Under the pieces are notes generated by a model. It did not search any database and was not told the DNA's origin. It saw nothing but the letters and a program-made list of their open reading frames with translations. 64,000 nt of DNA from NCBI GenBank assembly GCA_947625755.1, contig CANQPJ010000009.1:1-64000 (forward strand). The letters are read 5' to 3'. Made by a program: the position numbers and the translations under genes. The DNA is from an uncultured Lachnospiraceae bacterium. GTDB taxonomy: Bacteria; Bacillota; Clostridia; Lachnospirales; Lachnospiraceae. Shown one piece after another: positions 1 through 64,000 of this stretch (positions within the stretch are counted from its first letter, which is position 1; each line of letters starts with the position of its first letter).

Positions 1-554
1 TCATACCCCAATGTAACATTTTTCACATTGCCCAATACTTTTACCGGTGCAGTCTGGTTTGTTGTCGTTCCATTCCCAACTTGTCCATACTCATTAAATC
101 CCCAACAATATAAATCGCCTGTTTCTGTAATTGCCGCACTGTGATCATACCCCAATGTAACATTTTTCACATTGCCCAATACTTTTACCGGTGCAGTCTG
201 GTTTGTTGTCGTTCCATTCCCGACTTCTCCGCCATCATTAATTCCCCAGCAATATAAATCACCTGTTTCTGTGATTGCCGCACTATGTCCAGCACCTAAT
301 GAAACACTTTTCACGTTGCCCAATACTTTTACCGGTGTAGACTGGTCTGTTATCGTTCCATTCCCGACTGGTGCATTTCCCCAGCAATATAAATCACCTG
401 TTTCTGTGATTGCCGCACTGTTCCACATAACTAATGAAACACTTTTTATCGTTTTATCAGCATTTTCCTCTGCATTAACGTTTTGTACTTGCGACATCTC
501 TCCACAAAATAGCACAATTATAAGAACCGTTGATATAATTTTCTTTAATTTCAT
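1..554 (-). CDS. Secreted RCC1-repeat protein, partial (runs off the left edge)
   Basis: The minus strand is open from an ATG at 554, preceded by an AGAGGT ribosome site, to the window edge, so the C-terminus is missing. The product starts with a Lys-rich, hydrophobic signal peptide. It then repeats a unit of about 50 residues containing AAITETGDLYCWG, VGNGT and TPVKVLGNVK, which is the RCC1/BNR seven-bladed propeller repeat. Three units plus the start of a fourth are visible, and their DNA is almost identical, so the array probably grew by recent duplication. It is likely exported and may bind ligands or protein partners. It lies at the left end of the accessory region in the same orientation as the relaxase tail at 1081, so it is probably cargo of a mobile element. 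Family assignment is firm; function is unknown. Confidence 0.85.
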   Translation of the reverse strand, partial: MKLKKIISTVLIIVLFCGEMSQVQNVNAEENADKTIKSVSLVMWNSAAITETGDLYCWGNAPVGNGTITDQSTPVKVLGNVKSVSLGAGHSAAITETGDLYCWGINDGGEVGNGTTTNQTAPVKVLGNVKNVTLGYDHSAAITETGDLYCWGFNEYGQVGNGTTTNQTAPVKVLGNVKNVTLGY

Positions 555-669
555 AGGTACCTCTTCTTTAGATATAAATTTCTTTCATTAATTATATTCG
601 TTTTTTCCGAAGATATTCAAGTATCAGAAGTTATTATATGCTAATCCTATAAACATGGGAGGGCACAAA

Positions 670-894
670 ATGATTGATTATTCTCCATTCTGGGAAACAT
701 TAGAAAAATCAACTGAAAATTGGTACACATTAACCAACAAATATCATTTGTCACATAGTACCCTTCATAGGTTAAAACACAATCAGGATATTTCTATGAA
801 GACAATTAATGATTTATGCCGTATTCTGAATTGTCAAATACAGGACATTGCTATATATGTTCCTTCCAATACGGATCAACCTCTTAATCCATAA
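670..894 (+). CDS. Small XRE/Cro-like helix-turn-helix protein
   Basis: A 74-residue protein. The ATG at 670 is preferred over the one at 655 because GGGAGG lies about 7 bases before 670. The central part (YHLSHSTLHRLKH followed by STMK-like TINDLCRILNCQIQDIA) fits the compact HTH_26 type of Cro/CI domain, with the typical end 'LC..L.C...DI..Y.P'. It resembles the regulator at 31028 in the last 25 residues. It is divergent from the RCC1 gene, so it may control that gene or a lost element module. DNA binding is inferred from the fold; no operator was found. Confidence 0.75.
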   Translation: MIDYSPFWETLEKSTENWYTLTNKYHLSHSTLHRLKHNQDISMKTINDLCRILNCQIQDIAIYVPSNTDQPLNP

Positions 895-1047
895 CTATCC
901 TGCTATGCAATTCTATAAAATTCCGTACAAGTTATCTTTTATCAGTTTATCATATTTCAACAACAAACGAAATGCTTATCATTAATCTTAAACTATTTTT
1001 TATGTCATTCCAACAACCCTTGCATCATATATAACTTAACAGCAAAA

Positions 1048-1087
1048 AAGGTAATTAGACACAATCTCTGAACTGTGCCATTACCTT
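1048..1087 (-). terminator. Terminator of the relaxase-tail remnant
   Basis: The arms AAGGTAAT and ATTACCTT surround a 24-base loop region. On the minus strand the stem is followed by TTTTTT. It overlaps the last codons of the remnant at 1081. A comparable AAGAAGGTA stem ends the intact relaxase at 17766-17795. Confidence 0.6.
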
Positions 1088-1543
1088 CTTCTTTTATCTA
1101 TATTGCTATCAAACTCTATTTCCTCTGCCCTTGCAGCCACTCTTCCTTCCAGTAACTCATCTGTTTCTTCCACAGCATCCTTAAACAGAAACTCAACAAA
1201 CTCCCCGCCATACGCATCTGCCAGTTCCGCTTTTGCCTGTTGCTCCATTTCCGATCTTATCTTTAACCTTTCTTCTAAAACTTCCTTTTCTTCCTCCGGC
1301 TCAACCTTATTCTTTGCAATATCGTATTCCAGATATGAGATATCTTTATCTGCTTCAATCTTGTCTGCCATCTTTTCCAATCTTGAAATAATCTCCCCAT
1401 ACCGTTCTTCATTCTCGATACATTCTTCCATTTCGTACATGAAATACATTTTATAAAGCTGTGGTAAATCCCTTAACTGTCGGTTTATGTGATAAAGTTC
1501 CATTTGGATTTCCTTTAATTATTCCTTAGCCTGTTCCCTTTGC
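1081..1543 (-). pseudogene. Remnant of a MobA/MobL relaxase (C-terminal tail only), copy 1
   Basis: The 140-residue open frame from 1503 matches the last 140 residues of the intact relaxase at 17791-19335 (shared ELYxIxRQLRDLPQxYK, MYEMEECIE, VEPE-EKEV, ADAYG, AVEETDELLEG, VAARAEEIE). DNA similarity continues upstream of the ATG to about 1543 and then stops, so this is a truncated gene and not a small independent one. The catalytic N-terminal half (Tyr and HxH motifs) is absent, so it cannot nick DNA. It marks a former mobilizable element left of 1971. An independent role for the acidic coiled-coil tail is possible but has no support here. Confidence 0.8.
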
Positions 1544-1583
1544 TACATCTCTCTTCACGGCATTTGCGTTAAATGATTTACTT

Positions 1584-1724
1584 CAATGAGTCACGTACAG
1601 CTCGAAAACCTTTGGTTTTCTCGCTGATGCGGCATTCGCCGCATAAAAAGAAAAGACACATCCGGTGTCGTGAATGCAAACATTCCCACACCGAATGTGT
1701 CTTTCCATTTTACGTGACTCATTG
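1584..1724. repeat. Multi-arm foldback repeat next to tRNA-Lys 3' copy
   Basis: A perfect 14-base outer stem (CAATGAGTCACGTA, 1584-1597, with its complement at 1711-1724) encloses three inner hairpins: GAAAACC/GGTTTTC, ATGCGGC/GCCGCAT, and a 17-base arm at 1652-1668 pairing with 1688-1704 with one mismatch. A second element of the same design lies at 22677-22829. Both sit directly downstream of a tRNA-Lys 3' half. Confidence 0.7.
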
Positions 1725-1733
1725 CTTACGCAC

Positions 1734-1817
1734 AAAAGAAAAGTACCACCCCAGGCAATTTAATGTCCGAAACGGTACCCGCGTGCGCCTCCAGGGGCTC
1801 GAACCCTGCACACCCTG
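1734..1817 (-). repeat. Copy of the tRNA-Lys 3' half and its downstream flank (att-like)
   Basis: These 84 bases match 22826-22909 with one mismatch. Bases 1784-1817 are the T-arm, acceptor strand and part of the anticodon stem of tRNA-Lys on the minus strand. The match ends at CACCCTG inside the anticodon stem. The 5' half is missing, so no tRNA is made here. This is the typical left scar of integration into a tRNA gene. Confidence 0.8.
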
Positions 1818-1970
1818 TGTGACCTGATAGATTTTATAAGATTTTATTTGAAGTCAAATATTGTTATATCATATATCGCAATTCCTTTATTTATAGGCAT
1901 TTCAGGTGTTATAACCTGTTAAAGAAATTTAGTAACAAAATATAATATTTTTTAAAAAGCAGAAAATTTT

Positions 1971-2130
1971 GTGGGCAAGATTTTTGTTGTTGGAGCCTAT
2001 GTTGTACGAATATTAGTATGTATAGAAATTCGGTTATTGCGTTTATTTACAATAAATTTTTAACCTTGTTACTATGATTTGTATCTCTAATGAAATTATT
2101 ATTAACTATGTTGATTTTTGAAATTGACTC
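1971..2130. repeat. Left-end repeat of element A
   Basis: About 150 bases are closely similar to 10479-10640, including GTGGGCAAGATTTTTG and a run reading GGAGCCTATGTTGTACGAA. The same 12-base start (GTGGGCAAGATT) occurs at 22596-22607, the right end of element B. The stretch from 1818 to 1970 is AT-rich and shows nothing else recognisable. Confidence 0.7.
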
Positions 2131-2137
2131 AATATAA

Positions 2138-2163
2138 AAGCCAGCACACTAAAATGCTGGCTA
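2138..2163 (-). terminator. Terminator of the 3401-2227 operon
   Basis: GCCAGCA and TGCTGGC form a stem with an 8-base loop. On the minus strand it is followed by TTTTATATT. It lies 64 bases past the stop of the small membrane protein at 2227. Confidence 0.75.
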
Positions 2164-2226
2164 ATAACAAAAGATTCTGTTACAAAAAAACATCTTTTGC
2201 ACTCTCTACTTTAATTATCGGATTTT

Positions 2227-2394
2227 CTATACAAAAAATGACGAAATTAGTACTATTACAATTCCTATAATTGACATAGATAATCCCAAAACTACAAATT
2301 TATCTAAACTTTCTTTTTTTGCACGTGTCACCTGTTCAAGCCAAAGACAACCAAAACCAATGACAAGTGCAATTAATAAACTTCTATTTCCCAT
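2227..2394 (-). CDS. Small two-helix membrane protein (55 aa), possible immunity protein
   Basis: This gene starts at 2394 in the sequence TAATG, so its ATG shares one base with the stop codon of the secreted-protein gene upstream. That indicates translational coupling. The product has a hydrophobic segment (LLIALVIGFGCLWL), a charged turn (QVTRAKKESLDK) and a second hydrophobic segment (FVVLGLSMSIIGIVIVLISSFFV). No family is recognised. Its size, topology and position right after a secreted protein with a cationic C-terminus fit a bacteriocin-type immunity protein, but this is inference from context only. A terminator follows at 2138. Confidence 0.6.
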   Translation of the reverse strand: MGNRSLLIALVIGFGCLWLEQVTRAKKESLDKFVVLGLSMSIIGIVIVLISSFFV

Positions 2395-3386
2395 TAAAAT
2401 GAACAATTACTCCTTATATCTGAAATACCTATTAAATCTGCACCTAATCCTGCTAATCCCGATCCAAAGTCTGACCATTTAATTTTTGTCCACCATTTGC
2501 CACCTAATTTTTTGCTAGCTTTTATCGCTGCAATAATTCCTTTAGCTGCCTTTCTAACCCCTCCGGCTGCCTTAATTGCTTTCTTTATTTTAACTATTTT
2601 AGCCGCTGTAAAAATAGTAGTTCCGATAACCCATATAATTGTTCCTGCACATTTTGTAACTTGCCAAAATGACGGATCCGCAACAACAGGAAAAGCCGTA
2701 TTTTCATCAAAATCAATATGTTGAATAATTTTGTTTCCCTCTATTACATAATAAGTATTTAACTCATTACCATTTGCATCTTTTGCCCAAGGTGCATCTA
2801 TTATAGATATAATTTGATTCGTATTATCTACTAAATATACTTCACCAGTATCATATTCATCACCTAAATATTCAGCTGCCGAAACTAATTTGCAACCTTC
2901 ATCAAGATTATACTCAAAAGAGTAATCTTTCTGCGCATTAGCATCATCAATAACGATGGTTGTTCTATAACCTTCAAAGTTAATAGAATCATTTGATTCT
3001 TGTAAACTTTGAACTCCAATAGTAATATTTTCGTCTGAATTTTGATACATTACAATACCTGAATCCGAAACATATGCTTCACTATTTTCCACTTCCTCTG
3101 GTAATTGCATTCCTGTCGTATTTCCTAAACCATCATCAATAATAATCTCATCATTTGAACTTTCAGGAATTTTTACAAGAGCCTCATTGCCATCAGCTAT
3201 TACTGCATATTTTGAATTACTATTATAATCCAGATTTGTGTCTTCTGTACCTGTAACATCAATTATTGACTGTGCATTGTCTTCTAATCCTCTTGAAACT
3301 TCATTTGCATTAGCAATACTGCAATCACATGTAAACACTGCTAATGCACAAACCATTGAAATAATTTTCTTAGTAAATCTCTTCAT
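2394..3386 (-). CDS. Secreted protein with cationic C-terminal segment, unknown function
   Basis: A 330-residue protein with AGGAGG before its ATG. Residues 1-27 are a signal peptide (Lys-rich start, hydrophobic core, ANA end). Residues 28 to about 235 are acidic and probably beta-rich, ending in a FPVVADPSFWQV stretch, a motif seen in various secreted Gram-positive proteins. A hydrophobic stretch (about 240-260) and a strongly cationic Ala/Lys/Ile-rich segment (about 262-295) follow, then a Gly-rich tail ending in SNCSF. It is the middle gene of a three-gene operon with a PedC-like thioredoxin upstream and a small membrane protein downstream, under a LytTR-type promoter. It may be a bacteriocin or toxin precursor whose C-terminus is released; I do not recognise the family with certainty. 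Confidence 0.7.
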   Translation of the reverse strand: MKRFTKKIISMVCALAVFTCDCSIANANEVSRGLEDNAQSIIDVTGTEDTNLDYNSNSKYAVIADGNEALVKIPESSNDEIIIDDGLGNTTGMQLPEEVENSEAYVSDSGIVMYQNSDENITIGVQSLQESNDSINFEGYRTTIVIDDANAQKDYSFEYNLDEGCKLVSAAEYLGDEYDTGEVYLVDNTNQIISIIDAPWAKDANGNELNTYYVIEGNKIIQHIDFDENTAFPVVADPSFWQVTKCAGTIIWVIGTTIFTAAKIVKIKKAIKAAGGVRKAAKGIIAAIKASKKLGGKWWTKIKWSDFGSGLAGLGADLIGISDIRSNCSF

Positions 3387-3400
3387 AATATCCTCCTTAA

Positions 3401-3919
3401 CTAATTTCGAAATAAATCTTTACCTAATTTTTCCAAATCATCTTTAACAAGACAATTATAAACAGTAGTGATTTTTCCATTTTTTATATGAATAATTGAT
3501 GGTATCTCTGTTATTCCTATTTCCTCCATAAATTTTTTCATATTACTTTTTTCACTAGCTTTACATTCAGTATTAAAATAATGTATTTTCAAATTATTAT
3601 CTTTTAATTTTTCTAATAATTGTGGATAATAATCCTGACAATCTTGACAAGAAGGTCTTCCTATATATATCCATGCATCTTTTTTGTCAGTTTGAAAATC
3701 ATAAATTTCTTTTTGGGAAATTCTTACTAAATAATCTGCATCATTCTCTTGAATAAAAGTTTCTTCTTCAATCGCTTTAAAATTACTACTATTTTCTTTT
3801 TTACTAAATTTAATACAAAGTATCGTCCCTAAAAAAAATATTAATAACAATACTATTATTATCTTAATCCGTTTTTCAGTTCTAATATAATTGTCCTCCT
3901 CTGTTTTGTATTTTTTCAA
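3401..3919 (-). CDS. Membrane-anchored thioredoxin-fold protein, PedC/bacteriocin-accessory type
   Basis: After an N-terminal anchor (RIKIIIVLLLIFFLGTILCIKF) the protein has a thioredoxin-like domain with the redox motif CQDC in 'IYIGRPSCQDCQDYYPQL', then a cis-Pro region (EIPSIIHI). This is the pattern of the bacteriocin transport accessory proteins (PedC/BrcD) that form disulfides in exported peptides. The start is uncertain. The TTG at 3919 has no Shine-Dalgarno, while a strong AGAGGAGG stands 8 bases before an in-frame ATT at 3886, giving a natural N-terminus (RTEKRIKII). It is the first gene of the operon, 15 bases from the secreted protein, which ends in a Cys-containing tail and could be its substrate. 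Confidence 0.75.
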   Translation of the reverse strand: MKKYKTEEDNYIRTEKRIKIIIVLLLIFFLGTILCIKFSKKENSSNFKAIEEETFIQENDADYLVRISQKEIYDFQTDKKDAWIYIGRPSCQDCQDYYPQLLEKLKDNNLKIHYFNTECKASEKSNMKKFMEEIGITEIPSIIHIKNGKITTVYNCLVKDDLEKLGKDLFRN

Positions 3920-3937
3920 AGCTTTGAAACTTTGCTG

Positions 3938-4006
3938 ATTATATACTCTATTATTATTTTATTCAATAGATTTCTCACAAACGTTGAAAAAAACGACATG
4001 AACGTC
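3938..4006 (-). promoter_or_regulatory. LytTR-type tandem operator and sigma-A promoter for the 3919-2227 operon
   Basis: On the minus strand TTGAAT (3966-3961) and TATAAT (3943-3938) are separated by 17 bases. Upstream are two direct sites, GACGTTCAT (4006-3998) and AACGTTTGT (3985-3977), with a 21-base period. The second fits the LytTR consensus [TA][AC][CA]GTTN[AG][TG] fully and the first in eight of nine positions. A LytTR regulator is encoded next door at 4010-4708, so this is probably its target. Confidence 0.75.
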
Positions 4007-4012
4007 GTTTTA
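3986..4012 (-). terminator. Terminator of the 6012-4010 two-component operon
   Basis: AAACGAC and GTCGTTT form a stem around GTTCAT, followed on the minus strand by TTTTTTT. The stem begins at the stop codon of the response regulator and also contains the distal LytTR site. Confidence 0.7.
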
Positions 4013-4708
4013 CATAGATGCAAACTTTTTGTTCGCAGAAATATATCTCTTTTTCGTTTCTGTATATTTTCTAACACTAATATATGCTTTTTTATCTCCC
4101 GAAAAGTACACAAATTCTTTGTCTAAATGTTCGACAGCATTTAAATTAATTAGAAAAGATTTATGACACTTAAAAAAACCATACTCTTCCAGTTTCATTT
4201 CCAATTCATTGATTTTCTCATTACATTCATAACATCTATCTATTGTGTTTATAATAGATCCCCTCTTATTAGTTTCTATATATAGAATATCCTTAACTAA
4301 GATGTTTTTTGTATCGTTTCCATTTGTTCCTGTTAATGACAACCTATTTTTTCGATTAATTTGTCTTACCTTTTCAAATGCTTCTTTTAATTCCTCTTGC
4401 ATTCTTATTTTATCCACATACCGGAATGCATCCACTAGATATCCTTTTCTTGCACAATCCAAATGTGTCGTCAAAATTATAATAATACTTTCTGAATATT
4501 CTGTTTTATAATTTATTATGGTTTCAAAACCATCCATTTCTGGCATATCAACATCCATTAATACCACATTATATTCTCTGTTTTTTTTGATAAATTCTAC
4601 GCCTGATTCAAAAATATCTATTTTATCTGCTTCCTCCGTATAACCTTTCACAACATCTAATACCAGTTTTCTCCATTTTGCTTCATCATCAACGATTGCT
4701 ATTTTCAT
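4010..4708 (-). CDS. LytTR-family response regulator (AgrA-like)
   Basis: A 232-residue two-domain regulator. The receiver domain (1 to about 120) has the acidic pocket IVDDE and the phospho-acceptor Asp in VVLMDVDMPEMDG. The C-terminal part (about 130-232) is a LytTR DNA-binding domain with typical 'ILYIETNKRGSII', 'FFKCHKSFLINLNAV' and 'AYISVRKY' motifs. Its ATG overlaps the last four bases of the kinase gene, so the two are coupled. The likely target is the tandem operator at 3977-4006. Similarity to the regulator at 16989 is at family level only, so this is a separate system and not a duplicate. Confidence 0.92.
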   Translation of the reverse strand: MKIAIVDDEAKWRKLVLDVVKGYTEEADKIDIFESGVEFIKKNREYNVVLMDVDMPEMDGFETIINYKTEYSESIIIILTTHLDCARKGYLVDAFRYVDKIRMQEELKEAFEKVRQINRKNRLSLTGTNGNDTKNILVKDILYIETNKRGSIINTIDRCYECNEKINELEMKLEEYGFFKCHKSFLINLNAVEHLDKEFVYFSGDKKAYISVRKYTETKKRYISANKKFASM

Positions 4709-6012
4709 TTTGCTATATCCTCTTTTTCATTTTTTAATGTAACAGAAACAATAAATTTATCATCCTTGATTTCTATATCCATCAAGCCTTTACAGTCCGC
4801 AACACTGTCCTCAACATTTTTCATACCCCAACCATGATACTCTTTTTCATTCTTTGTTGTCTGTAATTTATTCTTATCCAATTTATTACTGTCACAATAA
4901 TAATTACCAATCTCTATGATTATTACTTTCTCCGTATATTGACATACTATCCATATATATTTTTTATCTGTTTTGTCTGCCGCTTCTATCGCATTATTCA
5001 GCAAATTAAAAAATATTGTACATAGATTGTAAGCACTAATATTACATTGAGATGGAAAATGACCACTTATATCTAGTTTTATCTTTTTACTTTTTGCTTC
5101 TGCACATGATTTAATTAACACAGCATTAACGATATCATTTCCTACATTAATACTGTTTTCCAAATCATCCACTTTTCCAATAATGTCTTGGAAGTACTCT
5201 TCAAACTCTTGATTTTTTCCTTCTTTCTTTAATTTGTTCAAAAAATAAAGATGCCCTCTTATATCATGCCTAAATTTTTTTGTTTCTTTTTCTCTCTCTT
5301 TGAGATATTCATAATAATTTACCTGTTTCTCTAAATATTGCTTGATAATTAATTCTTTTTCTCTATGCATATTTCTTGAAACCAATAATAATATTACAGA
5401 TGCCATCTGTACAAATAACCCCAAGGTTACTGATATGTATATAATAATATATGCAATTTTATTTTGATACACCATTTCTTCTAGAGTAACATGGGTCATC
5501 AATGCCAATATCAAAAAATCTGCAAATAAGTTCAATGTAAAAATAACCAGATACTTTACCTCAATGTTTCTTATGCCTCTATCTGTTATTTTTCTTAAAA
5601 TTATGCTAACAATGCCAATAAATCCTAATGATAATACCGCTACTAAAATATTCTCTATTAAACTACTATAATAATCCACAATTATACATACCATATTCAC
5701 TATTGACATTGATATCATATCAATTATTTCTACAATAATTGATACCCATACTGAACATATAATAATTTTTCTAGAATCTTCAATGTAACATATTTGCAAA
5801 ATTATTTCAATACATAACAAATAAATTATTAATGCAATTGTTTGGTTTTCTATCACATTAATAATTAGTGAGGCAACTATAGATATTATCAATATTTTTA
5901 TATCTCTATATTTATCTTTAGTTTTTGGCTTTAACTGCAAATAACTTCTACATATCAATAATATCCCTACAATATGTAAAATATTAGCAATAACATTACA
6001 AAATATACTCAT
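4705..6012 (-). CDS. GHKL sensor histidine kinase (AgrC-like)
   Basis: The ATG at 6012 is chosen because GGGAGG precedes it by four bases; the protein is 435 residues. The first 220 residues hold about six hydrophobic segments, typical of peptide-sensing AgrC-type kinases. A cytoplasmic linker follows, then the H-box FRHDIRGHLYFL, an N-box NLLNNAIEAADK and a glycine box HGWGMKNV. It is predicted to sense an extracellular peptide and phosphorylate the regulator at 4010. No agrB or agrD lies in this locus, so the peptide must come from elsewhere, perhaps from the secreted protein at 2394. Confidence 0.9.
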   Translation of the reverse strand: MSIFCNVIANILHIVGILLICRSYLQLKPKTKDKYRDIKILIISIVASLIINVIENQTIALIIYLLCIEIILQICYIEDSRKIIICSVWVSIIVEIIDMISMSIVNMVCIIVDYYSSLIENILVAVLSLGFIGIVSIILRKITDRGIRNIEVKYLVIFTLNLFADFLILALMTHVTLEEMVYQNKIAYIIIYISVTLGLFVQMASVILLLVSRNMHREKELIIKQYLEKQVNYYEYLKEREKETKKFRHDIRGHLYFLNKLKKEGKNQEFEEYFQDIIGKVDDLENSINVGNDIVNAVLIKSCAEAKSKKIKLDISGHFPSQCNISAYNLCTIFFNLLNNAIEAADKTDKKYIWIVCQYTEKVIIIEIGNYYCDSNKLDKNKLQTTKNEKEYHGWGMKNVEDSVADCKGLMDIEIKDDKFIVSVTLKNEKEDIAK

Positions 6013-6017
6013 TATTC

Positions 6018-6065
6018 CTCCCAAATTGTAAAATATGTTTAATTATAACATATTTTTACAATCTG
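6018..6065 (-). promoter_or_regulatory. Promoter of the kinase/regulator operon inside an inverted repeat
   Basis: TATAAT on the minus strand lies between the arms of a near-perfect inverted repeat (ATTGTAAAAATATGTT and AACATATTTTACAAT). The -35 region is poor. The arrangement suggests a repressor or activator dimer site, or a leader hairpin. Confidence 0.45.
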
Positions 6066-6231
6066 GGAAATTGTGGGTTAACTCCTGTTTGTTTAAAACC
6101 AACTAAAAAACCACTTATACCATCTTCCAATCAAAGGTAAATCCTTTCCGTATATACTTTTGTATTGTCCAGACAAGTGATAGAATACCTTTTTTATTTT
6201 TTCTGTAAATAGTTTTTACACCAACGTTGGT

Positions 6232-6580
6232 TTATTTTACATAAACGTTTGATAATTTCATTATATCTTTATCAATTTCTTCTTTCTCTGCCCTTGCAGC
6301 CATTTTACCTCCCAGCAATTCATTCGTTTCTTCCACAGCCCCATTAAACAAATAACCATCAAACTCTCTGCCATACATATCTTTCAATTCCTCTTTTGCC
6401 TGTTGCTCTAATTCCGGTCTGATTTTGACTCGTTCTTCTGAAACTTTTTCTGCATCCTCCGGCTCAACCTTATCCTTTGCAATATCATATCCCAGATATG
6501 CTATAGCCTTATTCGTTTCAATCTTATCTGTCATCTTTTCAAGTCCTGATATTACATCTTGTAAATCGTAACTTTCTACG
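6232..6580 (-). pseudogene. Remnant of a MobA/MobL relaxase (C-terminal tail), copy 2
   Basis: The translated stretch (KIET...YLGYDIAKDKVEPED, RPELEQQAKEEL, MYGREFDGYLF, AVEETNELLGGK, MAARAEK) matches the C-terminal end of the relaxase at 17791. Upstream in-frame similarity (DVISGLEKM against DTISRLEEM) continues to about 6565-6580, where the transposon region begins. The start codon of the open frame has no ribosome site. It is the broken 3' end of element A's relaxase, cut off by the transposon insertion or an associated deletion. Confidence 0.8.
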
Positions 6581-6612
6581 CTTCTGCTCCCCCATCTTCA
6601 GTCAAATAAAAA

Positions 6613-6673
6613 GAAGGTACAACGTAAAATATTCTGATGTATTATCCGTCAGATTGTTTTATCCTGTACCTTT
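6613..6673. repeat. Long imperfect inverted repeat in the transposon left end
   Basis: AAGGTACA and TGTACCTT form perfect outer arms. The interior also pairs (AAAATATTCTGA against TCAGATTGTTTT). It lies between the candidate transposon end and its first gene, so it may be a transposase-binding array or a leader hairpin. Confidence 0.5.
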
Positions 6674-6770
6674 TGTTATTATATCCACGTTACTATAAAT
6701 AATAGAAGCAGGAACCCAGCCCCTACCACAGTTCGGTTTCCTGCCTCATAAACTCAACATAGGTAAACCT

Positions 6771-7307
6771 ATGTATCGCAAGACTATGATAACCTTATTT
6801 GTGGATGAAAACAATCCTTTAACACCAACTTTTTACAATAATCTTATAACAAATCTTCAGTTTCACCGGCTTACATGCCCCTGTGGACACTCCGGTTGTC
6901 TGTCTGTTCATGGTTACTACCGTCGCTACATAAAAACTTCTGACGGCAAACTTCCTTTCCGGATCTGTCGTGTGAAATGTGAATGCTGTGGGCATACACA
7001 TGCCATTCTTTTATCTTCCATGGTTCCTTATTCCCAGATTTCACTTTCTGAGCAGGTATCCATTATTAATAATTATGAGAACTCTTCATCCCAGGAATTT
7101 CTCATGGAGCGCAACAACTCCATCGATGAAAGCAACTGCCGCCATGTCATCAGACAATATTTAATGCACTGGAAGCAGAAACTGCTTTCTGAACGCATTG
7201 GTTTTGATGGCATTGCTTCACTCACAACCTCCTGCTTTCAGTTCTTTTCGTGCCAGTTTATGCAGATTAAACGTACTCCAAATATTCTTTTTATCAATAC
7301 CACATAA
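6771..7307 (+). CDS. DUF6431-like zinc-finger protein of the transposon
   Basis: A 178-residue protein. The N-terminal half has a probable zinc-binding pair, CPCGHSGCLSVHGYYRR and CRVKCECCGHTHAILLSSMVPYSQ, a layout also found in the DNA-binding ends of ISL3-type transposases and in DUF6431 proteins. The second half has no recognisable nuclease motif. Proteins of this kind occur upstream of DDE transposase/ATPase pairs in Clostridia, which matches the genes that follow. It could help choose target DNA or bind the ends. No strong ribosome site is visible before this ATG, so the true start could be the ATG at 6786. The family name is from memory and should be treated as probable. Confidence 0.65.
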   Translation: MYRKTMITLFVDENNPLTPTFYNNLITNLQFHRLTCPCGHSGCLSVHGYYRRYIKTSDGKLPFRICRVKCECCGHTHAILLSSMVPYSQISLSEQVSIINNYENSSSQEFLMERNNSIDESNCRHVIRQYLMHWKQKLLSERIGFDGIASLTTSCFQFFSCQFMQIKRTPNILFINTT

Positions 7308-7369
7308 CCTTACACGACACCCTTCGCATATCCTCCTATACTTAAGAAAAAACAAAGGAGGTTCCGCTT

Positions 7370-8614
7370 ATGGATCAACAAAAGAAACAGGCAGTCGCCC
7401 TTATGCGTTACTCTGCGATTGCTCCACTCATCTCCGGGCTTAAAGATGACTATGAATCTCTCTCTGCCTTTTTTCGTGATGCTTCCGTTAAGGGTGTTAC
7501 ACATCCCGACGGCACTGTAAAACACTATGCTCCCGGTACAATTGAAAAATGGTACCGCAGCTATCTGGAGGAAGGCTTTGACGCTCTCCTCCCTACCGGC
7601 AGGGCTGATCTCGGAAAGCCCCGTAAACTTGATGATGAACTTCAGGAACAGATTAAATATCTGAGGTCGAATTATCCACGCATGTCTGCCGCTGCCATCT
7701 ACCGGCAGCTTCAGGATAATGGAAGCATCCGGAATGGTGAAGTATCTGAATCCACGGTGAACAGATATATCAATCTCATTGCCACCCGGATGAAAACCAC
7801 TGCCAATCCTGACATGCGGCGTTATGAACGCCCTCATATCAATGAAGTATGGTGTGGTGACTCCAGTGTCGGACCTTATCTTAAGACTCCTGATGGTAAG
7901 AAGCACAAGGTATATATCATCGCCCTCATTGATGACGCCAGCAGATTCATCGTCGGCATTGACGTCTTTTTCAATGACAACTTTGTCAATCTCATGTCTG
8001 TCATAAAATCTGCTGTCGCAAAATACGGCAGACCACAGTTGTTCAACTTTGATAATGGAAGTTCCTATAAAAACAAGCAGATGGAACTTCTCGCAGCCCG
8101 TATTGGTTCCGTACTTCATTATGACCAGCCTTATACTCCGACCCAGAAGGCAAAGATTGAACGCTGGTTCCGTACCATGAAGAATCAGTGGATGTCATCC
8201 CTCGACATCAGGGATTTTCATTCTCTGGATGAGCTCCGCGGTAATCTTCTTGCCTATGTACAGAAGTACAATCAGACCGTTCATTCTTCACTAAAGGGAA
8301 AGTCCCCACAGGAACGGTTCTTTTCTGAACCAAACCGTATCCGCAGGCTTTCTGATGAAGAGATTGAAAAAAGCTTCCTGCTTGAAATAGAACGCCGTGT
8401 GTCTGCTGACAGCGTCATCGTCATTAATCAGATCGAATACGAAGTTGACTGCCGCTTTGCAAAGCGGAGAGTAAAACTCCGGTATTCTCCGGATCTTGAA
8501 GATATCTATATCGTTGAAGCTGACGGAACGCTTACTCCCATCAGACTTCTGAACAAAACCGAAAACGCTTTTATCAAGCGTGAAAAAATACATTTATGCA
8601 GAGGTGAAGAATAA
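7370..8614 (+). CDS. DDE transposase with integrase catalytic core (rve)
   Basis: A 414-residue protein with AAAGGAGG before its ATG. Residues about 40-150 form a helix-turn-helix region for end binding (YAPGTIEKWYRSYLEEGFDALLP, then MSAAAIYRQL). The rve domain (about 155-310) carries the catalytic series Asp in WCGDSSVGPYL, Asp in FNFDNGSSYKN, and Glu in QKAKIERWFRTMK. A C-terminal Mu-type beta domain (about 330-400) follows. The stop overlaps the ATG of the ATPase gene by one base. It resembles TnsB/TniA-like enzymes that work with an ATPase partner, and the open frame is intact, so it may be active. Confidence 0.9.
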   Translation: MDQQKKQAVALMRYSAIAPLISGLKDDYESLSAFFRDASVKGVTHPDGTVKHYAPGTIEKWYRSYLEEGFDALLPTGRADLGKPRKLDDELQEQIKYLRSNYPRMSAAAIYRQLQDNGSIRNGEVSESTVNRYINLIATRMKTTANPDMRRYERPHINEVWCGDSSVGPYLKTPDGKKHKVYIIALIDDASRFIVGIDVFFNDNFVNLMSVIKSAVAKYGRPQLFNFDNGSSYKNKQMELLAARIGSVLHYDQPYTPTQKAKIERWFRTMKNQWMSSLDIRDFHSLDELRGNLLAYVQKYNQTVHSSLKGKSPQERFFSEPNRIRRLSDEEIEKSFLLEIERRVSADSVIVINQIEYEVDCRFAKRRVKLRYSPDLEDIYIVEADGTLTPIRLLNKTENAFIKREKIHLCRGEE

Positions 8615-9417
8615 TGGACTACTACACACGATATGGTCTGGAATTCAATCCATTTCTAAAGAATTCCAAAGAAATCCTGGTGGATACCTCCGAATACAGG
8701 GAAACCCTGTTCAGGCTTGACTACCTTGCAAAGACCAAAGGCTTTGGTCTGATTACAGGCAGTCCCGGAAGAGGCAAGACTACCACCATCAGAAACTGGG
8801 CATTATCCCTTAATCCGTCACTTTATAAGGTTATTTACTCATCACTGTCCACACTGACACCGAATGATTTCTATCGGAATCTTGTCCGTGAACTTGGGGC
8901 GGAACCTGCCTTCAAAAAACCGGATAACTTCCGCATCATACAGGAAGAAATCACACGTCTTGCCGTGGAAAAGAGAAAGACCCCGGTCATCATCATTGAT
9001 GAAGCAAACTACATCAACAATGCCATACTGAACGACCTTAAGATTCTCTTTAACTTTGAAATGGATTCCAGAGACCGGGCGGCAATACTCCTTGCCGGTC
9101 TTCCAAAACTCAATTCCACTCTCCGACTTGGAATCCATGAACCACTAAGACAGCGTATCGTTATGAACTACAATCTTGAGGGACTCAGTAAGGAGGAAGG
9201 ACAATGCTACATCCGCGAGAAACTCAAAGGGGCAGGCTGTAACCAGACTGTCTTTGAGGACGCTGCAATAGAGGCTGTCCTCAATGCTGCCGACGGTACT
9301 CCGAGACTGATCAATAAGTTCTGTAACGCAGCCATGCTCATTGGTGACAGCCATAGGGCTGACATCATCACAGCTGATATCGTTATGCAGGCTGTCAATG
9401 ACAGCGAACTCGGATAA
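8614..9417 (+). CDS. ExeA/TniB-type AAA+ ATPase, transposition partner
   Basis: A 267-residue AAA+ protein of the IstB/TniB/ExeA type. It opens with YYTRYGLEFNPF, common in ExeA-like ATPases. The Walker A motif is GSPGRGKTTT (about residue 50), Walker B is VIIIDEAN, and a sensor region (LLAGLPKLNSTL) and a C-terminal lid (DGTPRLINKFCNAA) follow. It is coupled to the transposase by a TAATG overlap. By analogy with TnsC, TniB and MuB it is expected to bind target DNA and activate the transposase, perhaps with target immunity. A terminator follows 7 bases after the stop. Confidence 0.88.
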   Translation: MDYYTRYGLEFNPFLKNSKEILVDTSEYRETLFRLDYLAKTKGFGLITGSPGRGKTTTIRNWALSLNPSLYKVIYSSLSTLTPNDFYRNLVRELGAEPAFKKPDNFRIIQEEITRLAVEKRKTPVIIIDEANYINNAILNDLKILFNFEMDSRDRAAILLAGLPKLNSTLRLGIHEPLRQRIVMNYNLEGLSKEEGQCYIREKLKGAGCNQTVFEDAAIEAVLNAADGTPRLINKFCNAAMLIGDSHRADIITADIVMQAVNDSELG

Positions 9418-9423
9418 TACATT

Positions 9424-9458
9424 TTCCTCACTCACTTTATTTGGGTGAGGAATTTTTT
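9424..9458 (+). terminator. Terminator of the transposon operon
   Basis: TTCCTCAC and GTGAGGAA form a stem with a 13-base loop, followed by TTTTTT. Confidence 0.8.
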
Positions 9459-9564
9459 AATCCGCATAATCAGTATAAAACAATGTGAATGGCTTTCTTA
9501 TAAGCCGGCAAAGACTGTATTATTTAATCTGAAGAATGAAGCATCATTTAATATGCTGAACAAC

Positions 9565-10483
9565 AACATGCCTACTCTCCCAGCTCCATGCGAAAGCAAT
9601 TCTATGTTTTAAATGGAATGTTTAAGTATGCTGTGTTTCCAAAGAAGTTCTTGAGAGAAAATCTGATGCAGTATGTGAAACGCCGTAAGAAGGAAAAGAA
9701 AGCAACACTCTTTGGTGATGAACAGAAAGTGAAGGCTCCTACCATTACCAATAACGAGTATGAACGGATTATCGATTTCCTGACAAATGATGAAACGTCT
9801 TATTCTTTGGCGTTGCCGGTACAGATTTCCTATCATACCGGAATGAGAGCCGGGGAAGTTTGTGGCCTGACTTGGGATGATGTAGATTTTGAAAACCAAT
9901 GCATCTATGTAAAGCGTTCCATGTACTATGATTCCAACACAAAATGCTGGGAGTTGAAAACGCCGAAGAACGGGAAATCTCGTGTAATTGATTTCGGAGA
10001 TTCACTGTATAGGATTCTTCAGAAAGCAAAGAATGAAATGCTAGAAGCGCGGGAAACCTACGGCAATCTTTATCAGAAGCATTATTGCCAGATGATTGAA
10101 ACTAACGGAAAACAACATTGTCAGATATTTACGGATTATGACGAGAGTGTCATTGAAAATACATCCCGGTTCTGTCATGGAAAACCGATTTCGTCAATGA
10201 ATCACAATGAGCCAGTCATTCCATTATCCTTTGTTTGTCAGAAACCCGATGGGGAACTGCTGACAACACAGACACTGAAATGGTGTAATAAGGTAGTTCA
10301 GAAAAATTTTCCGGATATCAGCCATTTTCATTTCCATTGTTTGAGACATACTTATGCGACTACGTTGGTAGCAGCAGGAGCAAATGTAAAGGATGTGCAA
10401 GAGTTATTAGGACATTCCGATATTAAGATTACACTGAATACTTATTCTCATGTGACAAGACAGACAAGAAAACGGGCTGTGGG
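9565..10483 (+). pseudogene. Truncated Tn916-type integrase, near-identical copy of the int at 21146
   Basis: The 919 bases match 21567-22485 with a single difference (A at 10433, G at 22435). The copy lacks the first 140 residues (arm-binding domain) and the last ten. At the shared GTGGG (10479-10483) the frame runs into the left-end sequence of element B and gains a foreign C-terminus ending near 10583. The catalytic Arg, His-x-x-Arg and Tyr are still present, but without the N-terminal domain and with no ribosome site it is unlikely to work. The left break lies about 30 bases past the transposon's candidate end. Confidence 0.9.
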
Positions 10484-10640
10484 CAAGATTTTTGTTGTTG
10501 GAGCCTATGTTGTACGAAAGTTAGTTTATAGAAATTCGGTTGTTGAGTTTATTTACAATAATTTTTTAACCTTGTTAACATGACTTTATATCTCTAATGT
10601 AATTACTATAACTATATTGATTTTTAACAATTTAATGAAA
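10479..10640. repeat. Left-end repeat of element B
   Basis: Closely similar to 1971-2130. The first five bases, GTGGG, are shared with the truncated integrase, so the junction lies inside this short homology. Confidence 0.7.
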
Positions 10641-10652
10641 GGACTTACTATT

Positions 10653-10895
10653 ATGAATGATATTTATTTTGCATTTTATAATCCGGTGACGGATTCTATC
10701 GAAGCTTATTCCGGAAAAAATTTAAAAATCGTGTTTAATTGTACCCTGATAAATAGCAAAGTTTATCTTGAAGATCCTCTGGATATTGCTTATCTTCATC
10801 GATTGGCACAGGAAGAACCATTTAATTATATTCATTTTGCTTTGCAGCCGGATGGGTTACAAGGATATGTTGAAGCAATGAATGTGTTTAATTAG
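10653..10895 (+). CDS. Small hypothetical protein (80 aa) at the left end of element B
   Basis: The ATG at 10653 follows GAAAGGA by ten bases and gives 80 residues beginning NDIYFAFYNPV. The sequence is balanced and soluble-looking, with several aromatic residues and no signal peptide or membrane segment. No family is recognised. It is the only plus-strand gene in the cargo block and has its own terminator at 10896. It could be a housekeeping gene of the element's end or a small regulator; there is no evidence for either. Confidence 0.55.
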   Translation: MNDIYFAFYNPVTDSIEAYSGKNLKIVFNCTLINSKVYLEDPLDIAYLHRLAQEEPFNYIHFALQPDGLQGYVEAMNVFN

Positions 10896-10935
10896 TAATA
10901 AATGGGCGTCCTTACCGATGCCCATTTATTATTAA
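10896..10935 (+). terminator. Terminator after the 80-aa gene
   Basis: TAATAAATGGGC and GCCCATTTATTA form a 12-base stem. The stem overlaps the stop codon region of the gene, and the flanks are AT-rich on both sides, so it may work in both directions. Confidence 0.7.
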
Positions 10936-11051
10936 ACAATAGATTCCTTTTATTTATTGGATTCATATTATTCAGTAAATTTATTTAATTATGTTTATAA
11001 AAACATTTACTTCAAATTTTCTACCCTGTCAAAAAAATGTACTTTTATCAT

Positions 11052-12236
11052 TCACTTGTTTTGCACTTTAAATTTTACTGTTTTTAATGTGTCAAATCCG
11101 CTCTCATCTTTAACTGGATCATAAAATACTCTTAGGATTACTATTTTAAGTTTCTTTCCTTCATATGTGCTTAAATCAAGTTCCTTAAAACTAAACTTAC
11201 CTTTTTTATTTGACTTAACTGTTTTAATTTTCTCTCCTTCATCTGTCATTAATACTACGTTTTTAATTTGCTTTTCTGTAACTCCGGTAATTTTTTTCGT
11301 ATTACCATTTATATTCTCCACATGATTTACTTTTAACTTCTTTTTTGTATTCTGCTGAAATACCTGATAATTTATCCACCTGTTTGAAACTTTAGAAGGC
11401 AATTTCTTTTTGAATTCTTTCTCGCTTATTTTATTCCCCGAAAAAGATGTATGTTCTAAAACTAACTTTTTAAGTTTCTTTAAAGAGGGAATCTTCGTTA
11501 ATTTATTATAAGATGCATCAAAGTCCCACAACTGTTTCAGTTTTTCTAATCCTGATACAGATGATAAACAATTATTAGGAACATATAATCCTGTTAATTT
11601 TGTCAAATTTCCAATGCCTTTCAGATTTTTTAACTTCGTATTCTTTATAGTTAAATACTCAAGATTTGTAAGTCTACTTATCTGTTTAAAGTTTTTTAAA
11701 TTACACTTGTCTATTTCAAGACTCGTTAACTCCGTTAATTTCCTTATGCCAGACCAATCCTTCACTGTCATATTGCTCATCGTCAATTGTGTCAGTTTAT
11801 GCAGTTTTATCAATTCATTAAAATTTTTTAACTTGGCGTTTTTAATTGCTAATTTTTCTAAATTTGGTATCTTATCAATTCCCTTTAAACTTGTTGAGCC
11901 CTTTATAGGAATTTCTAAACGATATAAATTTTTAAATTTTTCAAGACCTTTCAAATTTTTAACTTTTTTATTTCTGTTTTTTTCTATAAAATAACCCCCT
12001 ATGGAATATACTTCTTCCAAATCATCTTCCGTAATCTTTTGGTCACTCTTTTTACCAAGTTCAAACAAGATTGCCTGATATAAATTTTTATCAGGTATTC
12101 CCGTCTTATCGTTACCTATAACCTTAGCGCTAACCATTTTTGTTGGAAATAATCCCATTACCACTAATACGAATGACAATGCAACCATACCTATAATTTT
12201 AAATAATTTTGTTTTATACCGTTTTCTCATAACCAT
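11052..12236 (-). CDS. Secreted leucine-rich-repeat protein
   Basis: A 394-residue protein with AGGAGAAGG before its ATG. A signal peptide (about 1-37: Lys/Arg-rich start, hydrophobic core, VSAK end) is followed by roughly eight SDS22-type leucine-rich repeats of 21-23 residues ('L..L..L.I.....LK.', about 95-270). An Ig-like C-terminal domain (about 295-394) reads 'KVNHVENINGNTKKITGVTE', as in the Big-type domains of Gram-positive surface proteins. No sortase motif is seen. It is likely exported and involved in protein contact. It is the last gene in the agr cargo block, 364 bases from the subtilisin, and may have its own promoter. Confidence 0.85.
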   Translation of the reverse strand: MVMRKRYKTKLFKIIGMVALSFVLVVMGLFPTKMVSAKVIGNDKTGIPDKNLYQAILFELGKKSDQKITEDDLEEVYSIGGYFIEKNRNKKVKNLKGLEKFKNLYRLEIPIKGSTSLKGIDKIPNLEKLAIKNAKLKNFNELIKLHKLTQLTMSNMTVKDWSGIRKLTELTSLEIDKCNLKNFKQISRLTNLEYLTIKNTKLKNLKGIGNLTKLTGLYVPNNCLSSVSGLEKLKQLWDFDASYNKLTKIPSLKKLKKLVLEHTSFSGNKISEKEFKKKLPSKVSNRWINYQVFQQNTKKKLKVNHVENINGNTKKITGVTEKQIKNVVLMTDEGEKIKTVKSNKKGKFSFKELDLSTYEGKKLKIVILRVFYDPVKDESGFDTLKTVKFKVQNK

Positions 12237-12386
12237 ATCCTTCTCCTCATATTTTTTCTTACATTAATTATACGTAATTGTATATATTTTTATTTCCTAT
12301 ATTTCATTATGAACATTCTTACACTCTGAAATCACAATTCCAAAAATATGGACAGCAGAGTTCCAGTACTCGAAGATTACCTTTAT

Positions 12387-12459
12387 TTCTATGGGAATCT
12401 TTGTCAACACCTTGCCGTATCAGCGGTGCACAACAATATTTAGAAAGATTCCCATAGAA
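12387..12459. repeat. Perfect 16-base inverted repeat between the subtilisin and LRR genes
   Basis: TTCTATGGGAATCTTT (12387-12402) is complementary to 12444-12459, with a 41-base centre. It lies in the 363-base gap 12237-12599, which shows no gene. A shorter stem (GTGATTT/AAATCAC) lies at about 12498. There is no T-run, so a simple terminator is unlikely; a structured leader or a small non-autonomous repeat are alternatives. Confidence 0.55.
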
Positions 12460-12599
12460 TATAATTTGGCATATATAAATATACATTTATAAAGTGATTT
12501 CCAAATCACTGAACTGCTGATGGAAAACTATCCGGAATATTCAATTAATTTAAAAAGTTATAGTTTCTCATCTATATTTATTAAATAAAAGCAATAATA

Positions 12600-14693
12600 T
12601 TAATCAATATTTGCATTTGCTACGTATGATGTTACAGTTCCACCATTACCCTGAACATATCTGGATAAGCGTTTTTTCAAAAATAACTGGCTGTTGCTCG
12701 TATAAGTTTGCTTTTCTAATGCATTTATTATCTCAGCACAATCACCATAATTATTTGACACTAAGCAATCTATACTATAATCTATTGCAGCCTCCGCAAC
12801 TACCCATCGTCCTTTAACCACGGTTTGATCATCAGCTCCAGAAATTTGTGTATCTGGGTTATTATAATTTTTTGCATGTACTATGAGTTTTTTATCTGAT
12901 TTTCTATATGTTTTATGTGCAAATGTATCTCCTAATATATGAAGCGCTATTCCCCATGTAAAATATTTCTTGTTTTTATCTGTATTTGAAACATTCAAAT
13001 CCGAAAAAATTTTTTTCCATGTGACTGCTCCGGCTCCTTCACCTTCAAAATCCCATTTAATCCATTCATAACTAGCTTGTCCAAGTCCCTTGATGGTGCT
13101 TCTATTTATTGTTGAAGCTTTTCCTTTATTTAAGGCAATCCTTGTCACAAATTCATAGCATGCTATATAATTTGTATCATTACCACCAATATCCATATAC
13201 CCACCGTGATACTCAGCATTATCTTCAAGACCATTCATTTCTGATTCAGTACTGTCTGGATAAACTGCTCCTGCTTTAAGGACAGCCAATTCTGTTGTAT
13301 TTGTAACACCATTTTTCTTTGCACCAGATGCTACAAGGCTTTGATGTCCAGCTTTCAGCCATCTTCCTTCTACATAAGACAAATCATCCTCAACTTCTTT
13401 AAATGTTCCAACTGCTTCATTATTATCAGGTATAAATTCTTTTATCTCAAAATCTGTTTCTAAAAAGTTCTTTTCAAATTCTTCATATATGTCTGATGCA
13501 TATCCTGCATCTAAAAGTCCGCAATCATTTGTATTTTCAATATTTTTTGAACTATAATTAATTAATTGTCTAATAAATTCATTCGATTTTGATAAATCTT
13601 GTTCCCATAATAACGATGCAACGCCAACTACTTGTGGTACAGCAATACTGGTCCCGTGTGTTACGCCATTCATTCCAAAGAATCCTAAAACTTTTACCTT
13701 TTCTCCGGGTGCAGCTACATCCAGTTCTTCACCGGTATTGCTAAAATCACTTATTTCTGATTCCGTATTTGTTGCCGCAACTGCCATTACTTCTTCAAAC
13801 GCAGCCGGATATTCTACATCGCTATCATGGTTTCCTGCAGCTGCCACCATTAAAATATTTGCTTTATATGCATCCTCTATAGCCTTTTCTAATGTTTTCG
13901 AATATGCTGCAGTACCAAAACTCATATTGATTATATTAATATCATTTTCAATACACCAATAAAGACCTTCAACAATTCTACTAATTGGCGCTTGATTGTT
14001 TTTATCTAATACTTTTACGGAATATAGTTCCACATTCGGATTGACGCCTTGAACAACATTATCCTCCGTTCCTGCTATCACACTGGCAATATTTGTACCA
14101 TGACCTGTAAGATCTTGATAGTATGTAGCAACCCAATCTTCTGTTTCAACAAAATTAACGCTTTTTGCTAGGTTAATACCAGATATAAAGTCAACACCTG
14201 AATCCAGAACTGCTACTTTGACTTTATCCTTCGTCTTTGCCTTTTTATCTACTTCGTCTACATTTATTGCTTGTAAATTCCACTCTGCTTCTCTTTTTTC
14301 TTTTGTTTTCTTCTGTTCTTTTTTTAATCGTTTATATAGTTCCTTTTTAGATTTACTACCTGGTTTTACTATACTAGCTTCCAATACCAAATTTTCTTCA
14401 ATTATGATGTTGCTATCCTCATTCAGTTCTTGTGCTTCTTGTTCTGAAAGTTTCGCCACTATTATGTTATTGTTACACAAATTTTCTTCCTTGTCTATTG
14501 ATTTTTCATCAATAGCCTTCATTGCTCTATTATATGCTTTGCCATTTTTTGCAACAATGATATAATCTTTGATTTTTCCATTATTTTTTGCATTTATAGT
14601 AAAGTTACCTATTCCAATAACTCCACTCAACATTGTGATTGTTAACAATAAACTAATTACTCTCTTCATAAAAATCCGTTTTTTATTTTTCAT
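12600..14693 (-). CDS. Secreted S8 subtilisin fused to a phospholipase C-like metal-binding domain
   Basis: A 697-residue protein. In order: signal peptide (1-35), an I9-type propeptide (about 42-107), a subtilisin domain (about 155-365) and a long C-terminal domain (about 440-697). The catalytic triad is visible as Asp164 (AVLDSGVD), His198 (TGHGTNIAS) and Ser349 (HGTSIAVPQ), with oxyanion Asn288 (AAAGNHDS). The C-terminal part contains His450, Asp480 (AGAVYPD), His496 and the spaced set His585-x3-Asp589-x3-His593 (ALHILGDTFAHK), which recalls zinc-dependent phospholipase C or S1/P1 nuclease folds. The second assignment is inference. It lies 53 bases after agrB, so it is probably agr-controlled. 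It could act outside the cell or take part in peptide maturation. Confidence 0.85.
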   Translation of the reverse strand: MKNKKRIFMKRVISLLLTITMLSGVIGIGNFTINAKNNGKIKDYIIVAKNGKAYNRAMKAIDEKSIDKEENLCNNNIIVAKLSEQEAQELNEDSNIIIEENLVLEASIVKPGSKSKKELYKRLKKEQKKTKEKREAEWNLQAINVDEVDKKAKTKDKVKVAVLDSGVDFISGINLAKSVNFVETEDWVATYYQDLTGHGTNIASVIAGTEDNVVQGVNPNVELYSVKVLDKNNQAPISRIVEGLYWCIENDINIINMSFGTAAYSKTLEKAIEDAYKANILMVAAAGNHDSDVEYPAAFEEVMAVAATNTESEISDFSNTGEELDVAAPGEKVKVLGFFGMNGVTHGTSIAVPQVVGVASLLWEQDLSKSNEFIRQLINYSSKNIENTNDCGLLDAGYASDIYEEFEKNFLETDFEIKEFIPDNNEAVGTFKEVEDDLSYVEGRWLKAGHQSLVASGAKKNGVTNTTELAVLKAGAVYPDSTESEMNGLEDNAEYHGGYMDIGGNDTNYIACYEFVTRIALNKGKASTINRSTIKGLGQASYEWIKWDFEGEGAGAVTWKKIFSDLNVSNTDKNKKYFTWGIALHILGDTFAHKTYRKSDKKLIVHAKNYNNPDTQISGADDQTVVKGRWVVAEAAIDYSIDCLVSNNYGDCAEIINALEKQTYTSNSQLFLKKRLSRYVQGNGGTVTSYVANANID

Positions 14694-14745
14694 TTAATAT
14701 CCTCCATTCTGGTACAATCAACTCAATCAATAAACTTTCACCTTA

Positions 14746-15336
14746 TTAATTGTTTGTTATCTTATAAAACACATTACTTAATATGCCTAGAAGAAAACTA
14801 CTGCAATTTAATAAGACAAAAACGGTCGCGCTTGATGCTATATTTAAATTAAGCTTTAATAATACTAATAAAAGAACAAAATCAATTACAATAATTACAA
14901 TTGTTATTTTTTTATTTCTTTTATATTGATAATCAGCCAATGGTCTATTTTGATTTTTCACAGGAGACCATATGTACATAATAATTAATGCAATAAACGT
15001 TACTATTATAATATTTATATTATTATGCAATCCTAAATATTTTTTAACGATGCCTAACGAAAATAAATACATTGCATTTGACAGCATAAAACAAGTTTCA
15101 CTTCGTTTTGAATGATATCCTCCAGCAAACATTCTTAATGGCAAAAAGAAAATTAAAAATCCTATAAAATGAAATACCATATCAAACCATATACTCATTA
15201 TCAAAAAGCAAATTAACAATAATCCGTTCAATAAAATAGCTTCAAGTCCATAATTATATATTTCCCTATTTGCTATATCTAATCTTTTATGTTTTATTAA
15301 TAAAAACACTAAATTTTCCGCTATGTATTTAAACAT
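14746..15336 (-). CDS. agrB: AgrB-type membrane endopeptidase
   Basis: A 196-residue membrane protein of the accessory gene regulator B family. It has about five hydrophobic segments and the catalytic pair His75 and Cys82 in RMFAGGYHSKRSETC, at the same spacing as in the staphylococcal enzyme. It is known to cut the C-terminal tail from the AgrD propeptide and join the peptide into a ring. Its ATG lies two bases after the agrD stop, so the two are translated together. The usual length of the family is about 190-210, so the gene is complete. Confidence 0.93.
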   Translation of the reverse strand: MFKYIAENLVFLLIKHKRLDIANREIYNYGLEAILLNGLLLICFLIMSIWFDMVFHFIGFLIFFLPLRMFAGGYHSKRSETCFMLSNAMYLFSLGIVKKYLGLHNNINIIIVTFIALIIMYIWSPVKNQNRPLADYQYKRNKKITIVIIVIDFVLLLVLLKLNLNIASSATVFVLLNCSSFLLGILSNVFYKITNN

Positions 15337-15338
15337 AT

Positions 15339-15491
15339 CTAACCTACGCTTTTCTTTTTAATTTTATCTTTCTTTACAATTTTCTCTGGTAATTTTGGCT
15401 CATAAAATGCAAACCATGAAGATGTTTCGCCTGATGCTTCTGCAACTACTCTTATTGCCTTCCCTATAAAACTTTTCTTTCGCTTCATCAT
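15339..15491 (-). CDS. agrD: AgrD-type autoinducing-peptide precursor with Ser in place of ring Cys
   Basis: A 50-residue peptide with AGGAGGT nine bases before the ATG at 15491 (a second ATG follows at 15488). It has the AgrD layout: a Lys-rich amphipathic leader (KRKKSFIGKAIRVVAE), a core (ETSSWFAF) and an acidic-then-basic tail that begins YEPKLPEKI, the conserved recognition element for AgrB. There is no Cys in the protein. The position of the ring Cys in clostridial peptides (as in CLWF) is taken by Ser, so the predicted signal is a lactone such as SSWFAF or SWFAF. The exact ends of the peptide are inferred. Confidence 0.88.
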   Translation of the reverse strand: MMKRKKSFIGKAIRVVAEASGETSSWFAFYEPKLPEKIVKKDKIKKKSVG

Positions 15492-15614
15492 ATTGTAATA
15501 ACCTCCTTTCTTTTTTGATTTTGCTCTTAAGTTATTTGCATCAATTCTCGACCATTTTGTATCTTATTTTAAGATTATCAAAAAAATCCTCTATTTAGGG
15601 ATTTCTTGTATAAC

Positions 15615-15641
15615 TGGTTATTTTTTTTGCGTATTTGGTTA
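15615..15641 (-). promoter_or_regulatory. Direct repeat upstream of agrD, possible AgrA-like operator
   Basis: TAACCA occurs at 15641-15636 and 15620-15615 on the minus strand, a 21-base period as in LytTR operators. The match to the LytTR consensus beyond the GTT core is weak. It lies about 125 bases upstream of agrD, beyond the terminator of the kinase gene. Confidence 0.45.
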
Positions 15642-15650
15642 CTTACATTA

Positions 15651-15680
15651 AAAAAGTCGGTGTGTAAACCGACTTTTTAT
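15651..15680 (-). terminator. Terminator of the regulator/kinase operon
   Basis: AAAAAGTCGGT and ACCGACTTTTT form an 11-base stem with TTTTTT on the minus strand. It separates the kinase gene from agrDB. Confidence 0.85.
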
Positions 15681-15705
15681 TTCAACATTTCCTATTTTTT
15701 TCTAT

Positions 15706-17007
15706 TTATTCATTTATTAACAAAATTGAAACACAAAACTCATTTTCCTCACTATCAAATGATATTTCTCCTCCATATTTTTTTACTATATTTTTCACAC
15801 TCTTTAGACCAATTCCATGAAACATTTTATTGTCTTTGGTTGTTTCCATATGTTCCATTAAAATTCCTCTAAAGCTGTTCTTAATAACAATCATTAAAAA
15901 CTTATTATTCTGTTTTATGTTAATATCTATATATGTATTATCTTCTCTTTCGCAAGCCTCTATGGCATTGTCAATTAAATTTCCCAAAATATTGGCTAAA
16001 TCGATCGCATTAACCCTACATTTCCTTGGAATAGCAGCATTAACCACAAATATAATTCCCTTTTGTTCGGCAATCTTTTGCTTTGTATTTATCATAGCAT
16101 CTACCATGTCATTTCCCGTTTTGATATAAAACATCTTTGTATCAATCAATGCATTTTCTTTTTTCAGGTATTTTTTTATTTCCTCAATATTCCCATCTTC
16201 CGCTAATTGGGTTAACGAAATAATATTATTTTTATAATCGTGAACGCTCTGTCTCCACAAATCAAATGCTCGTTCTGTATCGTCCAGAGATTTTTGCAGC
16301 ATGTCATTTTTTATTTCGATTAGTGTTACTGTTTGTTGCTGCTCATAATAATCCTGCATATTCATAACAAAATAAAATAACAGAATTTGAATACCTATTG
16401 ATATTACAAAAAAAATCATCGAAAATACTTCACTATCAGTACCTATGCTTCCTATCGTCACAAAATTTGACAACAATAAAAATAATGAACTAAGACATAG
16501 TACTATTACATATTTTAATGATATTGATTTTCTTTTCTTATATATTTTGCTTATGATCAATATTAACATCACTAAAAGAGTTTTACTGAAAAAAATACAT
16601 ATAACTCTTTTCGGACTATGCTCATTCAATAAATAGTCCATTTTTGTATGTAATAAAAATGTCATTAAATATGCCGTAAAAAAATCGATTGCCGATAAAA
16701 GTACTGCATATATAAGTATTAATACAGAAGACAGTACAACTTTTTTGTATATCAACCACAAAAAAAGTGTACATATTACTAAAAAAAGTAAGGATGAAAT
16801 ATGAGAAAACATGTTTATACTGTTCAACCCTATCAAAATAAATGCACTTAAAATAGAAACGACCATTACCTGTGTACGTTTTTCTTCAACAGAGTTTTCA
16901 CTTATAAAACTTCCACAAAAATAAAAGCATATGACCACTTCCAAAAAACTGGCCGCATACTCCACTCCCCAAAAAACCATCTCCATCTCTACATTTTTCC
17001 TCTCCAA
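15706..17007 (-). CDS. agrC: AgrC-type sensor histidine kinase
   Basis: A 433-residue kinase. The first 215 residues contain six or seven hydrophobic segments. The H-box is SVHDYKNNIISLTQLAEDG, followed by a 'NDMVDAMINTKQ' stretch, the N-box NLIDNAIEACER and the glycine box FHGIGLKSVKNIV, all typical of the GHKL kinases that sense cyclic peptides. The gene overlaps the regulator upstream by 19 bases. Its expected ligand is the peptide made from agrD at 15339, which lies next in the same direction. It shares the family, but little beyond motifs, with the kinase at 4705. Confidence 0.92.
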   Translation of the reverse strand: MERKNVEMEMVFWGVEYAASFLEVVICFYFCGSFISENSVEEKRTQVMVVSILSAFILIGLNSINMFSHISSLLFLVICTLFLWLIYKKVVLSSVLILIYAVLLSAIDFFTAYLMTFLLHTKMDYLLNEHSPKRVICIFFSKTLLVMLILIISKIYKKRKSISLKYVIVLCLSSLFLLLSNFVTIGSIGTDSEVFSMIFFVISIGIQILLFYFVMNMQDYYEQQQTVTLIEIKNDMLQKSLDDTERAFDLWRQSVHDYKNNIISLTQLAEDGNIEEIKKYLKKENALIDTKMFYIKTGNDMVDAMINTKQKIAEQKGIIFVVNAAIPRKCRVNAIDLANILGNLIDNAIEACEREDNTYIDINIKQNNKFLMIVIKNSFRGILMEHMETTKDNKMFHGIGLKSVKNIVKKYGGEISFDSEENEFCVSILLINE

Positions 17008-17714
17008 TATTTTAATAATTCTTCTTTAACATCTTTTATTCTTCTTCTACTCACAATTAATCTTTCCCCATTGTCCAAAGTCACATCATAACTTGAAAAC
17101 TCACTTATGTACTTAACATTAACTACACATCCACTATGTAGCTTTATAAATTTTTCATCATTCATTTCTTTTAGTAATTCCTTTATGGTTTTCCATGTCA
17201 ACAAATTTGTTCCATCCGATAAATGAATATTTAATCTTCTGTCCTCTATTTCATAATACATTATTTCTGAATGATACAGTCTTACCTCGCCATCATCTGT
17301 CTTTATAATTATATTTCTATCTTTCTCATTTTCTAATCTTGTAAATGCAGCTTTCATCGCCAATGGCAATTCTTCAGAAATTTTATTTTTTCTGATATAT
17401 CTAAATGGACTGTATTCAATTGACTCAAAGACATATTGTTCATGTGCAGAAATGAAAATAAGAATGATATCAGATCCTTTCTCTCGAAGTTTTTTAGCAA
17501 CCTCAAGTCCTGAAATATTCGGCATATCTATATCTAAAAATAAAATATCGAAGTCCTCTTTATTATTGTAAATCAAATTCACAACCTTATTTCCATCCGT
17601 ATACAGGTATGTTTCTATCGTAATATTTAAAGTATTTGCTAATTGAAATAATTCTTTTTGAATATTTTCTAAAGAATCCTTTTCATCATCACACACCGCA
17701 ATGTTTATTATCAT
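16989..17714 (-). CDS. agrA: AgrA-type LytTR response regulator
   Basis: The ATG at 17714 is chosen because AGGGGG lies just upstream; an earlier in-frame start has none. The protein has 241 residues. The receiver domain has the acidic pair in IAVCDDEKD and the phospho-acceptor in DILFLDIDMPNISG. The LytTR domain (about 140-241) has IMYYEIEDRRLNIHL, FIKLHSGCVVNVKYI and LIVSRRRIKD. It is the first gene of the operon with the kinase. Its probable target is the 21-base-period repeat before agrD. Confidence 0.92.
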   Translation of the reverse strand: MIINIAVCDDEKDSLENIQKELFQLANTLNITIETYLYTDGNKVVNLIYNNKEDFDILFLDIDMPNISGLEVAKKLREKGSDIILIFISAHEQYVFESIEYSPFRYIRKNKISEELPLAMKAAFTRLENEKDRNIIIKTDDGEVRLYHSEIMYYEIEDRRLNIHLSDGTNLLTWKTIKELLKEMNDEKFIKLHSGCVVNVKYISEFSSYDVTLDNGERLIVSRRRIKDVKEELLKYWRGKM

Positions 17715-17765
17715 TATATTCCCCCTTATGCTGTAATTTTTTGCCAATAGTATTGTACCACAACA

Positions 17766-17795
17766 AAGAAGGTAATGAAACCTCATTCTACTACC
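17766..17795 (-). terminator. Terminator at the relaxase 3' end
   Basis: AAGAAGGTA and TACCTTCTT form a stem that overlaps the relaxase stop codon. It also lies just before the regulator gene. No long T-run follows on the minus strand, so strength is uncertain. Confidence 0.5.
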
Positions 17796-19335
17796 TTCTT
17801 ATTTCATCTAAATCCTTATCAACCTCTATTTCCTCTGCCCTTGCAGCCACTTTTCCTTCCAGTAACTCATCTGTTTCTTCCACAGCATCCTCAAACAGAA
17901 ACTCATCAAACTCCCTGCCATACGCATCTGCCAGTTCCTCTTTTGCCTGTTGCTCCATCTTCGATCTGATTTTGGTTCGTTCTTCTGCAACTTCCTTTTC
18001 GTCCTCCGGCTCAACCTTAGTCTTTACAAGATAGTATTCAAGATTTGCCCAATCTCTGTTCATCTCAATTTTCTCTTTCATTTCTTCCAGTCTTGAAATG
18101 GTATCCTTATACCTTTCTTCACTCTCGATACATTCTTCCATTTCATACATGGAATATATTTTATAAAACTGTGGCAAATCTCTTAACTGTCTGTCTATCT
18201 GATAAAGTTCCATCTGGATTTCCTTTAATGCTTCCACAGCCTGTTCCCTTTGTTTTTTCTTTTGCTTTCTGGAATGAACAACCATTTCATAGGAACGCTT
18301 TTCTTCATTCAGACGATTTCTTTTTCTAATTAGGTCATATGCTTTTTTGATAACATTCATGTTCCTTGGAACAAGTTTTCGGAATTTCTTGATTTCTCTG
18401 TCATTATTCTTTTCTGCATATACTGTGCATAGAAAACTTTTTCGCAAATTTTCCAGATTTTTTGCAATTCCAATGACTTTATCCTTTACACTTTGTGCCA
18501 ATTGTTTTGCTTCTTGTTTAAGTTTTGTAATCTCCTCATTATAGAAACGGAGCATCTTATTAACGATTCTGATATGTCGGTTGATTTCTCCCCTCTCTGT
18601 TTTGATGTTCTTCTTCTCCATCTGGGACGCCGCAGTTCCTAAATGCTTTGTCGGTAAAATCTCAAGTCCCTGTCTTTCATAAGAGCGATGGTCAACTCGT
18701 TCATTTCGTCCAGCTTGTTGAAGATATTTGTTACATAATTCCGCCCAACTCTTTCTCCACTTTTCGACATTGTTCCTGTCATTCCAGTCTGTTGTGGAAA
18801 CGGATTTACATTTGTACTGGCGTTTCTTTTGGTCATAGATTTTTTCTCCATTCTCATCAAGAATGTATTCTTTTTTCTGCTTGCTTCCCCAGCTTCCATC
18901 TTTGTTAAACGGTCTTACCGTCAACATGATATGTGCATGGGGATTTCCGTCACCTTTATCATGAAAACAGATATCTGCTATCATTCCCTTTTCTACAAAA
19001 TTCTTCTGACAAAACTCGGCTACCAGATGATAGCCTTCTGCAAAATTCAATTCCTTTGGAATGGAAACCTCCACTTCTCTTGCAAGTTGTGCATTCTTTG
19101 CTTTTTCTATCTTCTCTACTGCATTCCACAACTTGGAGCGGTTATAAAACTCTATTGGTGCATTGTCCGGCAATAAGATGGATGTCATTACCACGCCACG
19201 CTTTCTTGTGTAATCATGGATAATGCCGTCATATTCATTGGTGATTTTCTCAGCACTTCTGTATGCAGCGGCTGCAACGGCAGATTTTCCTTTTCCTCTT
19301 GAAATCATCTTCACGGATAAATGGAAAATCGCCAT
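17791..19335 (-). CDS. mobA: MobA/MobL (MobQ-type) relaxase
   Basis: A 514-residue relaxase. The ATG at 19335 is chosen because AAGGAGGG lies upstream and the protein then begins MAIFHLSVKMISRGKGKSAV, the normal start of this family. Tyr25 (AAAAYRS) is the likely nicking residue, and the metal-binding His pair is His133 and His135 (GNPHAHIMLTVRP). From about residue 260 the protein is a long charged coiled coil, and the last 140 residues are acidic. It should nick the oriT at 19503-19515 and lead DNA into a helper conjugation channel. Tails of two related genes remain at 1081 and 6232. Confidence 0.93.
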   Translation of the reverse strand: MAIFHLSVKMISRGKGKSAVAAAAYRSAEKITNEYDGIIHDYTRKRGVVMTSILLPDNAPIEFYNRSKLWNAVEKIEKAKNAQLAREVEVSIPKELNFAEGYHLVAEFCQKNFVEKGMIADICFHDKGDGNPHAHIMLTVRPFNKDGSWGSKQKKEYILDENGEKIYDQKKRQYKCKSVSTTDWNDRNNVEKWRKSWAELCNKYLQQAGRNERVDHRSYERQGLEILPTKHLGTAASQMEKKNIKTERGEINRHIRIVNKMLRFYNEEITKLKQEAKQLAQSVKDKVIGIAKNLENLRKSFLCTVYAEKNNDREIKKFRKLVPRNMNVIKKAYDLIRKRNRLNEEKRSYEMVVHSRKQKKKQREQAVEALKEIQMELYQIDRQLRDLPQFYKIYSMYEMEECIESEERYKDTISRLEEMKEKIEMNRDWANLEYYLVKTKVEPEDEKEVAEERTKIRSKMEQQAKEELADAYGREFDEFLFEDAVEETDELLEGKVAARAEEIEVDKDLDEIRR

Positions 19336-19382
19336 CTGTTTCTCCCTCCTTTTCCTTTGTGTTTTTGTTGATGGGAGAAACA

Positions 19383-19516
19383 GTAACACGGTCTGCCTGT
19401 ATGGAATATAGAGCTGACCGTGTTACCGCCCTCCGCAGGAGCCCTCGGAGAGCGCGCGTCCGACACCTGTGTCGGGAGATACCACAACCTGCTTGTGGTA
19501 TATAAGTGCGCCCTTG
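19383..19516. other. oriT: Origin of transfer (oriT) of MobQ type
   Basis: Just upstream of mobA is a G+C-rich stretch full of hairpins: GTAACACGGT/ACCGTGTTAC (19383-19426), CCGACAC/GTGTCGG, and TACCACAA/TTGTGGTA (19480-19500). The last is followed directly by TATAAGTGCGCCCTT. The TAAGTGCGCCCT sequence (19503) is the nick-region consensus of RSF1010-like MobQ plasmids, where it also follows an inverted repeat. Position, structure and relaxase type all agree. Confidence 0.85.
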
Positions 19517-19549
19517 GTACCCTCCGGGACTTTGCAATCCCTGTATGTC

Positions 19550-19798
19550 TTACCTGATTTCCTTCATATATTCTCTGACATATGGTGTATTAAACGCATA
19601 CTTTACGATTTCTGAAACTTCCTCATTTGTTAAATTTTCCGGTTCCACCAAATACTGTTCCAGTATTGCCCCTCGCTGAATCAGCCTTCTTGTTCTTTCC
19701 TTTCGTGCCTGTGCTTTTTCTTTTGCAACAACTTCCTTTTTTAGGTTTTTCAGACGGTCAATGTCAATCTGAATTTCTGCTGATGTCCTTCTTGTCAT
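19550..19798 (-). CDS. DUF3847 family protein
   Basis: The third ATG (19798) is preferred because AGAAGGAG lies eight bases upstream; the product is 82 residues. It begins TRRTSAEIQIDIDRLKNLKKEVVAKEKAQARKERTRR-like and is a short, highly charged coiled coil followed by a helical end (LTNEEVSEIVKYAFNTP). This matches DUF3847, which is found next to MobA/MobL relaxases in mobilizable elements of Clostridia. It probably helps the relaxosome, by analogy with other small accessory proteins, but its role is not established. It is transcribed toward oriT and mobA. Confidence 0.75.
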   Translation of the reverse strand: MTRRTSAEIQIDIDRLKNLKKEVVAKEKAQARKERTRRLIQRGAILEQYLVEPENLTNEEVSEIVKYAFNTPYVREYMKEIR

Positions 19799-19878
19799 TC
19801 TCATCATCTCCTTCTTTTATTATCAATATTCATGCGTTTGCTAATGCTCATTTTGAAAACCGTTATAGCAAATTTTTG

Positions 19879-19908
19879 TTGATAACCAAACCGGAAACAT
19901 GATATAAT
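19879..19908 (+). promoter_or_regulatory. Promoter of the predicted small RNA
   Basis: TTGATA (19879-19884) and TATAAT (19903-19908) are separated by 18 bases. No open reading frame follows, but a terminator does at 19953. Confidence 0.65.
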
Positions 19909-19914
19909 TTAGTT

Positions 19915-19985
19915 GCGTGTAGGTATATCATGACTTCGGTCTGATATCCTTGAAAGGGTAGTTTCCGGACTGCCCTTTTATATTT
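19915..19985 (+). ncRNA. Predicted small RNA, complementary to the int leader
   Basis: The transcript would be about 70 bases. It has a first hairpin closed by a UUCG loop (GAC-TTCG-GTC, extended by ATATCA/TGATAT) and a second, terminator hairpin (AAAGGGTAGT with ACTGCCCTTT, then T-rich). Its 5' part, TTGCGTGTAGGTATATCA (19913-19930) plus ACTTCGGTC, is complementary to 21069-21097, in the leader of the integrase mRNA, with two mismatches in 29. It may thus be a trans-acting antisense regulator of int. Expression is not shown by sequence alone. Confidence 0.55.
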
Positions 19986-20208
19986 TTGTGTTTCTTGTAA
20001 CTGCCTTTACATCAGCCCTGTCTCGTAGATTTCTCCCTTCATTCATGGTCATGAATGTTTCCAGAATATCTGTTTTGACAAGTACTTTTCTTCCTACTTT
20101 CAGTACCGGGAGTTTTTTCCACTCCACCAGATTTCTTATAGTGTTTCTTCCGATTCCTGTGTATTCAGATGCCTCCTCAATCGTAAAGGCAATTTTATCT
20201 TTTTTCAT
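19978..20208 (-). CDS. xis: Excisionase-type helix-turn-helix protein
   Basis: A 76-residue protein. The ATG at 20208 is preferred over a GTG nine bases earlier because GAAGG lies at a proper distance. The sequence FTIEEASEYTGIGRNTIRNLVEWKKLPVLKVGRKVLVKTDILETFM is a winged HTH_17 domain of the MerR/Xis type, nearly the whole protein, as in Tn916-like excisionases. It should bend DNA at the element ends and favour excision by the integrase at 21146. It is divergent from the XRE regulator, and the small-RNA terminator overlaps its 3' end. Confidence 0.85.
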   Translation of the reverse strand: MKKDKIAFTIEEASEYTGIGRNTIRNLVEWKKLPVLKVGRKVLVKTDILETFMTMNEGRNLRDRADVKAVTRNTKI

Positions 20209-20380
20209 AAACCTCACCTTCTTTCCGTTGCAATACGCAACTCGATTGAGTGTTTATTATAACACTTTATGAAATCTTGTCAAGCATTTTGCACTCCTGT
20301 TTCTTTTTATAAAATTGCATATTGCAATAATGCTTTGTCTGTGTTATAGTATGTTCATACCGAAAAGGAGGTTGCTGAAA

Positions 20381-20998
20381 ATGAAAGATAAAGAATTACG
20401 CAAACTCATTGGAAGCAGAATCAAACAAAGAAGATTGGAATTAAATCTCGGTCAGCAGTATATCGCTGAAAAGATGGATGTAAACAAGTCTACGATACAA
20501 CGATATGAAGCAGGCACAATTGACAATTCCAAGAAACTGATTCTGGAAGGTCTCGCCGAAGCACTTCATGTTTCTGTGGAATGGCTAAAGGGTGAAACGG
20601 ATGATTACGAAACAGACATTACGGATAAGAGAGAATTACAAATCCGGGATGCCATGTCGGACATTCTAACCATTTTTCCTCTTGATATGAAAGAAAGGGA
20701 ATCAGATTTTTCCAAAGCCTTACTTCTATTGATGCTTCGCGAGTATGCAGCATTCAATGATTCATTTAAAACGGCCTGTGAGAAATACTCCGGTAACAAT
20801 GGCAACGATAACCTTGCCAAAACCGCAGGCTTTGAATCAGCAGATGAATTCAACGAGATACTTTTCTTAAGAGAAGTTACCCACACCATCAACACTTTGA
20901 ATGAGATGGGCGACATCATTAGAATGTATTCAAAGAATCCGGATGTTGCAGTTACCAGAATACAGAATCTTTTAGATGAGCATTCCGACTCGGTATAA
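20381..20998 (+). CDS. XRE-family transcriptional regulator of element B
   Basis: The ATG at 20381 follows AAAGGAGG and gives 205 residues. Residues 1 to about 65 are a Cro/CI helix-turn-helix (IGSRIKQRRLELNLGQQYIAEKMDVNKSTIQRYEAGTID). The rest is helical and may mediate dimerisation or peptide sensing. It lies between the divergent xis gene and int, so it probably governs the choice between integration and excision. The 147-base gap before int holds the antisense target and short stems. Confidence 0.85.
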   Translation: MKDKELRKLIGSRIKQRRLELNLGQQYIAEKMDVNKSTIQRYEAGTIDNSKKLILEGLAEALHVSVEWLKGETDDYETDITDKRELQIRDAMSDILTIFPLDMKERESDFSKALLLLMLREYAAFNDSFKTACEKYSGNNGNDNLAKTAGFESADEFNEILFLREVTHTINTLNEMGDIIRMYSKNPDVAVTRIQNLLDEHSDSV

Positions 20999-21060
20999 AG
21001 AAATCATTAGAGATATGAAATCTTGGCAACAATTGTACCTTGAAAATTAAATACTAGAGT

Positions 21061-21105
21061 ACTTAACCGACCGAAGTTTTGATATACCTACACGCAAGTA
21101 CAATA
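21061..21105 (+). promoter_or_regulatory. int mRNA leader with the small-RNA target
   Basis: GTACTT (21058-21063) and AAGTAC (21096-21101) can pair and enclose TGATATACCTACACGCAA (21080-21097), the exact complement of 19913-19930. GACCGAAG just before extends the match. The target lies about 50-70 bases before the int start. Confidence 0.55.
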
Positions 21106-21145
21106 TCTAGACTCTGACCGGTTTTCTACTTGGAAAGGAGTCAAT

Positions 21146-22519
21146 ATGAACGACAACAATTTTATTCAAAACGGAAGTGTCCGAAAACGAGGAAATGTCT
21201 GGTATTACCGTTTCCGTATCAAAGATGACAATGGAAAGTGGATTATGAAAGAGTTTCGTGGTTCGGAAAGCAAATCCGAAACCAATAGACTTTTAAAGCA
21301 GGCGATTGACGATTACAATAAAGAACAATGTATTTACGATCCGGGCTCTATTACTGTGAATGAATTGGCACAGATGTGGTATCAGGCAGAGATTGAAACT
21401 GCTCCCCTGACAACCAACAGTCAATACAATCACTTAAACGTAATGAAGCACATCGCAAATCACTCTCTTGGAAATACAAAACTTCGTGATGTGACTTGTG
21501 AACAGTTGCAAGCCTATGTTGATGAAAAATACTTTGGCGAGTATGACGAAAACGGAAAGCAATTGAAACATGCCTACTCTCCCAGCTCCATGCGAAAGCA
21601 ATTCTATGTTTTAAATGGAATGTTTAAGTATGCTGTGTTTCCAAAGAAGTTCTTGAGAGAAAATCTGATGCAGTATGTGAAACGCCGTAAGAAGGAAAAG
21701 AAAGCAACACTCTTTGGTGATGAACAGAAAGTGAAGGCTCCTACCATTACCAATAACGAGTATGAACGGATTATCGATTTCCTGACAAATGATGAAACGT
21801 CTTATTCTTTGGCGTTGCCGGTACAGATTTCCTATCATACCGGAATGAGAGCCGGGGAAGTTTGTGGCCTGACTTGGGATGATGTAGATTTTGAAAACCA
21901 ATGCATCTATGTAAAGCGTTCCATGTACTATGATTCCAACACAAAATGCTGGGAGTTGAAAACGCCGAAGAACGGGAAATCTCGTGTAATTGATTTCGGA
22001 GATTCACTGTATAGGATTCTTCAGAAAGCAAAGAATGAAATGCTAGAAGCGCGGGAAACCTACGGCAATCTTTATCAGAAGCATTATTGCCAGATGATTG
22101 AAACTAACGGAAAACAACATTGTCAGATATTTACGGATTATGACGAGAGTGTCATTGAAAATACATCCCGGTTCTGTCATGGAAAACCGATTTCGTCAAT
22201 GAATCACAATGAGCCAGTCATTCCATTATCCTTTGTTTGTCAGAAACCCGATGGGGAACTGCTGACAACACAGACACTGAAATGGTGTAATAAGGTAGTT
22301 CAGAAAAATTTTCCGGATATCAGCCATTTTCATTTCCATTGTTTGAGACATACTTATGCGACTACGTTGGTAGCAGCAGGAGCAAATGTAAAGGATGTGC
22401 AAGAGTTATTAGGACATTCCGATATTAAGATTACGCTGAATACTTATTCTCATGTGACAAGACAGACAAGAAAACGGGCTGTGGGAATTTTTGAAAATGC
22501 GATTCATGGAGTGGGATAA
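21146..22519 (+). CDS. int: Tn916-type tyrosine integrase
   Basis: A 457-residue integrase with GGAAAGGAG before its ATG. In order: an N-terminal AP2-like arm-binding region (1 to about 65, RKRGNVWYYRFRIKDDNGKW), a SAM-like core-binding domain (about 70-180) and the catalytic domain (about 200-450). Catalytic residues visible are Arg235 (HTGMRAGEV), His-x-x-Arg-His (HCLRHTY), His (LGHSDIKIT) and Tyr434 (NTYSHV). It sits 80 bases from the GTGGGCAA repeats that mark the element's right end. A 919-base part is duplicated at 9565. It appears fully functional. Confidence 0.95.
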   Translation: MNDNNFIQNGSVRKRGNVWYYRFRIKDDNGKWIMKEFRGSESKSETNRLLKQAIDDYNKEQCIYDPGSITVNELAQMWYQAEIETAPLTTNSQYNHLNVMKHIANHSLGNTKLRDVTCEQLQAYVDEKYFGEYDENGKQLKHAYSPSSMRKQFYVLNGMFKYAVFPKKFLRENLMQYVKRRKKEKKATLFGDEQKVKAPTITNNEYERIIDFLTNDETSYSLALPVQISYHTGMRAGEVCGLTWDDVDFENQCIYVKRSMYYDSNTKCWELKTPKNGKSRVIDFGDSLYRILQKAKNEMLEARETYGNLYQKHYCQMIETNGKQHCQIFTDYDESVIENTSRFCHGKPISSMNHNEPVIPLSFVCQKPDGELLTTQTLKWCNKVVQKNFPDISHFHFHCLRHTYATTLVAAGANVKDVQELLGHSDIKITLNTYSHVTRQTRKRAVGIFENAIHGVG

Positions 22520-22569
22520 TAAGAAATTTAAAAAATTAAATCACCCTGAATAAAGCATAGATAAAGGGC

Positions 22570-22607
22570 TTGCCCACAGATTTGTGGGCAAATTTGTGGG
22601 CAAGATT
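22570..22607. repeat. Right-end repeats of element B (TTGTGGGCAA cluster)
   Basis: TTGCCCACA at 22570 and two direct TTTGTGGGCAA units follow each other closely; the last reads GTGGGCAAGATT (22596-22607), as at 1971 and 10479. These may be integrase core or arm sites. The gap 22520-22569 shows nothing else. Confidence 0.6.
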
Positions 22608-22676
22608 AGATATAAACAATATGTGAACAGTTTTTAAAATTGATTTATTTTAATCTAAAAAAGTACGCTACCATGC

Positions 22677-22829
22677 TTTTGCATGAAAAGGACAAGTTCG
22701 AATTCGTGCCTACGGCACTACTTCTCACTTCACGGCATTCGCCGTATATAAAGGAAAAACGAGACTTTCTCTGGCGAGCAAGCTCTCCTCGAAATTCTCG
22801 TTTTCCTTCATATCCTTTTCATTGCAAAA
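22677..22829. repeat. Multi-arm foldback repeat downstream of tRNA-Lys
   Basis: An outer stem (TTTTGCATGAAAAGGA, 22677-22692, against 22813-22829 with one bulge) encloses GTGCC/GGCAC, ACGGC/GCCGT and a long arm AAGGAAAAACGAGA pairing with TCTCGTTTTCCTT. The design equals the repeat at 1584-1724. Confidence 0.7.
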
Positions 22830-22875
22830 GAAAAGTACCACCCCAGGCAATTTAATGTCCGAAACGGTACCCGCA

Positions 22876-22948
22876 TGCGCCTCCAGGGGCTCGAACCCTG
22901 CACACCCTGATTAAGAGTCAGGTGCTCTACCAAATGAGCTAGAGGCGC
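22876..22948 (-). tRNA. tRNA-Lys (anticodon CTT)
   Basis: Read on the minus strand, it starts GCGCCTCTAGCTC and folds into a full cloverleaf: acceptor GCGCCTC/GAGGCGC, D-arm with TTGGTA, anticodon stem CCTGA/TCAGG with loop CTCTTAA, and T-arm CAGGG-TTCGAGC-CCCTG. The CCA end is not encoded. It is a junction gene: an integrated element of 8.7 kb begins within its anticodon arm at 22910, so its 5' half and promoter were brought in by that element. Confidence 0.95.
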
Positions 22949-22988
22949 TTGTTTTTCAATTGAATTGTTCCAACTGTGAACGAATGCT

Positions 22989-23017
22989 ATTATATAACAG
23001 TTTTTTTACTTTTTCAA
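22989..23017 (-). promoter_or_regulatory. Promoter of tRNA-Lys
   Basis: On the minus strand TTGAAA (23017-23012) and TATAAT (22994-22989) are 17 bases apart, 41 bases before the mature tRNA 5' end. The same promoter is duplicated near 31720-31750, where it no longer drives a whole tRNA. Confidence 0.85.
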
Positions 23018-23164
23018 GCAATATTTTACAATTCCTTCATTTTGTTTCCTATTTCTCTACTCGCGACCAATTTCGCGACGAATCGCTCCATATAATAGTT
23101 ATTATTCTCTTATAAATTTAATTTAAACACTATCTTTTTTTTGATTGGCTCGGCTTCCCCTCGC

Positions 23165-23261
23165 CAATCCCGTATTTCCCGCTCTTTCCACAAACAATTT
23201 ATGAATATTTCATATTCAAAATGTTTGTTAAAAAACGGGATTCGCGGGAAATACGGGATTG
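23165..23261. repeat. Perfect 18-base inverted repeat with nested stem near the integrase
   Basis: CAATCCCGTATTTCCCGC (23165-23182) is fully complementary to 23244-23261. Inside, ACAAACA and TGTTTGT also pair. G+C-rich arms in AT-rich DNA stand out. It lies between the att site and the 3' end of the integrase. There is no T-run. It may be an origin of replication, an integrase/accessory binding region or a transcription barrier. Confidence 0.65.
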
Positions 23262-23328
23262 TCTCTACATTTTTATGTAATCAAAGGGCTTTTCGTTAAT
23301 CATTTGGTAAGACTTCTGACTGAAAATC

Positions 23329-24522
23329 TTAATGATTTATATTGACAAAAAGTTTATCTTCAAAAGTCTTTGCCGCAACCGTCTGGCGGTCTCTGGCAAC
23401 ATGTGAATATACACCCAGTGTTATTTTAGGGTCTTTATGTCCTGCTCTCTGCTGTACAATATGTAACGGCACTCCTTCGGCAAGAAGAAATGAGATTGCA
23501 CTATGGCGTATTCCATGAAGTTTAATATGACGCAGACCATATTTCTTTAAAGTATTTATCCACTTATGAGTAAAACTTTTCGGCAAATATGGCTCACCAT
23601 TTTCTTTACAGATTACTCTGTTGCTGTTACAGAAACTTGAACCATACCTTATGCGGTTCTCCATATATTTTAGTCTCTGTTTTTTCAACAGTTGCATTGT
23701 ATAGTCACTGACTACCATTGTTCTGTGTGAACATTCCGTTTTACAGTCCTTTAAAACTGGCTTATCATCACTACTACTTTCAACCCAAGCGTACTGTATG
23801 GTAACTGTGTTTCTGTCAAAGTCTATATCCGAATACCTGAGTCCTAACAGTTCCCCTCTTCGCAATATACAGTCAAATAGCAGGGCAACTGGCAGTTCCA
23901 TATCTGTTCCTTTTACTGCTTTTTGCAACTTTTCGATTTCTTCATTTGTATAAACATCTACATGTTGCGATACCTCGTCCTTTCCTATTTTAACTTTCTG
24001 TGCAGGATTTGTTTTAATATAATCCAACTCAACAGCAATATTTAAACTTGCCTTAAATACTCTATTGATATGATGTATTGTTGTCGTCCTTAAAGGATTA
24101 TCGCTAAGAGGAGATTTTTCTCTCCAATGATTATAGACCTGCTGTATTTTTTGCCTTGTAAGTTCTTGCAACCTTATCTTTCCAAAAGTCGGTTTCAAAT
24201 ACTTATCAATGACTTCCTGATAATCTCTTACAGTAGCAGGACTGTTCTGAATTTTTACATAATCTTCCATATATTCTTTCAAAAAATCCGCAACCGTATC
24301 ATTTGACTTTTCTATCAGTTCACCGTTTAAATACTCCGCTTTCTTCATTGTAAGCATATTTTCCGCCTCCACTCTATCTGTTGTATCACATTTGAAATAT
24401 GCCCTTTTTCTGCGTCCATATTCGTCCTTTCCTAACTCAAGAATAACTTCATAATATCTTACGCTATCCTTATTCGGTCTGGGTCTTACACTTCCACTAA
24501 TCGTTCCTTGACTTCTTTTCAT
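23329..24522 (-). CDS. int: Tyrosine integrase of the tRNA-Lys element
   Basis: The ATG at 24522 follows AAGAAGGTG and gives 397 residues; an in-frame start at 24561 lacks a ribosome site. The N-terminal region is an arm-binding type (SVRYYEVILELGKDEYGRRKRAYFKC), then a SAM-like domain (about 65-170), then the catalytic domain. Catalytic residues are Arg in ILRRGELLGL, His-x-x-Arg-His in HGIRHSA, His in AGHKDPKIT and Tyr in GVYSHVARD. It is only distantly like the integrase at 21146. It lies 380 bases from the tRNA-Lys junction, the normal place for an integrase next to its attachment site. Confidence 0.93.
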   Translation of the reverse strand: MKRSQGTISGSVRPRPNKDSVRYYEVILELGKDEYGRRKRAYFKCDTTDRVEAENMLTMKKAEYLNGELIEKSNDTVADFLKEYMEDYVKIQNSPATVRDYQEVIDKYLKPTFGKIRLQELTRQKIQQVYNHWREKSPLSDNPLRTTTIHHINRVFKASLNIAVELDYIKTNPAQKVKIGKDEVSQHVDVYTNEEIEKLQKAVKGTDMELPVALLFDCILRRGELLGLRYSDIDFDRNTVTIQYAWVESSSDDKPVLKDCKTECSHRTMVVSDYTMQLLKKQRLKYMENRIRYGSSFCNSNRVICKENGEPYLPKSFTHKWINTLKKYGLRHIKLHGIRHSAISFLLAEGVPLHIVQQRAGHKDPKITLGVYSHVARDRQTVAAKTFEDKLFVNINH

Positions 24523-24596
24523 ATTATCACCTTCTTTTTTACTCTTTATCTTCAAAATCAATGATTTCTTCCCTATCCAAACAACTTAAATCTTCT

Positions 24597-26321
24597 TTAC
24601 ATTGATTTTTCTCTTGTTGGCAGATTAATAACATATCCTTTGGAAATAATATCCTTCTGGATAGATACATCACTAATATATCTATCCTTTTGCGATTGAA
24701 GATACCCTAATTCCTTCCATTCCTTTAAAATTATTTTTTCCTCTAAAAAATGCCCTTTCTGCATTATCCTCACAAACTCTTCTCGTGTAATAAGTAATTG
24801 TAATTTCGATATTTCACCTGTTTTCAAAAGTTTAGCCTGCACCTTTTTTAGTCTCCCCTTACAATCCTTAACCTCCAAATCATTTTCTTCTCTCAAAAAT
24901 TGTGTGTAGTCTTTTGTAATTTCCTGCAATAAGAAGTCCATTGCACGCTTTCCAATAGAAACAATCTCATTATCTTTTACAAGTGAATGCTCATGCATAA
25001 ACTCTATGACTTCTGACTTGTTGAAACTTAAACCTAAAACTTCTTCGAGAATATCCACAGCAACAAGAATTAAGGCTGACTGTTTCGCCGACCTCTCTGT
25101 CAGATTATTATACTCTCCATTATCTTTGGCTCGTTGAATTAAATCATTGGTCTCTTTTATAACATTTTGTACGATTTTATCCTCTCCTTTATCAAGCAAC
25201 CATTCTGCTACCTTTGGAACTACAAAACCACAGTTATTTCTAATTGTGTTTTTAATTCTGTCTGCTGATTCAGCACTTTTTGTATACACAACATTATCAA
25301 TCTCTATGTTTCGAACAAGCAAACCACTATTTTCATTACACTGACCTAATATTGATTTTTCAGAAGTTAAAATCAAGGCTGTTCTAAATCTTGATGCTTC
25401 CTGAATATTAAGATTTTTTGTCAATCTCCTTTTTTCAACTCCACTACTTAAACTATACATTACCTGCGTCATATCCTTTCTGCCTATCAGAGAGCCTTCA
25501 TCAATCAATGTACAATAACTATTAGGTATCGTTTTCATCAGAGAATTTTGTGTATCTTGAAAAGAGAAAACAAAATTATCTCCCATGAAGTCTGGTACAG
25601 ACCCACTGGCAACTGCAAGCAATGCACTGGTAGTTTTCCCCGTAGAACTTTGTCCTACCAAATGAACCACAATATTCTCAAGACTCATTTTATCTTTTAA
25701 GAAATCAACTAATATTCCTGATATTGATACTGCCAATATAAACTCTAAAGGAGTCTGACCTACTACCTCTTCTTTAATCATTTTGATATACTTTTTATAT
25801 GAGCCTTTTGGGGAAATTCGTAGTTCCCCCGTATACTCTGCATTCATACCTAAGGCTTTACTTCCTTTGAATATTTTCTTATCCTTATAAGTTCCAAACC
25901 CCAACTTCTTGTATGTATATTTTTGAGTAGCAATGGTTTCCTGATTCATTAAACACTTAATCAAAACCTGTGAACTCTGTTTTGTTACCTGAACCCCATA
26001 TGTCGCCAATGCAAGTATTTTCCCGTCTATTAAATCCGCTCTTGGAAAATACACTATATTTTTTTCACTTTCACCAGTAGTAAAATATAGTTTCAGTGTC
26101 ACTTCTAAAGTATCTATGTCTATAATCTTCTCTTTTACATAGACTGCTCCACCAAGAGGAATGAATGCTTTCCTTTTTCCTATCACATTATTTGCTCCAT
26201 CTACAACTTTCGCTTCTTTGTATTCTCCGTACTTTCCGTCCTTGATTACACAGTTCGGATATTCGTATGGAATACTCTTTTTATCTAATTTTAAAAGATT
26301 CGTCACTTCTGTCTTATACAT
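24597..26321 (-). CDS. DUF927-like helicase/ATPase, probable replication protein of the element
   Basis: The ATG at 26321 (GGTGAAAGAG upstream) overlaps the stop of the preceding gene by eight bases; starts further upstream would overlap more. The product has 574 residues. The middle region carries a P-loop (VGQSSTGKTTSALL, about residue 228), a Walker B-like CTLIDEGSL and 'ALILTSEKS', in the style of DUF927 superfamily helicases that are found in integrative elements and satellites. The N-terminal 170 residues are beta-rich. The C-terminal 100 residues look like a winged-helix region. It may unwind DNA for element replication. No primase motif is seen. Confidence 0.7.
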   Translation of the reverse strand: MYKTEVTNLLKLDKKSIPYEYPNCVIKDGKYGEYKEAKVVDGANNVIGKRKAFIPLGGAVYVKEKIIDIDTLEVTLKLYFTTGESEKNIVYFPRADLIDGKILALATYGVQVTKQSSQVLIKCLMNQETIATQKYTYKKLGFGTYKDKKIFKGSKALGMNAEYTGELRISPKGSYKKYIKMIKEEVVGQTPLEFILAVSISGILVDFLKDKMSLENIVVHLVGQSSTGKTTSALLAVASGSVPDFMGDNFVFSFQDTQNSLMKTIPNSYCTLIDEGSLIGRKDMTQVMYSLSSGVEKRRLTKNLNIQEASRFRTALILTSEKSILGQCNENSGLLVRNIEIDNVVYTKSAESADRIKNTIRNNCGFVVPKVAEWLLDKGEDKIVQNVIKETNDLIQRAKDNGEYNNLTERSAKQSALILVAVDILEEVLGLSFNKSEVIEFMHEHSLVKDNEIVSIGKRAMDFLLQEITKDYTQFLREENDLEVKDCKGRLKKVQAKLLKTGEISKLQLLITREEFVRIMQKGHFLEEKIILKEWKELGYLQSQKDRYISDVSIQKDIISKGYVINLPTREKSM

Positions 26322-26757
26322 CTCTTTCACCATCCTCCCAAACTCTGGCAATTAAACCTTTTTCTGTTTCAATGTATTCAATACCGTAAAAGGTAATGGA
26401 AACCTTATTTTCAAATTGTAAATTCATTTTTTTAGTAATTTCTTCAACAACTTTTTTGTTATATAAAACTAGTCTGCTATTAGAATTACCTTTCTTCAAT
26501 CTTCTCAATTTGTAGGTTTTCTGTTCCTCATCAAGCATGACACCAATCATCAGGCTTGAGCCATCTTCTGCTATTGCAATCTGAACCTCGTCACTCAACT
26601 TTAAGTCCCTTTGAAGTTCTTTAGAAAATGTTATCCTGTTACCATTATTTTTTCGTTCTGCATTAACAATAGTTATTATTCCTTTTCCCTTTTTTTGTTT
26701 TTCTTTTGATGTTTCCTCTGCTATCAGGAATACATAACCTTTTAAAAACTCTTTCAT
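26314..26757 (-). CDS. Hypothetical protein upstream of the DUF927 gene
   Basis: A 147-residue basic protein with AAGAAGG near its start. The sequence (GIITIVNAERKNNGNRITFSKELQRDLKLSDEVQIAIAEDGSSLMIG) has the look of a small beta-barrel of the AbrB/SpoVT type: a stretch about 'NRITFSKEL...L.L.D.V.IAI' recalls the swapped-hairpin fold. That resemblance is weak. It overlaps and is co-transcribed with the DUF927 gene, so it probably works with it. It starts the leftward operon that ends with the integrase. Confidence 0.55.
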   Translation of the reverse strand: MKEFLKGYVFLIAEETSKEKQKKGKGIITIVNAERKNNGNRITFSKELQRDLKLSDEVQIAIAEDGSSLMIGVMLDEEQKTYKLRRLKKGNSNSRLVLYNKKVVEEITKKMNLQFENKVSITFYGIEYIETEKGLIARVWEDGERDV

Positions 26758-26775
26758 TTTGACACCTTCTTTCTT

Positions 26776-26850
26776 TAAATTTGATTATAGTTTAGTGTCC
26801 TGTCACTTATTTTCATATCTACAAATTTCAAAACTTTAAAATCAAATTTA
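26776..26850. promoter_or_regulatory. Inverted repeat in a divergent promoter region
   Basis: TAAATTTGATT (26776-26786) is perfectly complementary to 26840-26850. The pair lies between the leftward gene at 26757 and the rightward gene at 26912, so it may hold operators for both. Confidence 0.45.
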
Positions 26851-26911
26851 ATAAAGAACAAATTATTATATAGGTTTTTTCAAAAACCAAAAAATGTAAG
26901 GAGGTTTTTTT

Positions 26912-27442
26912 ATGTTACAGAAAATTATCAATATCTTAGGCTATGACAATGATTGCTGTTGTAAAAGTATCAAAAAAGAAAATTCAGACCTTTACAACAA
27001 TTACAAAACACTTCATATATGGCAAAGTCGAACGAGAAAGGCTCTTTTGGAATATGTGAAATACCATTTTGATTTATCCAATCCGGATAAACATCAACTT
27101 GATTTACTAATGTTTTATTTAATTGGAATTTATTTAGAAAATACATATTGCAATTCCATGCCAACCGAGATAACGTTTGAACAGCATTATACTCTTATAA
27201 TTAACAATCTTTTAAAAAGTGATTTGCCAATAAAATATAAAAAGACAATCTGCTCCACAGCAGATATGTCTTTTTTTTTATCCTTTTTTAAAGAAGATTC
27301 CTTTTTATCTTTATCTTTAAAAGGAATTTATCAAATATCTAAGCAGCAAAGAAAAGCTGTTACCAAGTTAATATCTGATGAAATCACTGATTCCAAAGAT
27401 ACCTTTAAAAAGTTAATTTCTATTTTCTTCAAAAAAAATTAG
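26912..27442 (+). CDS. Hypothetical protein (176 aa)
   Basis: AAGGAGG stands before the ATG. The product is helical, rich in Lys, Ile and Leu, with a CCCK cluster near residue 17 and a Trp at about 37. There is no signal peptide or clear membrane segment, and I recognise no family. It is the only rightward gene in the left part of the element and has a strong terminator shared with the convergent DUF1643 gene. Possible roles include a regulator or an abortive-infection type protein; none is supported by motifs. Confidence 0.55.
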   Translation: MLQKIINILGYDNDCCCKSIKKENSDLYNNYKTLHIWQSRTRKALLEYVKYHFDLSNPDKHQLDLLMFYLIGIYLENTYCNSMPTEITFEQHYTLIINNLLKSDLPIKYKKTICSTADMSFFLSFFKEDSFLSLSLKGIYQISKQQRKAVTKLISDEITDSKDTFKKLISIFFKKN

Positions 27443-27446
27443 TATA

Positions 27447-27478
27447 TTGGGGCACAAGACAAAATGCTTGTGCCCCAA
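27447..27478. terminator. Bidirectional terminator
   Basis: TTGGGGCACAAG and CTTGTGCCCCAA form a 12-base stem with an 8-base loop between two convergent genes. T-rich sequence follows on the plus strand. Confidence 0.85.
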
Positions 27479-27482
27479 ATTA

Positions 27483-28049
27483 TTATTTTTTCGCTGTCTT
27501 TTTCTTTGGAAACTCATATTTCTTTAGTATCCACTTCCCACTAAACCGTTGCCCTGCAAATAACGGATGGATAGTCTTTAGGTTAGAATACACCCCAACA
27601 TTATCTGTAATCTCAAAAACTTTATCTTTAAAAGGTTTCAACATATCGTGTAATCTTTCTTTTGCTGATTCCACCTTTTTATTTCCTAAAAAGGTACTGC
27701 CATATCCAATAATAATAGCGTCAAATTCTGTTTCCAAAAGTTTCTGCAAGTGTTCAAAATTATACTCATCTTCTTCCTGCTCGCTCGGTCTTAACTTATC
27801 ACAGATTTCTGAAAAGAGATTCCAAACTACAATCTCTGAATATCCCATTGTACCTAAGTTATTTAATAAATAATTGGTTGTGGTATCAAAAATCTGAACA
27901 TTATCTGACGCAGGATTTATTCCTATTATCATCGCCCTCTTTTCCTTAATTCCCTTGTAAACTAAACTTAACTCATATCTCCTGCTCTGCTCCTCATTAA
28001 ATACCCCAGTCTTTTCTAACAGATATGTCTGTTTTACAATATCATTCAT
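27483..28049 (-). CDS. DUF1643 family protein
   Basis: The ATG at 28049 is chosen because GGAGG lies eight bases upstream; it overlaps the stop of the gene before it. The product has 188 residues. The stretch AMIIGINPASDNVQIFDTTTNYLLNNLGTMGYSEIVVWNLFSEICDKL is diagnostic of DUF1643: 'NPS.A......D.T......ia...G...v.v.NLf..r'. 'IIIGYGSTF' and 'HPLFAGQRFSGKW' complete it. Members occur often in mobile elements; a nucleotide-related function has been suggested but is not known. The Lys-rich tail ends the protein. Confidence 0.8.
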   Translation of the reverse strand: MNDIVKQTYLLEKTGVFNEEQSRRYELSLVYKGIKEKRAMIIGINPASDNVQIFDTTTNYLLNNLGTMGYSEIVVWNLFSEICDKLRPSEQEEDEYNFEHLQKLLETEFDAIIIGYGSTFLGNKKVESAKERLHDMLKPFKDKVFEITDNVGVYSNLKTIHPLFAGQRFSGKWILKKYEFPKKKTAKK

Positions 28050-28443
28050 TCTGATTTCCTCCATCTTCTTTAATAATTACAATTTCTACTGCATAATCAG
28101 AGGAACATAAAAAAAGCCGAATGGATACCGTTAGAAAATCATTCAGCCTTTGATTGTCCATATATTCATAGTCCTGTTCCTTAAGATTATGATATTTTAA
28201 AATTTCTTTATATTCAGTTTTTATCTCTTTTGAACTTCCATACAGGATTACCATATAACCGCCAAGTTCTGTCTCTAAATTTCTATTTTCTCCATAGCAG
28301 TCATCAAAAACACGTATATCGGCTCTCAAACGTGTTTGCACAAACTCCAAGAGGGGGTGTCCTGCCATCTGCCCTTGAAGTTGTTTAAACCACTTTTCCA
28401 ATGCTTTTTCAGTGCCTATAACTTTTTTCAAAGACTTTTCCAC
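28042..28443 (-). CDS. Hypothetical protein (up to 133 aa)
   Basis: No ATG opens this frame. A GTG at 28443 has its AGAAGG only one base away, while a TTG at 28431 has it at ten bases, so the start is uncertain. The protein has an N-terminal helical part (KVIGTEKALEKWFKQLQGQMAG) and a mixed part ending in EIVIIKEDGGNQNE. No family is recognised. It overlaps the DUF1643 gene downstream by eight bases and a 44-aa gene upstream by 35, so all three seem coupled. Confidence 0.5.
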   Translation of the reverse strand: MEKSLKKVIGTEKALEKWFKQLQGQMAGHPLLEFVQTRLRADIRVFDDCYGENRNLETELGGYMVILYGSSKEIKTEYKEILKYHNLKEQDYEYMDNQRLNDFLTVSIRLFLCSSDYAVEIVIIKEDGGNQNE

Positions 28444-28543
28444 CTTCTCTCATAATCTGATTTCTATGCTGTACCACAATTTTTAATACGGTTACAGCAA
28501 CCGTAATTCCTGACATTATCAATTTTACTTTCTTATCTGACAT
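28409..28543 (-). CDS. Small basic membrane-associated protein (44 aa)
   Basis: TAGGAGGG lies seven bases before the ATG. The product starts SDKKVKLIMSGITVAVTVLKIVV, a single hydrophobic segment, followed by a basic tail (QHRNQIMREGGKVFEKSYRH). It is too short for a family assignment. Strong ribosome site and tight packing with neighbours support translation. It may be an anchor or a small toxin-like peptide; this is a guess. Confidence 0.5.
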   Translation of the reverse strand: MSDKKVKLIMSGITVAVTVLKIVVQHRNQIMREGGKVFEKSYRH

Positions 28544-28586
28544 ACAGATCCCTCCTAATATCAATTAAACTGTATTATTACCATTT

Positions 28587-29525
28587 TTAATAAACACTCT
28601 CCATAATGTCCTCATCTCTTTTATATATGTATATATGGTCGCTTAAAATTTCAGATTTATCTGAAAAGGTTTCATTGACCACATTAAGCATACAATTAAG
28701 TACGTTTTTACTTATCTTTGTTTTTTCATGTATTGGAAATAAGATAACCTCATGAACTGAAGAGGGCAGTACATAAACTTCCTCTACTTTCTGTTTATAA
28801 GCAAAGTCTTTTAACACTCTATGATACAAAATTGCTGTTGCTCCAAAAATTCTTCTGCTGTTTGTCATTACATACGCATTTTGTGACTCATCAGATAACC
28901 TTATATTTTTAATCGGATTACTTTCCCCTGCGTTTTTGCTGAATGTTCTTATTACTTCCTCCATGCTCATAATCTCAACAGGCAACTTTTTTTCCATATT
29001 TTCAACAGCAATATTTCTCAATTTCTGCTTTGATACTTTCCATATAGATAAAAGATATTTTGATAGTGATAACGTGAAGAAATATTCCTCTTTTGTCCTA
29101 ATGATTATAAAAAAGCAGACTGCAAAATCCAAATATTGAAAATATATTTTGTCTTTCAAGTATTCCCTGTTTACCTCAAATGGTATGATTTCTACCATGA
29201 TACAGTCTTTTATCTGATTGAAATTTTCAACATTATTTAAAAATCCTATGAATTTTTCTTCGTCTTTCCTATCCTTTATTTTAGGCAAGTCCAGTAAAAC
29301 GCTTACCATTGTCTCTGTCTGCATTCCCATTTGGTAGTGTTTATATAAACTCTCTGCATTAAAACTCTTTTCCCAACCGATATGATTTCGGGTTATCGTA
29401 ATTACATGAGGATTGAGACCATTCTCATCTGTAATTCCGCTGTAATAAACTATGGTATTCTCTCCTTTTGTTTTTTCATACATCATACAAACCAGTTCTT
29501 TTATAAATTCTTTTAGACTTTTCAT
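28587..29525 (-). CDS. DUF5688 family protein
   Basis: A 312-residue protein with AAAGGA before its ATG. The C-terminal half has the pattern 'NSRRIFGATAILYHRVLKDFA...VYVLPSSVHEVILFP', characteristic of DUF5688 proteins of Lachnospiraceae. The N-terminal part (EKTKGENTIVYYSGITDENGLNPHVITITRNHIGWEKSFNAESLYKHYQMG) also fits. The central part holds an aromatic-rich stretch around 'YLDFAVCFFIIIR', which is probably a buried strand and not a membrane helix. These proteins are common in mobile elements; function is unknown. It follows a 35-aa gene with a three-base gap. Confidence 0.75.
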   Translation of the reverse strand: MKSLKEFIKELVCMMYEKTKGENTIVYYSGITDENGLNPHVITITRNHIGWEKSFNAESLYKHYQMGMQTETMVSVLLDLPKIKDRKDEEKFIGFLNNVENFNQIKDCIMVEIIPFEVNREYLKDKIYFQYLDFAVCFFIIIRTKEEYFFTLSLSKYLLSIWKVSKQKLRNIAVENMEKKLPVEIMSMEEVIRTFSKNAGESNPIKNIRLSDESQNAYVMTNSRRIFGATAILYHRVLKDFAYKQKVEEVYVLPSSVHEVILFPIHEKTKISKNVLNCMLNVVNETFSDKSEILSDHIYIYKRDEDIMESVY

Positions 29526-29528
29526 TTC

Positions 29529-29636
29529 TTAATCCTTTCTTTCCTTCTTTCTTGAATTTTCCCATAATGTTACATTTAGATAAATAATATTGATTATTCC
29601 AAAACCAATGATTACTCCAATTACATATTCTTTCAT
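29529..29636 (-). CDS. Single-pass small membrane protein (35 aa)
   Basis: The frame reads KEYVIGVIIGFGIINIIYLNVTLW, then a strongly basic end (SRKKERKD). The upstream GGAAGTGG is a modest ribosome site. It stops three bases before the DUF5688 gene, which suggests co-translation. Family unknown. Confidence 0.45.
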   Translation of the reverse strand: MKEYVIGVIIGFGIINIIYLNVTLWENSRKKERKD

Positions 29637-29660
29637 TTTCCACTTCCTTTTCATATAAAA

Positions 29661-29693
29661 TAAGGCTAACGTTCTGGATAAACGTTAGCCTTA
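29661..29693 (-). terminator. Terminator of the SHOCT/zinc-ribbon operon
   Basis: TAAGGCTAACGTT and AACGTTAGCCTTA form a perfect 13-base stem with a 7-base loop; TTTTAT follows on the minus strand. Confidence 0.85.
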
Positions 29694-29711
29694 CTGCTTA
29701 TAAATATTAAA

Positions 29712-30425
29712 TTAAATCTGCTCTAATAATGACGCCTTTTTTGCATTAAATTCCTCTTCCGATAATATTCCCTTATCTTTTAGTTCAGATAACTTTTCGA
29801 GTTGCGTTAGAATATCATTTTGGGAGTTTTCATCATTGCTCTTACTCTTTTCTTTAATAAATTTTTCAGGAATTTCATTTTGTCGGAGAATATCCATAAA
29901 CTCAACACATTTTCCAGCCTGTCCATAAATACTTACACCTGTAAGCATTTCCAGCCGAATTAACTGATTTTTATCCTCTCCGTCAAGGTATGAAATTTCT
30001 ATATTGTTTTTTTGCTCCATTGCCTTCATGTCTGAACGGGAAGAACTTAACAACCATTCTGTATTACTTATAGTTCTTTCAACAATTTCCACTTTCCTAA
30101 TCTTTTTATATGGAATTGCCATTTCTTCAAACCATTCAATTGTTGTCATTGTGGGTTTTAAATAAAAGCAATCTTCCAAAATATTTAATCCGATTTCTCC
30201 AGATTTACTTTTTGGATATTTTGCCAAACCGCCATTGTAAGTAACAGCATATCTTATAATTGCTCCTTCTATAGGTGCTTTCAAATTCTTGCTTTCCTGA
30301 TTATGCTGTTTCATTTGCTCGGAAGACTCTGCAAATGCTTTTTTTGTCTTATCCGACGTATCTTTAATTGTTTCTTTTGCTTTTTCAAATATACCATTTA
30401 ATTTATCATTATCAAATAAAGCCAT
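29712..30425 (-). CDS. SHOCT-domain protein of unknown function
   Basis: A 237-residue soluble protein. Residues 1-45 are helical and charged (FEKAKETIKDTSDKTKKAFAES). The middle (about 60-190) looks like a PH-like beta domain (IGLNILEDCFYLKP, MAIPYKKIRKVEIVERTIS, LIRLEMLTGVS), a fold common in bacterial 'SHOCT' proteins. The last 35 residues form the SHOCT motif: ILTQLEKLSELKDKGILSEEEFNAKK. It follows a zinc-ribbon membrane protein by 16 bases, a pairing seen in many element and chromosomal loci. Its role may be membrane-linked, but nothing specific can be said. Confidence 0.75.
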   Translation of the reverse strand: MALFDNDKLNGIFEKAKETIKDTSDKTKKAFAESSEQMKQHNQESKNLKAPIEGAIIRYAVTYNGGLAKYPKSKSGEIGLNILEDCFYLKPTMTTIEWFEEMAIPYKKIRKVEIVERTISNTEWLLSSSRSDMKAMEQKNNIEISYLDGEDKNQLIRLEMLTGVSIYGQAGKCVEFMDILRQNEIPEKFIKEKSKSNDENSQNDILTQLEKLSELKDKGILSEEEFNAKKASLLEQI

Positions 30426-30441
30426 TATTTAAACTCTCTTT

Positions 30442-30876
30442 CTACTGGAAGAAACTTGTTAAATGATTTGCTGTTCTTACAGAATCCAATATTATCCAGC
30501 CATAAATTGCAAACGCAACTACTAAAGGCATAACAACTACTACAATTGCAGGAATTCCCTTTTTTAAAATATTCTGTTTGCTAAAACTTGATTTAAAAAA
30601 TTCAGAATAATTTTTATTCTCAAAATTGTTATCTCTTTTCACTTCTGATAAAGCAAGTCCAAATCCTATAAAATAAACAATCGCCCCTGCTATTGCCCAG
30701 ACTTTTGCAATTAAATATATTCCTGCTACTGCAAGAATCCCAGTTAAGATTCCATATGCTGATGTTGCCTGCTTTGGTTCAACCTTTACCTCACTTTCTG
30801 ATATTTTTGTTCCGCATTCTGTACATACGTTAATGTTGTCACTAACTTCTTTACCACATTTTGGGCACTTTTTCAT
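30442..30876 (-). CDS. Zinc-ribbon membrane protein
   Basis: The ATG at 30876 follows AAAGGAGG and begins KKCPKCGKEVSDNINVCTECGTK, a two-Cys-pair zinc ribbon; a frame open to 30936 has no better start. The product has 144 residues. After a linker, three hydrophobic segments follow (about 38-58, 60-78 and 110-132). This layout (zinc_ribbon_2 plus transmembrane region) is common in Firmicutes and usually without a known function. It shares its promoter region with the divergent XRE regulator at 31028. Confidence 0.75.
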   Translation of the reverse strand: MKKCPKCGKEVSDNINVCTECGTKISESEVKVEPKQATSAYGILTGILAVAGIYLIAKVWAIAGAIVYFIGFGLALSEVKRDNNFENKNYSEFFKSSFSKQNILKKGIPAIVVVVMPLVVAFAIYGWIILDSVRTANHLTSFFQ

Positions 30877-30923
30877 GTTTGTTCCTCCTTTTTTAATCTT
30901 TTGCATATATATGTAATAAATTT

Positions 30924-30954
30924 TATACATGAGCATATATATACCTCATGTATA
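30924..30954. promoter_or_regulatory. Palindromic operator candidate between divergent genes
   Basis: TATACATGAG (30924-30933) and CTCATGTATA (30945-30954) form a perfect 10-base inverted repeat with an 11-base centre, about one helical turn per half-site. It lies between the zinc-ribbon gene and the XRE regulator gene, so the XRE protein may bind it. Confidence 0.55.
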
Positions 30955-31027
30955 AATATACCATATTAAAACCAATCTTACAATAATATATTACAAAAAA
31001 TATAATAACCATATGGAGGTTTAATGA

Positions 31028-31300
31028 ATGAAGAGAAAAGAAAATCCACTACGTCAACTTCCCGAAAATTCCAGCAATCTCGGTGAGATAAAAGTCAAAC
31101 TTAAATCTATTTTAGAGGAACGCGATATATCTATGAACCAGTTGTCTTTTCGTGTTGAAATGCAAAGGACACAGTTAAGGAATTATCGTGATAATAAAAT
31201 TCAGAGACTAGATATAGATATTCTTTTGCGTCTATGTTATGTATTAGAATGTGATTTGACTGATTTGATAGAATATATACCACCTGAAGATAATGACTGA
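31028..31300 (+). CDS. XRE-family regulator at the right end of the tRNA-Lys element
   Basis: A 90-residue protein with TGGAGG before its ATG. Residues 20-88 form a compact Cro/CI domain of the HTH_26 type (KLKSILEERDISMNQLSFRVEMQRTQLRNYRDNKIQRLDIDILLRLCYVLECDLTDLIEYIP). A charged 18-residue leader precedes it. It is the last gene before the right attachment site, and its operator candidate lies just upstream. It is probably the element's repressor. Confidence 0.8.
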   Translation: MKRKENPLRQLPENSSNLGEIKVKLKSILEERDISMNQLSFRVEMQRTQLRNYRDNKIQRLDIDILLRLCYVLECDLTDLIEYIPPEDND

Positions 31301-31370
31301 TTGCTACAAAGTATTTTCTATTACATCTTATACCCATCAAAATTATAATATATATTTTCAAAACAATCCA

Positions 31371-31415
31371 AAAGCGTCGGGGAATTACTTTATAGCAGGA
31401 CTCCAACGCTCTTTC
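31371..31415 (+). terminator. Possible terminator after the XRE gene
   Basis: AAAGCGT and ACGCTCTTT, with GG/CC extension, form an imperfect stem 70 bases past the stop; TTTCTTT follows. The loop is long. The remaining DNA to 31642 is AT-rich and shows no gene. Confidence 0.4.
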
Positions 31416-31642
31416 TTTGATTAAAAGATTAAGTGAATAAATGTACTATTTATTTTCCTTGCGACGAGTTCGCGCCCAATTTTGCGTCAACACTTATTTT
31501 CCTTGTTTTTTCTTGTCTTTTTCAAAAAAAGCATTAGCAACCTATTGGAAATGCCGATTTTTAGGCAAAAAAATAGTTTCCAATTTTCTTGGAAACACTG
31601 ATTATTTTGTCTTTATATATCTTTTTTTCGCTCTTCTCCACA

Positions 31643-31850
31643 GATTAAGAGTCAGGTGCTCTACCAAATGAGCTAGAGGCGCTTGTTTTTCAATTGAATT
31701 GTTCCAACTGTGAACGAATGATATTATATAACAGTTTTTTTACTTTTTCAAGCAATATTTTACATTTCCTTCATTTTGTTTCCTATTTCTCTACCCGCGA
31801 CCAATTTCGCGACAAATTTCTCCGAATAATAGTTATTATGCCCAAATAAA
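31643..31850 (-). repeat. Displaced 5' half of tRNA-Lys with its promoter (right attachment scar)
   Basis: Bases 31643-31682 equal the first 40 bases of tRNA-Lys (as at 22909-22948), and similarity of over 90% runs on through the promoter to about 31850. The 3' half is missing, so an unprocessed transcript would run into the element. The rest of the gap to 32077 is AT-rich chromosome with no gene seen. Confidence 0.85.
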
Positions 31851-32077
31851 TTTCAATCAGTCATTGCTTCTTTTATGCATTTCATATGGGTAAAAGATAT
31901 TTTATTTTAACTTTCCAACATCATTTTTAAATCCTATAGAATTTCTGTAATAATGACACCTTTTTCGCATTTACTGTTATTCTCTTTACGATTCTCTTTA
32001 TTTTTCCCCTTGTACTTATTTGTATTTATATTTATACTTATTATATTAGGAACGATTTAATTATATAGGAGCGTTAT

Positions 32078-33325
32078 ATGAGCAACAATCAAAATAAATT
32101 TCAGGGTAACAGCAAATATTTTACTATCAGCATATACTGTATTGTTACTGTCCTTATCATTTCTATTATTGTCAGGGCAGTTTTCCTTTGGGAATCCACC
32201 TCTTCCACTTTAGGCAATCTGCTCTCAACATTGTCACCTTTTTTCATAGGAATCCTGATTGCCTTTTTAATTAATCCACTGGTTTCATGGATGCGCAAGA
32301 CTATTTTTAAAAAATGGCTTCATATTAAGAATGACGCCTTAAACAGAATGCTCGCAATTTTGTTTTCATATGTTTTGGTAATCGGTGCCATTACTATCGG
32401 ATTAATTTATCTTATTCCTGAAATTATTCATAGTTTGACAGAATTACTAAATAAGCTCCCGGAATGGGCAAATTCCGTGATGAAATTTATTAACAATCTA
32501 TCAAAGAAATATCCGGATATTAATTTTAAATATATTCAGGATACTATAACAAATACAGACTCTACATTACAAAGCACCTTGAGCAGGCTCATTTCTAACC
32601 TGACAACTACCATTGTCGCTACAGGTGTCACCGTATTAAAATTTGTATTCAATTTTATTGTGGCGATTATCGTATCCTGTTACCTTATTATAGATAAGAA
32701 GATGCAGGCGCGCGGCATCAAACGTGTAGTGTTTGCTTTTTTTAAGCAGGAACGTGCACAAAAAATCTGGAACATTGTAAAACGTTCTATTCGAATTTTC
32801 AGTGATTTCTTCGATGGGAAAATGATTGATTCACTTATCATTGGAATTCTTTGTTTCGTCTGCATGATGATTATTGGATTTTTTGGTTTCACAGGCTTTA
32901 CGGAGTCCGCACTGCTTGTGAGCATTATTGTCGGGATCACAAATATGATTCCATATTTCGGACCATTTCTTGGTGGTATACCAAGCGTATTTCTGTTATG
33001 TATCTACTCTTTACAGAGTGCTTTTATTCTGGGTATTCTGATTATTGTAATACAACAGCTGGACGGAAATGTCATCGGTCCAAAAATTCTTGGTGATTCC
33101 ACAGGACTTCGCCCTTTGTGGATTATTTTTGCCATCACTATTGGCGGCTGGTTCGCAGGAGTTGTCGGCATGCTGCTGGGCGTGCCATGTGTTGCGGTAA
33201 TTACCGGTCTGATGGAAGATGCCGTTGACAAAAGACTTGATGAAAAGAATATTGACTTGCCAATTTTGAAAAATGAGAAAGTAAAAAAAACAAAGCGAAA
33301 GAAAATTCGCAATCAAAAAAAATAA
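32078..33325 (+). CDS. AI-2E family transporter
   Basis: A 415-residue membrane protein with TAGGAG before its ATG. It has about eight hydrophobic segments, with the family pattern of two N-terminal helices (FFIGILIAFLINP), a central soluble-looking region (residues about 120-170), then FIVAIIVSCYLIIDK, 'GKMIDSLIIGILCFVCMMIIGF', 'GITNMIPYFGPFLGGIPS', 'QQLDGNVIGPKILG' and 'GVPCVAVI'. These are hallmarks of the AI-2E/PerM family. Some members move ions or small molecules; the substrate here is unknown. The tail is very Lys-rich. A bidirectional terminator begins at its stop codon. Confidence 0.92.
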   Translation: MSNNQNKFQGNSKYFTISIYCIVTVLIISIIVRAVFLWESTSSTLGNLLSTLSPFFIGILIAFLINPLVSWMRKTIFKKWLHIKNDALNRMLAILFSYVLVIGAITIGLIYLIPEIIHSLTELLNKLPEWANSVMKFINNLSKKYPDINFKYIQDTITNTDSTLQSTLSRLISNLTTTIVATGVTVLKFVFNFIVAIIVSCYLIIDKKMQARGIKRVVFAFFKQERAQKIWNIVKRSIRIFSDFFDGKMIDSLIIGILCFVCMMIIGFFGFTGFTESALLVSIIVGITNMIPYFGPFLGGIPSVFLLCIYSLQSAFILGILIIVIQQLDGNVIGPKILGDSTGLRPLWIIFAITIGGWFAGVVGMLLGVPCVAVITGLMEDAVDKRLDEKNIDLPILKNEKVKKTKRKKIRNQKK

Positions 33326-33377
33326 GAAAATCGGGTGTAAACATGCAAAAACAGCAGATTTACACCCGATTTTCTTA
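33323..33377. terminator. Bidirectional terminator between the transporter and trmB
   Basis: A perfect 19-base stem (33323-33341 with 33359-33377) has AAGAAAA on one side and TTTTCTT on the other, so it serves both convergent genes. Confidence 0.92.
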
Positions 33378-33381
33378 TTCT

Positions 33382-34020
33382 TTATCTCTCTGCAATCAGT
33401 TTGTGAATCGGATTTCCCATTGCAGAAAATTTACTTTCATATTCTGTCATGACGTTTCCTTTAACCAGTTTTTCATCGTGATGTAAGTCCCAAGTCTGGG
33501 AGACAATCTTCCACCCCGCCTCCGGCACCTGCTCTAATGAAAATTCAAACAGTAAATCATTATCCGTCTTAAATTCCACAACTCCCTCTTTTTTCAGGAT
33601 AACATCATATCTTTCGAAAAACTGCTTTGAGGTCAGACGCCTTTTCGCATGTCTGTCCTTGGGCCATGGGTCTGAAAAATTAAGGTATATCCTGTCTACC
33701 TCTCCTCTTTCAAAAACATCACAGATATATTCTGCTTCCATACGGATAAATCTAAGGTTTGGAACTTCCAATTCTTCACACTTTTCTATTGCACGAATCA
33801 AGACACTGGAATATTTTTCAATTCCTACATAATTAATATCCGGATTTTGCTGTGCCAGCTCTGTAATGAATTTTCCCTTTCCCATTCCTATTTCTATTCT
33901 GACAGGATTATTGTTTCCAAAAACCTCATTCCATCTGCCTTTAAATTTTTCAGGTTCATTCATTGCCAATGGGCTGCCGGCAATCGCCTCTCTTGAACCG
34001 GGTACGTTTCTCAATCTCAT
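33382..34020 (-). CDS. trmB: tRNA (guanine-N7-)-methyltransferase
   Basis: A 212-residue methyltransferase that makes m7G46 in tRNA. AAAGGAG stands before the ATG. The SAM-binding motif is VRIEIGMGKGKFITELA, and the family signature is IYLNFSDPWPKDRHAKRRL; the end carries TEYESKFSAMGNPIHKL. Length and motif order fit bacterial TrmB. It is a single-gene unit between the convergent transporter and the divergent V-ATPase operon. Confidence 0.96.
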   Translation of the reverse strand: MRLRNVPGSREAIAGSPLAMNEPEKFKGRWNEVFGNNNPVRIEIGMGKGKFITELAQQNPDINYVGIEKYSSVLIRAIEKCEELEVPNLRFIRMEAEYICDVFERGEVDRIYLNFSDPWPKDRHAKRRLTSKQFFERYDVILKKEGVVEFKTDNDLLFEFSLEQVPEAGWKIVSQTWDLHHDEKLVKGNVMTEYESKFSAMGNPIHKLIAER

Positions 34021-34159
34021 GCTTTTTCTCCTTTGGCTGTATTATTATGCTTTGCATACAATATTATTTTCTCTTATCAGATTTTAGTTTCTCCTATTAA
34101 CTTTTTCAAGTTTTTTATTGTATTTTTTGAAAAAAGTAGTACAATACATAAGAAGTACC

Positions 34160-34215
34160 AAGGAGGGTGCGTTTGTACTCTTACCTCAGGTTTATGTCTC
34201 GGTAAGATACCGGGA
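34160..34215 (+). promoter_or_regulatory. Leader of the V-ATPase operon with hairpin and possible leader peptide
   Basis: GTACTCTTACC (34175-34185) pairs with GGTAAGATAC (34201-34210). AAGGAGG at 34160 stands six bases before a TTG that opens a ten-codon frame stopping inside the second arm. This could be a translated leader; it could equally be chance. Confidence 0.35.
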
Positions 34216-34246
34216 CTTTTTATCTTTATCATCAAGGAGGCTTTCT

Positions 34247-34570
34247 ATGAGTCAGGATATTAATAGCATAATTGACCAGCTTGCTGAAATCGATTCTGCA
34301 TCTGCTAAAATTATGCGCAAAACACAAGATGAAAAGAAGAAATATGCTGAATATATTAATCAACAGAAGCAGGACTATGAGCTGACATTGGAAAAACAGG
34401 TAGATGCAGAGATAGCCCAATATGAACAGGTTCTTAAAAAAGAAAATGAAGAGGAAATTGCCAAGTGCAAGTCTTCCTGTGAAAAAGACATTGCAAAACT
34501 TGATTCTTTATATAAAGAAAAAGGTGATTCCCTTGTCAATGAAATTTTTAGTAAGATAATAAAGGAGTAA
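34247..34570 (+). CDS. V-type ATPase peripheral stalk subunit (G/H type)
   Basis: The ATG at 34247 follows AAGGAGG and gives 107 residues. The protein is almost wholly a charged coiled coil (IIDQLAEIDSASAKIMRKTQDEKKKYAEY ...), as in the small stalk subunits that pair with subunit E. It is the first of nine genes in a V/A-type ATPase operon running to 42758. It should hold the catalytic head against rotation. Subunit naming (G, H or NtpF-like) differs between organisms. Confidence 0.85.
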   Translation: MSQDINSIIDQLAEIDSASAKIMRKTQDEKKKYAEYINQQKQDYELTLEKQVDAEIAQYEQVLKKENEEEIAKCKSSCEKDIAKLDSLYKEKGDSLVNEIFSKIIKE

Positions 34571-34573
34571 TCA

Positions 34574-35629
34574 ATGTTAAATGGACGGCTTACCGCTTAC
34601 AGTGGTATGACTACAAAAATAAGAGCTATGAAAAAAACGCTGATTTCTCCTGCCCAATATGAAGAAATCGCAGGCATTACCTCTGTGCCTGATTTAATCA
34701 GTTATTTACAGACATTTCCTGCATATGCTGAAGTTCTGGCAAATATGGATGCCAGTCAGGCACATCGTGGGGAAGTTGAAGGCCGTATGACTTTCTCTAC
34801 TTACCACGATTTTTCAAAAATTTATCACTTTGCCGGCAATTCACAGAAACGATATTTAGAATTTTATTTTATGCAATATGAAATTGCCACACTAAAAGCC
34901 TGTATGCGAAATATTATGGATAGCCGAAACATGACGATTCCTGTATTAGTAGACAAACACTTTAAGCGTCACTCAAAACTGAATATTGATAACTTAATCA
35001 ATTCTAATAGTATGGAAGATTTTTTAGAAAATCTTTCCGGTTCTGTTTATGAAAAACCTGTTAAAAAAGTTTCAGAACTGGAAGATCCAAATCTTTTTGA
35101 CTATGAGATGACTTTAGATTTATTCTTTTTTAATTATATATGGAATCATAGAAACACTTTTGTCCCTCGGAGCGAACAAAAATATTTTACAAATATTTTT
35201 GGAGCACAAGTTGATTTGCTGAATATCCTTTGGATATATAGAATGAAACATTACTATACGGTTTCGAATGCACAGATTTACTCCTTTCTCATTCCTGTAT
35301 ATTACAATTTAGACCGCACTGACATAAAAACTTTTGTTGAGGCTGAAAATGATGATGTTTTCTTTGGAATGCTTAACTCCTGTTATTATGGTAAAGTTTA
35401 TGGTTTTAACAATGTAGACGACATGGAAACCCAATTTGGAGATATTCTTCATCAGATATATACAAAGGACTTTAAAGAGTCCCCTTATTCTTTAGCTTGT
35501 ATTAATGCATACCTGCATTTAAAGAATCTGGAGGTGGCAAAAGTCGTAACTGCTATGGAATGTATCCGGTATGGGTATAAACCCGATGCCATTTCACACT
35601 ATATTAATAGAAAGAAGGGGGTTTTATAA
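34574..35629 (+). CDS. atpC: V-type ATP synthase subunit C
   Basis: A 351-residue soluble helical protein of the V/A-ATPase subunit C (NtpC) family. It starts three bases after the previous stop. Family traits include an N-terminal 'TKIRAMKKTLISPAQYEEI' and a 'EFYFMQYEIATLKACMRNI' segment, with a similar 'IFGAQVDLLNILWIYRMKHYY' in the second half. It joins the central rotor stalk to the membrane ring. Its stop codon shares one base with the ATG of subunit I. Confidence 0.92.
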   Translation: MLNGRLTAYSGMTTKIRAMKKTLISPAQYEEIAGITSVPDLISYLQTFPAYAEVLANMDASQAHRGEVEGRMTFSTYHDFSKIYHFAGNSQKRYLEFYFMQYEIATLKACMRNIMDSRNMTIPVLVDKHFKRHSKLNIDNLINSNSMEDFLENLSGSVYEKPVKKVSELEDPNLFDYEMTLDLFFFNYIWNHRNTFVPRSEQKYFTNIFGAQVDLLNILWIYRMKHYYTVSNAQIYSFLIPVYYNLDRTDIKTFVEAENDDVFFGMLNSCYYGKVYGFNNVDDMETQFGDILHQIYTKDFKESPYSLACINAYLHLKNLEVAKVVTAMECIRYGYKPDAISHYINRKKGVL

Positions 35630-37548
35630 TGATTGAGAAAATGAATTTTGTCACCCTCGCCGGTCCCAAATCCCAGATTGATTATCTGGTCAATAATTAT
35701 TTGAGCAGGCATGACATACATTTAGAAAATGCCCTGACAGAGCTTAGCTCTACGGAACAATTCACAACGTTTACAGAGGAGAATCCTTTTAAAGCTGCCC
35801 TGAACAAAAGTCATGAATTAATGCAGCTTTTAAAAAATCCGGAAAAAATTGAGCTTCAGGAAATAAATGTTGCTGAAGCTGAAAAGTTTCTTTACAAAAT
35901 CGACTCTGATTTGTTGGATGTCCGAACTGAAATTTCAGAACTAAAAGAAAAAATTGAAAAATTAAATGCGGATTATGCGTTATTGGCTCCTTTTAAGTCA
36001 TTAAATTATACGCTTAAAAGAATTTATGACATGGAGTTTTTTAAATATAGGTTTGGCAAAATACCACGGATAAGTTTTGATAAATTTGAATCTTATTTAG
36101 ACCCTGATATTAATGCAATTTTTATACCGACTCTTTCCGAATCGGAATATGTTTATGGCGTATTTTTTGCACCTACAGATTATTTTGAGGATGTTGAAAA
36201 AGATTTTAAGAACATTCACTTTGATGAAATATCCATTCCCCGCAAATATAAGGGTTTTCCAAATGATGAATGTCTGAATATTTCTCAAAAAATATCAGAG
36301 ATAAATGAAGAAATCACATCTAAAGATTTAGAAATTGAAAAAATCATAGAAGACCATAAACCAAAACTGCTTTCGGCAATTCGAAGAATTGAAACTGCAT
36401 ATGCAAACTTTGATGTAAGAAAGCTGGCTGCGGTTACCCGGGATTCCGGTGTGACCTTTCAGGTTCTTTGCGGCTGGATGACTGCCAAGGAAGCAAAGAA
36501 GCTTTACAAAGAAACAGATAATGATGTGAATGTGGTATGTATTGTCAGTGATGATGTAAACGACCATAAAACAACGCCGCCGACCAAGTTAAAGAATTTT
36601 AAGTTAATCAAACCTTTTGAAATGTTTGTTAAGATGTACGGACTGCCGGCATATAATGAGTTTGACCCTACACTGTTTTTGACTATAACCTACGCCTTTA
36701 TCTTTGGTATTATGTTTGGAGATTTAGGGCAGGGACTATGTTTAGTCATTGGCGGCGCTATATTATATAAGGTAAAGAAAATGGATTTGGCAGGCATTGT
36801 CTGTGCGGCAGGAGTTTTTTCCTGTATTTTTGGCGCTCTGTTTGGAAGTTTCTTTGGATTTGAATTTGAATCCTTAATTAATCCTTTAGAATCCATGATT
36901 AGGCTTCCATTTTTAGGAAATATTAATATTGTCCTTGTTGCAGCCTTTCTTTTTGGAGCATTTGTCATATTAAGCACAATGATTCTTAATATTGTTAATG
37001 CCATCAAACAAAAAGACTTGGGAAAGGCTCTGTTTGGACCAAATGCAGTTACAGGATTTATATTTTATGCAAGTATTATTGCGGTTATCGTTCTTTATAT
37101 GACAGGTAATCCATTACCGGGAACTTTTTTACTGGTTATAATGTTTGTAATTCCATTAATATTAATATTCCTGGAGGAACCATTAAAAAATATTATAAAA
37201 AAGAAAAAGCCAATAGAAGATTCTCCGGGAATCTTTGCTGCTACGGCATTCTTTGAGCTTTTTGATTACTTACTTACCTATTTGTCAAATGCTCTCTCCT
37301 TTCTGCGTATTGGTGTATTTGCCATCAGCCATGCCGCAATGATGCAGGTTGTCATGACGCTGGCTGGCGCCGAGAATGGAGGAAATGCCAATATTGCCGT
37401 AGTTCTTATTGGAAATATTATCGTTCTTGCAATGGAAGGTCTGGTCGTTGGCATACAGGTTCTTCGTTTGGAATACTACGAAATTTTCGGTCGTTTTTAT
37501 GAAGGAAATGGTCGGGAGTTCGTTCCATATAGAAAAAGAAACAAATAA
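35629..37548 (+). CDS. atpI: V-type ATP synthase subunit I (a subunit)
   Basis: A 639-residue protein with a soluble N-terminal half (about 1-330, long helices) and a membrane half with seven or eight hydrophobic segments. 'FDPTLFLTITYAFIFGIMFGDLGQGL' and 'LSFLRIGVFAISHAAMMQVV' are typical; the Arg in the latter is the conserved residue that faces the ring Glu in ion translocation. 'EGLVVGIQVLRLEYYEIFGRFYEGNGREFVPY' closes the protein, as in all members. It forms the stator half-channel for H+ or Na+. Confidence 0.94.
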   Translation: MIEKMNFVTLAGPKSQIDYLVNNYLSRHDIHLENALTELSSTEQFTTFTEENPFKAALNKSHELMQLLKNPEKIELQEINVAEAEKFLYKIDSDLLDVRTEISELKEKIEKLNADYALLAPFKSLNYTLKRIYDMEFFKYRFGKIPRISFDKFESYLDPDINAIFIPTLSESEYVYGVFFAPTDYFEDVEKDFKNIHFDEISIPRKYKGFPNDECLNISQKISEINEEITSKDLEIEKIIEDHKPKLLSAIRRIETAYANFDVRKLAAVTRDSGVTFQVLCGWMTAKEAKKLYKETDNDVNVVCIVSDDVNDHKTTPPTKLKNFKLIKPFEMFVKMYGLPAYNEFDPTLFLTITYAFIFGIMFGDLGQGLCLVIGGAILYKVKKMDLAGIVCAAGVFSCIFGALFGSFFGFEFESLINPLESMIRLPFLGNINIVLVAAFLFGAFVILSTMILNIVNAIKQKDLGKALFGPNAVTGFIFYASIIAVIVLYMTGNPLPGTFLLVIMFVIPLILIFLEEPLKNIIKKKKPIEDSPGIFAATAFFELFDYLLTYLSNALSFLRIGVFAISHAAMMQVVMTLAGAENGGNANIAVVLIGNIIVLAMEGLVVGIQVLRLEYYEIFGRFYEGNGREFVPYRKRNK

Positions 37549-37588
37549 TAATGAAACAATTTTATGAAAACATCAGGAGGATTTTATT

Positions 37589-38011
37589 ATGTTTATTAAT
37601 GTTTTATTTTTAGTAGCTTTAGTTCTTACAATTATACTTCCATTAATGATTTATTTTGTTGGTGAGCAGAGCAAGAGACGTTTTAAAAGAACCGTTTTAA
37701 CCAACTGCCTTACATTTTTTGGAACATTTCTCTTTGGAACTATTTTCCTTTTTACAGATACAGCAAACGCTGCAGTGGCAGCTGACGCTACAATTTCCAG
37801 TGGTTTAGGATTGCTTGCTGCCGGTCTTGCTATCGGGCTTTCCTGTATTGGCAGTGGTTACGCTGTTGCCAGTTCAGCCAGCGCTGCCCTCGGTGCATTA
37901 AGTGAGGATTCCGGTATTTTTGGTAAAGCCCTTATCTTTGTTGCTCTTGCAGAAGGTATTGCTCTTTGGGGATTTATCGTTGCATTCCTTATTCTTACAC
38001 ACGTTGCATAA
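37589..38011 (+). CDS. atpK: V-type ATP synthase subunit K (rotor ring)
   Basis: A 140-residue membrane protein with AGGAGG before its ATG and four hydrophobic segments. The second hairpin (about 70-140) is the classical ring unit: GLGLLAAGLAIGLSCIGSGYAVASSASAALGALSED-type loop, then the ion-binding Glu122 in FVALAEGIALWGF. The first hairpin has no acidic ion site, so there is one site per four helices as in other V-type pumps. Whether H+ or Na+ is bound is not decided by the visible residues. Confidence 0.93.
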   Translation: MFINVLFLVALVLTIILPLMIYFVGEQSKRRFKRTVLTNCLTFFGTFLFGTIFLFTDTANAAVAADATISSGLGLLAAGLAIGLSCIGSGYAVASSASAALGALSEDSGIFGKALIFVALAEGIALWGFIVAFLILTHVA

Positions 38012-38036
38012 TAAAATGTCCCGTTAGGAGGCAGTT

Positions 38037-38345
38037 ATGAAAATGTATTTAATTAGCGACAATATTGATACTCTTACCGGAATGCGTCTTGCCGGCGTGG
38101 AAGGTGAAATTGCCCACGGTAGAAAAGAAGCAAAAGCTGCGGTAGAAAAAATTTTGGAAGAACAGAATCTTGGCATTCTCCTGATTACAGAGAAGTTAAG
38201 TATTGAAATTCCTGAATTAATTGATGAAATTAAACTGAACAGAAAACAACCCCTGCTGGTTGAAATACCTGACCGACATGGTTCCGGCAGACAGGAAAAC
38301 TTCATTACAAACTATATTAATGAGGCTATAGGAATTAAACTTTAG
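38037..38345 (+). CDS. atpF: V-type ATP synthase subunit F
   Basis: A 102-residue protein with AGGAGG before the ATG. 'MYLISDNIDTLTGMRLAGVEG' and 'ILLITEKLSIEI' are typical of the rotor-stalk subunit F (NtpG), which has a CheY-like fold and contacts subunit D. The end (RQENFITNYINEAIGIKL) also fits. It lies 25 bases from subunit K. Confidence 0.92.
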   Translation: MKMYLISDNIDTLTGMRLAGVEGEIAHGRKEAKAAVEKILEEQNLGILLITEKLSIEIPELIDEIKLNRKQPLLVEIPDRHGSGRQENFITNYINEAIGIKL

Positions 38346-38360
38346 AAAGGACTTAAAGCA

Positions 38361-38933
38361 ATGACTATAGAAGAAAAAATGGAACACTTTCGCAGTATTT
38401 CTTTGGAAAGTGCAAATAATCAAAGTATTGAATCCTTAAGCAGCTACAAGGCATCTCTTGATGATGAACTCGAAATTCATAAAGAGACTGCTAAACAGTT
38501 GTCCGAAGATTCAAAACGCGCCAGAATGAATCAGGTGAAAACCAATTTTAAAAAGGAGCTGGCTTCATCTCAAATGTTTATCAAAAAACAGCTCACAAAC
38601 AAGCAGTCCGAAATCAGCTCAAAAATATTTGAACATGTTCGAAAAAAAATTGCTGAATACCGCAAGACACCGGAATATATTGAACTTTTAAAAGCGCAGA
38701 TTTCTAAAACGATAAATGATTATAGAGATTTAGATATTACTGTATACATTGATTCCGTTGATTCACATTTATTGAATCAGTTAAAGGATTCTTTTCACGT
38801 TGATATTCAGGTATATGACAAGGATTTCCTTGGAGGAACAAGAACTATTGTTCCGGAAAGAAATATCTTAATTGATAATTCATTTAAGACACGCCTTGTA
38901 GAGGAACAGGAGAATTTTGCAATTACATTGTAG
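38361..38933 (+). CDS. atpE: V-type ATP synthase subunit E
   Basis: A 190-residue peripheral-stalk subunit. The N-terminal half is a long charged helix that pairs with the coiled-coil subunit at 34247. The C-terminal globular part (about 110-190) ends 'DKDFLGGTRTIVPERNILIDNSFKTRLVEEQENF', with the conserved 'GG..' and 'IDNSF..RL' features. GAAAGGA lies before the ATG. It links the head to subunit I. Confidence 0.9.
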   Translation: MTIEEKMEHFRSISLESANNQSIESLSSYKASLDDELEIHKETAKQLSEDSKRARMNQVKTNFKKELASSQMFIKKQLTNKQSEISSKIFEHVRKKIAEYRKTPEYIELLKAQISKTINDYRDLDITVYIDSVDSHLLNQLKDSFHVDIQVYDKDFLGGTRTIVPERNILIDNSFKTRLVEEQENFAITL

Positions 38934-38944
38934 GAGGCATTTAA

Positions 38945-40711
38945 TTGGAAAAGACAGGAAAAATATATGGAATTAATGGCCCTGTAATCTATATTAAGGG
39001 AAAAACTGATTTTAAAATGGGTGAAATGGTCTACGTTAGTTCCGAAAAATTAGTAGGTGAAGTAATTGGTCTGACTTCAGATATGACAACAATTCAGGTC
39101 TATGAAGAAACCAGTGGTTTAAAACCGGGAGAAACGGTTTATGGTACAGACAGCGCTATTTTTGTTACTCTGGCTCCCGGTATTATCAATAATATCTTTG
39201 ACGGTATTGAAAGACCTTTAAGTGAAATTGAAAAACAATCCGGCGCTTTTATTTCCCGTGGCGTTAATGTAAATTCCCTTGATATTAACAAAAAATGGAA
39301 TGTGCATATTACGGTTCATGTGGGTGAATATATAACCGGCGGCACTATTATTGCTGAAACACAGGAAACCCGTGCCATTGTACACAAATCTATGGTTCCT
39401 CCTTACATAAAAGGAACCGTTATTGATGTAGCTGTAGATGGCGAATATACGATAAATGACACCATTGTTACAATAAGAAAAGATGATGGTTCTACTTTAG
39501 ACCTGACATTAACACAAAAATGGCCAATTCGTGAACCAAGACCGGTGAATTCCAGATATGGAACTACGCAGCCGCTTGTCACAGGGCAAAGAATCATGGA
39601 TACCCTTTTTCCATTGGCAAAGGGTGGTACTGCTGCCATTCCCGGCGGTTTCGGCACAGGAAAAACCATGAACCAGCACCAGATTGCAAAATGGGCAGAT
39701 GCAGACATTATTATATATATCGGTTGTGGGGAACGTGGAAACGAGATGACGCAGGTGCTTGAAGAATTTTCCGAGCTTGTCGATCCAAAGTCCGGAAATC
39801 CACTGATGGATAGAACCACACTGATTGCAAATACAAGTAACATGCCTGTGGCAGCCCGTGAGGCATCCATCTATACAGGTATCACCCTTGCAGAATATTA
39901 TAGAGACATGGGCTATCATGTCGCTATTATGGCTGATTCCACGTCCAGATGGGCAGAGGCTCTTCGTGAATTGTCGGGACGTCTGGAAGAAATGCCTGCA
40001 GAGGAAGGTTTTCCGGCATATCTTGCCAGCCGACTTTCCGCTTTCTATGAAAGGGCAGGCTACATGGAAAACCTCAATGGTACAGAAGGTTCTATTTCTA
40101 TTATCGGAGCTGTGTCTCCACAGGGTGGTGACTTTTCCGAACCGGTCACGCAGAATACCAAACGTTTTGTCCGTTGCTTCTGGGGACTGGATAAATCTCT
40201 GGCTTATGCCAGACATTTTCCTGCCATTCACTGGCTTACAAGCTACAGCGAATATGTTGATGAACTTACCGACTGGTATAACACAAATGTTGGTCCCGAC
40301 TTTATATCATGCCGGACCCAGATTTTATCATTATTAAATCAGGAAAGTTCGTTGATGGAAATTGTAAAATTAATCGGAAGTGATGTTTTACCGGATGACC
40401 AGAAATTAACTCTTGAAATTGCAAGAGTTATCCGTCTTGGTTTTTTACAGCAAAATGCATTTCACGATCAGGATACCTGTGTTCCATTAAAGAAACAGTT
40501 ATTAATGATGAAAACAATTCTCTATTTATATGAAAAGGCATCAAAACTTATTGCCATGGGACTCCCAATGTCTTTACTGAAAGAAAATAATATTTTCGAG
40601 AAAGTTATTTCCATAAAGTACGATGTTCCAAACAATAAACTTTCCATGTTTGATGACTATAAAGTTGCTATTGATGATTTCTATGGACAGATTATGTCTG
40701 AAAACGCATAA
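38945..40711 (+). CDS. atpA: V-type ATP synthase catalytic subunit A
   Basis: The gene starts with TTG at 38945, eight bases after AGGAGG; no in-frame ATG nearby has such a site. The product has 588 residues. The nucleotide-binding P-loop is GGFGTGKT (234-241), preceded by the non-homologous insert typical of A subunits (about 110-200). 'IYIGCGERGNEMTQVLEEF', 'MADSTSRWAEALRE' and 'VSPQGGDFSEPVTQNT' are family signatures. It carries the catalytic sites in alternation with subunit B. Confidence 0.96.
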   Translation: MEKTGKIYGINGPVIYIKGKTDFKMGEMVYVSSEKLVGEVIGLTSDMTTIQVYEETSGLKPGETVYGTDSAIFVTLAPGIINNIFDGIERPLSEIEKQSGAFISRGVNVNSLDINKKWNVHITVHVGEYITGGTIIAETQETRAIVHKSMVPPYIKGTVIDVAVDGEYTINDTIVTIRKDDGSTLDLTLTQKWPIREPRPVNSRYGTTQPLVTGQRIMDTLFPLAKGGTAAIPGGFGTGKTMNQHQIAKWADADIIIYIGCGERGNEMTQVLEEFSELVDPKSGNPLMDRTTLIANTSNMPVAAREASIYTGITLAEYYRDMGYHVAIMADSTSRWAEALRELSGRLEEMPAEEGFPAYLASRLSAFYERAGYMENLNGTEGSISIIGAVSPQGGDFSEPVTQNTKRFVRCFWGLDKSLAYARHFPAIHWLTSYSEYVDELTDWYNTNVGPDFISCRTQILSLLNQESSLMEIVKLIGSDVLPDDQKLTLEIARVIRLGFLQQNAFHDQDTCVPLKKQLLMMKTILYLYEKASKLIAMGLPMSLLKENNIFEKVISIKYDVPNNKLSMFDDYKVAIDDFYGQIMSENA

Positions 40712-40726
40712 GGAGGTATTACCAAC

Positions 40727-42112
40727 ATGGCTATTGAATATTTAGGATTAAGTGAAATAAATGGACCCTTGGTTGCCCTTGAAGGCGTAAAAGATGCGGC
40801 TTTTGATGAAATTGTCCAATTTAAAATAAATGACGGAGAAGAAAAACGCCTTGGACGTATTATTGAAATATATGAGGACAAAGCCATTATACAGGTTTTT
40901 GAAGGTTCCGAGGGCATGTCTCTGGAAAATACACATACAAAATTAACCGGACACCCGATGGAAGTGGCTCTATCTCCCGACATTTTGGGCAGAACCTTTA
41001 ATGGTATCGGAAAACCTATAGACGGTCTTGCTCCGGTAAAAGGGGAAAAAAGAGATGTCAACGGTATGCCTTTAAATCCGGTTAGCCGGGAATATCCCCG
41101 TAATTATATCCGAACCGGTATTTCCGCTATTGACGGTCTTACCACACTGATTCGCGGGCAGAAACTTCCGATTTTTTCCGGAAACGGTCTTCCGCATGAC
41201 CAGTTGGCTGCCCAGTTGGTTAATCAGTCTTCTTTAGGAGACGACAATGATGAAAATTTTGCCATTGTTTTTGCCGCTATGGGTGTAAAAAATGACGTTG
41301 CTGACTTTTTTAAAAAGTCTTTTGAAGAATCCGGCGCATTGGAGCATACGGTAATGTTCTTAAATATGGCAAATGACCCTGTTGTAGAACGTCTGATTAC
41401 TCCAAAAGTTGCCTTAACTGTTGCAGAATATCTGGCTTATGAAAAGGATATGCATATTCTGGTTATTCTTACAGATATGACCACTTATGCCGAGGCAATG
41501 CGTGAGGTTTCCTCTTCTAAAGGTGAAATCCCTTCCCGAAAGGGTTATCCGGGTTATCTGTACAGCGAACTTGCTACAATATACGAACGTGCAGGAATTA
41601 TAAAGGGTGCAAAGGGCTCTGTAACGCAGATTCCAATTCTTACAATGCCAAATGATGATATTACTCATCCAATTCCTGACCTGACCGGATACATTACCGA
41701 AGGACAGATTACTCTTGACCGTTCGCTTCACGGACAGGGAATTTATCCTCCAATTAATGTTCTCCCTTCTCTTTCCCGTCTGATGAAGGACGGTATTGGA
41801 GAAGGCTTTACAAGAGACGATCATCAGGATATTGCTAACCAGCTCTTTTCTGCCTATGCAAAAGTTGGAGACGCCAGAGCGTTAGCATCGGTTATCGGTG
41901 AAGATGAATTGTCGCCGACAGATAAGAAATATATAGAATTCGGTAAGGCTTTTGAAGCTGAATTTATCGGGCAGGGGCTTGGAACAAATAGAAATATCAT
42001 TGAGACATTGAATCTTGGTTGGAAATTACTCCATATACTGCCCAAAGAAGAACTTGACAGAATTGATACCAAAATATTGGAAAAATATTATGATGTGCTG
42101 GCAGAAAAATAA
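40727..42112 (+). CDS. atpB: V-type ATP synthase subunit B
   Basis: A 461-residue regulatory/non-catalytic subunit with AAGGAGG before the ATG. It lacks a P-loop: the position reads [13 protein letters not shown], normal for B subunits. '[38 protein letters not shown]' is in the most conserved region of the family, here split for citation. It forms the A3B3 head with the gene product before it. Confidence 0.96.
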
Positions 42113-42137
42113 GCGTGCATAAAAAAGAGGTTTTATT

Positions 42138-42758
42138 ATGAACTTAAACACCGTCCCTACAAAGGGTAATTTGATGGCTGCAAAAAGTTCACTGGCTCTT
42201 GCCCGGCAGGGATATGAGCTGATGGATAAGAAACGTAACATTCTTATCCGCGAGATTATGGACTTAACCGAAAAGGCTGATGCAATTCAATCTGAAATTA
42301 ACAAAACATTTACATCCGCCTATGCAGCATTAGAAAAAGCAAATATTGAGCTGGGTATCCGAAATGTAGAAACTTTTGCTTTTAATGTAACACCCGAAGA
42401 AGATATTCAGGTTAGAATCCGAAGTGTTATGGGTACTGAAATTCCCGTGGTAAAACATGTGGAAGAGGTAAGGAATCCGGTTTACTCTTTCTATGGAACA
42501 ACGGAATCTTTAGATGAAGCAAAAGCTAATTTTGAGAAGGTAAAGGATTTGACAATCCGGCTTTCTATGATAGAAAATGCTGCTTACCGTCTCGCCTACA
42601 ATATTAAGAAAACCCAAAAGCGCGCCAATGCACTTCAGAATATTACGATTCCTAATTATGAGGTGCTTGTTAAAAATATTGAGAACGCTTTAGAAGAAAA
42701 AGAGCGGGAAGAATTTACAAGATTGAAAGTTATCAAATCCCGTGTAAATAAAAAATAA
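42138..42758 (+). CDS. atpD: V-type ATP synthase subunit D
   Basis: A 206-residue protein, the central rotor shaft. The first stretch (NTVPTKGNLMAAKSSLALARQGYELMDKKRNIL) and the C-terminal helix (RANALQNITIPNYEVLVKNIENALEEKEREEF) form the antiparallel coiled coil of the family. It is the last gene of the operon and is followed at once by a terminator. Confidence 0.95.
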   Translation: MNLNTVPTKGNLMAAKSSLALARQGYELMDKKRNILIREIMDLTEKADAIQSEINKTFTSAYAALEKANIELGIRNVETFAFNVTPEEDIQVRIRSVMGTEIPVVKHVEEVRNPVYSFYGTTESLDEAKANFEKVKDLTIRLSMIENAAYRLAYNIKKTQKRANALQNITIPNYEVLVKNIENALEEKEREEFTRLKVIKSRVNKK

Positions 42759-42800
42759 CCTGTGAAAAGGGGCTGTCTCCTTTACACAGGTTGTTTTTAT
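42757..42800 (+). terminator. Terminator of the V-ATPase operon
   Basis: AACCTGTG and CACAGGTT, with AAAGG/CCTTT inside, form a long stem followed by GTTTTTATTT. Confidence 0.88.
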
Positions 42801-42924
42801 TTATTCTGCCTGCTTAAAAGATTTTATCTTAAAAAGCGATAATCACAAAATCACACGGTTGCTTTTTTATATGGTTTTTAGTAAAATAATATGAGACATA
42901 TTTTTATAAAGAAGAGGCTTTTTT

Positions 42925-44337
42925 ATGAAAAAGATTTTTAAATATATTTTATTAATTATTATGGCTGTTTTTTTTATGGGACAATCTGCTCATTTATTTA
43001 CAACTACCACATATGCAAAGCCTTCCCTGCCAAAAGCGCCTGAAATTACAGGTGCGTCAGCTATATTAATTGAACCTGATACCGGTACGGTTCTGTATGA
43101 AAAGGATCCGGACAGCAAAAGGTATCCGGCAAGTATTACCAAGATTATGACTGCCTTACTTACATTGGAAAATTGTAAGATGGATGAAGAAGTCGTTTAC
43201 TCAAAACAAAATATTGACAGTCTGACACCTGAAGATTCCAATATTGAGTGTAAAATCGGGGAAAAGATGAAAGTGAAGGACTGTCTTTACGCCCTGATGC
43301 TTTCTTCTGCTAATGAAACTGCTACCGCTTTGGCAGAGCACATTTCCGGCAGTACGCAGGCTTTTTCCGAATTAATGAACCAGCGTGCGAAAGAAATCGG
43401 TGTAACCGGTACCCATTTTGCAAATGCTAACGGACTACATGATGACAACCACTATGTAACTGCATCAGATATGGCAAAAATCATGGCGGAAGCCATTCAA
43501 TATCCGATGTTTTTGGATGTGATTCATGCAACCACATATACGATTCCGGCTAATAATAAAAGAAAAAAGCCTTACCAGTCGATACAAAGACATCTGATGC
43601 TTTTTCCCACAAGTCAATATTATGATGCAGATGTTATTGGCGGAAAAACAGGATATACAGATCAGGCTGGCAAGTGTCTGGTTACCTACGCAAAACATGG
43701 AGACGTATCTCTTATCTCTGTTGTTTTAAAATCCGAAGGAGATATTGTCTTTGATGACACAAGAAAATTATTAGATTATGGTTTTGATAATTTCAGTTTT
43801 GTAAATATTTCGGAAAAAGATACCAGATTTCAAACATCTTCTTTTGATAATCTTGTATCTCCATTTTCAGACAACAGTAAAACTGTTTCTTTAGACAAAA
43901 ATGCTTATATTATTATTCCAAATGGAGTTTCTATCTCTGATTTGGACACAGAAATATCATTCCGGCTGACAGATGATTCTTTTGCTTCCATTACTTACAA
44001 ATATGACAATAAAATAATGGGAACAGCAAAAATTCAATATATAAATTCTGGTTCGACTACAACAGAAAAGTTTTCAACTACAGCACAAACGCAAGAATCC
44101 ACAACAAAATTAACATCTGTGGCAAAATCAGCAGAATCCCCAAAAAATTCTGCCGGCAAAACAAAAGATGATAAAACTAAAAAACGGGGGAATTCTTCTA
44201 CTTTATTGACCATACTGATTCCTCTTTTAGTTGTTATAATTGTTGCTGCGATTGTTACTATTTTTATATTGCATCGTAGAAAACTAAACAAAATTCGGGC
44301 TATGAAAAGACAGCGCAGTCGCTCAATAGATTTTTAG
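42925..44337 (+). CDS. D-alanyl-D-alanine carboxypeptidase (DacA/PBP5 type)
   Basis: A 470-residue penicillin-binding enzyme that trims peptidoglycan stem peptides. It has a signal peptide (1-31), the active-site Ser70-x-x-Lys73 (YPASITKIM), the SxN motif (LSSANETATAL) and KTG (GGKTGYTDQAG). The C-terminal part has a beta domain (about 300-370), a Ser/Thr/Lys-rich spacer and a true membrane helix (LLTILIPLLVVIIVAAIVTIFIL) before a basic tail, so it is anchored by a transmembrane segment and not by the amphipathic helix of PBP5. It is followed by the next gene after 11 bases. Confidence 0.94.
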   Translation: MKKIFKYILLIIMAVFFMGQSAHLFTTTTYAKPSLPKAPEITGASAILIEPDTGTVLYEKDPDSKRYPASITKIMTALLTLENCKMDEEVVYSKQNIDSLTPEDSNIECKIGEKMKVKDCLYALMLSSANETATALAEHISGSTQAFSELMNQRAKEIGVTGTHFANANGLHDDNHYVTASDMAKIMAEAIQYPMFLDVIHATTYTIPANNKRKKPYQSIQRHLMLFPTSQYYDADVIGGKTGYTDQAGKCLVTYAKHGDVSLISVVLKSEGDIVFDDTRKLLDYGFDNFSFVNISEKDTRFQTSSFDNLVSPFSDNSKTVSLDKNAYIIIPNGVSISDLDTEISFRLTDDSFASITYKYDNKIMGTAKIQYINSGSTTTEKFSTTAQTQESTTKLTSVAKSAESPKNSAGKTKDDKTKKRGNSSTLLTILIPLLVVIIVAAIVTIFILHRRKLNKIRAMKRQRSRSIDF

Positions 44338-44348
44338 GAGGTATTAAT

Positions 44349-45086
44349 ATGAATTGGGTTGCACCTATTAAGGATGAAAAAACTTTACAATTATTTGGGG
44401 AAACATTAAAAGAAATGGATTATAAGTATTACATCATGTTTGAGCTCGGTGTAGGTACCGGACTTCAACTTCAGGATATTCTTGCATTTAAAAACAAAGA
44501 TGTGACAAATAAAAAAGAAATAACTGTAAAAATTGGAACGAAAAACATTAAAAATACTTTTACTATTTCAAAAGACTTACAGAAGATAATTAATGAATAT
44601 ACAAAAGGAAAAGACCCTGACGCTTATCTTATTTTGGGTCATAAAACAGCGAACAAACCGGTGTCCAGAGAGCAGGCATACCGTGTTCTGCGTGCAGCCG
44701 GACATAAAATTGGTTTAAGTTCTATTGGTGCGCAGACAATGCGTAAAACATTTGCATGGAAATATTATAAGGAGACTGGAGACATCTATTATCTTCAGAA
44801 CCTCTTTAATCATGCATCACCTTCCATTACATATCGTTTTATCGGTGAAAAACCAAATATGGAAGTGGTGTTGAAAAAAATGACGCCTCAGGAGAACGAG
44901 CGCAGCAGATACCTTCTTTATTTAAACGGAAATGGTAAAAAAAGATTAAATCATATTATTAATACACTTACCGATATTAAAAATAACCTTGATAATCCGG
45001 CAAACAATGATTCTTTCTATGGAAAAGTTGATTGCCTGTTAGAAGAACTGGAATCATTGATGAAAAATTATCAGGAGACAAAATAA
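44349..45086 (+). CDS. Tyrosine-recombinase-like protein without catalytic residues
   Basis: A 245-residue protein with AGGAGG before its ATG. The fold of a tyrosine recombinase catalytic domain is clear, but key residues differ. The Arg of 'TGLRxxEI' is Gln (GTGLQLQDIL), the His of 'HTLRKTF' is Gln (AQTMRKTF), and the nucleophilic Tyr nine residues past the conserved His is Phe (FNHASPSITYRF). There is no core-binding domain; a helical tail of 65 residues follows. It is predicted to bind DNA without recombining it. It sits in an operon with the carboxypeptidase, far from the mobile elements, so it seems domesticated. Confidence 0.8.
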   Translation: MNWVAPIKDEKTLQLFGETLKEMDYKYYIMFELGVGTGLQLQDILAFKNKDVTNKKEITVKIGTKNIKNTFTISKDLQKIINEYTKGKDPDAYLILGHKTANKPVSREQAYRVLRAAGHKIGLSSIGAQTMRKTFAWKYYKETGDIYYLQNLFNHASPSITYRFIGEKPNMEVVLKKMTPQENERSRYLLYLNGNGKKRLNHIINTLTDIKNNLDNPANNDSFYGKVDCLLEELESLMKNYQETK

Positions 45087-45135
45087 AAAATAAGCGTTGC
45101 GAATCTTCTGCGATTTGCAACGCTTATTTTTTTAA
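45087..45135 (+). terminator. Terminator after the recombinase-like gene
   Basis: AATAAGCGTTGC and GCAACGCTTATT form a strong stem followed by TTTTTTT. It may also act for the convergent exonuclease gene. Confidence 0.88.
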
Positions 45136-46148
45136 TCATCGTCATCATCCTCTTCTTCATTTTCTTCCCAAATTTCATCTACGATGATTTCTCTTTCAAG
45201 AGACCTCTGTCTTCTTTCCCGTCTCTTTTCCCTGATATTTTCCTGTTTTTCATGAATAGAATTTGCTCCCTCTTCATCCGTGGCTTTCATAATCTTTATT
45301 GCAAAAAAGCTGTCGTCCTCGACCTTTTTTATTTTTATCTTTCCCCTGACGTAACCATGCTCCGGACATCTTCCCAGACAATAATATGTTTTTCCACTGT
45401 CCGAAAACCAATCAATAATTACCTCAAGCGGCTTGTCACATTGATTACAAAGCATTGTGCTCACATCCGCATCATGAAACATTTCTTCCCTGTCTAAAAA
45501 TTCTCTCGTAATCAGCTTGGTATATTGATCAAATCTGACAAAGACTTCCTCTTCCTTAATTCGTGGAGTGTAAAAAGTATCAATAGAAAGCCTTTCCTTA
45601 TACTTCTCAAAATCCATTACCTGCATAACCTTTGCAGTATAATAGGCATCACTCAATGCCCTGTGGAATGCATTATCTTCCGGAATTTCCAAATACTCCA
45701 CCGCGCTCATAAGCGTCCTTTTCATATGTCCATCGTCATACCGCAGGCTGAACATTTTCTGCAAATCCACATAAAATAATGGAAACTCCAAAATGCGCTC
45801 TAATTTATAATGTCTCATATTTTTCTGCAGTTCAACTAAATCCATTGAGCCCCATGTACAAAACATGTAATCATCACCGCACCATTCTAAAAAGTCAATA
45901 ATTGCACGTTTAAATCCTTTTCCCTCTTTGAGCTCTTCTTCTGAAAAATGAGTTATCTCCTGGATTTTATAATGAAGTTTTTTATATACTTTTGGTTTGA
46001 TTACCTGTTGATAAGAATCTAATATCTTTCTGTCCTCCGACACACGCACCGCGCCAATTTCTATAATTTCAAAAGGAATATCCTGATGATAATTATTTTT
46101 TCCGTAAGGATTTTGATTCCACTCCAAATCCATTACAATATAATCCAT
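45132..46148 (-). CDS. DEDDh-type 3'-5' exonuclease domain protein
   Basis: A 338-residue protein with TGGAGA before the ATG. The exonuclease domain (1 to about 185) has the motif I pair in YIVMDLEWNQN, a second acidic site in TWGSMDLVELQ and the HRALSDAYYTAKVM motif III with the catalytic His and Asp. The middle has two Cys pairs (LCNQCDKPL, LGRCPEHG) that may bind zinc, in a region reading 'YCLGRCPEHGYVRGKIKIKK'. The tail is basic, then extremely acidic (EENEEEDDDDD). It resembles the KapD/RNase T-like family; an RNA substrate is possible. Confidence 0.88.
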   Translation of the reverse strand: MDYIVMDLEWNQNPYGKNNYHQDIPFEIIEIGAVRVSEDRKILDSYQQVIKPKVYKKLHYKIQEITHFSEEELKEGKGFKRAIIDFLEWCGDDYMFCTWGSMDLVELQKNMRHYKLERILEFPLFYVDLQKMFSLRYDDGHMKRTLMSAVEYLEIPEDNAFHRALSDAYYTAKVMQVMDFEKYKERLSIDTFYTPRIKEEEVFVRFDQYTKLITREFLDREEMFHDADVSTMLCNQCDKPLEVIIDWFSDSGKTYYCLGRCPEHGYVRGKIKIKKVEDDSFFAIKIMKATDEEGANSIHEKQENIREKRRERRQRSLEREIIVDEIWEENEEEDDDDD

Positions 46149-46207
46149 CTTATTTCTCCATATTAAATTTTCAAAAGTATTATATCTTCAACCTAAATAT
46201 AATACAG

Positions 46208-46281
46208 CGCATCTGACTGGAGTCGAACCAGCGACCTACCGCTTAGGAGGCGGTTGCTCTATCCTGCTGAGCTACAGATGC
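46208..46281 (-). tRNA. tRNA-Arg (anticodon CCT)
   Basis: Read on the minus strand it starts GCATCTGTAGCTCAGC. The acceptor stem is GCATCTG/CAGATGC, and the anticodon stem ACCGC/GCGGT encloses CTCCTAA. The T-loop is TTCGACT. CCA is not encoded. It decodes AGG. Confidence 0.95.
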
Positions 46282-46289
46282 CTATTCAA

Positions 46290-46323
46290 AATATTACGGC
46301 AAAGAGGTCTTTGCCGTAATATT
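46290..46323 (-). terminator. Terminator of serS
   Basis: AATATTACGGCAAAGA and its complement form a 16-base stem just after serS and before tRNA-Arg; TTTTG follows on the minus strand. Confidence 0.8.
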
Positions 46324-46373
46324 TTATATTCTACATTTTTATATTTTAACACACTCGTCTTAATATAACAAAT

Positions 46374-47657
46374 TTATTTTACTTCTATTTTTTCCATTCC
46401 ACCCATATATGGTCTTAAAACTTCCGGTATGCTTACCGTTCCGTCTTTATTCAGATTGTTCTCCAAGAATGCAATTAACATCCGCGGCGGAGCAACTACT
46501 GTATTGTTAAGCGTGTGGGCAAAATAATTTCCCTCCGGACCGCGTACTCTGATGGAAAGTCTTCTTGCCTGGGCATCTCCCAGATTTGAACAACTGCCAA
46601 CTTCAAAATATTTCTGCTGTCTCGGTGACCATGCCTCAACATCTACAGACTTAACTTTCAGGTCTGCCAAATCTCCGGAACAACACTCCAATGTTCGAAC
46701 CGGAATATCCAGACTCCTAAATAAGTCCACCGTATTTTTCCAAAGCTTATCATACCATGCCATACTATCTTCCGGTTTACAAATAACTATCATCTCTTGT
46801 TTCTCAAACTGATGAATACGATATACGCCTCTTTCTTCAATTCCGTGCGCACCCTTTTCCTTACGGAAACATGGTGAATAGCTTGTCAGTGTAAGCGGAA
46901 GCTCTTCCTCTTTTGTATGGGTCCCGATAAATTTACCAATCATAGAATGCTCGCTGGTACCAATTAAATAAAGATCTTCTCCTTCGATTTTATACATCAT
47001 GGAATCCATTTCATCAAAACTCATAACACCTGTCACAACATTGCTTCGAATCATAAAAGGTGGTACGCAGTACGTAAATCCCCGGTTAATCATAAAATCT
47101 CTTGCATATGAAATAACAGCTGAATGCAGTCTGGCAATGTCTCCCATCAGATAATAAAATCCATTACCTGCTACATTTCTTGCGGCTTCCAAATCAATTC
47201 CATGAAACCGTTCCATTATATCCGTGTGATATGGAATTTCAAAATCCGGTACGACCGGTTCTCCAAATCTTTCCAGTTCCACATTCTCGCTGTCATCTTT
47301 TCCGATAGGAACAGACGCATCAATAATATTCGGAATAACCATCATTCTCTTTTTAATCTCTTCTGCCAGATTTTTTTCTTCTGCAGTAAGTTCATCAATC
47401 TTTGCATTTCCGGCAGCAACTTTAGCCTTCGTTTCTTCCGCTTCAGCCTTCTTTCCTTCTTTAATCAAACCACCAATTAATTTAGACAAGCTGTTTTTTT
47501 CCGCACGAAGCGCCTCAACTTCTTTTTTTATCTCACGATTACGCTTATCCAGCTGGATTACTTCATCCACCAATGGCAGCTTATGCTCCTGAAATTTATT
47601 TTTGAGATTTTGTTTCACAATATCCGGATGATTCCTTACTAATTTTATATCTAACAT
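46374..47657 (-). CDS. serS: Seryl-tRNA synthetase
   Basis: A 427-residue class II synthetase that charges tRNA-Ser and tRNA-Sec. The N-terminal antiparallel coiled coil (about 28-100) binds the long variable arm of the tRNA. The catalytic core has motif 2 (CFRKEKGAHGIEERGVYRIHQFEK) and motif 3 (LNNTVVAPPRMLIAFLENN). AAAAGGGAG lies before the ATG. The 124-base upstream region is too short for a T-box and shows none. Length is normal for the family. Confidence 0.97.
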   Translation of the reverse strand: MLDIKLVRNHPDIVKQNLKNKFQEHKLPLVDEVIQLDKRNREIKKEVEALRAEKNSLSKLIGGLIKEGKKAEAEETKAKVAAGNAKIDELTAEEKNLAEEIKKRMMVIPNIIDASVPIGKDDSENVELERFGEPVVPDFEIPYHTDIMERFHGIDLEAARNVAGNGFYYLMGDIARLHSAVISYARDFMINRGFTYCVPPFMIRSNVVTGVMSFDEMDSMMYKIEGEDLYLIGTSEHSMIGKFIGTHTKEEELPLTLTSYSPCFRKEKGAHGIEERGVYRIHQFEKQEMIVICKPEDSMAWYDKLWKNTVDLFRSLDIPVRTLECCSGDLADLKVKSVDVEAWSPRQQKYFEVGSCSNLGDAQARRLSIRVRGPEGNYFAHTLNNTVVAPPRMLIAFLENNLNKDGTVSIPEVLRPYMGGMEKIEVK

Positions 47658-47822
47658 ATTGCTTCTCCCTTTTATTTACAGATATAATATATTTTTTATA
47701 AACGGTATTTCGATTATACTCCGAACACCTTATTTTTGCAAGGATTGTAGCAAACATTATACAAATGTGCTATACTATTTTTATTGCAACATATGAAAAT
47801 TATATTTCGAAGGGATATACTT

Positions 47823-48560
47823 ATGAATTTGGAATTAATAAACACAAGACGTAACAATAAAATTTATTCCGATGGAATAAATACATACAAAATTTTCAAT
47901 AAAGGGTATGATAAAAGACTTGTTTTTCTTGAAGCCTTTATAACTACGGAAGTGGAAGCTGCCGGCGTAAAGGTTCCTCCTATTTTGGAGGTAACCTGCC
48001 AAAATGACCAATGGACCTTTCAGTCGGAACCGATAGAATGGAAATCATTATTTACCATGATGCAGGAACATCCGGAAAATATAGATACCTATTTAGATAA
48101 AATGGTAGAAGTTCATACTTCCATACACAAATTTAAATGTCCAAAGCTTCCTATTCAAAAAGATAAATTAACTGACTACATTCAGGCTGCCGATTTAGAG
48201 GAAGGAACAAAAATTGATCTTCTGGATATGTTAAATACATGCCCAAAACATAAGAAATTAGTTCATGGCAATTTTACCCCTCACAATGTCGTTATCTCTT
48301 CCAAAGGAGATTACATTGTTGACTGGAATCATGCCGCGCAGGGCAGTGCCAGTGCAGACGTTGCCCGCACTTACATCTGGATGCAAATGAATATGCCGGA
48401 ATACGCAGATATATATTTGAAAAAATTCTGTGATGCTACAAACACTGCTTCCCGCTATGTTCGGAATTGGATTCCGATTGTTGCTGCAGCCAGACTGGGA
48501 AAGAAAAATCCCGGTGAGGAAGAATTACTGAACAGTCTGATTTCTGTAATTGAATATTAA
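47823..48560 (+). CDS. Phosphotransferase (APH/choline-kinase fold) protein with altered catalytic loop
   Basis: The ATG at 47823 follows GAAGGG and gives 245 residues. The fold is that of the aminoglycoside phosphotransferase family: N-lobe (KIYSDGINTYKIFN ... LEAFITTEVEAAGVKVP), then the catalytic loop LVHGNFTPHNVVIS and the metal-binding DW in YIVDWNHAAQGSASADVARTY. The catalytic base of the family (HGD) is Asn here, while the later Asn and the DW Asp are kept. Either the enzyme is inactive or uses a different mechanism. The substrate is unknown; resistance to aminoglycosides should not be inferred. Confidence 0.8.
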   Translation: MNLELINTRRNNKIYSDGINTYKIFNKGYDKRLVFLEAFITTEVEAAGVKVPPILEVTCQNDQWTFQSEPIEWKSLFTMMQEHPENIDTYLDKMVEVHTSIHKFKCPKLPIQKDKLTDYIQAADLEEGTKIDLLDMLNTCPKHKKLVHGNFTPHNVVISSKGDYIVDWNHAAQGSASADVARTYIWMQMNMPEYADIYLKKFCDATNTASRYVRNWIPIVAAARLGKKNPGEEELLNSLISVIEY

Positions 48561-48579
48561 AATATCATAAATTACAATA

Positions 48580-48627
48580 AAAAATCCAATAAGTCAATTC
48601 CTTTCTGACTTATTGGATTTTTTATAT
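48580..48627 (+). terminator. Terminator after the phosphotransferase gene
   Basis: AAAATCCAATAAGTCA and its complement form a 16-base stem followed by TTTTTT. Confidence 0.9.
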
Positions 48628-48703
48628 TTTTTTTAAAATTTTTTGACAATCATTTTATGTAAACCCTGCGCCAAATTTGTTGTGGTTTGTCAGTTTACAT
48701 AAC

Positions 48704-49174
48704 TTAATATTCCATGGCTTTATCCAATGCTTCTTTTTCTTCTTCTCCAAGAGTTGCGTAGGCTTCGCCCTTGATAATCTCTTTAATATATGTATAACTG
48801 CTGTCTCTTCCATGCATTGTATTCAAAATAAACCCTGTATTACTATCATCCAGCAGACAAAGAGCAAAACTCAAATTTCCACCCATTTCTTTAAATGCAT
48901 CATACTTCACAATTCCTAATTTGTGAAATGTTGATGTAATATTATGTAAAGTCGAGTGGAACATCTCTTCATTTTTCTCATATGACCTTTCCAGTCTGTC
49001 CATCTGCTGAAAATTTTCTTCAATCGCAGAAGAAAGATTTTCTGCATTCTTGCCCTTCATAAATTTTTCATAACGATTCATTAATCTGGTAATCTTTCTA
49101 TTCTGCTGAATATGGAGCAATAGAAATACTAAAAACATAACTGCAATTATTGTTAAATATATATAATCTCTCAT
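48704..49174 (-). CDS. DUF4446 family membrane-anchored protein
   Basis: A 156-residue protein with AAAGGAG before the ATG. It has an N-terminal membrane helix (IYLTIIAVMFLVFLLLHI), a coiled-coil stretch (about 30-85) and the DUF4446 core (VKYDAFKEMGGNLSFALCLLDDSNTGFILNTMHGRDSSYTYIKEI, here cited in part). The last residues (EKEALDKAMEY) are typical. It lies downstream of parB, as in many Clostridia. The function is not known; the position suggests a link with chromosome or cell-division processes. Confidence 0.85.
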   Translation of the reverse strand: MRDYIYLTIIAVMFLVFLLLHIQQNRKITRLMNRYEKFMKGKNAENLSSAIEENFQQMDRLERSYEKNEEMFHSTLHNITSTFHKLGIVKYDAFKEMGGNLSFALCLLDDSNTGFILNTMHGRDSSYTYIKEIIKGEAYATLGEEEKEALDKAMEY

Positions 49175-49258
49175 AACAAACTCCTTTGGTAGCTTAATAA
49201 TTATAGTTTATCTCATTCTTACAGATTTGTATACATTCAAATAATTCCAATAAATTAA

Positions 49259-50188
49259 TTATTCTTGAATGTTTTCAAACAATTCCAGTATTCTCTCAAA
49301 CTCCTCCTTTGAGTAATACTCTATCTCTATTTTCCCTTTTCCACCTTTTTTATGATTAATGGCAACTTTTGTTCCAAACTTTTCTCTCAACTTTGTCTCT
49401 ATTGACGTATAGACAACATCATCCGTAGATGGAATCGGAAGTTTTACCTGTTTCGGATTCAATATCGACTTTACCAGCTTTTCGGTTTCCCTGACACTCA
49501 ATCCTCTCTCAACAATACTTTTTGCTGCCTCTAATTGTAAATCTTCCCTGTCTAATGCAAGCAATGCCCTTGCATGCCCCATAGAAAGCTCTTCGTTTAC
49601 AAGCATTTTCTGGATTTCATCTGCCAATTTCAATAGCCTCATTGAATTAGCAATCGCTGTTCTGGACTTGGACACTTTTTGAGCCAGCTCATCCTGTTTT
49701 AAATGATACTCATCAATCAGGCTTTTGTATGCCATTGCTTCTTCAATAGGATTTAAATCTTTTCTTTGAATATTTTCTATTAAGGCAATTTCCTTAACTT
49801 CCTGTTTTGTATATTCTTTAATAATGACAGGAACTTCCTTTATTTTCGCCAGTTTTGCCGCTCTCCAGCGTCTCTCTCCGGCAATGATTTCATAATAATC
49901 ATCCTTTTTCTGAACAACGATAGGCTGAATAACCCCAAATTGTTTAATCGAATCTGCTAACTCCTGAAGCGCTTCTTTGTCAAAATTTTTACGGGGCTGA
50001 TCTCTGTTTGGCTCAATATCGGATATTTTCATCATTGTATCCGCCGGAACCTGTACTTCTTTAATCACTTCCTTGACTACTTCTTTAACTACCGGTTTAT
50101 TATTTATGCCGGTTTTTGCTTTGGAAGAACCTGTCGTCGGAATCAGAGAATCTATCCCTTTTCCCAAACCTTTTCTCTTTACTGCCAT
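49259..50188 (-). CDS. parB: Chromosome partition protein ParB (Spo0J)
   Basis: A 309-residue protein that binds parS, spreads on DNA as a CTP-dependent clamp and loads condensin. The N-terminal domain has the CTP-binding signatures 'QPIVVQKK' and GERRWRAAKLA, followed by 'IALIENIQRKDLNPIEEA'. The central HTH reads LAQKVSKSRTAIANSMRLLKL. A C-terminal dimer domain ends the protein. GAGAGG lies before its ATG. It follows parA by 68 bases; two parS sites lie upstream at 51139 and 51335. Confidence 0.96.
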   Translation of the reverse strand: MAVKRKGLGKGIDSLIPTTGSSKAKTGINNKPVVKEVVKEVIKEVQVPADTMMKISDIEPNRDQPRKNFDKEALQELADSIKQFGVIQPIVVQKKDDYYEIIAGERRWRAAKLAKIKEVPVIIKEYTKQEVKEIALIENIQRKDLNPIEEAMAYKSLIDEYHLKQDELAQKVSKSRTAIANSMRLLKLADEIQKMLVNEELSMGHARALLALDREDLQLEAAKSIVERGLSVRETEKLVKSILNPKQVKLPIPSTDDVVYTSIETKLREKFGTKVAINHKKGGKGKIEIEYYSKEEFERILELFENIQE

Positions 50189-50256
50189 AACGACCTCTCT
50201 TTTTATTGTGTTCTTTAAAATTCCCTTTGTACTATTTTTCTGCTATCCCTTTATTT

Positions 50257-51018
50257 TTACTTTTCATTTACGATTTCCCTTGCAAGTTTTTCATAGGCAA
50301 CAGCTCCTGAAGATTTGCTATCATACATATGTATCGGCAGACCATAACTTGGTGCTTCTGCTAATCTTACATTTCTTGGAATAACTGTATCATATACTTT
50401 TATCTGAATATTTTCTTTTACATTTTCCATTACTTCATTAGAAAGATTCGTTCTGGAATCATACATTGTAAATACAATTCCATCTATTACCAATTTATCA
50501 TTTAATCTTTCCTGTATTAAATTAATCGTATGAATTAACTGTGATAAACCTTCCAAGGCATAATATTCACACTGAATAGGTACAATAACCGAATCCGATG
50601 CAGTTAAAGCATTTACTGTTAAAACATTCAAAGACGGTGGACAGTCAATAATTATATATTCATACAAATCTTTTATCTTTTCCAGTATTTCCTTTAAAAT
50701 AAATTCCCGGTTCTCAACTCCAATCAAATCTATTTCTGCACCTGACAGATTTACATTAGATGGTAGAACATTTAAATTATCGACACTGCTTTTTGTTAAA
50801 CATTCTGAAATTGTACATTCTTCCAAAAATAATTCATAAATTGTATTTTCAATATTATTTTTAATAATACCTACACCGCTTGTCGCATTGCCCTGAGGAT
50901 CAATATCAACAAGCAGAACCTTTTTTCCTAATTCTGCCAGACAGGAAGCAAGATTTATTGCTGTTGTGGTTTTCCCTACGCCGCCTTTTTGGTTGGCTAT
51001 AGCAATTATTTTTCCCAT
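50257..51018 (-). CDS. parA: Chromosome partition ATPase ParA (Soj)
   Basis: The start at 51018 gives 253 residues beginning [23 protein letters not shown], the deviant Walker A of the ParA/MinD family; the frame is open further upstream but without family similarity. Walker B is [11 protein letters not shown]. '[17 protein letters not shown]' is also typical. The ribosome site is weak (GATGG). It acts with ParB in origin segregation and in control of DnaA. One parS lies 121 bases upstream. Confidence 0.95.
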
Positions 51019-51138
51019 TCTTATACCATCATTAGTATCCTCTACTAATCCCTTTCCAATTCCATTATTATAAAATCCCCGTTTGTTCATTCTACCACAA
51101 TACAATATTCATTTCCACTAAAATATTATACAGATGAA

Positions 51139-51154
51139 TGTTTCACGTGAAACA
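51139..51154. other. parS: parS centromere site 1
   Basis: TGTTTCACGTGAAACA is a perfect 16-base palindrome identical to the consensus bacterial parS. It lies upstream of parA. Confidence 0.95.
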
Positions 51155-51205
51155 AAAAAGTACATAACTATTATCTTTATTGATTGTAGTTATGTACTTG
51201 CTCAT

Positions 51206-51670
51206 TCATTTCAACAAGCGGATTATTTCATCCAGTTCTATTTTTACTCTGTTGGAATCTACGGAAACTATATCTTTGCAAAAGTTTAATTTTTCAATTA
51301 TTTTGTCATCGTATTTTTTGTCATTATCAAATGGTGTTTCACGTGAAACATTATTTGATTGCTCTATACACTTCTCTACTATTGATAATTCCTCCTGCAA
51401 ATCAGCTAACTTTTGTTCTATCGACTCATTTTCTGTTAAATATGCTGAAATGTGAACTTCCAGCTCGTTTATCTCCTGATTTTTAAATCCGGTGTCTTCC
51501 CTTGCTTTAACAGAAAACATCTCTGATGCTTCGTCGAACATAGAATCTATTTCTTCTATTTTGTTTTTTGATTCAACAATAGCTATCATGTTATGGTCTA
51601 ATTTGTCCTGATATTCTTTTATTCTTTTTTTCAAAATATTTTTTCTTTTCGTTAAATATTCCGTTAGCAT
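51206..51670 (-). CDS. Coiled-coil protein of unknown function between rsmG and parA
   Basis: A 154-residue protein with GGAGAAAAG before the ATG. It is mostly a coiled coil (KRKNILKKRIKEYQDKLDHNMIAIVESKNKIEEIDSMFDEA-like, about 5-105), then a linker and a short helical end (VKIELDEIIRLLK). It lies within the partition locus, and its linker residues NVSRET are encoded by a parS site at 51335. No family is recognised. The position hints at a role near the origin, but the linker may be shaped by the DNA site alone. Confidence 0.65.
   Translation of the reverse strand: MLTEYLTKRKNILKKRIKEYQDKLDHNMIAIVESKNKIEEIDSMFDEASEMFSVKAREDTGFKNQEINELEVHISAYLTENESIEQKLADLQEELSIVEKCIEQSNNVSRETPFDNDKKYDDKIIEKLNFCKDIVSVDSNRVKIELDEIIRLLK
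51335..51350. other. parS: parS centromere site 2, inside a coding region
   Basis: A second perfect TGTTTCACGTGAAACA, 196 bases from the first, lies inside the coiled-coil gene at 51206-51670. Confidence 0.95.
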
Positions 51671-51727
51671 CTTTTCTCCTGTTAGTCTACTATAAAATGT
51701 AAGTTTTTTGTTTGTAGAAACTAATTT

Positions 51728-52447
51728 TTATTTTATTGGTTTTTTTAAAGGAATCCCTGCCTTGCGGGGATATTTATCCGGTGTCTTCTTTATTTTATCA
51801 ATAATTATAAAACTTCGATTAATTTCTGTAAATGGCAATTTCACTAACTTGTTTGCTTTAATTTTTCCACCCAAAATGTCAATGGCTTTTTCTGCTTCTA
51901 TTTTTTCTTCTGTGCTAAACTGTGATTTATAACTAACAAAACGCCCTCCTTCTAAAATAAAGGGAACACAGTATTCGCAAAGTGTAGACAGATTTGCCAC
52001 AGCTCTTGAAACACACAGTTCGAATTTCTCTCTATAATCTTCTTTTTTTCCAAAATCCTCTGCCCGTCCGTGAACAGTCGTAATGTTTTTTAGTTCTAAT
52101 TCTTTGATGACATCATTTAGAAAATCTAATCTTTTATTTAATGAGTCAAGCAAGGTCACTTTCAGGTGTGGAAACATTATTTTTATTGGAATCCCCGGAA
52201 AACCTGCGCCTGTTCCTATATCTATCATTGTTTTGTATTCATTGATAGGAATAACTTTTACCACTAATAAACTATCAATATAATGTTTTATCACTACTTC
52301 GTCAAAATCGGTGATAGAAGTAAGATTCATAACTTTATTTTTCTCAACAAGCATTTCATAATATCTGCAAAACTGTTCTATCTGTATATCCGAGATTTCC
52401 AATCCCAGTTCTTTTATGCCATTTATCAATAAATCTTTTCCATGCAT
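51728..52447 (-). CDS. rsmG: 16S rRNA (guanine-527-N7)-methyltransferase
   Basis: A 239-residue methyltransferase (formerly GidB). The SAM motif is MIDIGTGAGFPGIPIKIMFP, with 'VTLLDSLNKRLDFLN' and 'VSRAVANLSTLCEY' downstream, all typical. GGCGGAGAG precedes its ATG. It lies in the classic order mnmE-mnmG-rsmG-par near the origin. Length is normal. Confidence 0.96.
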   Translation of the reverse strand: MHGKDLLINGIKELGLEISDIQIEQFCRYYEMLVEKNKVMNLTSITDFDEVVIKHYIDSLLVVKVIPINEYKTMIDIGTGAGFPGIPIKIMFPHLKVTLLDSLNKRLDFLNDVIKELELKNITTVHGRAEDFGKKEDYREKFELCVSRAVANLSTLCEYCVPFILEGGRFVSYKSQFSTEEKIEAEKAIDILGGKIKANKLVKLPFTEINRSFIIIDKIKKTPDKYPRKAGIPLKKPIK

Positions 52448-52492
52448 AATATTTTTCTCTCCGCCATATCTTTTATGCTGCAGTTTTTCCTC

Positions 52493-54373
52493 TTATCTGC
52501 TCCTGTGCTGTTCCATGTAAATCAACAAGACAGATATATCTGCCGGCGATACACCGGATATTCTGGAAGCCTGCCCAATACTAACAGGTTTATAAAATTC
52601 TAATTTCTGCATTGCTTCTTTTCTTAAACTGTTTACCTTTGAATAATCAAAATTTTCCGGTATCTTTTTGTTCTCTAATTTTTTAAAATTTTTTACCTGT
52701 TTTTTCTGCCTTTCAATATAACCATGATATTTGATATTGATATTTACCTGTTCACATACATCATAAGACAGCTGTGGTCTTTCCTTATCCAGCGTTGCAA
52801 TCTTATCATAATCCAGCTCCGGTCTTCTGATTAATTCTGCAAGTGTTGTCGCTGTTTTCAGTGGAGTGCTGCCAAGACTTATCAAAAATTCCTGATTTTC
52901 TTTTGCGGCGCCAATCCTATAATTTTCCAACCGCTCTATTTCTTTTTCAATGAGCTTTTCCTTTTGACATATATAGTCATATCTTTCTTTAGATACCAGT
53001 CCTACTTCGTATCCTATTTTTGACAGTCTTAAATCTGCATTATCCTGTCTCAATAACAATCGATATTCTGATCTGGAAGTCATCATTCTATATGGTTCAT
53101 GGCTTTCTTTGGTAACAAGATCATCAATCAGCACACCGATATATGCTTGGGAACGGTCTAAAACAACAGACTCTTTTCCTTCTACAAATCTTGCGGCATT
53201 GATTCCGGCAATCAGCCCCTGTGCTGCTGCTTCTTCATATCCGGAGCTTCCATTAAACTGCCCTGCGCTGAATAATCCTTTAATTGTTTTAAATTCAAGA
53301 TTTGGCAATAGTTGTCCGTATTCTATACAATCATACTCTATGGCATATGCATTTCTGACAATCTTTACATTTTCCAGTCCCGGTACTGTGTGATACATTG
53401 CATCCTGTACATCTTCCGGCAAAGACGATGACATGCCGCCTAAATACATTTCATTTGTATAAAGCCCTTCCGGTTCAATAAATACCTGATGCCTGTCTTT
53501 ATCTGCAAACTTTACAACTTTATCTTCTATTGACGGACAATATCTTGGTCCAGTCCCTTCAATCATTCCTGAAAATAAAGGTGAACGGTCAATATTTTCT
53601 TTTATAATTTCATGCGTTTTTTCATTCGTATATGTAAGCCAGCAGGATACCTGTTCCTTCTGTATCTCCTCCGGATTTGTAGAGAATGAGAACGGTATTA
53701 TCTTCTCATCTCCAAACTGCTCTTCCATTTTACTGAAATCAATTGTTCTTTTATCTACTCTGGCTGGCGTACCTGTCTTAAATCTTCTCATTTTAATTCC
53801 GTTTTTTATTAGAGAATCCGTCAAATAATTTGCTGCCATTAACCCGTTTGGTCCTGTGTATTCACAAACATCTCCATAAATACATTTTGCCTTCAGATAA
53901 ACGCCGGTTGCTAATACAACTGCCTTTGCAAAGTATGTCGCTCCTGAAACGGTCTTTACACCTTTTATAATACCATCTTCCACAATTAATTCAGAAACTT
54001 CTCCCTGCTTAATCGTAAGATTTTCTGTATTTTCCAAAGTCCTTCGCATCTCTCTGGTATAGTCCTGCTTATCTGCCTGTGCCCGCAATGAATGAACAGC
54101 AGGACCTTTTGACTTATTGAGCATTTTTGATTGAATAAATGTCTTATCAATATTTTTTCCCATTTCTCCGCCTAGAGCATCTACTTCACGGACAAGATGT
54201 CCTTTAGAGGTTCCACCTATATTGGGGTTACATGGCATGAGAGCAATACTATCAACACTTACTGTAAAAACAATCGTATCAAATCCAAGTCTGGCAGAAG
54301 CTAATGCCGCTTCGCATCCTGCATGACCTGCACCTATTATTACTACATCATAATTTTTTTCAATCTTTAACAT
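52493..54373 (-). CDS. mnmG: tRNA uridine-5-carboxymethylaminomethyl modification enzyme MnmG
   Basis: The ATG at 54373 gives 626 residues, the usual length; a longer frame would overlap mnmE. FAD is bound by [16 protein letters not shown] near the start. '[29 protein letters not shown]' and '[14 protein letters not shown]' are family signatures, and the C-terminal helical domain binds MnmE. With MnmE it modifies the wobble uridine of several tRNAs. It lies 37 bases after mnmE. Confidence 0.96.
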
Positions 54374-54410
54374 CTCAATATTTACTCCATTAATAGTGAA
54401 TAATTCATTT

Positions 54411-55790
54411 TTATTTTCCCATACAGAACTTGGAAAAAATCTCATTAACCAAATCTTCTTCCACACTCTCTCCAATAATTAATCCAAGCTGTTCATAAGC
54501 ATCCATCAAATCAATAGAATAGAAATCCTCCGGCATCATTGCTTCCACAGATTCCTTTACTTTTAATAAACTGTGATAAGCATTTTCCAAGGCTTCCTTG
54601 TGTCTTGCATTGGTAATATATATCTGGTCATTATAAGTAACTTTTCCTGAAAAAAACATATCTCTGATTTTATTTTCCAGTTTGTCCATTCCTATACCCT
54701 GTTTTGCAGAAAATTCTATAATATCTTCTGCAGGCAAATCTTTTATTTTACTTAAATCAGCAATGATTTCTACATCTGATTTGTTTAGTAAAACAATAAA
54801 TTGCTTATCTTTGATCAACTGAATAATTTCTAAATCATTTTCGTCAATCTCTTTTGAACCGTCAATGACATAAATAATTAAATCTGCATCATTCGCTGTT
54901 TCTTTCGCCTTGTTGACACCAATCTGCTCAACTATATCCTCTGTATTTCTGATTCCTGCAGTATCAATTATTTTAAGAGATAATCCATTTAAGTTAATAT
55001 TTTCCTCTAATACATCTCTGGTTGTACCTTCAATATCTGTTACAATCGCACGTTCTTCCCCCAGCATAAGATTTAAAAGAGAAGATTTTCCGGCATTGGG
55101 TTTTCCTAAAATTACTGTATTAATTCCTTCTTTCATCCTTCTGCCATTATCAAAGGTATCTAATAATTGTTTAATTTTAAAAATATTATTCTGCAGCATA
55201 CCAGAGATTTCATCATGGTACCCATCTAAACTGATATGTTCCGGATCATCCAGCGCTGATTCAATAAAAGCAATGTGATAGAGGACGTCACTTCGGATTT
55301 CCTTTATTTTGTCAGAGACTCCTCCCTTTAGCTGCGCCATGGAACTTTTGAGCGCAAAATCATTACTTGATTGAATAACATCCATAACAGCCTCTGCCTG
55401 GGATAAATCCAATCTTCCATTTAAAAAAGCTCTTTTTGTAAATTCTCCGGGAGCTGCTGCCTTTGCGCCATTTTTTATTACGAGTTCTAATACCTTTTGT
55501 AATATCAGCATTCCACCGTGGCAATCAATTTCTACTGTATCTTCCCCTGTATATGAATGAGGTTTTTTCATAACAAGCACAAGCACCTGGTCGATTGTTT
55601 TTTCATCATCTACAATATATCCATAATGAACAGTATGACTTTTTACATCACACAATTTTTTTTCTTTTTTATCTGACTTAAATATTTTATCCACGATTTC
55701 AACTGATTCATCACCACTAATTCTGATAATCCCTATACCGGAATTTCCGGCAGAAGTAGAAATCGCCGCGATTGTATCTGTAACTTTCAT
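54411..55790 (-). CDS. mnmE: tRNA modification GTPase MnmE
   Basis: The ATG at 55790 follows AAAAGG and gives 459 residues. The N-terminal folate-binding domain (1-120) begins [22 protein letters not shown]. The G domain (about 215-375) has [20 protein letters not shown] and NKSD. The C-terminus ends FCMGK, with the conserved Cys of the C-x-GK motif. It works with MnmG at the wobble position of tRNA. Confidence 0.96.
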
Positions 55791-55880
55791 AAGACACCTT
55801 TTCAATTACATTTTATATTACTTTTACAAAGCATAATATTCTAACATAAAAGTATACCATAATCATTCAAAAAATAAAAT

Positions 55881-55922
55881 AAAAAGCACATTTGATATTA
55901 GATTACTCAATGTGCTTTTTAT
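55881..55922. terminator. Terminator between jag and mnmE
   Basis: AAAAAGCACATT and AATGTGCTTTTT form a 12-base stem; T-rich or A-rich flanks are on both sides. It most likely ends the yidC-jag operon. Confidence 0.8.
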
Positions 55923-56007
55923 TCTTATAAATATTTAATTCATAAAAATGAGAGTCTTCTTTATATTCACTCTCCATCACCAACATTTTTCAAATTCCGG
56001 TGCGATT

Positions 56008-56637
56008 TTATTTTTTTAATAAAACAACCACATGTCTATATGGTTCTTCTCCTTCACTCTTTGTCGTACAGAATTTATCGTTCTGAAGCGCAGAATGAAT
56101 AATTCTTCTCTCGTAAGGATTCATTGGTTCTAAAGCTACAGGTTTTTTAATTCTCTTTACTTTAAGAGATATATTTTTTGCAAGATTTTCCAAAGTTGCT
56201 TTTCTTCTCTCTCTGTAGTTTTCAGTATCTAATTTTATTCTATTAAACTTATCACTTTCTTTATTTACTACAAGGCTTACAAGATACTGTAATGAATCAA
56301 GAGTTTGTCCTCTCTTTCCAATAATAATGCCCATGTCATCGCCAATTACATTAATATTAATTGTATTTTCTTTTTCTCCTTCTTCTACCTGAACATCAAG
56401 TTTTACAGTAAGGTCCATTGCATCAAAAACTTTATTTAAAAAATCTACTGCAATTTCTTCCACGGATTCTTTTCTTTTTGCCTTAATTACTGCCGGTTTA
56501 CTGCCAATTCCCAGAAAACCACTAGACCCTTTTTCAACTACTTCATAATCAAGCTGGTCTGCTGCAATTCCATAATCAACACATGCATTTGTTATTGCTT
56601 CATCTACATTCTTTCCTTCATATTCTTTATATTCCAT
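56008..56637 (-). CDS. jag: Jag/KhpB RNA-binding protein
   Basis: The ATG at 56637 follows GAGGTGG and gives 209 residues. In order: a Jag-N domain (YKEYEGKNVDEAITNAC...DYEVVEKGSSGFLGIGSKPAVIKAK), a KH domain (MGIIIGKRGQTLDSLQYLVSLVVN) and an R3H domain (RREATLENLA-like, ending MNPYERRIIHSALQ). It binds RNA and is linked to cell division and envelope control in other Gram-positives. It lies next to yidC, as usual. Confidence 0.94.
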   Translation of the reverse strand: MEYKEYEGKNVDEAITNACVDYGIAADQLDYEVVEKGSSGFLGIGSKPAVIKAKRKESVEEIAVDFLNKVFDAMDLTVKLDVQVEEGEKENTININVIGDDMGIIIGKRGQTLDSLQYLVSLVVNKESDKFNRIKLDTENYRERRKATLENLAKNISLKVKRIKKPVALEPMNPYERRIIHSALQNDKFCTTKSEGEEPYRHVVVLLKK

Positions 56638-56650
56638 AATTAATCCACCT

Positions 56651-57886
56651 CTATTTATTATTTCTATCATTATAATCTTTTACCATATTCGCTTTTGCTG
56701 CCAAAGAGCCTCTGCCGGCTGATTCTTTTGCTTTTCTGATTTTTTCTTCTTTTTCTTTGGCGGTCATTGTAGAACTGCCGGTAACATTTCTTGTATTTGT
56801 TTTAGATGCTTCCAAAACCTTTTCTCTGTAAATTCCTTGTTTTTCTTTACGCTTTTCAGCTTTTTGTGCAGCCTTTTCTCTATTTTCTTCTATAATATCA
56901 TTCACATCTACTTTTTGCATATAGAGATTAATAAATACCTGTTGAAGCATCATAATCAGAGAACCTGCCATCCAGTATAAACCTAAACCTGCTGATAAAA
57001 TCCAACACATATATACTGACATAAGCGGCATCATAATATTCATGATTTTCATTGAACCAGCCATTGGATTATCCTGACTGCCGGCTACTTTATTTAATTT
57101 TTGCGTAAGCTGTACACTTAACAACTGGAATAAACCTGCAAGAATTGGAATAGTTAAAGCAGCAATTATTGTAATCATTCCTGCATGAAACATTGCACTA
57201 GGCGACATACCTAAATTTAAACCAAAGAAATTATTTAAACTTTCTATTTTACTTGCAATTCCTTTGTCTGCCACAGCCAAAATATCACTTAATTCCGTAC
57301 CTTTTGTAAGTTTTACACTGCTGTTGGTTCTTGATGAATTCATTGCATCAATACAATTATTAATCTGCGTTGAAGACAATTTGCTTCCTGCCATTTTAAT
57401 ATTAAAAAACTGTTTCATCTGAGATGCATCCAGCCCATGTATAACTTTAATATATAAATTTTTTACCGGCTGAACATAAGCAGGAATATTCATGACAACC
57501 CGATACAATGCAAAAAGAATAGGCATCTGTATAATAAGCTGTAAACAACTTCCTGTAGGTGACGTTCCATACTTATCATATACCGCTCTAATTTCTTCCT
57601 GCTGTTGTAATTGTGACTGTTGGTCTTTTCTATCTTTATATTTTTTTTGTATTTCCTGTATTTCAGGCGTCATAACAGCATTTAATTTTGTAAACTTCTG
57701 CTGCTTAATTGTCATAGGAAGCATAAGCATTCTTACAACCAATGTAAATATAATAATGCAAAGTCCAATATTATAAATACCAAAGAATGCAAATCCATCA
57801 TAGATTATTTCAAGTATTTTTCCCAAAATCCAAGCAAATGGTTTTAAAATACCACCTGTTTGTGTGGCAATTATAAAATTTTCCAT
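56651..57886 (-). CDS. yidC: Membrane protein insertase YidC
   Basis: A 411-residue Oxa1/YidC/Alb3 insertase with AAAGGAGG before its ATG. Five hydrophobic segments are visible, with the family region 'MTIKQQKFTKLNAVMTPEIQEIQKKYKDR' after the second. The large loop (about 130-220) between segments is longer than in Bacillus. The C-terminal tail is basic and could contact the ribosome. The conserved helix-1 Arg is at 'TLVVRMLMLPMT'. It inserts proteins into the membrane with or without SecYEG. Confidence 0.95.
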   Translation of the reverse strand: MENFIIATQTGGILKPFAWILGKILEIIYDGFAFFGIYNIGLCIIIFTLVVRMLMLPMTIKQQKFTKLNAVMTPEIQEIQKKYKDRKDQQSQLQQQEEIRAVYDKYGTSPTGSCLQLIIQMPILFALYRVVMNIPAYVQPVKNLYIKVIHGLDASQMKQFFNIKMAGSKLSSTQINNCIDAMNSSRTNSSVKLTKGTELSDILAVADKGIASKIESLNNFFGLNLGMSPSAMFHAGMITIIAALTIPILAGLFQLLSVQLTQKLNKVAGSQDNPMAGSMKIMNIMMPLMSVYMCWILSAGLGLYWMAGSLIMMLQQVFINLYMQKVDVNDIIEENREKAAQKAEKRKEKQGIYREKVLEASKTNTRNVTGSSTMTAKEKEEKIRKAKESAGRGSLAAKANMVKDYNDRNNK

Positions 57887-57897
57887 TGAATCCTCCT

Positions 57898-58155
57898 TTA
57901 AGGAACAGGATCATATCCTCCTTTATGAAAATGATTACATCTTAAAATTCTTCTTATGGCAAGATAAGATCCTTTAAACGGTCCATATTTTTGTAAAGCC
58001 TCCAATGCATATTGAGAGCATGTTGGAATATATCTACATGAAGGTGTTCGTTTCATCGGAGAAATAAATTTTTTATAAAATTTAATCAATCCGATAAATA
58101 CAAAATTAATTCCTTTACTAAAAACTGAAAAAAATAATTTAACTTTCTTTATCAT
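57898..58155 (-). CDS. yidD: Membrane protein insertion efficiency factor YidD
   Basis: The ATG at 58155 gives 85 residues; an in-frame TTG nine bases upstream is less likely. '[60 protein letters not shown]' is the full family pattern (cited in part here as [11 protein letters not shown] and [14 protein letters not shown]). It lies between rnpA and yidC, as in most bacteria, and helps YidC function. Confidence 0.94.
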
Positions 58156-58195
58156 AATTTTCAACTCACAATTAATTGTTGGCTTTGTTTTCTAA

Positions 58196-58552
58196 TTAGT
58201 TACGAATTTTATCTTTTTTTATCAAGATATTCTGAATTTTACTCAAGTGCATTATTGCACTTTCTATTGTATGATAATTTTCGTCCCTAGCAGTGGTTTT
58301 CACTACTACGACTATGTCCAAACCACTATTGAACATATTACAATTTAGTCTGTAGCTTTCTCTAATTAAGCGGGTTAGGCGATGTCTTACTACACTATTT
58401 CCTACTTTTTTACTAACGGATATACCTAATCTGTTAATGCTTAAATTATTTGGCAGAACATACATTACTAAATATTTATTTGCTTTTATTTTTCCTTCTT
58501 TATATACTTTTTGAAATTCAATATTTTTTTTTAATGAAACATAATTTTTCAT
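58196..58552 (-). CDS. rnpA: Ribonuclease P protein component
   Basis: The ATG at 58552 follows GGAGAG and gives 118 residues. 'RLGISVSKKVGNSVVRHRLTRLIRESYRLN' includes the RNR-like signature (here NSVVRHRLTRLIRES), and the protein is strongly basic. It pairs with the RNase P RNA to mature tRNA 5' ends. The gene follows rpmH by 53 bases. Confidence 0.95.
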   Translation of the reverse strand: MKNYVSLKKNIEFQKVYKEGKIKANKYLVMYVLPNNLSINRLGISVSKKVGNSVVRHRLTRLIRESYRLNCNMFNSGLDIVVVVKTTARDENYHTIESAIMHLSKIQNILIKKDKIRN

Positions 58553-58605
58553 ATTTCTCTCCATTTGAATCAGTTATATAAAGAAAGGCCACATCGGAAT
58601 GTGAC

Positions 58606-58741
58606 CTAAGCTGACAATTTTTTTCTTCCTTTAGCTCTCCTGTTAGCAAGAACCTTTCTACCGCCTGCTGTACTCATTCTTTTTCTAAATCCATGAACTT
58701 TTGATCTCTGTCTTTTCTTTGGCTGAAATGTCATTTTCATA
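58606..58741 (-). CDS. rpmH: 50S ribosomal protein L34, apparently frameshifted
   Basis: The ATG at 58741 opens [20 protein letters not shown], the exact start of L34. The remaining [24 protein letters not shown] is encoded in the next frame. The two parts are separated by one extra A in a run of six (minus strand, around 58680-58685). As written, the frame reads 'KKNEYSRR' and stops early. The span is 136 bases instead of 135. Either the base is a sequencing or assembly error in a homopolymer, which is the most likely reason, or the gene is broken or read by slippage. AGGAGGTG lies before the start. Confidence 0.85.
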
Positions 58742-59276
58742 ATACGGCACCTCCTTTTCTGTTCTATAGTAAAACATCATTACAATTACCAAAATAAAAA
58801 TAATCGCAGTCAATTATTGATTAAACCACAAAATTAATATAATTTCAAGTATTTTTTATAATTATTTACAATAAGCAATTACAACTCTGTTATTTATATT
58901 TTTTATATTTTTACTGCCAAAATCATATTTGAGTTTACATATTATTTTCTTACTTTACATAAAGTTATCAACTAAATGTTAATAGCATGTTAATAACTTT
59001 ATTGATTTTAGTTCCATTTTATTATATTTCTTTATTTTATTTTTGGTTAATGTTAATAACTTGAATAATATTTTGTCATAATTTGTCATGTTTATGTTAA
59101 TTAATTTTCCGATAATTAATATTTTATGTTAATTAAATTTATTGCCAAATTTTTTCTATATATAATATTACTTTCTTCCTATTATAATATCTATTTTATA
59201 TTGAAAATCTGCCCGATTTGATGTATTATATTATTGTGTGGGCTTTTGTGCCTTTTACACTTTTTAGGAGGACACT
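58742..59276. other. oriC: Replication origin, left part (rpmH-dnaA spacer)
   Basis: This 535-base spacer is very AT-rich and holds no gene. It divides leftward from rightward genes. No canonical TTATCCACA box is present. Variants of TGTTAATAA (complement TTATTAACA) occur at 58977 (ending G), 58988 and 59051, with TGTTAATTA at 59095 and 59128 and TTATCAACT at 58965. These are proposed DnaA boxes. AT-rich runs at 59100-59200 could be the unwinding region. Confidence 0.8.
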
Positions 59277-60692
59277 ATGTTAGATGTTTTAGAAAAAAAA
59301 TGGCCTGAAATATTGGATTTTTTTAAAAAAGAATATGATATCCAAGATATAACCTTTGAAACTTTTATTTTACCCTTAAATATAAAGTCATACAAGGACA
59401 GAACTGTAAAATTAATTTTTACCGGAAAAAGTGGCAGCAGTGGTCTTCAATATATCAACAAAAGATATTTTGATTTTTTGAAAATTTCTATATCTATCGT
59501 TTTAGGAGAAGATATAGATTTAAAAATATTACTTCCGGGAGATTCATCTTTGGAAGAAGAAGAGGAAGAAGAAACATCTTCTGTTTCATCAATTAATTCA
59601 GAAGATATTATTTTAGAAAAAAGAATATTTGAGTCACATCTTGATAAAAAATATACTTTTGATTCCTTTGTTGTAGGAAATAATGCTGTCGCGCAGGCTA
59701 CATCTCTAGCGGTTGCAGATGCACCGGGAGAAGTACATAATCCTCTTTTTATTTATGGTGGCGTAGGTCTTGGCAAAACACATCTGATGCAGTCTATTGG
59801 AAACTATGTCTTAAAAGCAAACCCAAAGGCTAAAGTTCTATACACAACTACCGAATCTTTTACAAATGAAGTAATTGACTTACTGGGAAGACAAAAGAAA
59901 AATCAGGATGAAATTATTGAATTTAGAAATAAATACAGAAATGTAGATGTTTTATTGATAGATGATATTCAATTTATATCCGGAAAAGAAAGAACACAGG
60001 AAGAAATCTTTAATATTTTTAATGAATTATTTTTAAAACATAAACAGATTGTTTTTACATCAGACAGAAAACCAAATGAAATCGAAGATATTGCAGACAG
60101 GCTTACAACACGTTTTCAACAGGGAATTACTGTAGATATTCAAAGTCCTGATTATGAGACGCGCATGGCAATTCTAAAAAAACATGCTTTATCCCAGGGA
60201 ATCAATGTAACAGATGACAGGGAAGATTTTGATAATAATAATATTTTGGAAGCGCTTGACTATATTGCTACAAATTTTGTTACAAACGTAAGAGAATTAG
60301 AAGGCTCTCTAAATAATATTATTGCATTTTCAAAAATTAACAGAGTTCCTATTACAAAGAACTTTGCTATTGATACGTTAAAGGTAGATAATTCTGAAGA
60401 AAAAATAACATGTCAGACAATCATCAATATTGTTGCGGAACATTTTCAAATTACAGCAGCAGATATTTGTTCCAAAAAAAGAAGTAATGACATTGCCTTT
60501 CCAAGGCAGATTTGTATGTATCTGTGCAGAGTATATACTGATGAAAAATTAGAAACAATAGCAAAATACTTAAAAAAGAAAAATCATGCTACTGTCAGCT
60601 ATGGATATAATGAAATAAAAAAATCCATAGAAACAGATCCTTCCATAAAATCAACAATAGATATTTTAAAAAAGAAAATTAATCCTAATTAA
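59277..60692 (+). CDS. dnaA: Chromosomal replication initiator DnaA
   Basis: A 471-residue initiator. Domain I is at 1 to about 90; a Glu-rich linker (EEEEEE) forms domain II; the AAA+ domain (about 125-345) has GGVGLGKTHLMQS, VLLIDDIQFISGKE and a normal sensor region (DRLTTRFQQG). Domain IV (about 375-471) is the HTH. The usual DNA-reading signature 'GGRDHTTV' is KKKNHATV here, so Asp and the first Thr are changed to Asn and Ala. This may go with the variant boxes in the flanking spacers. TTAGGAGG precedes the ATG. Confidence 0.97.
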   Translation: MLDVLEKKWPEILDFFKKEYDIQDITFETFILPLNIKSYKDRTVKLIFTGKSGSSGLQYINKRYFDFLKISISIVLGEDIDLKILLPGDSSLEEEEEEETSSVSSINSEDIILEKRIFESHLDKKYTFDSFVVGNNAVAQATSLAVADAPGEVHNPLFIYGGVGLGKTHLMQSIGNYVLKANPKAKVLYTTTESFTNEVIDLLGRQKKNQDEIIEFRNKYRNVDVLLIDDIQFISGKERTQEEIFNIFNELFLKHKQIVFTSDRKPNEIEDIADRLTTRFQQGITVDIQSPDYETRMAILKKHALSQGINVTDDREDFDNNNILEALDYIATNFVTNVRELEGSLNNIIAFSKINRVPITKNFAIDTLKVDNSEEKITCQTIINIVAEHFQITAADICSKKRSNDIAFPRQICMYLCRVYTDEKLETIAKYLKKKNHATVSYGYNEIKKSIETDPSIKSTIDILKKKINPN

Positions 60693-61056
60693 GAATGACA
60701 CATCATTTATTTATTTAAAACCTCTGTTATATCTCTGAAGATGTTAATAAGTTTGATAACTACCTGCATATTTGAGTTAATAACAGTGTTAATAGTTTTT
60801 TAATAAGTTTTTACTATATCACACATTGATTTTTATTGGTAATTTTTTATTTGATAATAATTTATATGATGTTGTTAATGAATCATGGATTATTAACAAG
60901 TTATTATTTTATAATTTCCTTTATTCATTATTATCAAAACGTTTTTTTATCTTATTCTCGCTGCTTATTATTATTATTAAATAATTATATATTTATTTAT
61001 AAAATTACACCTTTTATGCGTGTAAAATTAATCTTTCAAACAAAGGAGATATTTTT
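60693..61056. other. oriC: Replication origin, right part (dnaA-dnaN spacer)
   Basis: An AT-rich spacer of 364 bases without a credible gene. TGTTAATAA-type boxes lie at 60742, 60775 (AGTTAATAA), 60787 (ending G) and, in the other orientation, 60890 (TTATTAACA). Together with the left spacer this gives a bipartite origin around dnaA. Confidence 0.75.
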
Positions 61057-62157
61057 ATGAAATTAATTTGCAAAAAAACAGATTTGATTACAGGTATTAA
61101 TATCGTAATGAAGGCGGTATCATCAAAAACTACAATGTCTATTTTAGAATGTATATTAATTGATGCAACGCAGGGAGTTATAAAATTTACTGCTAACGAT
61201 ATGGAACTTGGGATAGAAACAAAAGTTACCGGAGAAATAGCAGAAGCCGGAAGAATTGCGATTGATGCAAAGATTTTTTCAGAAATTGTAAGAAAACTTC
61301 CTGATAATGATGTTGTAATAGAAGTTAGAGATGAAAATACCGCTCATATAACATGTGAAAATGCTAAATTTAATATTCTTATAAAGTCAGCGGAAGATTT
61401 TTCTTATCTTCCGGCAATTGAGAAAAAAGAAAAAATTACAATTTCACAATTTTCTTTAAAAGAGATTATAAGACAAACGAGTTTTGCAATTAATGAAGCA
61501 GAAAAAAATAAATTGCTTACAGGTGAGTTATTTGAAGTTCATGGAAATAAATTAAAAGTAGTAGCTCTCGATAAATTCCGTATCGCTATCAGAAATATTG
61601 AATTAAAAGAAGATTACGGAAATTATAAAGTATTGGTTCCGGGAAAATCTTTAAATGAAATAAGCAAGATTCTTACTGGAGGGGTAGAGGATGATGTAAA
61701 TATTTATTTTACATCCAATCATGTACTTTTTGAATTTGATGAGACGATTGTTGTTTCCAGACTGATTGAATCAACCAATTTCTTTGATACTGATAAGATG
61801 ATTAGTAATGATTATAAGACAAAGATAACCATTAATAAAAAAGAAATGGCTGATTGTATTGACAGAGCTACACTTCTTATCAAAGAGGGAGATAAAAAGC
61901 CTGTATTTTTATCAATGAAAGACAACGAAATGGAACTTTCCATTAATACCTTTATAGGCTCAATGGATGAAAACATTCCTATATTAAAAGAGGGTGGAGA
62001 TTTATTAATTAGTTTTAATCCAAAATTCCTTATTGATATTTTAAGGGTTTTAGATGAGGAACAGGTAAGTATGTATTTTACTAATTCGAAAGCTCCATGC
62101 TTTATTAGAGATGAGGAAGGAAGCTATATTTATATTGTACTTCCGGTAGTGCAGTAA
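61057..62157 (+). CDS. dnaN: DNA polymerase III beta subunit (sliding clamp)
   Basis: A 366-residue clamp protein with AAAGGAG before its ATG. Three similar domains of about 120 residues are present; family regions include 'KTTMSILECILIDA', 'TANDMELGIET' and the C-terminal 'YIYIVLPVVQ'. It forms the ring that holds polymerase on DNA. It follows dnaA as in most Firmicutes. Confidence 0.97.
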   Translation: MKLICKKTDLITGINIVMKAVSSKTTMSILECILIDATQGVIKFTANDMELGIETKVTGEIAEAGRIAIDAKIFSEIVRKLPDNDVVIEVRDENTAHITCENAKFNILIKSAEDFSYLPAIEKKEKITISQFSLKEIIRQTSFAINEAEKNKLLTGELFEVHGNKLKVVALDKFRIAIRNIELKEDYGNYKVLVPGKSLNEISKILTGGVEDDVNIYFTSNHVLFEFDETIVVSRLIESTNFFDTDKMISNDYKTKITINKKEMADCIDRATLLIKEGDKKPVFLSMKDNEMELSINTFIGSMDENIPILKEGGDLLISFNPKFLIDILRVLDEEQVSMYFTNSKAPCFIRDEEGSYIYIVLPVVQ

Positions 62158-62213
62158 AAATTCTTATTATAACAAAGAAAGGTATTTATATATAAAAGTA
62201 TAATTGGATAAAA

Positions 62214-62429
62214 ATGGAAAATATGAGCATAACTATAAAAGATGAATTTATAAAATTAGGTCAGGCATTAAAACTGGCAGGATGTGTCAGTTCCGGTGTG
62301 GATGCAAAATTTTTGATTCAGGACGGACAGGTAAAAGTAAATGGGCAAACAGATATAAGAAGGGGAAAAAAACTTTATCCGGGCGACACTTTTGAATTTG
62401 AAGGAACTGTAGTTTTAGTAAAAAAATGA
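62214..62429 (+). CDS. S4-domain RNA-binding protein (YaaA/RlbA type)
   Basis: A 71-residue protein, nearly all an S4 domain: IKLGQALKLAGCVSSGVDAKFLIQDGQVKVNGQTDIRRGKKLYPGD. This is the small protein found between dnaN and recF in Firmicutes. The start may also be the ATG at 62223; ribosome sites for both are weak (GGATAAAA). It overlaps recF by four bases. In Bacillus the homologue is linked to ribosome assembly. Confidence 0.92.
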   Translation: MENMSITIKDEFIKLGQALKLAGCVSSGVDAKFLIQDGQVKVNGQTDIRRGKKLYPGDTFEFEGTVVLVKK

Positions 62430-63514
62430 TAGTTAAGAGAGTAGAGTTAAGTAATTTTAGAAATTATAAATTACTACAATTAAATTTAGATGAAAAAACA
62501 AATATTTTGTATGGGAACAATGCCCAGGGAAAAACAAATGTTTTGGAGTCTGTTTATGTATGCAGCACTACAAAATCTCACAGAACAAATAGGGATGTAG
62601 AATTAATACATTTAGGTTCTGATGAAGCACATATTAAAATTTTTATCGAAAAAAATAACAGGGAGCAGCGAATCGATATACATCTTAGGAAAAATAAAAC
62701 GAAAGGAATTGCAATTAACGGTATTCCAATTAAAAAAGCAAGTGAGCTGTTTGGTATTTTCAATGTTGTTATTTTTTCTCCGGAAGATTTGAATATTATA
62801 AAAAAAGGTCCGGCTGAAAGAAGAAAATTTATGGATATGGAACTTTGTCAGTTGGATAAAATATACGTTTATAATCTGACAAATTATAATAAGATTATTG
62901 CTCAAAGAAATAAATTATTAAAAGATATTTATTTTCGTCCGGAATTAAAACAGACATTAGATGTATGGGATAGCCAGCTGGCAGAATATGGAGCAAAAAT
63001 AATAGAAAGAAGAATCCGATTTATTGAGGAAATAAATGATATTATAAAGCCCATTCATAAAAAATTAACCGGCGGAGTGGAAAATATCCGTATTGTTTAT
63101 CAAAAAAATTGTGAGGAAAAAGACTTAATAAATCATTTAAAGGAAAACAGAGATAAAGATATAAAATATAAAGCCACGTCTGTGGGACCACATAAAGATG
63201 ATATATTATTTTTTAATGACGAGCAGAACATAAGAGTTTATGGAAGTCAGGGGCAGCAGAGAACAATGGCGTTATCTTTAAAACTGGCAGAAATTGAACT
63301 GGTTAAAAAAATAATTAATGATTTACCGGTTTTATTGTTAGATGATGTTTTGTCAGAGCTTGATTCAGAGAGACAAAACCATTTATTAAAAAGTCTGAAT
63401 AATATCCAGACAATTATTACATGTACCGGTTTGGATGAATTTATTGAAAATAGATTTAAAATAAACAAAATTTTTCAAGTTGCAGATGGCAATGTAAAAG
63501 AAAAGATAGTTTAA
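62426..63514 (+). CDS. recF: DNA replication and repair protein RecF
   Basis: A 362-residue SMC-like ATPase. The P-loop is [18 protein letters not shown] (about residue 30-40), the ABC signature is [19 protein letters not shown] and Walker B is [14 protein letters not shown]. It loads RecA at single-strand gaps. Its ATG overlaps the S4 gene stop (ATGA), so it is translationally coupled. Confidence 0.96.
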
Positions 63515-63533
63515 AAAAGATAAGGAGTTGCAA

Positions 63534-64000
63534 ATGGGTAACAACACAAATGTAGAAAACGAATATGGAGCAGATCAGATTCAGGTGTTAGAAGGACTTG
63601 AAGCAGTAAGAAAAAGACCGGGTATGTACATAGGTTCTACTTCTGTAAGAGGACTTCATCACTTGGTTTATGAAATCGTAGACAATTCTGTAGATGAGGC
63701 GTTGGCAGGATATTGTGATACCATTGATGTACAGATTAATAAGGATAATTCTATTACAGTTAGAGATGATGGACGAGGAATTCCAACAGATATTAATGCA
63801 AAAACAGGTAAACCTGCCGTTGAAGTTGTATTTACAGTTCTCCATGCGGGAGGAAAATTTGGCGGCGGAGGATATAAAGTATCGGGCGGACTTCATGGAG
63901 TAGGCGCATCAGTAGTAAACGCTTTGTCAAAATGGCTGGAAGTAAAGGTCTGCAGAGAAGGAAACGTGTACTATCAAAGATATGAATTTGGTCATGTTGT
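63534..64000 (+). CDS. gyrB: DNA gyrase subunit B, partial (runs off the right edge)
   Basis: AAGGAG precedes the ATG at 63534. The 155 visible residues form the start of the GHKL ATPase domain: '[19 protein letters not shown]', '[20 protein letters not shown]', '[17 protein letters not shown]' and '[27 protein letters not shown]' (cited in part as [15 protein letters not shown]). With GyrA it introduces negative supercoils. It follows recF by 19 bases. Confidence 0.97.

Follow-up and report, generated by a model that had tools for sequence, protein, structure and literature searches.

A candidate small RNA carried with the excisionase gene of Lachnospiraceae mobilizable elements and predicted to pair with the integrase mRNA leader

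What is the role of an 18-nucleotide sequence that occurs twice, in inverted orientation, on the two sides of the excisionase (xis) and XRE-family regulator genes of a mobilizable-type element in an uncultured Lachnospiraceae bacterium? The original prediction, made from the letters of the window (i.e., the whole 64,000-nucleotide stretch of DNA analyzed here), regarded one copy as the 5' part of a short antisense RNA and the other as its target in the leader of the integrase (int) mRNA. This antisense reading is well supported by sequence comparison, in which the two arms covary and a pair of DNA sites is disfavored, and the sign of the control is suggested by predicted folds. We favor, with a probability of roughly two in three, an element-encoded antisense RNA that acts on a leader about 1.1 kb from its own gene and lowers int translation by refolding it.

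The element adjoins a tRNA-Lys gene (22876-22948) and has int, xis, a MobQ relaxase, and att-like repeats (Table 1), which, together with the lack of a conjugation apparatus, would define an integrative and mobilizable element. The XRE regulator and int probably form one operon, and a consensus scan of the plus strand from 20925 to int found no promoter-like site. The window also contains traces of nested or tandem elements, namely, relaxase-like repeats (1082-1542 and 6255-6552) and, at 9565-10483, a duplicated 3' portion of int (99.9% identical to 21567-22485) that has another C-terminal tail. The cargo at 14746-17786 and 12600-14693, named from its open reading frames, has the appearance of an agr-type peptide signaling set (an AgrB-like protein, a short peptide, a histidine kinase, and a LytTR regulator) and a subtilisin-like protein.

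Table 1. Positions in the window of the element's features and of the predicted small RNA and its target
Feature	Position	Strand	Basis or remark
Predicted small RNA, ~70 nt	19914..19986	+	Promoter, fold, terminator; RNA-model R2 match 19900-19986
Small-RNA promoter: TTGATA (19879-19884), 18-bp spacer, TATAAT (19903-19908), extended -10 TG	19879..19908	+	Consensus scan
UUCG-capped hairpin of small RNA	19921..19950	+	Fold
Intrinsic terminator stem of small RNA	19951..19980	+	13 pairs, then T-run
Single-stranded 5' tail of small RNA, UUGCGUGUA		+	Proposed seed
Target site in int leader, 29 nt	21069..21097	+	Complement of 19913-19941
3' arm GACUCU, can pair with Shine-Dalgarno GGAGUC once the 5' arm is taken	21110..21115	+	Inferred switch
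int Shine-Dalgarno region GGAGTC	21137..21142	+	
int, tyrosine integrase (Phage_integrase)	21146..22519	+	
XRE-family regulator	20381..20998	+	Upstream of int
Promoter-like site before XRE, 9/12, TG	20322..20350	+	Consensus scan
xis (Tn916-Xis/excisionase family)	19978..20208	-	
xis promoter, consensus 12/12	20256..20283	-	Transcript would cross small-RNA gene antisense
DUF3847 gene	19550..19807	-	Downstream of xis
MobQ/MobA-MobL relaxase	17791..19338	-	
Left att-like direct repeat, 85 bp	1733..1817		98.8% to 22825-22909
Right att-like direct repeat	22825..22909		Contains 3' part of tRNA-Lys

The predicted RNA gene lies between the DUF3847 gene and xis, on the same strand as int, and has a promoter and a terminator of its own. 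The sigma-A promoter of the original prediction was recovered with 11 of the 12 consensus bases and an extended -10 element, and so was the predicted transcript of about 70 bases with a UUCG-capped hairpin and a terminator. As a 71-nt RNA, it folds at -28.0 kcal/mol, compared with a mean of -13.8 kcal/mol for 200 shuffles (z = -5.0), none of which was as low. Consensus scans of 19300-21300 found nine promoter-like sites (5.4 expected from shuffles) and one terminator-like site (1.5 expected), the latter being that of the small RNA itself. Because these counts are near the shuffle level and by themselves constitute little proof, the case for the small RNA rests on its arrangement, fold, and conservation. 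As a small correction, the RNA may start inside the 18-mer, whose first TT (19913-19914) is 5 to 6 nt downstream of the -10 box. A small peptide encoded in the RNA was considered and rejected: the window's tiny AUG...UGA frame is not kept in relatives (one of them, L134, has no AUG there; relatives are identified by locus, L, and genome, G, numbers), in agreement with the claim that the transcript has no reading frame. At the gathering threshold, Rfam release 15 gave only two tRNAs in the whole window; low-threshold scans of 19300-21400 and five relatives gave nothing at threshold save one tRNA in L007, and no Rfam family was found in L151, L127, or L136.

The 18-mer TTGCGTGTAGGTATATCA (19913-19930, plus strand) has its inverted copy at 21080-21097, and no third place in the 64 kb matches it with three or fewer mismatches (0.04 expected by chance). 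Searching the bacterium's own genome with a 151-base stretch (E ≤ 0.001) likewise returned only the two known places. The match extends to 29 nt with two departures, as originally described, one being a G.U pair and the other a U-U mismatch. The target does lie in the int leader: it ends 48 nt before the int ATG in the window and 41 to 70 nt before the start in 13 leaders with a continuous target. Duplex energy, which the original prediction had named as a check along with covariation of both arms, is predicted at -41 to -57 kcal/mol for nearly perfect duplexes of 25 to 29 bp between the small RNA and the leader.

BLAST with the RNA region gave matches in 12 of 200 host-family genomes (E ≤ 0.001). 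A covariance model built from nine sequences (R2, with a structure drawn by us in place of that of a first model, R1, in which the -10 box was part of a stem with the RNA) matched 31 of 397 host-family genomes and 7 of 391 genomes of the class at E ≤ 0.01, the window's own genome being included in both counts; five of these seven come from other families, and four of the five are weak. The strong match outside the family (L146) is on a contig that stops right after the RNA. We treated 36 loci as strong, i.e., 32 from the family (L105 to L136) plus the window, L003, L006, and L007, and 14 of the 46 regions examined (13 weak matches and L146) are not among them. Also outside the 36 are L008, L009, L010, and L014 (the same as L007), L013 (of the L007 type, with RNA and target present), and duplicate loci of the same genomes (L049 to L060 and L069 to L104).

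The best complement of the RNA is a site before int in 35 of the 36 strong loci, and the remaining one (L135) reaches its contig end before int would begin. The promoter elements TTG and TGnTAnnnT are present in all 36, a terminator hairpin was found in the representatives that were aligned and folded, and the order small RNA, xis (minus strand), XRE, leader, and int is kept wherever the genes are intact (xis or XRE is damaged in L123, L124, and L130). Pairing is continuous in 25 of the 35 loci; in the other 10, the target is split by an insert of ~75 nt that falls between RNA positions 14 and 15, and both halves can still pair. The insert (L111, L112, L115, L120 to L122, L125, and L129 to L131) is structured, and similar elements occur with and without it (e.g., L129 and L128). 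In one named carrier, plasmid NZ_CP143948.1 of the commensal Agathobacter rectalis DFI.5.28 (locus L151), the target precedes the integrase gene and the RNA is unannotated, between a hypothetical gene and a small helix-turn-helix gene.

None of the weak matches (L137 to L145 and L147 to L150; E = 1.3e-5 to 0.008) has a convincing target before a recognizable int; one of them (L149), with a moderate complement, is a chromosomal metabolic locus and was rejected. Small-RNA-like stretches in L137 (4001-4090) and L140 (4001-4072), with no int match in the stretch examined, are possibly remnants or RNAs with other targets. A weak RNA-model match on the minus strand of a viral contig (L064, 3567-3659; 20.5 bits, E = 0.075) lies ~340 nt before a distant integrase, and viral contigs gave no exact copy of a 19-mer. 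A leader-complement scan of 13 further loci found none above its 60 shuffles except L013 and, slightly, L020 (19.2 versus 18.4), where the match is AT-rich.

The distribution of the RNA follows that of its neighbors. A search of 200 genomes for XRE homologues (E ≤ 1e-20) returned 12 near full-length sequences, the window's own included, all 12 of which have the small RNA; fragments were found in two genomes, that in G014 being uninformative since it sits at a contig end. Two sister elements (L004 and L005) with the same gene order and integrases 61% and 59% identical to that of the window have neither small RNA nor target. Both RNA and target are present in the loci from L105 to L133 with full-length matches, in which the integrases are 36 to 39%, XRE 62 to 70%, and xis 61 to 78% identical. 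By these comparisons, it is with xis and XRE that the small RNA moves from one integrase to another, and the target moves along with it. By eye, a good Shine-Dalgarno sequence and a short open reading frame can be seen in the int leaders of L004 (3880-3930) and L005 (3900-3925), where a leader peptide might stand in for the RNA.

How the RNA would act is suggested by the fold of the leader. Covariation of the leader stem was counted in 13 leaders, all of the L105 or L134 type (L110, L124, the window, L006, L007, and the insert types were left out); in these 13, the target makes up the loop of a hairpin and its 5' arm. In this stem, 96.6% of cells pair (0 of 500 shuffles as high) and three pairs are changed on both sides (reached by 13 of 500 shuffles); further pair types are not above shuffles (404 of 500). 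We propose that the free 5' tail of the small RNA would nucleate on the loop of this hairpin and that the duplex would spread into the 5' arm, to about 25 to 29 bp, full pairing requiring the UUCG-capped hairpin to unwind. The 3' arm would be released and could pair with the int Shine-Dalgarno sequence or start codon, resulting in less int translation, and cleavage of the duplex by RNase III may add to the repression. Fold prediction with the target masked allows the 3' arm to pair with the Shine-Dalgarno sequence in the window and L006, with the Shine-Dalgarno sequence and UUG start in L007, and with the start codon and following codons in L105-type leaders. This pairing is a fold prediction, the codons concerned being invariant. 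No terminator-like site was found in the int leader of the window by a simple consensus scan, and control would therefore not be by attenuation. An int transcription start below the target would bypass the small RNA.

For 18 of the 25 continuous loci we computed what it costs to open the int start region, and for 14 we compared the result with shuffled spacers. With a 6-nt 5' context, masking the target raised this cost in all 18 loci (+0.4 to +8.5 kcal/mol); with a 60-nt context, it did so in 17, L128 showing the reverse. In all 14 loci compared with shuffled spacers, the rise was above the mean of the shuffles, with a fraction of ≤0.03 in 10. In the window it was modest (+2.2, fraction 0.10), and pairing between the 3' arm and the Shine-Dalgarno sequence was not stronger there than with shuffled spacers (fractions 0.25 to 0.38). 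In our reading, the higher opening cost means that int translation would be repressed. Per-base openness was more varied. Among 16 leaders (30-nt context, changes of ≥0.05 counted), masking the target lowered the openness of the Shine-Dalgarno sequence in 2 (the window and L007), raised it in 7, and left it alike in 7; for the start codon, the numbers were 7 down, 1 up (L126), and 8 alike. Three insert-type leaders with 14 nt masked showed no change in openness. The released segment of nine L105/L134-type loci was more stable than 91 to 100% of shuffles, and that of the window formed a hairpin no stronger than shuffles; the stretch from Shine-Dalgarno sequence to start was clearly more closed only in L006 and L007. 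The leader switch is accordingly offered as a predicted one, and its sign, i.e., repression by folding, is uncertain because the measures are mixed.

An account that overlaps with ours, possible though doubtful, is that the RNA chiefly triggers RNase III cleavage and decay of the int mRNA, with little refolding. Long near-perfect RNA duplexes such as the one predicted here are natural substrates of RNase III, and decay would suit mixed folding measures of either sign; however, the location of the target within a covarying leader hairpin and the rise in the opening cost of the start region go beyond what decay needs. A positive action of the RNA, which would open a leader fold that hides the Shine-Dalgarno sequence and so allow int to be translated, is kept as a rival because of the mixed Shine-Dalgarno results, and we consider it unlikely. 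Unbound L105, L110, and L006 leaders do pair this sequence with the end of XRE (30-nt upstream context), and besides the seven leaders that became more open there upon masking, the released Shine-Dalgarno-to-start stretch was more open than the shuffled mean in eight of nine L105/L134-type loci. Nevertheless, the start region as a whole became costlier, not cheaper, to open, L006 and L007 form hairpins over the Shine-Dalgarno sequence or start when the target is masked, and a ribosome finishing XRE would be expected to break the upstream pairing.

Repression by an antisense RNA presupposes that the two arms pair as RNA, and for this the relatives provide the evidence. We counted 15 distinct continuous pairs of RNA and target, leaving out five distinct insert-type pairs, L135, and L013. 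Standard pairs make up 97.1% of the 419 cells, and sliding the partner by one to three columns reduces pairing to 28 to 47%. Changes on both sides occur at 7 of 28 positions (shuffled mean, 1.5; 0 of 500 shuffles reach 7), a significance that the shuffles overstate, as the rows are related by descent. Three lineages (L007, L006, and L134/L136) account for the double changes, so that the covariation looked for in both arms is present, also in distant relatives. The seed of L007, UUGCUUAGAGG, differs from the other seeds and matches its own leader, CCUCUAAGCAA; the L007 duplex is stronger than every crossed duplex by at least 17 kcal/mol. Of the cells at positions 1 to 25 (a cut of our choosing), 314 are Watson-Crick, 54 are G.U (spread over nine positions), 7 are of other kinds, and none is A.C; positions 1 to 28 contain 59 G.U and 1 A.C, the latter at position 27. 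Pairing frays past position 25, and position 29, outside the count, is A.C in most L105-type pairs. Since G.U is kept and A.C is absent, RNA pairing is indicated rather than a protein-binding DNA repeat; a DNA-binding protein has no reason to favor G.U over A.C, and the preference is tied to this strand pair.

The original prediction itself had raised the alternative of an integrase/Xis binding-site pair. In this view, extended here to the XRE regulator, one of these proteins would bind both copies of the repeat as DNA, and the nearby promoter and terminator would be incidental. We consider it highly improbable: two sites of one protein could also change together, and the target overlaps a -10-like TGATATACT in L105-type leaders, but this box is altered in the window, L007, and L134, the G.U preference and the conserved promoter and terminator would go unexplained, and the window has only two copies. 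Neither is near an att-like repeat (the distances to the right one are 1.7 and 2.9 kb), whereas arm-type integrase sites would be expected in multiple copies to the left and right of the att core. The idea of an internal int promoter at TGATATACT was dropped, without proof, as the box is not kept.

The antisense RNA might also be coupled to excision. The xis promoter matches the full consensus, and the consensus scan found no terminator-like site on the minus strand of 19300-21300; the xis-mob message should therefore contain the full complement of the small RNA. When the xis-DUF3847-mob operon is on, its message would cross the small-RNA gene on the opposite strand, where it would interfere with synthesis of the small RNA and sequester it, so that Int would rise with Xis. 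Genome G391 has eight copies of the element (L107, L112, L113, L115, L120 to L122, and L132), all with an identical 29-nt small-RNA arm and together with four kinds of target sequence, and one RNA should therefore act on all of them. Crossed duplexes among window-, L105-, and L134-type pairs are predicted to be of about cognate strength. The L006 RNA prefers its own leader by 5 kcal/mol, and the L136 RNA pairs with the L006 leader almost as well (-41.2 versus -43.2 kcal/mol). Tentatively, the small RNA could have two larger roles, as the center of a coupling switch made of RNA and as a determinant of incompatibility, an idea that we would not expect to hold in full. If it were true, the xis-mob message would be a perfect antisense sponge that lifts the block on int exactly when the excision and transfer genes are on, and a resident element would silence the integrases of incoming relatives that share its 29-nt arm; elements with another seed (the L007 type) would escape, as in plasmid incompatibility groups.

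To our knowledge, integrase control in such elements has mostly been put down to protein regulators. The candidate described here would be a compact RNA layer of this control in the 31 host-family genomes; it would explain the balance of Int and Xis, and elements that share a seed would be predicted to silence one another. A close parallel is RNA-OUT of IS10 (the partner of RNA-IN), a stable antisense RNA of ~70 nt that represses the recombinase of its element at translation and can also act in trans on other copies; its gene is opposite its target, and it pairs with the start of the transposase gene. The predicted RNA is likewise a ~70-nt antisense RNA of a mobile element directed against the element's own recombinase, but here this is a tyrosine integrase, the RNA gene is on the same strand as int with xis and XRE in between, and pairing would occur at a leader hairpin farther upstream, not at the translation start.

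FinP-traJ, Anti-Q, and pT181-type leader-control RNAs are cis-encoded and fully complementary to their targets. As in FinP-traJ, Anti-Q, and plasmid leader control, an antisense RNA would here bind a structured leader of a mobility or replication gene and switch its hairpins; unlike these RNAs, it is encoded elsewhere and its complementarity is partial. FinP and Anti-Q appear in earlier work (PMC9299015 and PMC6540685). Among the matches listed in the open-licence full-text literature, which mostly excludes subscription papers, none concerned an antisense RNA against the tyrosine integrase of a mobilizable element, and the terms "antisense" and "small RNA" are absent from the accessible text of a review of integrative and mobilizable elements (PMC5704250). 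RteR of CTnDOT, a Bacteroides element, is described in the available part of PMC9299015 as a small RNA that represses the tra operon; compared by description only, it resembles the candidate in coming from an integrated mobile element of gut bacteria and in keeping transfer low, and it differs in that its target is not the integrase. The same part of that source describes the sgm-sRNA of SGI1 as required for transfer and processed from a longer transcript, with no pairing target reported by its authors (PMC9299015). Like the RNA predicted here, sgm-sRNA is a small RNA of a mobilizable island, located near the mobilization genes.
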